Positions 1-25,578 of a DNA stretch of 25,578 nucleotides are shown one piece after another (within the stretch, counting starts at the first letter, position 1; the number at the start of each line of letters is the position of its first letter). Source of the stretch: a virus; the IMG/VR virus record IMGVR_UViG_3300043774_000267, positions 1-25,578 of that record; one strand, given 5' to 3'. The position numbers and the translations under genes are program-made. The notes under the pieces were generated by a model. That model was not told where the DNA came from, did not search any database, and worked only from the letters and a program-made list of their open reading frames with translations.

Positions 1-706
1 CACGAAGAATCTTGTTGAATGGGGTCTTGGAGATGATTGCGTCGTAACGCGCTTCTTGTTCCTCAATGCTCATTTCAAACGAAACGAACATGGGAATCTT
101 GCCATGGATGTGGCAAGAGTTAGCAATGATAAGAGCAAACAAAGACTTACCACGCTTTGGCTCACCCACGAATACAACGAACTGTTGCGGTCTGAGACCT
201 GAAGTAATTCTGTCTAAACCAAAGAACCCTGTTGGGATACCGCGCAGGGAGTTTGGTGTGCTACGCATTTCTTCGTAGCGCATAACGCGAGTTTCCCAGT
301 TTTGGATGATGTCAATATCCCGCATGCGGGACACTTCAACCGCGGCTGTTTGGATACCAACCGTCAGTGTGTCTAGGGCATCTTTGGTACGACCAACATT
401 CAACAATGGCATTGTTGTTGAGATGACCTCAATCAAACGGTGCTGAGTATGCGCCTGAAAGATTTCCTCAATGAGTCGTGAGAATGTTTCAGCCTCGGCG
501 TCATACAACTGGATGTCGGCGTACTGTGACTTGAATACACGCGCTGTTGGTACGGCATTGTGTTCTCGGTAAAAGCCCGTAAGCCAATGCCACACGCCCT
601 GCCATGTATCTGAGAAGTGTTCTTCCTTGACTCCAGATTTTAACGGCGTTGCAATATCTGCTGTTTGGATGATCTTTGAAACTAGGAGATGTTCGGGGGA
701 CGACAT
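1..706 (-). CDS. DnaB-like replicative helicase, C-terminus cut by window edge
   Basis: The first 235 residues of a replicative DNA helicase that unwinds the fork 5' to 3' as a hexameric ring. An N-terminal helical region (about residues 1-110) precedes a RecA-like core. The core starts with IPTGFFGLDRITSGLRP and has a Walker A loop GEPKRGKS with the nucleotide-binding lysine at residue 187. It continues with FVSFEMSIEEQEARYDAII, the usual FxSLEM-type motif of DnaB. Walker B and the C-terminal part lie to the left of base 1. It is the last visible gene of the leftward initiator-loader-unknown-helicase cluster and starts 2 nt after the preceding stop. The family call is firm; the full length is unknown. 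Confidence 0.93.
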   Translation of the reverse strand, partial: MSSPEHLLVSKIIQTADIATPLKSGVKEEHFSDTWQGVWHWLTGFYREHNAVPTARVFKSQYADIQLYDAEAETFSRLIEEIFQAHTQHRLIEVISTTMPLLNVGRTKDALDTLTVGIQTAAVEVSRMRDIDIIQNWETRVMRYEEMRSTPNSLRGIPTGFFGLDRITSGLRPQQFVVFVGEPKRGKSLFALIIANSCHIHGKIPMFVSFEMSIEEQEARYDAIISKTPFNKILR

Positions 707-708
707 GA

Positions 709-1143
709 TTACCACGCTCTTTCGGAACCAAGCACTGTAGCGCGTATCCCAATGATTGCTTGCTGTTCTTGGGTGGCAACATAAATAACATGAATACTTC
801 TGTTGAAGCGTAGGTCTTCTGCCAATGTTTCAATGTCAGGGTAAGCCTCTACCGAAGTAGAAACACCTTTGCGGATTAACCAATGCTCAATTTCGGGAAC
901 TGCCTCAACTGGCATGAGCGTGTAAATCAATGTGCCAATACCACGGCGGTTTACTGAATCAATTAGAGACTTCAGTGGTAGTTCGTTTGGCTTCATGGTG
1001 TTAACCAGTGTGGGCATGTCTTTGGCTTTTGATGCAAACCAGTTGCGTACTGACTTTGCACCTTTTGGGTAACTTGCTAAGACTCCCTCAAACAAAACTG
1101 CTTGCTGGATTGGTGCGTATGGGGCTAGGTCATTGCCCTGCAT
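709..1143 (-). CDS. Unknown 144-residue protein of the replication cluster
   Basis: I do not recognise this protein with certainty. It sits between the helicase loader and the DnaB-like helicase, and its ATG shares one base with the loader stop (TGATG), so it is translated with that module. The middle and C-terminal part alternates short hydrophobic strands and helices: TLIYTLMPVEAVPEIEHWL, then IHVIYVATQEQQAIIGIRA. This could be a small Rossmann or HAD-like fold, with the end resembling the last strand region of phage HAD-like proteins. No complete catalytic DxD motif is visible, so no activity is assigned. A role in replication or nucleotide metabolism is inferred from position only. Confidence 0.75.
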   Translation of the reverse strand: MQGNDLAPYAPIQQAVLFEGVLASYPKGAKSVRNWFASKAKDMPTLVNTMKPNELPLKSLIDSVNRRGIGTLIYTLMPVEAVPEIEHWLIRKGVSTSVEAYPDIETLAEDLRFNRSIHVIYVATQEQQAIIGIRATVLGSERAW

Positions 1144-1736
1144 CAGGACACCGTGCTGATCGTCATGTCCTCTAGAACAGTTGCAACACGATCACCGTAG
1201 CGCCGAACAAATTCGGTTGGGGACAGGCATGTTGTAATGATTGTTTTACGAAGGTCCTCATTGCGTCGGCGCAATAAACTCCCGATTTCATGTTGTGAGA
1301 ATTCAGTTGATCGTTCATCCCCAACTGCATCAAGCACGACAATGTCAAAAACACCCTTGAGGTACTTGACGATGTGTGGCATGGAGTACATCTCGGGAAG
1401 TTCGTTATCGTTGTCAAACTGGTCCTTGAGCATCTCAACATAGCGATCTGCCGTAATGAACCGACCTGAAGCAGATTTGTTTGTGAGGATGTCCCGCAAG
1501 ATAGATACTGCGATTGGGGTCTTGCCAGCACCGCTTGGTCCATGCAAAAACAAACCGTTGGATTCACCGCTGATGAACTTAGCGATGGCGTTAAAGGTCT
1601 TGTCTGAAATCAGAGATTCTTCGTACTGGGCGTCTTTCCAACGCGGTGGGAAGTTGGCCCATGCAAGTCGCTCCTCAAGAGGTCGGTTCTGCCACCATCG
1701 TGCTGATTTCCATTCGGTCGGCGGTGCTGAGGTCAT
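1143..1736 (-). CDS. DnaC/IstB-like AAA+ helicase loader
   Basis: An AAA+ ATPase of the DnaC family, which delivers the replicative helicase ring to the origin, as lambda P or bacterial DnaC do. Walker A is GPSGAGKT with lysine 72. Walker B is FDIVVLDAVGDE with aspartate 136, where the usual second acidic residue is alanine 137. A sensor-type stretch KTIITTCLSPTEF and an arginine-rich RRYGDRVATVLEDM follow, as in DnaC, where IASR-type arginines read the nucleotide state. The length of 197 residues is short but normal for phage loaders. Its start lies inside the end of the initiator gene (ATGA overlap), with AAGGAG upstream, so initiator and loader are translationally coupled. This is the lambda O-P arrangement. 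Confidence 0.88.
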   Translation of the reverse strand: MTSAPPTEWKSARWWQNRPLEERLAWANFPPRWKDAQYEESLISDKTFNAIAKFISGESNGLFLHGPSGAGKTPIAVSILRDILTNKSASGRFITADRYVEMLKDQFDNDNELPEMYSMPHIVKYLKGVFDIVVLDAVGDERSTEFSQHEIGSLLRRRNEDLRKTIITTCLSPTEFVRRYGDRVATVLEDMTISTVS

Positions 1737-2983
1737 GTTGTGGTTCTCCTTGTGAGTTGATAATTAACTACGGCTTGCTTGAGTGATGGTGCTAACTCAC
1801 GCAAGTTCTTGCGGGCAAGAATATCTTCGGGGATGGCAATCCCTGCGTCGGTCAAGATACTACGCACAGGAGCCAGTTCGTTGTCAAGCACTGTCGTGCA
1901 GTTTGTGATGAGGAAGGATGCTGACTGGATTAAAGTATCAAAAAACGAGATGTCTTCAAATGCCACTTCTGCGATACCCACCAGCAACTCGGGGTATCTG
2001 TACGCGACATCCATCCCTCGCCTCCAAATAATCTTTTGCATTTTTTGATTAATGTCTTCGTCCCATGGGAGATCGGAGCCATGCTGAAAATCGTCGGATA
2101 CCCACCCCAGTATCGGGGAGTTCTGCGAGACCCCCGTCATTTTGGACATCATCCCTGTTTGGACTTCTCGGGAACAAAAGACTCGCCATGGCGCTGGGGA
2201 TTCAATGTTCCGTGATAGGGCAAAGAATTCCTCGGTCATCTTGGTCAGGTCGGGGACCTTGACCCCAGCGTTGATTAGGCGCTTGATCTGAGCGCGGAAT
2301 GCTGGGCGCTCCCCCGTGGGGGTTATCTTCCCACCAACCCTGCGGGCGGTGAGTTCAAAGTGGTCTAGGACTTGTGAGACTTCGCTGGTTGTTTTCTTCA
2401 GGGCGATGGTCTCATCCCATGGTCGGTCGTTGTCGGGGTCAGCACCAAAAGTGGGCATAGGTTCTCCTTGTTGTTTTTTCGGGCGAAGCCCACAAAGGAA
2501 AATGTCGTTAGACATTTTCCTTTGTACTATATCTAAAGTACTATCTATAGAGACGCGTTCCCCCTGCTCACAGCCTCGTGGGGGGTTCACTGGTGACCCC
2601 CCTGGTAGGTCACTGGTGACCCCCCCTTTGGGGGTAGGCAGGTCACTGGTGACCCCACCTTTGCGTAGGGCTAGGTCACTGGTGAACCCCCCTTTGGGCT
2701 TGCGGTAATTGACAATTATGCTCTTCCCACGGTTCGCTGAAAGTATGGTTGATGTTACTACTTTGTGTAACTCTAACCACTTAATTGATCGTTTAACCGT
2801 AGAAGGTGACAGTCCTGAGATTCCTGAGATGTCGTCAATTGTCATAATCGGATTGCCGTCAAAAGGGGTCAAGCGGATGATGCACATGAGGATATGGGAG
2901 TGGGTCGGATTGCCCTTTTTGGTGATCAAATCAATCGCCCATATTGGGACCGCGGCAAACGGTCCGTTAAGTTTTCTAGACAT
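1733..2983 (-). CDS. Replication initiator, O-like, with winged-helix-type N-terminus and internal origin
   Basis: Probable origin-binding initiator. Residues 15-85 look like a winged helix: a conserved-looking start (GPFAAVPIWAIDLITKKGN), then MTIDDISGISGLSPSTVKRS as the helix-turn-helix and a basic wing. Residues 97-135 are four copies of a KGG(V/F)TSDL unit, encoded by the DNA iterons. Residues 176-416 form a separate acidic/helical module that may contact the loader encoded next. The ATG has GAGGAG upstream at good spacing. A second ATG at 2458 (residue 176) has its own AAGGAGAAC and could give a 241-residue short form. The initiator call rests on the HTH, the iterons and the adjacent DnaC-like gene; I cannot name a sequence family for the C-terminal half. 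Confidence 0.82.
   Translation of the reverse strand: MSRKLNGPFAAVPIWAIDLITKKGNPTHSHILMCIIRLTPFDGNPIMTIDDISGISGLSPSTVKRSIKWLELHKVVTSTILSANRGKSIIVNYRKPKGGFTSDLALRKGGVTSDLPTPKGGVTSDLPGGSPVNPPRGCEQGERVSIDSTLDIVQRKMSNDIFLCGLRPKKQQGEPMPTFGADPDNDRPWDETIALKKTTSEVSQVLDHFELTARRVGGKITPTGERPAFRAQIKRLINAGVKVPDLTKMTEEFFALSRNIESPAPWRVFCSREVQTGMMSKMTGVSQNSPILGWVSDDFQHGSDLPWDEDINQKMQKIIWRRGMDVAYRYPELLVGIAEVAFEDISFFDTLIQSASFLITNCTTVLDNELAPVRSILTDAGIAIPEDILARKNLRELAPSLKQAVVNYQLTRRTTT
2456..2471 (-). promoter_or_regulatory. Internal ribosome binding site and start in the initiator gene
   Basis: In the minus-strand reading the sequence is AAGGAGAACCTATG, with the ATG at 2458-2456 in frame with the initiator (residue 176). 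It closely resembles the ribosome binding sites of true gene starts here, for example AGGAGAACAACATG at 5928. It would make a 241-residue C-terminal product. Confidence 0.55.
2492..2525. repeat. Perfect 15-bp inverted repeat with 4-nt loop
   Basis: ACAAAGGAAAATGTC at 2492-2506 pairs without mismatch to GACATTTTCCTTTGT at 2511-2525, with GTTA between. It lies within coding sequence, where such symmetry is unlikely by chance. It has no T tract on either side, so it does not look like a terminator. On the initiator mRNA it would form a hairpin about 20 nt before the internal ribosome binding site. Confidence 0.9.
2585..2687. repeat. Four palindromic iterons GGTCACTGGTGACC
   Basis: Copies lie at 2585-2598 (GTTCACTGGTGACC), 2608-2621 and 2641-2654 (both exact), and 2674-2687 (GGTCACTGGTGAAC). 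Each is an inverted repeat GGTCAC/GTGACC around a TG spacer, so each could bind a dimer. Steps are 23, 33 and 33 nt, about two to three helical turns. The outer two copies each carry one mismatch, the inner two are perfect. Flanks also share CCCCCCTTTGGG. The repeats stay in frame and encode the KGG(V/F)TSDL protein repeat. Confidence 0.9.
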
Positions 2984-3191
2984 GGTGGCTCCTCGTGGTG
3001 TCGGAAAGCATACACAAGAAAAGGGGGAGAAGGTGTTGCGTACACTGATTTCTTTCTGTATGATCTAAACACCGAGTTGGTGGTTCTCCTCGGGTGTCGC
3101 TGATCTCCTTGCTCAGCGTGGTGGTTATGGATGGGGCGCTATAGTGTAGAGTTATGCTATAAGCGCCCCATTCCATACAAGGAGTCCACAC
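2984..3191. promoter_or_regulatory. Divergent control region between replication and Dps modules
   Basis: A 208-bp noncoding gap between the leftward initiator gene and the rightward Dps gene; promoters for both directions are expected here. Weak -10-like hexamers TATAGT (3140-3145) and TATGCT (3153-3158) lie before the Dps gene, but no good -35 partner at normal spacing was found. AAGGAGATC and GAGGAGAACC occur on the minus strand around 3083-3110, but no convincing start follows them. The main visible structure is the inverted repeat at 3126-3177. Confidence 0.5.
3126..3177. repeat. Long imperfect inverted repeat upstream of the Dps gene
   Basis: TATGGATGGGGCGCTATAG (3126-3144) pairs with CTATAAGCGCCCCATTCCATA read as its complement (3157-3177). 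Only one extra base in each half of the right arm breaks the match, and the loop is 12 nt. The right arm ends 3 nt before the GGAG of the Dps ribosome binding site. It could be an operator, or a leader hairpin controlling translation of the first gene of the plus-strand cassette. Confidence 0.75.
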
Positions 3192-3635
3192 ATGGCGACA
3201 GCCCCAGCCCTTACCAAATCCCTCAAAACCCTGTTATCTGACACCGTCACTTTCTACTTCATGGCGCACGGATTTCACTGGAATGTTGAGGGTTCTGACT
3301 TCAGCCAGTACCACGGTCTCTTCGCAGAAATCTATGAAGATGCATATGCGATGATTGACCCAGTGGCTGAGAACATCCGCAAACTGGATGATTATGCGCC
3401 GTTCAATCTTCAGAAGTTTATTGATCTTCGGACACTTGAATTCAAAGAAGTAAGTCCGAATCCTAAGGCAATGTCAACGGCATTGTTGAAGGCTAACGAG
3501 GCGCTGATCACTCAGTTAAATGCCTCATTCAAAGAAGCAAACAAAGCCGACCAGCAGGGTATTGCAAACTTCTTATCCGAGAGGGTTGACAGTCAAATGA
3601 AATGGTCATGGCAACTACGAGCATCGGTTAAGTGA
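3192..3635 (+). CDS. Dps-like ferritin (DNA-protection family)
   Basis: Dps proteins form 12-subunit shells that oxidise and store iron and often bind DNA, shielding it from peroxide. The family signature is clear: HGFHWNVEG, then FSQYHGLFAEIYEDAY, then MIDPVAEN, and a C-terminal SQMKWSWQLRASV. By spacing against E. coli Dps, ligands H51, H63, D78 and E82 correspond to H29, H41, D56 and E60. The D67 position is alanine 45, with a glutamate at 46. The 147-residue length is at the short end of the family, and the N-terminus lacks a long lysine tail. GGAG lies 7 nt before the ATG. It heads a plus-strand cassette inside an otherwise leftward genome, which suggests an acquired accessory gene. Confidence 0.9.
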   Translation: MATAPALTKSLKTLLSDTVTFYFMAHGFHWNVEGSDFSQYHGLFAEIYEDAYAMIDPVAENIRKLDDYAPFNLQKFIDLRTLEFKEVSPNPKAMSTALLKANEALITQLNASFKEANKADQQGIANFLSERVDSQMKWSWQLRASVK

Positions 3636-3645
3636 GGTAACCATC

Positions 3646-3936
3646 ATGGTTGAAAAGAATAAATACACACGCAGTGGGGAAACCTTCTCGGGTTATAACA
3701 AGCCGAAGGCAACACCTGATCATCCCAGCAAATCACATGCGGTCCTTGCAAAGCAGGGAGAGACCGTCAAGTTGATTAGGTTTGGTGAGCAAGGCGCCGA
3801 GACAGCAGGAAAACCCAAAGAGGGAGAGTCTGAGCGTATGAAGGATAAGCGCGCATCGTTTAAGGCTCGCCACGGTAAGAATATTGCTAGGGGTAAGATG
3901 AGCGCGGCATATTGGGCCGACAAGGTGAAATGGTAA
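3646..3936 (+). CDS. Small basic protein with SAAYWADKVKW tail
   Basis: A 96-residue, lysine- and arginine-rich soluble protein of unknown function. Visible parts are SHAVLAKQGETVKLIRFGEQ (about residues 30-49), a charged linker, and a C-terminal block KARHGKNIARGKMSAAYWAD followed by KVKW. From memory, small proteins ending in this block recur in environmental tailed phages, but I cannot name a characterised member. GAGG lies upstream of the ATG, 10 nt after the Dps stop, so it is co-expressed with Dps. The charge would allow nucleic-acid binding; that is inference. Confidence 0.8.
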   Translation: MVEKNKYTRSGETFSGYNKPKATPDHPSKSHAVLAKQGETVKLIRFGEQGAETAGKPKEGESERMKDKRASFKARHGKNIARGKMSAAYWADKVKW

Positions 3937-4199
3937 TGGCTCCCCGTAAAGCAGAAAACCCAAAGAGAACAGCAAAGTATTACCGAGATCATCCTGAGGC
4001 TCGGGAGAAAAAGGCTGAGACAGATAAGAAATTTAACGCTAAGCCCGAACAGAAAGAGAAGCGCCGCGAACTCTCAGAAGAGCGACGCAAGCGTGGCATC
4101 ATGGGTAAAGGCGGAGATGATCTGTCCCATACCAAAGATGGTAAATTAGTTAAGGAAGACCCATCTAAGAATCGCGCCCGTAACCGAGGAAAAAAGTAA
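3936..4199 (+). CDS. Small highly charged protein of the Dps cassette
   Basis: An 87-residue protein, nearly all charged helix, of unknown function. It opens with PRKAENPKRTAKYYRDHPEA, continues as a long K/E/R-rich helix, and ends with DDLSHTKDGKLVKEDPSKN plus RARNRGKK. The ATG at 3936 shares a base with the preceding stop (TAATG) and lies 8 nt after AAGGTG. An ATG at 3930 is possible but would sit only 2 nt from that site. Composition suggests DNA or RNA contact or an extended partner of a capsid protein. No enzyme motif is present. Confidence 0.78.
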   Translation: MAPRKAENPKRTAKYYRDHPEAREKKAETDKKFNAKPEQKEKRRELSEERRKRGIMGKGGDDLSHTKDGKLVKEDPSKNRARNRGKK

Positions 4200-4201
4200 T
4201 C

Positions 4202-4369
4202 ATGGCTGCTAAAAAGAAGGTATGGGAAACCAAAGACCCCACTAAGTCTGATAAGAAACTAACCCCCGATCAGAAGGCTAAGGCAAAAGCCGCCGCCAAG
4301 GCCGCAGGCCGGCCTTACCCTAATCTTGTTGACAATATGAATGCATCTAAGAAAAAAAGTGGTAAGTAG
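4202..4369 (+). CDS. 55-residue lysine/alanine-rich protein
   Basis: A very small gene, MAAKKKVWETKD at the start, then an H1-histone-like stretch QKAKAKAAAKAAGRPYPNLV and a basic end NASKKKSGK. AGGAAA lies about 10 nt before the ATG, the gene starts 2 nt after the previous stop, and its TAG overlaps the GTG of the next gene (TAGTG). That coupling on both sides is why I accept it despite its size. The Ala/Lys helix resembles bacterial and phage histone-like tails, so DNA binding is plausible but unproven. Confidence 0.72.
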   Translation: MAAKKKVWETKDPTKSDKKLTPDQKAKAKAAAKAAGRPYPNLVDNMNASKKKSGK

Positions 4370-5001
4370 TGCCCGAATTAAATGCAAACATTCCTGTTAT
4401 TGAATGTTTTGTCCGTGGTAACTATTTGCGCGATCAGCGTGATAGCCATGATCTCAAGTTTCCATGCATGATCTTTGGGGTAACTTCAATACAAGGAAGA
4501 AGCCCACTGTTTCATTTTCTTATGGAAGATGGTGGCGTGTGGTGGCGTATGCCAATTTCAGCCTTTTGTTCTCGTGAAGATTCTCCTGAGGTTGATATTC
4601 ACGAACTTGTCCTTTGGAACTCTTTTTCGGCAAACATTGCTGTCACTGAATTTCAGGCTATGCGAAATATGCGTATGACATATGTTGCCCGTTCAGGAGA
4701 ATTTGTCAACGGCAAATACCTTTTTACGCTTGATTGGCACTCTCCAGACGACAATGTGCTTAACGGTGGTTTTTCTTTGAACCCTGGTCAGCACAAATGT
4801 GGTCATGTCATTGAAAGAGATGACGGCAACTTTGCAATCCAACCAAACAACAGAGTGCGTTTGTTTGACCCGTCATTTACCACTAAAACTGGCACCCTTA
4901 TTGAGCGTCTTGTGAATACAAGAAAATGGGATACCGAAGATGCTCACAAGTGGGTAACTTCTGATGATGACCGCTACGAATACGAAGTTAAAAAGAAGTG
5001 A
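4369..5001 (+). CDS. Unknown 210-residue protein ending the plus-strand cassette
   Basis: I do not recognise a characterised family. The start is GTG, overlapping the previous stop by one base. The protein is globular and rich in aromatic and beta-forming residues, with a striking core LKFPCMIFGVTSIQGRSPLF and VWWRMPISAFC at residues 30-70. YLFTLDWHSPDDNVL comes at about 117-131 and HKCGHVIERDDGNFAIQPNN after 140. Cysteines and histidines at C33, C67 and HKCGH might hold a metal but do not form a standard finger. A strong hairpin terminator follows the stop at once, so this is the last gene of the unit. Confidence 0.75.
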   Translation: MPELNANIPVIECFVRGNYLRDQRDSHDLKFPCMIFGVTSIQGRSPLFHFLMEDGGVWWRMPISAFCSREDSPEVDIHELVLWNSFSANIAVTEFQAMRNMRMTYVARSGEFVNGKYLFTLDWHSPDDNVLNGGFSLNPGQHKCGHVIERDDGNFAIQPNNRVRLFDPSFTTKTGTLIERLVNTRKWDTEDAHKWVTSDDDRYEYEVKKK

Positions 5002-5007
5002 ATAGCA

Positions 5008-5031
5008 AAACACCCCCGCAAGGGGGTGTTT
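5008..5031. terminator. Bidirectional hairpin terminator between convergent units
   Basis: AAACACCCCC, loop GCAA, GGGGGTGTTT: a perfect 10-bp stem with a GNRA-type tetraloop. Rightward transcripts end in TTTCTT, and leftward ones in TTTTGC. It lies 7 nt after the last plus-strand gene and 40 nt past the end of the leftward late region, so it can serve both. Just right of it the 13-mer TGTGGCTACATTT is repeated at 5037-5049 and 5059-5071. Confidence 0.9.
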
Positions 5032-5070
5032 CTTATTGTGGCTACATTTGGATGTAACTGTGGCTACATT

Positions 5071-5928
5071 TTAAAATGAATGTACATTGTCATCTTCTGG
5101 TGCAATCATTTGTAGAGCGCCCAATATTTGTTCAACATGGGGAATATTTTCACTAGAAAACATGTAATGCGCCAATTCATACTCAGACCTGTGCACGGTG
5201 ACCTTCAAAGCAGTTACTGGCAGTTTAGTTACTGGCTCAACCAAACCAATGTCATCAAGACCATTCATCAGGATACCAATGAGTTGTTCCTTGGTCGTAG
5301 TCTTCGTAATTTCAATACCAAGCAACTTAGCCTGACGACGCAATGAAGCAATTGGTTGTGACCGTAGTTCCGCTTCAGTGAATGCCCCTGACTCAGGAGC
5401 GGTTACTTCTGAGCCATACTTTTCATTAATGTCAGCAAGGACTTCCTCAAGTGCTTCTTCTCGTGCAGTCTTAACTGCTGGCACTTCAGGCGCTTCTTCA
5501 ATTTCCTGAACATCAACGACATCAATTGGCGCAAGTGCATTTGTGAGGTCAAGCAAACGGATACCGCTGGCATGAGCCTTCAGCAATGTGTCTTCAGTTT
5601 CAGGAGCGTCATCCCACAAAACGAGCAATGACTTCTCACCCGCTAATCGTTGTACATAATTGAGTACTGCGGAGTTTGCATCCTCAGTATCTTCCCAATC
5701 CTTGGCATCTTTTAAGACTGAGCGCGGAATACGGTTACCGACCATGATGTACTCATGACCGAAGTCAATGATTGCGGTGTAGACGCGGTCAAGACTTTCG
5801 TCAGGCTTACCGCCGTACCATGGCAGGACAAAGATACTGTCATTGACCAGTTCGGACAATGAGTCTTCAATGATGTTGAGGCTGGCGTTACCTTTTCCGA
5901 TAACACCAATAACTTTCTTGGTGGGCAT
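5071..5928 (-). CDS. Unknown 285-residue protein with SAP/Rho-N-like helical motif
   Basis: Residues 1-130 look like an alpha/beta nucleotide-binding-type fold: KKVIGVIGKGNASLNIIEDS, then DSIFVLPWYGG and SLLVLWDDAP. An acidic linker (EIEEAPEVPAVKTAREEALE) follows. Residues 183-222 (FTEAELRSQPIASLRRQAKL, then LGIEITKTTTKEQLIGIL) match the helix-loop-helix pattern of SAP or Rho N-terminal DNA-binding motifs, which end in a 'T K xx L I xx I' helix. The C-terminus is unassigned. AGGAGAACAACATG gives a strong start. It is the last gene of the late unit, after the holin-like gene. The function is unknown; DNA binding is inferred from the SAP-like block. Confidence 0.72.
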   Translation of the reverse strand: MPTKKVIGVIGKGNASLNIIEDSLSELVNDSIFVLPWYGGKPDESLDRVYTAIIDFGHEYIMVGNRIPRSVLKDAKDWEDTEDANSAVLNYVQRLAGEKSLLVLWDDAPETEDTLLKAHASGIRLLDLTNALAPIDVVDVQEIEEAPEVPAVKTAREEALEEVLADINEKYGSEVTAPESGAFTEAELRSQPIASLRRQAKLLGIEITKTTTKEQLIGILMNGLDDIGLVEPVTKLPVTALKVTVHRSEYELAHYMFSSENIPHVEQILGALQMIAPEDDNVHSF

Positions 5929-5937
5929 GTTGTTCTC

Positions 5938-6192
5938 CTATTGGAAGGACTGGCGTATTGATGAGTCACCTACGAGAGTGATCAATCGCAACACCGAGTG
6001 AGTGGCACTGGCAATTGTAGCCATAGCCAACCCACTAAACACAACATCCTCGGAAGATATAAAGACAGAAATAATGATTCCCAGAATTGCCCCAGACAAA
6101 ACAATGACCCAGCCATTCAGTTTCTTTGGCAATGCACTTGTAATAATATGGATAACTTTATAAACGGCTAAGCCGCCTATTAGTAATGTCAC
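5938..6192 (-). CDS. Small membrane protein, holin candidate
   Basis: An 84-residue protein with three likely membrane helices: residues 1-20 (LLIGGLAVYKVIHIITSAL), 26-46 (GWVIVLSGAILGIIISVFIS) and 52-72 (FSGLAMATIASATHSVLRLI). This size and topology fit phage holins, which make holes in the inner membrane so that endolysin escapes at the end of infection. The start is GTG, overlapping the preceding stop by 4 nt (GTGA), with AGGAGA 9 nt upstream. Position at the end of the tail region supports lysis. No separate endolysin gene is next to it, so an alternative is another small membrane protein. Confidence 0.62.
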   Translation of the reverse strand: MTLLIGGLAVYKVIHIITSALPKKLNGWVIVLSGAILGIIISVFISSEDVVFSGLAMATIASATHSVLRLITLVGDSSIRQSFQ

Positions 6193-8456
6193 AATGTTGT
6201 TTCTCCTGTGTATCCTGGGATTCGGTTAAACCTCAGGTTAGCAAGAGCATAGGTTGTTTCAGTTACGGGAACCACATGTTCAATCATTCTTTTGGTTGCC
6301 TCAACTACACGACGATAATCTGCTGTGTAGTACGAAAGATTAGTATGGGCAGAACTTGCACCCCAACGGTAATCGGATGCCCCAGCAGTTGCTGTACCAC
6401 CAATCCATCCACCATTATCACTGTTACCATCAAAGTATTCACCAGGAGATGATGGTTCAAGCAATGGGCGACGAACAACTAGTGGTGATGTTGCTGTAGC
6501 CGTGGCAGTGATTTCTACATGGTACAAATATGAATTACTTGGGTACCAAGGGTAGTTATCAACAAACTCTAATTTCCACCATTTACGCTTTGAAGTACCT
6601 GATATCGTTTTTTCAATATAAGGGGTTGTGGCTGAGGCTAGGGTAATTGAACCATCCAAGTTCTTTACACTTACTTGAACAATATTATTGTTGTAATCAT
6701 CAATTGATAAGAAGTAATCAGTACCACTATTAATTGGGGTGTACTGCATAGCAGAACTCGTGTTATTTACATCTGTGGATAATGTGACAGATGCCGAAAG
6801 ACTTGGTGTTGCGGTAAATTGTTTAGTTCCATTATCAACAGCGGATGTAACTGTACCAGAAGTAGTGCTTACTCTCCAATAAGCAGGTGTACTTGTTGCC
6901 TGTACTGCAGTACTTGGAGAGGCGACTGCGAATTGAGGATCACGGAAAAGATTTAATCTACGCGAGTATACATCTATGTAATAAGGGTATTTATTTAAAG
7001 TTGTTACTCTATTAGGAATCAGATATAAAGTCCCAGTATCAGATGACTGAGATGCAATCCAAATGTGCAGATACATATCTGTGGTACCTAACGAACCATC
7101 ACCACATACACCAAGTTCTACGGGCCACTCAAAAACACTCGTAGAACCAGTCGTAGTGGTTTCAATAAAGTTAGGTAATGATGTAGAAGCACCCGTTATC
7201 GGAGCAAAAGTCACAGACGCTCCTGGAACCACCGATGCACCCATCCAACAACCCACAACACTTGCACCCAAACCAGTGTATGTGGCACCAAAATCCATGT
7301 ATAAACGACTGGCTTGACTCACACTCTGTACTTTTGTTTTTAAACAAGCCATCTGAACACTTGCCCCGCTTGAATGGGTGATAGCCAAAGCCTTGGTCGT
7401 TTTGAACATATCGGAGTATGCATAAACGCTCTCGGATGTCATGGTATGCGCCGAACTTTCCAGTAACCATTGGTTAGTAGCAGGTGCTACGGATGCAGAG
7501 GTAGTCACCGACGCCGAAGTCATAGCATGGTGAGTGCTGGTTAAAAGGTCAGGCTGGGTAGTGTTAATACGAGTGTTACATCCAGTAATAGCCGTAATGT
7601 ATTCTTCCACACCAGTTAGTAGTCCCTCATTCTGGGTTAAGTATGTAAAAGAAGAAATCAAATCACGAAGTTTTGCAGTACCTAAATCAGCCACAGTTAG
7701 AGGGAGTCCTACTTCCACAGCCAGTTTTTCAATCATCTCACTGTTGGCAACAAACGGGTCTTTTTGTACCATCACATAATCAATGATTGTTTTAATAACA
7801 TTAATTTCCCAACCAAAAACATCAAGCATTCGCTGTAGTGGTCCGGCTACCGTAAGTGCTTCAGGAAGGTCAGTCAGATAAGGGCTACCTAGGTTGGTTA
7901 TACCGATTTGCTCATCCTGAATTCGGTAGTGTAGGGGTATTCTTCGGAAAAGATTATCGGAGTAGCCATAATCCTTAGGTACAAGTACTTCAGTTGAGGC
8001 AACTGGTTCATACCATGAGCGAGTTACAGTTGATTCATATTTTGAAAATAGTGTGTAATAAACCCATTTGCCACTAGGTAAGTTCGTATGCGTAAATGAC
8101 GAAGCACTATTCTCTGCTTTTATTTCAATAAGTTCTATACCTTCAGCACGAGTTTGGGGAGGTCCAATAAGTGAATAGCACAACGATAGGCCAGTAATAC
8201 TAGGTGTTTCACCCTTTGTTTCATTAAGTGATGTTGTAATAACCCATGATAGGTCAACCTGATCATAATCAGTTGGTGATGCTGACAAGGATGATGCAGA
8301 CCCAGGAACACTTGTTGGTGTAGTGACATAACCATCACCTCGTAAGGCTGATGAGTTGTCAGCACCAATATTAACGGAAGCGGCTTGAAGGAATGAACCA
8401 GTAGTGCTTGCCGCACTACCAACATTACTTTTTAGTGTAAAAGATATACGGGCCAT
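6189..8456 (-). CDS. Baseplate gpI-like protein fused to FN3-like and receptor-binding regions
   Basis: A 755-residue structural protein. Residues 50-155 have a fibronectin type III look (SASPTDYDQVDLSW, then WVYYTLFSKYES). Residues 163-300 resemble P2 gpI-type baseplate proteins: YGYSDNLFRRIPLHYRIQDE, a helical SEMIEKLAVEVGLPLTVADL, and LISSFTYLTQNEGLLTGVEE. This piece usually links baseplate to fibre. Residues 305-755 are Ser/Thr-rich beta sequence, ending with a block that may be a carbohydrate-binding sandwich (YWRVSTTSG... to RWGASSAHTN) and a return to SYYTADYRRVVEATKRMIEH. It follows gpJ with a TAATG overlap, the same order as J-I in P2. It is probably the host-recognition protein, though this is inferred. 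Confidence 0.78.
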   Translation of the reverse strand: MARISFTLKSNVGSAASTTGSFLQAASVNIGADNSSALRGDGYVTTPTSVPGSASSLSASPTDYDQVDLSWVITTSLNETKGETPSITGLSLCYSLIGPPQTRAEGIELIEIKAENSASSFTHTNLPSGKWVYYTLFSKYESTVTRSWYEPVASTEVLVPKDYGYSDNLFRRIPLHYRIQDEQIGITNLGSPYLTDLPEALTVAGPLQRMLDVFGWEINVIKTIIDYVMVQKDPFVANSEMIEKLAVEVGLPLTVADLGTAKLRDLISSFTYLTQNEGLLTGVEEYITAITGCNTRINTTQPDLLTSTHHAMTSASVTTSASVAPATNQWLLESSAHTMTSESVYAYSDMFKTTKALAITHSSGASVQMACLKTKVQSVSQASRLYMDFGATYTGLGASVVGCWMGASVVPGASVTFAPITGASTSLPNFIETTTTGSTSVFEWPVELGVCGDGSLGTTDMYLHIWIASQSSDTGTLYLIPNRVTTLNKYPYYIDVYSRRLNLFRDPQFAVASPSTAVQATSTPAYWRVSTTSGTVTSAVDNGTKQFTATPSLSASVTLSTDVNNTSSAMQYTPINSGTDYFLSIDDYNNNIVQVSVKNLDGSITLASATTPYIEKTISGTSKRKWWKLEFVDNYPWYPSNSYLYHVEITATATATSPLVVRRPLLEPSSPGEYFDGNSDNGGWIGGTATAGASDYRWGASSAHTNLSYYTADYRRVVEATKRMIEHVVPVTETTYALANLRFNRIPGYTGETTL

Positions 8457-9955
8457 TAGACTGCCGTTACCCCTCCGTTAGGCGTTATACTAACAATACC
8501 TAATTTTGGAAGTTGATTATTGGCTACAGTAATTTTTCCACTGTTGTCAATAGTAGTAGCAGGGGTTCCTGCTGTGCTGGTTGTAAATCCTTTAATGATT
8601 ACATAATCAACACCTGTAATAGCCATGGCTGTTCGGTATACCTCACCCACAGTTACTGTGTCGCCAAAGGCTACATCTTCAAAAGAAAATAGAGACTCTA
8701 ATGCGCTTTGTACTTCTGCTTTAACAACCGACTGAATGTAGTTAGATGTAACATATAAATCTAGATATATATAAATTTTAGTAAAACTAACTGATGAAGG
8801 AACATTAATAAGAGTTACGCCAAGCATTGCGCTATCTAGTAGTTCTCGTGAAACACGGTCACGGAGTGCCTGTGGGATACTCACAGATGCGGCACCATCC
8901 GTAAGGTATTCCGTTTGTCTGTCAATAACCGTCGCTGTAATAGAAGCACCAGTGGAAGATGACCCAAGGTAAGAAACAGTAGCCTTGGAAACACCCTGAG
9001 TTACTAGGGCAATATCGCCAAAATCCGACAAAGTTACAGCGCCATTACGGGTACGCACGATGCTAGGAATGACTTGTTTAATAGAGTCAATTGTTTCAAA
9101 GTCTAAACCACCACCAGCCGCAAAGAGGTTAGTAACATCAGTGATTGTTGGGTACAAACTGTTACCAATAGTAGTGATTGTCTCAGCCGCGACATTACCA
9201 ATAGACCCAGCGGATTGAATGTAGGTAACTGTGATTGGTGAGTTAATTGGCGGAATGCGCCCGTTGATCCCATTACCAAATACAACCTGAGTAACTCCCG
9301 AGGAGGTGACCGTTACTGAGAACACTGAATCGTCAGGACCATACGGAATAAGACTATTAACTCGTGTCCAAGTTTTAATTTCTCCAAATGAACCCTCAGC
9401 AACATTAACAACTATAGACTCAGCATCTACACTTTGGCGATAGATATTAAATCTTTGACTAGCGTTACCATCACTCTTAGTTGAGTTACTATTACCATCT
9501 GAAGTAACAGATTCATTTGAATACCTGACACCCTGTCGCACAACAATAGTACTTGTTGAAGATGCTGGAATAATTGTTGATGTTTCGTTAAAGAAGTAAA
9601 GACCGTTTGTTGATACAAATGGGGTATTTTCTAAGATAGTCACGGATGCCGCACCACTGTTGGTAAGCGTCAAAGTAGCGGTTGATGAACTCATATAATT
9701 AGGGGTATAACCATAAAGGTTTGCCATTGCCAAGACGCTTTCGCGCTGTGTAGCAGTTGACAAAAATGCTTCAGTAGATGCCCTGTCAATATAATAATGC
9801 ATAATGTCTGCGTTGTACGCCCATAGGTCAATTAGCGATGACATAAAATCTGAGGCGGCAACTCCCGACCATTCGGGAATAGAATTAGAGGCTCGTGCCT
9901 GAAGAGACGAACGAATAGCGTTGTAGTCTCGCGCTGTGTAGTCAAAATTAGGCAT
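8456..9955 (-). CDS. Baseplate wedge protein, gpJ family
   Basis: Homologue of P2 gpJ / T4 gp6-type wedge proteins that form the ring around the baseplate hub and change shape on contraction. The N-terminal signature is clear: FDYTARDYNAIRSSLQARAS, then FMSSLIDLWAYNADIMHYYI and YIDRASTEAFLSTATQRESV. A middle beta region follows, then GVSKATVSYLGSS and the C-terminal VKAEVQSALESLFSFEDVAF and GEVYRTAMAITGVDYV, typical of the family. The 499-residue length is normal. It overlaps the gp25-like gene by 8 nt and has GAGGATATTTATG at its start. Confidence 0.92.
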   Translation of the reverse strand: MPNFDYTARDYNAIRSSLQARASNSIPEWSGVAASDFMSSLIDLWAYNADIMHYYIDRASTEAFLSTATQRESVLAMANLYGYTPNYMSSSTATLTLTNSGAASVTILENTPFVSTNGLYFFNETSTIIPASSTSTIVVRQGVRYSNESVTSDGNSNSTKSDGNASQRFNIYRQSVDAESIVVNVAEGSFGEIKTWTRVNSLIPYGPDDSVFSVTVTSSGVTQVVFGNGINGRIPPINSPITVTYIQSAGSIGNVAAETITTIGNSLYPTITDVTNLFAAGGGLDFETIDSIKQVIPSIVRTRNGAVTLSDFGDIALVTQGVSKATVSYLGSSSTGASITATVIDRQTEYLTDGAASVSIPQALRDRVSRELLDSAMLGVTLINVPSSVSFTKIYIYLDLYVTSNYIQSVVKAEVQSALESLFSFEDVAFGDTVTVGEVYRTAMAITGVDYVIIKGFTTSTAGTPATTIDNSGKITVANNQLPKLGIVSITPNGGVTAV

Positions 9956-10349
9956 AAATATCCTCGCTCAAGAAGTCGCTCACACTTAGTGTAACACTAG
10001 ATTTTTGTGATGGTGATATTTCGTAAAATACAGATATATAAACAGATGTTTGTTCGCTCCCCATTTGTTCTGGATCATTGCTTGAAATAACAATATCCAT
10101 AATATTTACACCACGAACATTGTTAGAGATTTCTCGCATAGCAACCTCTTTAAAATCTTCCCAAATAAGGGGATCAATTAATTCATAAATCATGGAGTAT
10201 GCCCCAACACCATAATCAGGGTTCATGACGCGCTCTTCATTAGACACCGATAGGACATCTAAAATTTGTTGTTTAATAATAGAATCAAAATCACCTACAG
10301 TAGCAACTGATCCATTTTTAAATTGAAATGGTAAATATATTGCTTTCAT
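9948..10349 (-). CDS. Baseplate wedge protein, gp25/gpW family
   Basis: Small wedge protein of the T4 gp25 / P2 gpW family, which clamps the gp6/gpJ-like wedge to the sheath. It has the family core ERVMNPDYGVGAYSMIYELI, where the invariant arginine and 'P xx G' lie before the first strand, followed by REISNNVRGVNIMDIVI and a last strand region SVYISVFYEISPS. At 133 residues the size is standard. The start overlaps the end of a 39-residue membrane protein gene (ATGA). Confidence 0.92.
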   Translation of the reverse strand: MKAIYLPFQFKNGSVATVGDFDSIIKQQILDVLSVSNEERVMNPDYGVGAYSMIYELIDPLIWEDFKEVAMREISNNVRGVNIMDIVISSNDPEQMGSEQTSVYISVFYEISPSQKSSVTLSVSDFLSEDIYA

Positions 10350-10465
10350 TTAATATCACCTTGTGAATTCTTATATAAAGCATAGACGCACCATGAGATA
10401 TAACTGCTCGTAATAAATGCTCCAATAAGTATTACTGAAAATCCTCTAAGGATTACCTTAAACAT
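10346..10465 (-). CDS. 39-residue single-pass membrane protein within the baseplate cluster
   Basis: A tiny gene coding for MFKVILRGFSVILIGAFITS, then SYISWCVYALYKNSQGDIK: one hydrophobic helix (about residues 5-32) with a basic N-terminus and a polar tail. GGAGGATATTTATG gives it a ribosome binding site as good as those of its neighbours. Its start lies 8 nt inside the end of the hub gene and its stop overlaps the gp25-like ATG by 4 nt. Coupling on both sides argues strongly that it is translated. The function is unknown; candidates are a lysis helper, or a virion peptide acting in the host membrane during DNA entry. Confidence 0.78.
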   Translation of the reverse strand: MFKVILRGFSVILIGAFITSSYISWCVYALYKNSQGDIK

Positions 10466-11621
10466 AAATATCCTCCATTTGCCTAGATGCTCGCCAGGTG
10501 CTATCCACAAACGCCGATTCTGGCACCTCGGGCATAGTTGATTGCATGGTCATATACGCATTGATATCATTAGTGTCTTTTCGTGACACTGTTATTTGAG
10601 TAAAGAATTCATCACGAGTAACTGTATGTGTAACTTCTTTTACATACCAAAAACCTTCAAAATTAGATTCAAAATTAGATATGCTGACAATCCCACCTGG
10701 GAGAACTCCAGCAGTCCCAGTAAGTGATAACTGTGCGGTAAGGGTATTAATGCCACGATTGTGTGCGGACACGAGAGTGTCTGCCATAGTGGTGGAAGTT
10801 GCGTTAACACTGACGCTGTCAGTAATACCTAAATCAATCTGTTTACCAAATCCCGTGGTCTCGTTAAACTTATTTGATGTATAAGTTTTACCTTGATTAT
10901 CTAATACAGTTGCTGATACTGAATGTGTGCTTAATGGCTTAATAGAATCACCAAAAATACCCTGCATTGATAAAATTACTGCGGGGTATGTTCTAGTATC
11001 ACCATTACGCGCTTTAATATTCTTGAGTTGGTGATACGAGATTTGTCGGCCCAGTGAGTTCATAGGGTTCCATACATGTATATGAGTACCATGCATTGAT
11101 ACAGACAATCCGTACATACTGGCAACTTTGTTTAAAAACTCCCAATCTGATTCTTCCGACTGAATGATACGGGGGTATGCGAATGGTTCAGTCACAGAAG
11201 AAACACTGAACTTATATTCGTCTGCCAAGGTTGTCGCAATATTTTGAATAGATGCGTTTTCCCACAGCCGTGTTTTCTTAGCGCGCATTTTGTATGATGC
11301 GCCCATACACACAAGTTCAACTAGTTGAAAAGTGCTTCCATTAATCACACCGTCAGAGTTTCTAAATGAAGGTTCAACCGAAGCAACATACCCACAGAAT
11401 TCATGCTTGTCTATACCAAAACCCCAGTAACAAAGGACGGGCTTAGATAGGTATTCTGTGAGTAGTTGTGGTGGCACACCAGCCACACGCACACGCAGGA
11501 TATCATGCTGATTTTCAGCAAGACCTAATTCAATTTGAACAATAGACATATATCGCATAGGGGCGTTGTCTATCACAAAGTTGATGTTTGGTGATATGCG
11601 GCTATGCGATGTAAAAATCAT
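10458..11621 (-). CDS. Tail hub protein, gpD (late control D) family
   Basis: The baseplate hub (P2 gpD, T4 gp27-like) forms the trimeric base under the tail tube. Recognisable parts are a first beta domain with VLCYWGFGIDKHEFCGYVAS, then the conserved middle: TRLWENASIQNIATTLADEY, FAYPRIIQSEESDWEFLNKV and ASMYGLSVSMHGTHIHVW. A C-terminal barrel ends with GGIVSISNFESNFEGFWYVK and EVTHTVTRDEFFTQITVSRK, the usual 'G xx Y V xx V x H' hub ending. The length of 387 residues is typical. The ATG overlaps the LysM gene stop by 4 nt. No lysozyme domain is inserted; peptidoglycan cleavage is probably supplied by the tape measure. Confidence 0.9.
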   Translation of the reverse strand: MIFTSHSRISPNINFVIDNAPMRYMSIVQIELGLAENQHDILRVRVAGVPPQLLTEYLSKPVLCYWGFGIDKHEFCGYVASVEPSFRNSDGVINGSTFQLVELVCMGASYKMRAKKTRLWENASIQNIATTLADEYKFSVSSVTEPFAYPRIIQSEESDWEFLNKVASMYGLSVSMHGTHIHVWNPMNSLGRQISYHQLKNIKARNGDTRTYPAVILSMQGIFGDSIKPLSTHSVSATVLDNQGKTYTSNKFNETTGFGKQIDLGITDSVSVNATSTTMADTLVSAHNRGINTLTAQLSLTGTAGVLPGGIVSISNFESNFEGFWYVKEVTHTVTRDEFFTQITVSRKDTNDINAYMTMQSTMPEVPESAFVDSTWRASRQMEDIYV

Positions 11622-11878
11622 TTAAGTGGAATCCGAACTAGTGTTCCCACGGGGATTTCATCAGGGAAAGGAACATGAGAGTTTATGTCTGCAATCTCCC
11701 AGTAGCGTTCTGAGTCATGAAGGGCACGGAAGGCAATGCGATCAAAGGTATCACCTTCTACTGAGGTGTATGTGTAGTACCTTGAGTTACCCCCATATCT
11801 ACGGGTAGATATGTATGCCCCACTACCATCAGGCGATGATTGCGTGGAATATCGTGATATTGATTGTACAAACGCCAT
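11618..11878 (-). CDS. Small LysM-domain tail protein, gpX/gp53-like
   Basis: An 86-residue protein whose C-terminal half is a LysM domain: YTYTSVEGDTFDRIAFRALH, then SERYWEIADINSHVPFPDEI and GTLVRIPL. In contractile tails (P2 gpX, T4 gp53, contractile injection systems) a short LysM protein sits between tube-cap and hub, and that is exactly its place here. LysM folds bind peptidoglycan elsewhere, but in baseplates they mainly act as a structural joint. No strong Shine-Dalgarno is seen before this ATG. Confidence 0.88.
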   Translation of the reverse strand: MAFVQSISRYSTQSSPDGSGAYISTRRYGGNSRYYTYTSVEGDTFDRIAFRALHDSERYWEIADINSHVPFPDEIPVGTLVRIPLK

Positions 11879-11965
11879 ATTAGAGAGTCCAATCCCAGCA
11901 TCTAGGTGTTAGTGTTTTTTTCTTTAAAATGTCGCTCATGTTTAACTTAACTGACCAATCATGAC

Positions 11966-13786
11966 TCAGATTGCGTTGAAATTGAAATGTCTGTGACATA
12001 TATTGTCTGCGGTTGTTTCCGTATAAAACTTAATTATCTTTGAAAATGTTGATTTATCAGAACTACCTGGTTTAGAAATAGTTGCAGAAAAATGTACTTC
12101 AAAGTCCATAAGTATTTTTGTAGTCTTCCAATTATCAGCATTAGAACCTTCTAAATATAATTTGTTGGCAAATAAGTCTGACGCACCTGAATCTTTAAAC
12201 ACATTGTTAGGTCTATTATCGTGACTCGGTATTTTATTTGTATCATCACTTCCATACCTAGCCCATTTTTTCCATTCTTCAAAAGTTGTTGCAGTTGCCT
12301 TTTCTCCCTCAACATTTAATAAAAGAACATCACGAGATACACTGTACTTTTTAGTCCCTGGCCCTATTTTCTGACCTGATGTTGTTTTCTTTTCAGGGTC
12401 AGCATTTGCAAATTCTTTTTCTGTTCCTACAAATTGTCGCCATATTTTAACTTTTGGAGTATGCTCAATTTTTACATCGTATTGCCTTTCAAAGAACAAT
12501 TTAGAAATACCCTTGTAAACTGGTGCATCTCTTGGTCCTGATTTAAGAGTTACAAACCCAGCAACTAGCAAAAAGGTACCATAATGTAATATTTCCCAAA
12601 CATCCTTGTAACCTTTCCACTGTCCGACAGGATTGTATGATTTGTGCTCATCGGGGTCCCCAAAATAAGCAGTTTTAATGAGTTCATCAAATGCAGGGTG
12701 ATCTGAATCGCTAGTACCACCAAGTGCTATTTGGTACATTCCCGAATCTTTAACTGCCTTTACAAGTACATCATAATCAGCACCTTTTTTATCTTCAGGT
12801 AATGTGTCACCACCACCACCACCACCACCAGAGGTTGGCGGTGCGGATTTTATTTTACCTAGTGCTTGTGTTAGGTATGTATCTTTTTGTGCAAATCCAA
12901 TGTATTTTGCTTCAACCGTCACATTAATGGTACACATAGTAGGAACCATTTGAGTACTAAATTTAGTGAAGTTAACAGATGATGATTGAATAAAACCATC
13001 AACCATGAACATGGCTGAGAAAACAATACGAACAGGCGTACTAACTAGAAAAGCACTGTTACCCTTAATTGATTTAAACGCATCAGATGCTACTTGTTCT
13101 GAAATATAATTAGTATTACCAGATGCACCTGATGAAGAGTCCGCAGGTTCCCAGGTACTAGAAACACTGGTAATTTTAGACAGGGCAGAAATAATATCTT
13201 CAGATATACCTTGACCAATAACACTGTCCATAACCATTAGGTCTGCAAGCACACCAATTTGCCCTACATCCTGGGGGCCTGGTGGTTTACCTACATTCTT
13301 ATCCGCTGGCCTGTCTCTGTAGTTTTTCTTATGATTATTAACTTCCATTTCTCGGTTAAGCATGATATCAAAAGAGAAAGTGGCATTACCAGGAGTTGCT
13401 ACTGAGAACTGTCCCGGGTCTTGAAATAGTATGTTTGTCATACCACTAGAAAGTGAGACACTACGCATAATACGCTCAGGGTTAAACTGAAAAAAGAAGC
13501 GTCGGTTAGGGAGACCTTTTGCTGCACTAGTTGGTACTTCATTTAATAAGCACCGCATAAACCCACGCTGTATTTTACTTGCATTTGGAGAAAATAGTCT
13601 TTGATCTCCGTCAAGACCAATATTTCTACGCCTATCCTGCGCTCCAGGTACGACCGAACCCGGGAACATAAACCTAGGGTTGTCGTCAGTAGTGCGAGTG
13701 AAACTATTGTGATTTCCAGGGCCAGTAACTCCATTTTCTAAGTTGTACCACTGGTTTGTTGTATAAGACTCATTTGCCTGTGCCAT
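11966..13786 (-). CDS. Tube-cap / CIS-tube-like protein with long unknown C-terminal region
   Basis: Residues 75-310 resemble the N-terminal domain of contractile injection system tube-cap proteins (Afp7/PVC7 type; T4 gp48/54 role). The blocks are RRFFFQFNPERIMRSVSLSS, then NATFSFDIMLNREMEV, a VGVLADLMVMDS-type helix, and PVRIVFSAMFMVDGFIQSSS with VNFTKFSTQMVPTMCTINVT. These proteins cap the tube end and receive the LysM domain. Here the LysM part is encoded separately next door. After a run of seven glycines (about residues 320-326) comes a lysine-rich region of about 280 residues (to 606) that I do not recognise; its DNA looks more AT-rich than its neighbours. The gene overlaps the tape measure stop (TAATG). 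Confidence 0.75.
   Translation of the reverse strand: MAQANESYTTNQWYNLENGVTGPGNHNSFTRTTDDNPRFMFPGSVVPGAQDRRRNIGLDGDQRLFSPNASKIQRGFMRCLLNEVPTSAAKGLPNRRFFFQFNPERIMRSVSLSSGMTNILFQDPGQFSVATPGNATFSFDIMLNREMEVNNHKKNYRDRPADKNVGKPPGPQDVGQIGVLADLMVMDSVIGQGISEDIISALSKITSVSSTWEPADSSSGASGNTNYISEQVASDAFKSIKGNSAFLVSTPVRIVFSAMFMVDGFIQSSSVNFTKFSTQMVPTMCTINVTVEAKYIGFAQKDTYLTQALGKIKSAPPTSGGGGGGGDTLPEDKKGADYDVLVKAVKDSGMYQIALGGTSDSDHPAFDELIKTAYFGDPDEHKSYNPVGQWKGYKDVWEILHYGTFLLVAGFVTLKSGPRDAPVYKGISKLFFERQYDVKIEHTPKVKIWRQFVGTEKEFANADPEKKTTSGQKIGPGTKKYSVSRDVLLLNVEGEKATATTFEEWKKWARYGSDDTNKIPSHDNRPNNVFKDSGASDLFANKLYLEGSNADNWKTTKILMDFEVHFSATISKPGSSDKSTFSKIIKFYTETTADNICHRHFNFNAI
12808..12830. repeat. Triplet microsatellite coding for poly-glycine
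   Basis: Nearly eight units of CAC on the plus strand, read as GGT glycine codons in the tube-cap-like gene. It marks the joint between the recognised N-terminal domain and the unrecognised C-terminal region. Gain or loss of whole units would only change linker length. Confidence 0.85.
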
Positions 13787-16557
13787 TATGCGTTCCTCAT
13801 ATTCCTTAATCGCATTTCGCGCTCAATAATCATTGTTACCTCACGAGCAATAATCTGTGCGTCAGCCTGCGGATTACCACTTCCGTTTACATTAATTACT
13901 GGTGAGATGTTAAAAGTTGCTCCACCTTGGAAAGTAGCACTTCCACCACTACGGGCAGACCCCATTGCTACAGGGTCACCTGTTTGGGCAGAACTAGTCT
14001 GAGGTATCTTGCGTGACTGAAGCACCTCTGCCATAACCTTGTTGCCACCCCAACCGGAATACATCTTGTTCACGGCTTCTGCGACAGCATAAGGATCGTT
14101 ACTATTATTTGTTAGGGCGTTAATAACACGCTTACCGTAGTTCTGCATATGGAACACATTCATACGGAGACCTTGCTCATAACTAGCAAAGTTCTTTACA
14201 CCTGATCCATCATTATTAAACTTTGACCATTGCCCCAATGCCACATCGGCGGGGTCTTTTGGAGCACTCTTAACAGCCAATGGGTTATACGCCGCACGAG
14301 TACCCTCACTAGCAATCCATGCTGACATGGCTTCTAGGTTTGAAGCAGTCACGGGTGCACCAACACGATTTAAGAAATCAGTAGACCATTGTTGGATGTC
14401 AACACCACTACGGGCCATACCTCCATTAGTAAATGCGCCAGTAAACGCTCCTGATGTACTTGTCGCTGTGCCAACGCCTCGTCGTCGCCGTGGGCTACCC
14501 GAACCACCACTTAGACCAGTAGAGCCAAGGAAACCACTCGCTCGGAACGCAGAGATAGCATCAGCCATGCTCATACCCGCAAAAGATGCAGTAGTTACGC
14601 CTGCGTTAGTTGTACCACCACCTCCGTAAGCACCATCAGTGTGTTCAGTTCTTCCAGATGAGACACCTCCTGATGACATTGGCTCACCACCCCAAGGGCG
14701 GCCCTGCTTTTCGTATTCAGTACGACCATTAGGAAGTTCCGATGGCTGGACATGCCAAGGCTCCCCCATACTTTCAAAGTGCTTCAAACCAAAGCGGGCG
14801 GCATTAGCGGTAACCCAACTCATGTCACCAGTTAAGTCAGCCGCAAGACCAATTTCGTGCATTGAGCGACCAGGGGGAGCGGCTTGAGCACCACTCACAT
14901 GCTCCCAGTAAGAGCCATCCCATTCCCAGTTCTTTTTACCTTCAGCATCCACAGGGCTAGAGGTCTTACGATAACGCGAGCGGAACATAGTTTCTTGGGC
15001 GGCTTTACTACGGTAACCTGTACCCAATCCAACTTTTCCACCAGATGCGGCAATTAGTTGATCCACACGCTGTTGCATGGTAGGGTGCATTTTCCCTGAA
15101 CCACCCGATGTGTTTGGATCACCAGTTTTACCCATTGAGGGTAGATTACGACCAGGACCTGGGTCACCAGCAGCAGGAGCATCCATAGCACCACCGAATG
15201 CAGTTGCAAGACCACCAAGTATCATTAATGGCACACCAACAGCGGCGCCAACACCAGTGGTAGAAATAGCCGCACCAGCCATCATTGCGGCTGGACCTAA
15301 TGCTTTAAGTATACCACCAGTCGCCTTTCGCTGAGGCTTGGTTTCAATAGCCTTACCAACAATTCCTGAAAGCCTATCCTCAAGTCTCCCAAATGCCTGT
15401 TCAAGGCTTTGAGTTGTCTTTTCAAGTTTGGCAAAGTTGTCCTGTTGACGACCATAGAAATCTTCTTCGCGCCCAGTTTTGACGCGCGTGGTTTCTTCAA
15501 TTTGTGTAGCGAAGTTGTCTTCAATACCGACAAACTCCCTCTGAGACTTGCTAGAAGGGTCATACATACCCTTGCCACCCTTAGCACCATACTGCTGGTT
15601 TGCCATTGCATATTGGATAACTATGTCTTGAGTGGCAGAGTCAATACCCATATCTGCTAAGCGGGAACGCGTATTACTACCTTGCTGTAAGGCACCGCCA
15701 GGGTTTCTGAGATTAGTTAAACCTGATGCTCGCGCTAGGTTTTGGATAACTTCAGTACCACTACGCTGACCACCCCCAGGCATATATAGACTTTGACCAG
15801 TCATCATGAACATGCGGTTAGTAGTTTGGGCGCTACCTAAACTAGTAAGCATATTAGTAACACCCTCAGCACCGAGGCTATATCCCGATAGAGCATTTAA
15901 GCCCTCAACAGTGGATGCATTACCAAGAGCACTAATACCAGTAGATGCCTGCATTCCCATTAAGGCATTAATACCATTAGTACCGAGGCGGTAGTTAGTT
16001 AATGGTTGGCGGTAAGCATTACGGACACCAGCATTACTGAGACCAGTAATTTGTTGATACATAACTGACATCTTGTCGGCTGATGATGAATATTCATAAC
16101 CTCGCGCAATACGCGAATCCATTGCCGCAACACCAGCGCCAACCACATTACCAATAGCCATTGCCGCACTCGTGAATGCTCCACCACGACTTTGTTGCAT
16201 TACCTCCATCGCAGACATGCGACGATTACCACCACTTGCGGCTGGATCAAGACTGTAATTAGTGTTACTACTAGTGGTGGATGTTGGACCACTATTAACC
16301 ATTACTGGGTGACCTTGGCTACCCTGAGCAACACCAGTGGTGACACCCCCAATAGCGCCAACATTAAGCCCCTTTAGAGCGGCGGCGGCTTTAGTTCCTT
16401 TGGCAGTAATGGCATCTAATGATCTAGCAACACCAGCAAGAGCAACCGACAATGAAGTTGCCTCCCGTGTCATCTTTGCAAGACGACTTCCTCCGCCAGT
16501 GATTGGGGTAGGGGTAGCGCCATTTCCTGCTATGTTTGGTTCATTTGGCGGTGCCAT
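13786..16557 (-). CDS. Tape measure protein with M15 peptidase and lysozyme-like domains
   Basis: At 923 residues, directly downstream of the tail chaperone, this is the probable tape measure that fixes tail length. After an Ala/Gly/Ser-rich N-terminus come a charged coiled-coil-like region (about 340-405) and a hydrophobic stretch (about 419-458) that could insert in a membrane. Residues about 490-615 are a VanY/M15 D-Ala-D-Ala peptidase: GLGTGYRSKAAQETMF, SMHEIGLAADLTG and GEPWHVQP, giving zinc ligands H567, D574, H602 and catalytic E599. Residues about 715-870 look lysozyme/transglycosylase-like: SAWIASEGTRAAYNPLA with likely acid E751, then FASYEQGLRMNVFHMQNYG. Both would open the cell wall for DNA entry. 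GGAGGG precedes the ATG. Confidence 0.85.
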   Translation of the reverse strand: MAPPNEPNIAGNGATPTPITGGGSRLAKMTREATSLSVALAGVARSLDAITAKGTKAAAALKGLNVGAIGGVTTGVAQGSQGHPVMVNSGPTSTTSSNTNYSLDPAASGGNRRMSAMEVMQQSRGGAFTSAAMAIGNVVGAGVAAMDSRIARGYEYSSSADKMSVMYQQITGLSNAGVRNAYRQPLTNYRLGTNGINALMGMQASTGISALGNASTVEGLNALSGYSLGAEGVTNMLTSLGSAQTTNRMFMMTGQSLYMPGGGQRSGTEVIQNLARASGLTNLRNPGGALQQGSNTRSRLADMGIDSATQDIVIQYAMANQQYGAKGGKGMYDPSSKSQREFVGIEDNFATQIEETTRVKTGREEDFYGRQQDNFAKLEKTTQSLEQAFGRLEDRLSGIVGKAIETKPQRKATGGILKALGPAAMMAGAAISTTGVGAAVGVPLMILGGLATAFGGAMDAPAAGDPGPGRNLPSMGKTGDPNTSGGSGKMHPTMQQRVDQLIAASGGKVGLGTGYRSKAAQETMFRSRYRKTSSPVDAEGKKNWEWDGSYWEHVSGAQAAPPGRSMHEIGLAADLTGDMSWVTANAARFGLKHFESMGEPWHVQPSELPNGRTEYEKQGRPWGGEPMSSGGVSSGRTEHTDGAYGGGGTTNAGVTTASFAGMSMADAISAFRASGFLGSTGLSGGSGSPRRRRGVGTATSTSGAFTGAFTNGGMARSGVDIQQWSTDFLNRVGAPVTASNLEAMSAWIASEGTRAAYNPLAVKSAPKDPADVALGQWSKFNNDGSGVKNFASYEQGLRMNVFHMQNYGKRVINALTNNSNDPYAVAEAVNKMYSGWGGNKVMAEVLQSRKIPQTSSAQTGDPVAMGSARSGGSATFQGGATFNISPVINVNGSGNPQADAQIIAREVTMIIEREMRLRNMRNA

Positions 16558-16559
16558 GA

Positions 16560-16730
16560 CTACCCTCCATTACTTTGCCACCGTGCTAACTTTCCCCAGA
16601 ACAGCCGTTCTCTGACGGGCATGTTCTTTACCTCATTTAAAGAAAATCCTTTGTAGACAGTGGCTATGGAGTTGTATTCCCAGTATATATTATCAATATT
16701 AACCGAATAAAAGTGAGACCCAGTCAAACA
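16560..16730 (-). CDS. Overlapping second frame of the tail assembly chaperone (recoded extension)
   Basis: In the frame one base ahead of the chaperone, an open stretch runs from just after a TGA (16733-16731) to a TAG at 16562-16560, two bases before the tape measure ATG. It reads FYSVNIDNIYWEYNSIATVY, then KGFSLNEVKNMPVRERLFWG and KLARWQSNGG. The 'EVxxMPVRxRxxW' block looks like the C-terminus of T4 gp26/gp51-type baseplate assembly proteins, so I treat it as real coding. A ribosome would reach it by a +1 (or -2) shift between 16730 and 16701, for example at the T4 run 16712-16709. This mimics the E/E' and G/GT pairs before tape measure genes. Starting at TTG 16727, or an indel error, are alternatives. 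Confidence 0.72.
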   Translation of the reverse strand, partial: CLTGSHFYSVNIDNIYWEYNSIATVYKGFSLNEVKNMPVRERLFWGKLARWQSNGG

Positions 16731-17472
16731 TCAATGTAATCTCCTCATTACAGTGTCCGCACGGGGCATTCACCTCCCGAGGACTCGGGCCTACTTTGGC
16801 GTTGAATACTGCACTGATAATGGTAGAACGATCTGCAATGCTTAGATTTCGTGCCCATTGTTCTTTATTAGTAACATCAATCTGAGCGCAACGGGCGATC
16901 ATCATGGTGTTTTGTTGCGCTGTATTTTTACCTGAACGACCAATCTTGGCGCTGTCATCTGAGTTGGGGTGATTCAAGTTAAGTGTTGAACCATCCCTGA
17001 GGATAACTTTGATTTGCTTGCGGACTGACTCTTGATCTCCCTCAATTGGGAAGTCAGAGTTCAGGTCAATAAGTAAATCGTTTGATTGATTGCAATGTGG
17101 GCACGAAACTTTGAATTCTCGCGTTTCGCCGTATGTAGCGCGAATAACTGCCAAGAATAGTAAGTCACGATCTCCAATAATCAACTCGTTGAGAACTACT
17201 GGAGTTTGCTTAATTGAGATATCACCAATTGATACAACAACGCGCTTCAACAAGGCAAGTACATACTCACCATAGTTAGAAGTTGTTCGGGCTTCCATAC
17301 TGGAGAGGAATTCTTCATCCTCACCAGTCATCTCCCGGACGATTGCATTTGTAACCCAATCACTTCCTATTTTAATTCCACGAATAAGTTCAACACCCGT
17401 ATTGGGTGACTTAGGCATGGTTGGCGCGCTCTCCATAGAGATAGCGTCAAAACTTTGGACATTTGTTGTCAT
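16699..17472 (-). CDS. Tail assembly chaperone / gp26-like protein with split zinc site
   Basis: A 257-residue soluble protein between tail tube and tape measure, the canonical place of tail assembly chaperones (P2 gpE, lambda gpG). It looks like the T4 baseplate-protein family of gp26/gp51: GRDLLFLAVIRATYGE-type central helix written here as IIGDRDLLFLAVIRATYGET, then FKVSCPHCNQSNDLLIDL. A second CxxC comes near the end, VNAPCGHCNEEITLMFDW. Cysteines C124/C127 and C238/C241 probably form one zinc site. It likely coats the tape measure until tube assembly. AAGGAG precedes the ATG. Its last codons overlap an open second frame that carries the rest of the family's C-terminus. Confidence 0.8.
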   Translation of the reverse strand: MTTNVQSFDAISMESAPTMPKSPNTGVELIRGIKIGSDWVTNAIVREMTGEDEEFLSSMEARTTSNYGEYVLALLKRVVVSIGDISIKQTPVVLNELIIGDRDLLFLAVIRATYGETREFKVSCPHCNQSNDLLIDLNSDFPIEGDQESVRKQIKVILRDGSTLNLNHPNSDDSAKIGRSGKNTAQQNTMMIARCAQIDVTNKEQWARNLSIADRSTIISAVFNAKVGPSPREVNAPCGHCNEEITLMFDWVSLLFG

Positions 17473-17524
17473 GTAATGCTCCTTGTTAGGTACTCATAAT
17501 ATACACCCTAATGAGTGTTATGTA

Positions 17525-18175
17525 TCAGACTGCGACTGGGGTTGTGGTTGGGGTTGAAGTTGCGGGTTCGTTAGTTGGATTCCAGTTAATTTCAAAACCT
17601 TCATGGTTAACCGTCATCTGCTGGATCATGATTGAACTATTACCAGCGTTGAGGTCACCTAATGCATAGCCAGCGGGCCATGCATTATAGATTGTGAATT
17701 CAAGTTTCTTATTACCAGGAGAGATAACACGACCCAATGACCCTGGGTCCTGTGAATAACCAGCATTACCAGAACTATCTGCTGCTGCTGCTGTGAATGG
17801 GTGGTCATAAACAGTAACAATAATGTTACAACGGTAATCATTACGGCTACCAGTACTACCAGCATCATCAGCAAGAGCACCTTGAGTCCAAGAATGCATG
17901 AATTGCTGCCAGCGCCACAATTGGTCTTGTCCTTCAAACACGCCACGACTGAAGGTAATGGGGTTAAAGTCTGACTGACCAATCATCTTGTGTGGATGGG
18001 TATTCATACCACCTTCACGATAAGGGATCATTTCGTTAGTAACGCTTAGTCCAGTAACAACGGCAAAACCAAGATTACCAATGTTCGGGGTAGCGGTTTC
18101 CAAAATTCCCGTTGGGACAATCTTTACCGTGAACTTAAAGTCACGCAATGGATCGGTACGAGTTAATACTGCCAT
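17525..18175 (-). CDS. Tail tube protein, gp19 family
   Basis: Subunit of the inner tube through which DNA leaves the particle. The T4 gp19-type signature is clear: PLRDFKFTVKIVPTG at the start, GLSVTNEMIPYREGGMNTHP, then HKMIGQSDFNPITFSRGVFE and LWRWQQFMHSW. It closes with KKLEFTIYNAWPAGYALGDL and MTVNHEGFEINW. An insertion DPGSLGRVISP sits on one loop. At 216 residues it is slightly larger than the T4 protein. AAGGAGAAACATG gives a strong start. It follows the sheath gene after 8 nt, the normal sheath-tube pairing. Confidence 0.93.
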   Translation of the reverse strand: MAVLTRTDPLRDFKFTVKIVPTGILETATPNIGNLGFAVVTGLSVTNEMIPYREGGMNTHPHKMIGQSDFNPITFSRGVFEGQDQLWRWQQFMHSWTQGALADDAGSTGSRNDYRCNIIVTVYDHPFTAAAADSSGNAGYSQDPGSLGRVISPGNKKLEFTIYNAWPAGYALGDLNAGNSSIMIQQMTVNHEGFEINWNPTNEPATSTPTTTPVAV

Positions 18176-18183
18176 GTTTCTCC

Positions 18184-19749
18184 TTAGATAGTTTCAATGG
18201 TGGTACTTCCACCAAGCCATTGACTTACATTAATAACAATAAATTCCGCTGGGTACAACAACGATACACCAATTTGTACATTCACTTGTCCGTTACTAAT
18301 AGATGTTGCTGTGTTGTTTGTGGAGTTACATACAACAAAGAATGCCTCGCTCGGGGTACGACCCTTAAGTCCACCCGATCCCCACAAATCAGCCAAAAAC
18401 TTGTTAAGTTTTACAGTAATGCTTGACCACAAACGCGAATCGTTGGGTTCAAAGAGAGCAAACTGAGTGAGTTCTTTTGAACTGTTCTTAATATAGTTTA
18501 AAGTACGACGAACAGGAATGTATTTGTCAGCCTTACCCAAGTTCAAAGTACGAGCACCTTGGATAATAATTCCAGCGCCAGGAACTGCCCTAAAAGTATT
18601 AACACCTGATTCGTACAACAATCCGACTGTTGCTTCTGTAAACGGAGTAACAAGTCCGAGAGCATTACGAACCTCAAGGCTGTAACCTGCGGGAGCCTTA
18701 GCAACTGTGCGCTCTACCTCAGTACGAGCAAACATACCAGCAACTGCACCACCTGGGAATGTGTCACGGATTGCGCCAACACCAGTCTTAGTGGGATCGG
18801 TCATCTTCAACATTGGGTAATACACTGCGCCATAACCCTGATCAGAGTTATAGGTGTTAGCCACTGCTGAGATACCAACCTGCGTGGTAAGTGACGGGTC
18901 TGGGTCAATAATCACAAATGAATCACCGCGAGTAGCGGCAACTGCGAGTGCTGACTTGACAATTTCAGAACGGAATTGACCAACTGCGTTAATAATAAGA
19001 GGTTCAGGAATATCAATCAAATTATTAAAAGCCGTAGAGAATGGGGTGTCCCAATCTGCTGGTGCGGCTGATCCGACAGCGGCAGTACCTGCATTACCAC
19101 CAGTAAATGCTTTATTTAAAGCAAATCCAGCAACGCTCGCTCCTGTATAAGTAAACCCAGCGGATGCCGATGTCTGTGCGGCAAAATTAGTAAGATTTAC
19201 ATATGCAGAGTAGTTGTTAACAACAATTGGAGCATAACGGCTACTGTTTGGTGATGGACTGAGTTCATTCCATAATTCAACTTCTACACCATTTAGTTTA
19301 ACCGACAAGTTAAATGTTGGGAAGTTATTTGAAGCCACATCTAATGTGGTGGTGCCAGCAGTTGTGGTTAGCGTGATGTCATTACCAAAAGTACCTGGAT
19401 CAAGCGCCGTGGCACTAAACAATGAGGCTGACGCAGTAGTGCTATTTGGCTGGTAGTACATAACTGAAGCAGCGGTGGCATTGACTGCGTTAGCGTAAGT
19501 AGCGCGAGATACATAACAACTACGACCACCATTGGCAAAGAATTGATACACGGCATAACCCAAATCATACAAGGTGTTAAGGTCACCAAATTGGTTGGTA
19601 TATGCGGACCATGAGGTAATCAGGGTTGGAGTAAGTGGTCCACGAGGGTTAATACCAACAAAAGCCGCAGTAGCGGTTCCGTTGTCTGCTCGTGCAATTG
19701 TCTTTAACGGAGATTCTGTTACATAGACTCCGGGGCGGGTATAAGCCAT
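18184..19749 (-). CDS. Contractile tail sheath protein
   Basis: Outer sheath subunit that shortens to drive the tube into the cell. It opens with AYTRPGVYVTESPLKTIARA, then FVGINPRGPLTPTLITSWSA and YQFFANGGRSCYVSRA, all standard sheath landmarks. A variable surface domain follows (about residues 85-260). The C-terminal core contains INTFRAVPGAGIIIQGARTL-type sequence, the conserved 'G V N x x R' and 'R T L' region written here as YESGVNTFRAVPGAGIIIQG, then DKYIPVRRTLNYIKNSSKEL and FALFEPNDSRLWSSI. At 521 residues it is of usual size. TGGAGG lies upstream. Confidence 0.95.
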   Translation of the reverse strand: MAYTRPGVYVTESPLKTIARADNGTATAAFVGINPRGPLTPTLITSWSAYTNQFGDLNTLYDLGYAVYQFFANGGRSCYVSRATYANAVNATAASVMYYQPNSTTASASLFSATALDPGTFGNDITLTTTAGTTTLDVASNNFPTFNLSVKLNGVEVELWNELSPSPNSSRYAPIVVNNYSAYVNLTNFAAQTSASAGFTYTGASVAGFALNKAFTGGNAGTAAVGSAAPADWDTPFSTAFNNLIDIPEPLIINAVGQFRSEIVKSALAVAATRGDSFVIIDPDPSLTTQVGISAVANTYNSDQGYGAVYYPMLKMTDPTKTGVGAIRDTFPGGAVAGMFARTEVERTVAKAPAGYSLEVRNALGLVTPFTEATVGLLYESGVNTFRAVPGAGIIIQGARTLNLGKADKYIPVRRTLNYIKNSSKELTQFALFEPNDSRLWSSITVKLNKFLADLWGSGGLKGRTPSEAFFVVCNSTNNTATSISNGQVNVQIGVSLLYPAEFIVINVSQWLGGSTTIETI

Positions 19750-19771
19750 GAGTAATCCTCCAGTGGATTAT

Positions 19772-20452
19772 TTAATAGGTTTCGGTCAGGTTGGAGTTCA
19801 TATAAGAAATACTACTACTAATTGTGGCAACTCGCTTAGAGGCTACCATACTTGTAGTTGTCATTTCTGCGGACATTTTTAAAGTATACACTTTTCTAAA
19901 TATCCTCTTTCGGTAGCCAGCCTCAGGGTCAAGGAGGTCGGCTGTAACCCAATCAAGGAGATCAAATCTGCGGATGGTTCCATCCTCAGGTACATCTATA
20001 AAGCCATAACGCAAACGAGCGCGACTATGGAGCATTTGAGAACTAAGTTGGCGGTCATGCAATGCAGAGCGGGTGTAAGTAGACACCTGATATAGGATGT
20101 CTACTGGTACAAATTCATTGGTGGCAACCATAGAAGCAGACGCAGCAAATTGTGTAAAATTATAGTGCTCGCTAGGCCAGTATTGAAGAGCGTTTGGCCC
20201 CGTATATTGCAAAGAAGCGGCTCCGCTAGTGGAAGCATATAACTGTACTTCTGAATGCTGACGATCCAAGGCATGAACAATGTCAATCATTTCAATGGTA
20301 ATAAATGGGTAGGTGCGCTCTGTGTCACCCTCAGGGTAACGGAAGAACACCTGTACGGGTCGTGCGGCATTCTTATCATCTGTTACGGTCATACCCGAGA
20401 AACGGGTCTTTACAGCGGCATCTTCTGCTAAAAGGAATCCGGGGTTAGTCAT
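19772..20452 (-). CDS. Neck/tail-terminator candidate
   Basis: A 226-residue virion protein immediately before the sheath gene. I recognise the pattern from structural regions of other myoviruses, but not a defined family. It starts NPGFLLAEDAAVKTRFSGMT, then VTDDKNAARPVQVFFRYPEG and YPFITIEMIDIVHALDRQHS. It ends with RRFDLLDWVTADLLDPEAGY and a strand-rich tail. Position between connector genes and sheath fits the T4 gp15/gp3-type terminator that joins the tail top to the neck. Its start overlaps the previous stop by one base (TAATG). Confidence 0.65.
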   Translation of the reverse strand: MTNPGFLLAEDAAVKTRFSGMTVTDDKNAARPVQVFFRYPEGDTERTYPFITIEMIDIVHALDRQHSEVQLYASTSGAASLQYTGPNALQYWPSEHYNFTQFAASASMVATNEFVPVDILYQVSTYTRSALHDRQLSSQMLHSRARLRYGFIDVPEDGTIRRFDLLDWVTADLLDPEAGYRKRIFRKVYTLKMSAEMTTTSMVASKRVATISSSISYMNSNLTETY

Positions 20453-20859
20453 TACATAACCTCTTCTAGGGCATTGTCTAGGATTTTAGCCAGAATGTCT
20501 CCGCTATTTGCCATTGAACGAACACGCCCACCAGCACCACTATTAGGACCACCATACTCAAGTTCCATGTACTTTTGCTCAATGTCAGAGCCACCCTGTA
20601 CGGAATATGAAAGTGATTGACCATCCGTAGAGAGTCCAACCGTGAGGTGGGAAGCAATATCAGCCCACTCGGGGTACATACTTAGATTAGAGCGCGCCTC
20701 TTTTTCGTACTTTTTAATACCGTCCATGACAGCCTTATTAAACTTATTGTTCTTACCATTAAAGGATTCAACCATCTGAACAATCGGATCATCTTCAGAG
20801 ATAGGTATTAAAGAATCTTTATTTGCCATAGATTTGATGCCAAAGGTATAGAAAGACAT
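20452..20859 (-). CDS. Small neck protein, gp10-like candidate
   Basis: A 135-residue protein. I set the start at 20859 because AAAGGAGG lies just upstream of this ATG; the longer form from 20886 has no such site. The sequence SFYTFGIKSMANKDSLIPIS, a helix KFNKAVMDGIKKYEKEARSN and the glycine-rich MELEYGGPNSGAGGRVRSMA resemble HK97 gp10-type head-tail joining proteins, where a 'E x G' strand follows a basic helix. The family match is tentative. It lies among the connector genes, which supports a neck role. Confidence 0.65.
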   Translation of the reverse strand: MSFYTFGIKSMANKDSLIPISEDDPIVQMVESFNGKNNKFNKAVMDGIKKYEKEARSNLSMYPEWADIASHLTVGLSTDGQSLSYSVQGGSDIEQKYMELEYGGPNSGAGGRVRSMANSGDILAKILDNALEEVM

Positions 20860-20922
20860 AACTACCTCCTTTGAGAATCTAGGCAATGTGCATTGAAGAC
20901 GCGCATCTCCAATACATGTATT

Positions 20923-21462
20923 TTATCCTAAATTTGCTATTGATGTGGGCCAAGGAAGGTCAGATACTGAATAAGCCGCAGGACCTGGGTCATTGACCAT
21001 TTCCTGAGAGATGTAGGTCTCAATACCCTCAACAACGAGCATGACATCATCTCGGGCGCGACCACGGACTCGGTAGGACACCACGCTAAAATAGCGCCCG
21101 TCATACTGGAACATGTCGTTAAGGCGGTTTTGGTATTCCCAAGGGGCAGAAATACCAGCGGCTCGGAAGTCATCAATAGATGCCACAAAGTTAGTTAATT
21201 GAGTGGGCTGACGACCCTCAGGAATAGCGCGCTTCTGATCCTCAGATTCCGTAATCATCAGGACAGGAACGACTACACCAGTCTTGTAGCGACGACCACC
21301 ATTACCATAGGTACCTTCGTCGTAAACATCATCGTAGAGGCTGGATGCTGAGGCGCTAGTGCCCAATGGTACAAACTCATACCATACAATGGCTTCGCCA
21401 GCCTGAGAATGGTATGAGCGGTAATGCTTCCTGATAACGGATAACTCTCTGCGGACATCCAT
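20923..21462 (-). CDS. Neck/connector protein of unknown family
   Basis: A 179-residue protein starting MDVRRELSVIRKHYRSYHSQ, followed by a beta-rich body: GVVVPVLMITESEDQKRAIP, TNFVASIDDFRAAGISAPWE and RYFSVVSYRVRGRARDDVML. This pattern of an N-terminal helix then a small beta barrel suits head-tail joining proteins that sit under the portal. I cannot assign a precise family. It begins 5 nt after the preceding stop with little Shine-Dalgarno sequence, so translation probably depends on coupling. Confidence 0.62.
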   Translation of the reverse strand: MDVRRELSVIRKHYRSYHSQAGEAIVWYEFVPLGTSASASSLYDDVYDEGTYGNGGRRYKTGVVVPVLMITESEDQKRAIPEGRQPTQLTNFVASIDDFRAAGISAPWEYQNRLNDMFQYDGRYFSVVSYRVRGRARDDVMLVVEGIETYISQEMVNDPGPAAYSVSDLPWPTSIANLG

Positions 21463-21467
21463 GGTTA

Positions 21468-22268
21468 TCAGTAATACGCGATGTTAGAGAATGATCCAGT
21501 AGGAATTGCGCCGTCAATAAGAACATCCGTACGGAGGTCCTCTTCCTTAGCCTCATTTTCCACAACACCTTCATCAATAGCGGGCCATAGGCGTTCAGGC
21601 ATTGTGTAATCACCAAGTTCGCGCGGGCGGTACAAGGGAACAAGGTAGTTCGTGGTACGCGAGTTACGGCGAAGGGTGAACACTTCAATACGGTCAAAGC
21701 CGATATTAAGAGCGGCGGCATGTCGCTTGTATTCGCCTTCCCACTGCGCCAGTAATGATTGCACCATACGGAAACGCTGGCTGGCTGGGATGTGGATTGA
21801 TTCTGAGGTCATAACATCAATGTCACGACTGAACTCAGTCATTAGCGCCCAAAGTGCTTCGCAGATCGTGGCAATGCCGATGGCGTTAATAACAACATCA
21901 GACATTTCTTCAAGTTTATATTTTAGGTTAACCGTGTGTTTTTCAACGGCGCGCTGGGCGTAAAAAGAAAGATCATCTGGGGTAACCCATTCATAATAGT
22001 AACCCTCAACTAACAGTGTCGTGCTTGATGACAGCGTGTTAGATAATCGGACAACACCATTACGGGAGTCAATCGTGTATTCGCTGGGAGCCAATGTTGA
22101 GGCTGATCCTGAGCCTGAATACTTGGCAACCCAAATAGTGCTGGTGTCAATGTTGATATGACCCAACTCATATGTGCGACCTACTACAGGAAATGATACC
22201 TGAAAGAACTTCGGAAAGTCCCGTAGATAGGTTCTTGCAATTGTTTCAACATCTGTGATGGTTGCCAT
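21468..22268 (-). CDS. Connector/neck protein of unknown family
   Basis: A 266-residue protein; I take ATG 22268 over the GTG at 22274 because AGG lies about 6 nt before it. Residues 1-100 form a beta-rich region (YELGHINIDTSTIWVAKYSG, then EYTIDSRNGVVRLSNTLSSS). After that helices predominate: WVTPDDLSFYAQRAVEKHTV and SQRFRMVQSLLAQWEGEYKR. A helical lead-in with 'Q x L x x x W E x E Y K' is common in connector proteins such as gp6-type adaptors. The C-terminal tail is acidic (EGVVENEAKEEDLRTDVLID). Its place, first after the fibre and its tiny neighbour, suggests the portal-proximal adaptor. This is inferred from position. Confidence 0.62.
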   Translation of the reverse strand: MATITDVETIARTYLRDFPKFFQVSFPVVGRTYELGHINIDTSTIWVAKYSGSGSASTLAPSEYTIDSRNGVVRLSNTLSSSTTLLVEGYYYEWVTPDDLSFYAQRAVEKHTVNLKYKLEEMSDVVINAIGIATICEALWALMTEFSRDIDVMTSESIHIPASQRFRMVQSLLAQWEGEYKRHAAALNIGFDRIEVFTLRRNSRTTNYLVPLYRPRELGDYTMPERLWPAIDEGVVENEAKEEDLRTDVLIDGAIPTGSFSNIAYY

Positions 22269-22282
22269 GAACACCTATCCTA

Positions 22283-22438
22283 CTATTGATCGCCGGAACC
22301 TGCTCCCGGAATTGAGTCTTGGGCGGCCTGATTAACGCCAGGTTGGGTATCACGCAGTCGGTGGACCATAAAACCGCGCTTCAGAATGATCTGCTCCGCG
22401 GCAACATTTTCAATTGGTTCAATAGGTGTATCGCTCAT
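22283..22438 (-). CDS. 51-residue protein following the collar-domain fibre
   Basis: A tiny gene coding for MSDTPIEPIENVAAEQIILK, then RGFMVHRLRDTQPGVNQAAQ and DSIPGAGSGDQ. Its ATG overlaps the fibre stop by 4 nt (ATGA), and it fills the only gap between fibre and connector genes, so it is likely translated. The sequence is soluble and unstructured at both ends. No family is recognised. It may be a fibre partner or a neck peptide. Confidence 0.65.
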   Translation of the reverse strand: MSDTPIEPIENVAAEQIILKRGFMVHRLRDTQPGVNQAAQDSIPGAGSGDQ

Positions 22439-23880
22439 GTGTGGCGAATAAACCAGCGAACGCGAATGCTTTTAGAAAGAATACTAAATGCATTAGTGGA
22501 ACCAGTACTGCTCGTAGTACCTGCAACAGTACCCACATTAATAGTAGTAGTTGTACTACCAACAGGAACAGTAATATTAACTGTTGTTGGTAGTGTAACT
22601 GTGGGGGTGCCACCAGAATCAGTAGCGCCAGTTGTAATGTCCGTAGGTGAATCTGATGTAAGAACCATTCCAGTACCACCGTAAGCACCAGGATAATAAT
22701 CCGCTTCATAGTGGGGTGTATTTAGAGGAATTGATGATCTGATAGCAAAATACTTAGTACCACCTGGTGCACCAGCATAGGTATAGTGGGCATGTCCAGT
22801 ACCAGACATACTCCCAGTTAAAGAGTAGTTACTTGCAGGGTTACCAGTAATATTACCAAAACTCGTTGTTCCAGATTTGTTACCAACTACGGTGCTGTAT
22901 GTATGGTCGTGGGCGGGAAGTTTAGCGAGGTCTAGGGTAGCCGTATTTGCTGAACTGGCTACCTTACCGTTAGTACTGATTTCTGCTGAGGTTGCCCCAA
23001 CTACACCAGTTTCACCAGTTAAGTTTGGTAAGTAAAAAGTATCTCCACTGGTTGGGAATAAACCAGTGGCTGGATTAGGAAAAGAATAACCAATAGCATT
23101 AAATAATGATAGATATTTATTAGATTCGCCACTCTTAGATAATCCCTGACCGTTACACTCAAGATAAAAAGCGGCATTGGGGGATGCGGTGGTGTTATGC
23201 GTACCAGCAAAGGCAAAAATGCCACCAATGGGAATCTTTGCGCCTTCAACATCAACCGTTGTTGACAATGCCGACCAACCACCCGAGGTCGTTCTAACAT
23301 AAGTAACGCCACCAGAGATAACAGTATCTCCAATGACATCCTTAGCATTAGTTGTAGGAGCAGACGCAGATGCATAGGTAACGGGCGCTGAGTTTATGAT
23401 GCGCTTGTCCACAATATTTGCGTCAGTTAAGGAACCCGATGGGATACGATATACAGTCGCAATCAGAGCATCAGTACTTGGGTAATAATTAGAACCAACT
23501 AAAGGACTAGTTCCACTAGCAAGAGTGTTAGTACTCTGTGGGAGCGTAGGGTTAGTATCGTTCTCAGCGCCTGATATCAGCGTAAGCGTGGCGGTACTTC
23601 CCGCTAGACGAACCACAATGAGGTCAAACCGTGTCTGAGAGGCTACGGCGGGGTTAAAAGAAAGCGCATCAAAAGAGTAGGGCACTCCATTAATAATGGC
23701 TACACCAGCGGCAACACTTACTGTGGTGCCACCTGAAACCGTAACCCCACCGCCACTACGGATATAGTTCAGAGTGTTCCCAAGTGCTTCAAAGTCAACC
23801 GAGTCGGGTTCGGCTTGGTTAATGTTTGAATACTTGTTAGAAGACCCTGTCGCAGTAGCGTTGGGGACGATCAGTGCCAT
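22435..23880 (-). CDS. Collar-domain fibre protein located between head genes
   Basis: A 481-residue fibre-like protein. The N-terminus (MALIVPNATATGSSN, then EALGNTLNYIRSGGGVTVSG) and the GVAIINGVPYSFDAL strand resemble phage fibre shafts. Residues about 220-300 are a tail-collar domain: IPIGGIFAFAGTHN, AFYLECNGQGLSKSGESNKY, LSLFNAIGYSF and GDTFYLPNLTGETGVV. This matches 'P x G x I xx xxG ... W ... C x G ... Y xx L xx x I G ... F x L P x L'. A Gly/Thr/Ser-rich C-terminus with HAHYTYAGAPG follows. Such domains build receptor-binding or structural fibres. Lying between capsid and connector genes rather than with the baseplate, it may decorate head or neck. GAGG precedes the ATG. Confidence 0.8.
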   Translation of the reverse strand: MALIVPNATATGSSNKYSNINQAEPDSVDFEALGNTLNYIRSGGGVTVSGGTTVSVAAGVAIINGVPYSFDALSFNPAVASQTRFDLIVVRLAGSTATLTLISGAENDTNPTLPQSTNTLASGTSPLVGSNYYPSTDALIATVYRIPSGSLTDANIVDKRIINSAPVTYASASAPTTNAKDVIGDTVISGGVTYVRTTSGGWSALSTTVDVEGAKIPIGGIFAFAGTHNTTASPNAAFYLECNGQGLSKSGESNKYLSLFNAIGYSFPNPATGLFPTSGDTFYLPNLTGETGVVGATSAEISTNGKVASSANTATLDLAKLPAHDHTYSTVVGNKSGTTSFGNITGNPASNYSLTGSMSGTGHAHYTYAGAPGGTKYFAIRSSIPLNTPHYEADYYPGAYGGTGMVLTSDSPTDITTGATDSGGTPTVTLPTTVNITVPVGSTTTTINVGTVAGTTSSTGSTNAFSILSKSIRVRWFIRHT

Positions 23881-23888
23881 TAGTTACC

Positions 23889-24158
23889 TCAAACGGTGTC
23901 GTAGATGTTGGAGTGACGCACGAGGTAGTCGTACAAGTCACGGGGGAGTTTGTAGCGCTTTCCGTCTACGAACTCAAAAGTAGTGCGACCCCAATACATC
24001 TTCCATGTGCCCTTAACACGGGCAACAACGAAGTTGTCATCAGAGTTACTTGCAGTGACTGGCGCTACTGCCTTAGGTGTTTGTTCCAAGACTTCCACTG
24101 CTTCATCAATGTCATCTTGTTGTTCTGCAAAAGCCATCGTATTTTTACGCGATGTCAT
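23889..24158 (-). CDS. Small capsid-linked protein of unknown function
   Basis: An 89-residue protein directly after the major capsid gene. The first 40 residues are acidic and disordered (DDIDEAVEVLEQTPKAVAPV). The rest is a compact domain: NFVVARVKGTWKMYWGRTTF, then EFVDGKRYKLPRDLYDYLVR. The 'F V D G x x Y x L P x D L x x Y L' pattern is familiar from small genes near phage capsid genes, though I cannot name a studied member. AGGAGAAACCC lies before the ATG. It may be a head decoration or head-completion protein, judged by position. Confidence 0.72.
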   Translation of the reverse strand: MTSRKNTMAFAEQQDDIDEAVEVLEQTPKAVAPVTASNSDDNFVVARVKGTWKMYWGRTTFEFVDGKRYKLPRDLYDYLVRHSNIYDTV

Positions 24159-24195
24159 GGGTTTCTCCTATTGTTTGTTTTATGAAATTATTAAT

Positions 24196-24217
24196 GGTGG
24201 GGGATTTCTCCCCCACC
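24196..24217 (-). terminator. Hairpin after the major capsid gene
   Basis: On the minus strand GGTGGGGGA, loop GAAA, TCCCCCACC: a perfect 9-bp G/C-rich stem with a GNRA tetraloop. It lies 26 nt after the capsid stop. It is followed by ATTAATAATTTC rather than a clean T run, so it is more likely a partial terminator or an mRNA-stabilising end that keeps capsid expression above that of downstream genes. Confidence 0.7.
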
Positions 24218-24242
24218 ACCAACACTAGATTGATTCTAAGAA

Positions 24243-25352
24243 TCAGGAAATTGAACCACCGAGGGTGTTGATAACAACGCGGGATTCGTGAGTAATAACT
24301 CCGAAGCCCCAAATTGCGTACCAAGCCAAGCCGTGTTCACGACCGAAGTCAATGACACCACCGTCACGGAGTTCAACCGGGAGGGCAATAGCGTGACCGA
24401 ATGCGTTGTCACCGATCATGATGGCGTTGTAAGCGTCAGCGTTCTCCTGGAAGCCAGCCGAAGCGTTGCTGTCAAGGGTTGCGCCAAGTTCGTACAACGG
24501 GGCGCCAGACGCAGTTGCGTCCAAGCCCTTCTTGACCTGTGTGGTTTCAATGAACACGACATCGTAGATACGACCGATTTCACCGAGCATGAAGTTGCCA
24601 GGTGCGGCGTACTTCGTGACTTCAATGAATTCGGGCCAGTCGCGGAGCGAACGAGCCTGTGCGGGGTGAACGAAGCAGACATAGGTGTCGCCCAAGCGCG
24701 GGATGTTCTGACCAGCAAGAACTTCAACTGCGTCCTTGATGGAGGCAGGCGAGAGGTAGCCAGGTGCAGAAGCCGAGCCGAGGGTACCAGCGTCGTACGG
24801 GCTGAGTGCGCCACGAGCCGAAGCGGCGGTGCGACCGAAGACAACTGACGGAGCGACAGCAGAGCCGCCACCAAACGGAACGCCAGCCTTGTACAGCGTG
24901 TTACGGGCCTGGATATCCATGCTTTGTGCCATGTGGCGACCGAGCAAGCGTGATGACGAAGCCATAACATCGTCAAATGCCGCATTGAGCAAGAGTTCCG
25001 TAACGGCAACTGCTTGACCATGTTCGGTCACGGTGATCTGAATCTGGCTTGCTGACAAAGAAACAGGCTCCATACGCACACCTTCGGTGAGCGTGGCGCC
25101 TGCTGATTCGTCAACGCTGAGGTTGTTGTATCGCATGAAGTTGATGGTCAAACCAGGCTGAACGCCCAATTCGGTCTTCTTTACTGCGAACTGCTCAAAG
25201 CGCAGAACTGGCATGGCTTGGAACAAGATTTCCTTGGACCAAATTTGTTGAATTGCGGGTGAAAGAGTTGCGTCACTGGAATAACCGGTCGTGGTAATTG
25301 AACCAAGACCTGCTCCGGTAATCGCACCTCCTACTGGGGCGGGAAGGGCCAT
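24243..25352 (-). CDS. Major capsid protein, N4 gp56-like
   Basis: The main shell subunit, with the HK97-type fold in the N4 gp56-like family. Landmarks are LSPAIQQIWSKEILFQAMPV at the start, then RFEQFAVKKTELGVQPGLTI, ATLTEGVRMEPVSLSASQIQ and ITVTEHGQAVAVTELLLNAA; the last two form the long strand and the start of the spine helix. Later come DTYVCFVHPAQARSLRDWPE, NFMLGEIGRIYDVVFIETTQ and AYNAIMIGDNAFGHAIALPV. At 369 residues it is normal for the family. Codon choice looks more biased to C- and G-ending codons than the rest of the window, as expected for the most abundant protein. GGAGGATATTAAAATG provides a strong start. Confidence 0.93.
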   Translation of the reverse strand: MALPAPVGGAITGAGLGSITTTGYSSDATLSPAIQQIWSKEILFQAMPVLRFEQFAVKKTELGVQPGLTINFMRYNNLSVDESAGATLTEGVRMEPVSLSASQIQITVTEHGQAVAVTELLLNAAFDDVMASSSRLLGRHMAQSMDIQARNTLYKAGVPFGGGSAVAPSVVFGRTAASARGALSPYDAGTLGSASAPGYLSPASIKDAVEVLAGQNIPRLGDTYVCFVHPAQARSLRDWPEFIEVTKYAAPGNFMLGEIGRIYDVVFIETTQVKKGLDATASGAPLYELGATLDSNASAGFQENADAYNAIMIGDNAFGHAIALPVELRDGGVIDFGREHGLAWYAIWGFGVITHESRVVINTLGGSIS

Positions 25353-25395
25353 TTTAATATCCTCCGTGGATAGTTAGTTGTTGGGTTATTTGGTT

Positions 25396-25578
25396 TTAGA
25401 AACGGCCTCGGGAGTTCCGAGTCGCTTGCATGAGCCGTTCGCGCATTTTCGTGTACTGATCCATCGGCATATTACGGATATCATCCGCAGACATCGTTTG
25501 GTATTCCTGTTGGTTGTCCATTGGCCCAGTCGGGGGCGCAGTTACCTGCGGTCCCCGCAGACGACCACTTTGTGAGGT
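25396..25578 (-). CDS. C-terminus of a probable scaffold/capsid assembly protein, 5' cut by window edge
   Basis: Sixty residues are visible, entering at base 25578 and ending with TAA at 25398-25396. The sequence is Gln/Pro-rich (GPQVTAPPTGPMDNQQEYQT), then a helical basic end MSADDIRNMPMDQYTKMRER followed by LMQATRNSRGRF. Scaffold proteins encoded just before the capsid gene commonly end in such a short positively charged helix that contacts the shell. The gene lies 43 nt before the capsid ATG. The identification rests on position and end composition only. Confidence 0.65.
   Translation of the reverse strand, partial: TSQSGRLRGPQVTAPPTGPMDNQQEYQTMSADDIRNMPMDQYTKMRERLMQATRNSRGRF

Follow-up and report, generated by a model that had tools for sequence, protein, structure and literature searches.

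A very probable theta-type replication origin inside the initiator gene of an uncultivated contractile-tailed phage

The stretch of phage DNA analyzed here (the window, 25.6 kb) contains at positions 2459-2695 a block that is very likely the theta-type replication origin of the phage, embedded in the gene for its own initiator protein (Table 1). The phage is an uncultivated virus with a contractile tail and a genome of about 92 kb, and the sequence suggests that the block is very probably a lambda-style theta origin in working order. We favor this reading for several reasons: the iterons persist in two reading frames at a limited set of spacings while synonymous sites are frozen over the block; changes in the dyads are compensated, the iteron cluster is unique in complete relatives of about 92 kb, genes for a helicase loader, DnaB and primase adjoin, and the order of the elements matches that of lambda; finally, the predicted structure of the initiator comprises a winged helix-turn-helix (wHTH) domain, a disordered linker and a helical domain, and the wHTH domain of relatives matches phage replication-initiation profiles. 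The anatomy of the block, its conservation as DNA and its gene context were observed directly.

Table 1. Positions of the initiator gene, the putative origin elements and the adjoining genes in the window
Feature	Position	Strand	Basis or description
DnaB-like replicative helicase, cut by window edge	1..715	-	open-ended ORF
144-aa protein between loader and helicase	709..1143	-	ORF
DnaC/IstB-type AAA+ helicase loader	1143..1736	-	PF01695, E=9e-8 (above cut-off); phrog_50 DnaC-like loader, E=2.7e-24
Initiator gene	1733..2983	-	416 aa; open frame; wHTH N-domain, linker coded by putative origin, helical C-domain; HTH_24, E=2e-5
Candidate internal ribosome-binding site with in-frame ATG	2456..2469	-	AAGGAG 2464-2469; ATG 2456-2458 = codon 176; 241-aa C-terminal product predicted
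Whole putative origin block	2459..2695	-	codons 97-175; suppressed synonymous change
Small GC hairpin beside dyad	2481..2491	-	GGGC-TTC-GCCC; invariant in close group; folds in single-strand DNA folding
Perfect 15-bp inverted repeat (dyad), 4-nt loop	2492..2525	.	sequence; compensated changes; folding
A/T-rich segment, candidate unwinding element	2526..2560	.	66% A+T; best 30-mer 77%
Iteron 4	2585..2598	-	GTTCACTGGTGACC; other reading frame, GGSPVNPP
Iteron 3	2608..2621	-	GGTCACTGGTGACC; read as GGVTSDL
Iteron 2	2641..2654	-	GGTCACTGGTGACC; read as GGVTSDL
Iteron 1 (first in gene direction)	2674..2687	-	GGTCACTGGTGAAC; read as GGFTSDL
Winged-HTH DNA-binding domain	2705..2947	-	codons 13-93; profile matches and AlphaFold model

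Results

The first 3 kb of the window represent, on the minus strand, a replication operon with genes for the initiator, the loader, the 144-aa protein and a DnaB cut by the window edge; with its continuation in a relative, the order is initiator, loader, 144-aa protein, DnaB and primase, then PolA. The initiator gene of relatives is found in the same gene order, and in the window as in relatives the loader gene follows directly downstream, overlapping the stop codon of the initiator gene. The loader contains the Walker A motif GPSGAGKT and agrees with both the AAA+ domain and the IstB/DnaC models; profile searches with the 144-aa protein yielded no credible family match. The full-length DnaB of a complete 91.4-kb relative (G001) matches DnaB_C (E=2.7e-33), and the operon of this relative goes on with genes for a primase (Zn-ribbon and Toprim), DNA polymerase A and RecA. 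Divergent from the initiator gene lies a ferritin/Dps-like gene (3192-3635, plus strand; PF00210, E=2.5e-15; phrog_3636), and a run of short lysine-rich ORFs is present at 3646-4370 (plus strand), with a strong AT skew of +0.28 in the 3501-4500 bin.

An earlier note, made from the letters of the window alone, had described four palindromic iterons with one mismatch in each outer copy, and both their coordinates and their sequences agree with our analysis. The unit is an interrupted palindrome whose part kept in relatives is GGTCA-N4-TGACC, and the start-to-start spacings in the window are 23, 33 and 33 bp. As iteron 4 is located 23 bp from iteron 3, it falls into another reading frame; the proposal that the iterons also encode a KGGVTSDL-type peptide repeat thus holds for three copies (GG(V/F)TSDL) and fails for the fourth. 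When the initiator gene was recoded synonymously, at least four near-perfect sites arose in only 5 of 1000 trials (mean 0.85 sites). A cluster of three to four sites occurs only once in each of three complete relatives with end repeats (91.4, 92.5 and 92.8 kb) and likewise in one partial 74-kb contig.

Searches of IMG/VR recovered 31 loci with the loader and 48 loci with the initiator as query (the two sets overlap), and the initiators of these relatives range from 100% down to about 25% identity to that of the window. Three to four mid-gene copies of the palindrome were present in all genes examined, down to the lowest of these identities; two of the copies in the L100 lineage are degenerate in one half-site. 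The encoded peptide is GVTSDP where the site lies in one frame, but GSPMTL or GSRVT where it lies in the second, and both frames are used in each of 18 genes. The third frame is never used, because TGA would then be read as a stop codon. Spacings across relatives are restricted to 22, 23, 33, 34 and 45 bp, which are near multiples of 11 and therefore fit sites on one face of the helix. The earlier note had named the loss of the palindromes with retention of the peptide as an outcome speaking against an origin; the opposite was found, with the palindromes kept and both peptide and frame changed. A tandem-repeat or coding artefact, that is, a Gly/Thr/Asp-containing peptide repeat in which palindromes arose by chance, would account for the three window copies that lie in in-frame 33-nt repeats encoding KGG(V/F)TSDL, yet it is at odds with this switching of frames, with compensated changes in the dyads (see below), and with the finding that, for each of the 18 genes, no more than 1.6% of the synonymous recoding trials arrive at the observed number of sites. 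We therefore consider it extremely improbable.

Conservation at the DNA level extends beyond the iterons. In the close group of relatives, synonymous identity reaches 0.93 in the iterons and 0.91 in the A/T-rich segment plus dyad, compared with 0.47 in the N-terminal and 0.55 in the C-terminal domain, and sliding windows over codons 97-175 gave values of 0.78-0.99. The extent first proposed for the feature (2492-2687) was hence too small, the conserved block covering about 2459-2695. These patterns show that it is the DNA of the block that is conserved, and not its peptide.

An A/T-rich segment between the iterons and the inverted repeat is present as had been noted, although modest in the window member (66-77%), where it overlaps the dyad in part; at the same place relatives show 70-87% A+T, the distant ones 80-87%. 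By eye only, repeats of about 13 nt (AGATACTAAATAG / AAGTACTAAAGAG / ATAGTAAAG) can be seen in the A/T-rich part of L100 and its relatives, which recall origin 13-mers.

The perfect 15-bp inverted repeat, likewise noted before, was found inside the initiator frame and is the longest perfect one in the window. In 200 synonymous recoding trials the longest inverted repeat was at most 13 bp, typically 6-8 bp, and never 15 bp, and single-strand DNA folding of 2456-2560 gave z = -6.1. The dyad occurs in three sequence variants that differ at two positions of the stem, a change in one arm being matched in the other each time. This large dyad is confined to the close subfamily; most of the distant relatives are without it but have dyads of the type GCCGC-NN-GCGGC in a comparable position. 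Two compensated changes were seen in these as well, so that both dyad types show two-sided changes preserving the pairing. One of these changes (L114) converts the peptide AASG into VASD while preserving the pairing, so that here the dyad is conserved and the peptide is not. Shuffles reached the compensated-change counts in 50 of 500 and 20 of 500 cases, the weight of these counts being limited by the small number of variants.

The AlphaFold model of the initiator (mean pLDDT 65) consists of the wHTH domain (residues 13-93), a low-confidence middle part (82-197) and a helical C-terminal domain (192-415). The middle part is presumably disordered, as far as a model of low overall confidence allows this assignment. 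Since the putative origin encodes this predicted disordered part, its sequence is free to determine that of the peptide; the idea that one sequence serves two roles is thus correct only in part, the peptide being a predicted linker that tolerates either frame. Within the wHTH domain, the recognition region is nearly invariant (S59, T62, K64, R65, S66, W69, L70).

The assertion that the initiator is not recognizably an O protein was borne out: it did not match PF04492 (Phage_rep_O), which was also missing among the families shown for a set of 19 members, whereas lambda O as a control matched at 5.7e-36, and hhalign of the window initiator against lambda O gave a probability of 0.2% and no alignable similarity. 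The window initiator alone did not match the PHROG phage initiator families. In relatives, the N-terminal domain matched phrog_270 (replication initiation) in 17 of 19 members (best 6.9e-12) and phrog_678 ('O-like') in 15 of 19 (best 4.7e-8), in both cases mainly over the HTH, where generic HTH families match too; 'O-like' PHROG families are also matched by lambda O. As to whether the shared layout arose separately or drifted far, these shared matches make distant kinship of the wHTH domain likelier than a wholly separate invention. Fold searches against PDB and BFVD returned essentially generic winged-HTH matches, the one exception being an uncharacterized protein of an 'uncultured Caudovirales phage' that is similar over its length; a sequence-based search turned up no solved lambda O structure. 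Judged from these comparisons, the initiator would work like lambda O, although its sequence does not place it in the O family.

Profile similarity of the wHTH to CRP-type HTH domains, together with palindromes of a size expected for the operator of a dimeric regulator, would also be in line with the protein regulating its own gene or operon from these sites, with replication starting elsewhere. However, the sites are found some 300-400 nt into the gene, away from the promoter, a helically phased array of three to four copies is iteron-like, and a conserved A/T-rich stretch and dyad follow, with the loader, DnaB and primase genes beyond. An operator function in place of an origin is thus improbable.

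A further feature adjoins the block. A candidate ribosome-binding site precedes an in-frame ATG that stands exactly where the frozen block ends, and a Shine-Dalgarno core is located 5-8 nt before the equivalent Met codon in 14 of 18 genes (7 of 9 lineages), its codon phase shifting, compared with 7 of 197 other internal Met codons. Recoding yielded equally strong Shine-Dalgarno motifs in 3-40% of trials; such motifs are fairly easy to obtain because the peptides are Glu-rich. A C-terminal isoform starting here is a possible prediction, and we regard the internal start as a lead rather than a finding. As the main function of the block it was rejected, since two lineages have the iterons but lack the internal start. 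In a rival reading the block would mainly be an mRNA or translation element, in which hairpins and the internal Shine-Dalgarno motif control the C-terminal isoform, with only a secondary role for the iterons; the strong hairpin, the conserved motif and Met codon, and the end of conservation at the ATG would agree with this. It leaves unexplained, however, why the iterons switch frame and peptide but keep their helical spacing, and the internal motif is missing in the same two lineages. The internal start fits better as an addition than as a replacement, and we judge this reading highly improbable. A combination of the two functions is conceivable but rather unlikely: in addition to acting as origin, the block would serve as a translation-control leader, with the internal start giving rise to a 241-aa isoform without the DNA-binding domain and the origin region setting its ratio to the full-length initiator. 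If true, a short form that only binds the loader would represent a built-in brake or a loader-delivery factor.

Neither the window protein nor its L100 relative had an initiator relative among 50,697 phage records of isolates, genome contigs scanned for relatives contained none, and literature searches yielded no publication on these phages. The closest counterparts of capsid (59%), sheath, PolA and DnaB belong to Streptomyces phage BRock and related phages, a hint that the host may be an actinobacterium. BRock (L120, 26000-60000) showed neither a counterpart of the initiator nor an iteron array near its DnaC-like loader, and an exchange of the initiation cassette seems to have taken place. 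Elsewhere in the window, a 923-aa tail-region protein (13786-16557, minus strand), tape-measure-like by position, contains a VanY-type D-Ala-D-Ala carboxypeptidase domain (PF02557), which is likely its cell-wall-cleaving part.

Discussion

Based on the anatomy of the block and by analogy with lambda, a plausible sequence of events would start with winged-HTH dimers of the initiator binding the GGTCA-N4-TGACC palindromes on roughly one face of the helix. The bound initiator would wrap or bend the DNA, leading to opening of the adjacent A/T-rich stretch, and the C-terminal domain, tethered by the flexible linker coded by the origin, might recruit the neighboring DnaC/IstB-type loader. The loader would deposit the phage-encoded DnaB on the unwound strand, with the phage primase and PolA to follow. 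The dyad would bound the origin and could perhaps serve priming or strand choice, either by forming a hairpin or by binding a protein. GC and AT skews of four long relatives were weak and noisy, with no consistent turning point at the site.

The family offers an unusually clean natural experiment, as the iterons slide between two TGA-avoiding frames with their helical phasing kept, and this sliding separates selection on DNA from selection on protein codon by codon.

The principle of an origin within the initiator gene is already known from lambda O and pSK41 Rep. In lambda, the origin in the middle of O comprises four iterons and an A/T-rich tract needed for unwinding (PMC7466680), and on the iterons O assembles into the O-some (PMC3985674). 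Analyzed with the same script as the window, the lambda O gene shows iterons at nt 349-433 in three frames, 83% A+T at nt 445 and an imperfect 28-bp inverted repeat at nt 477-504; the corresponding elements of the window gene are located at nt 297-399, about nt 424-462 and nt 459-492, so that the lambda-like layout claimed in the earlier note, with iterons, A/T-rich segment and inverted repeat in the same order in mid-gene, is confirmed. Both systems also have an N-terminal DNA-binding domain, iterons in several frames and an overlapping loader gene immediately downstream. They differ in iteron sequence and in the membership of the initiator in PF04492; the loader of the window is of the AAA+ DnaC/IstB type instead of P, its phage group brings its own DnaB, primase and PolA, its dyad is a perfect 15-bp repeat, and the iterons of the family are spaced by 33 and 45 bp besides about 22 bp.

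The Rep protein of the staphylococcal RepA_N plasmid pSK41 has four Rep boxes centrally in its gene, and the part encoded there is a linker (PMC5703833), which, together with the N-terminal DNA-binding domain, resembles the arrangement in the window. However, pSK41 is a plasmid, its Rep belongs to another protein family and is described with a DnaG-primase interaction domain, whereas in the window loader and helicase genes adjoin.

Pseudomonas phage KLEP17-4 and Lactococcus phage r1t likewise have an initiator gene followed by a DnaC-like loader, and in r1t 15-bp repeats lie inside the initiator gene. In KLEP17-4 (L050), an unnamed gene (1498-2298) before the loader contains CAGCAGGTGAACA repeats with 11/22-bp spacing, then a 9-bp inverted repeat, and by its sequence this gene probably holds another in-gene origin. 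Both are candidate origins only; they share no iteron sequence with the window, and their repeats are direct whereas those of the window are palindromic.

Two in-frame Rep proteins are made in the case of RK2 TrfA. Plasmid pIGRK also encodes two in-frame Rep proteins (RepR/RepR') with opposite roles, the short form of which still binds DNA (PMC6854812). The possible internal start in the window would similarly lead to an N-terminally truncated initiator, but the predicted short form would be without the HTH.

Compared with these systems, new features are an initiator family outside Phage_rep_O combined with an AAA+ loader and phage-encoded DnaB, primase and PolA. The lambda arrangement, with the origin in the linker of the initiator, thus appears in an environmental phage group that has a non-O initiator and its own loader, helicase, primase and polymerase, and it provides a group of which we found no cultured member with a compact replicon, only a few kb long, that lends itself to testing.
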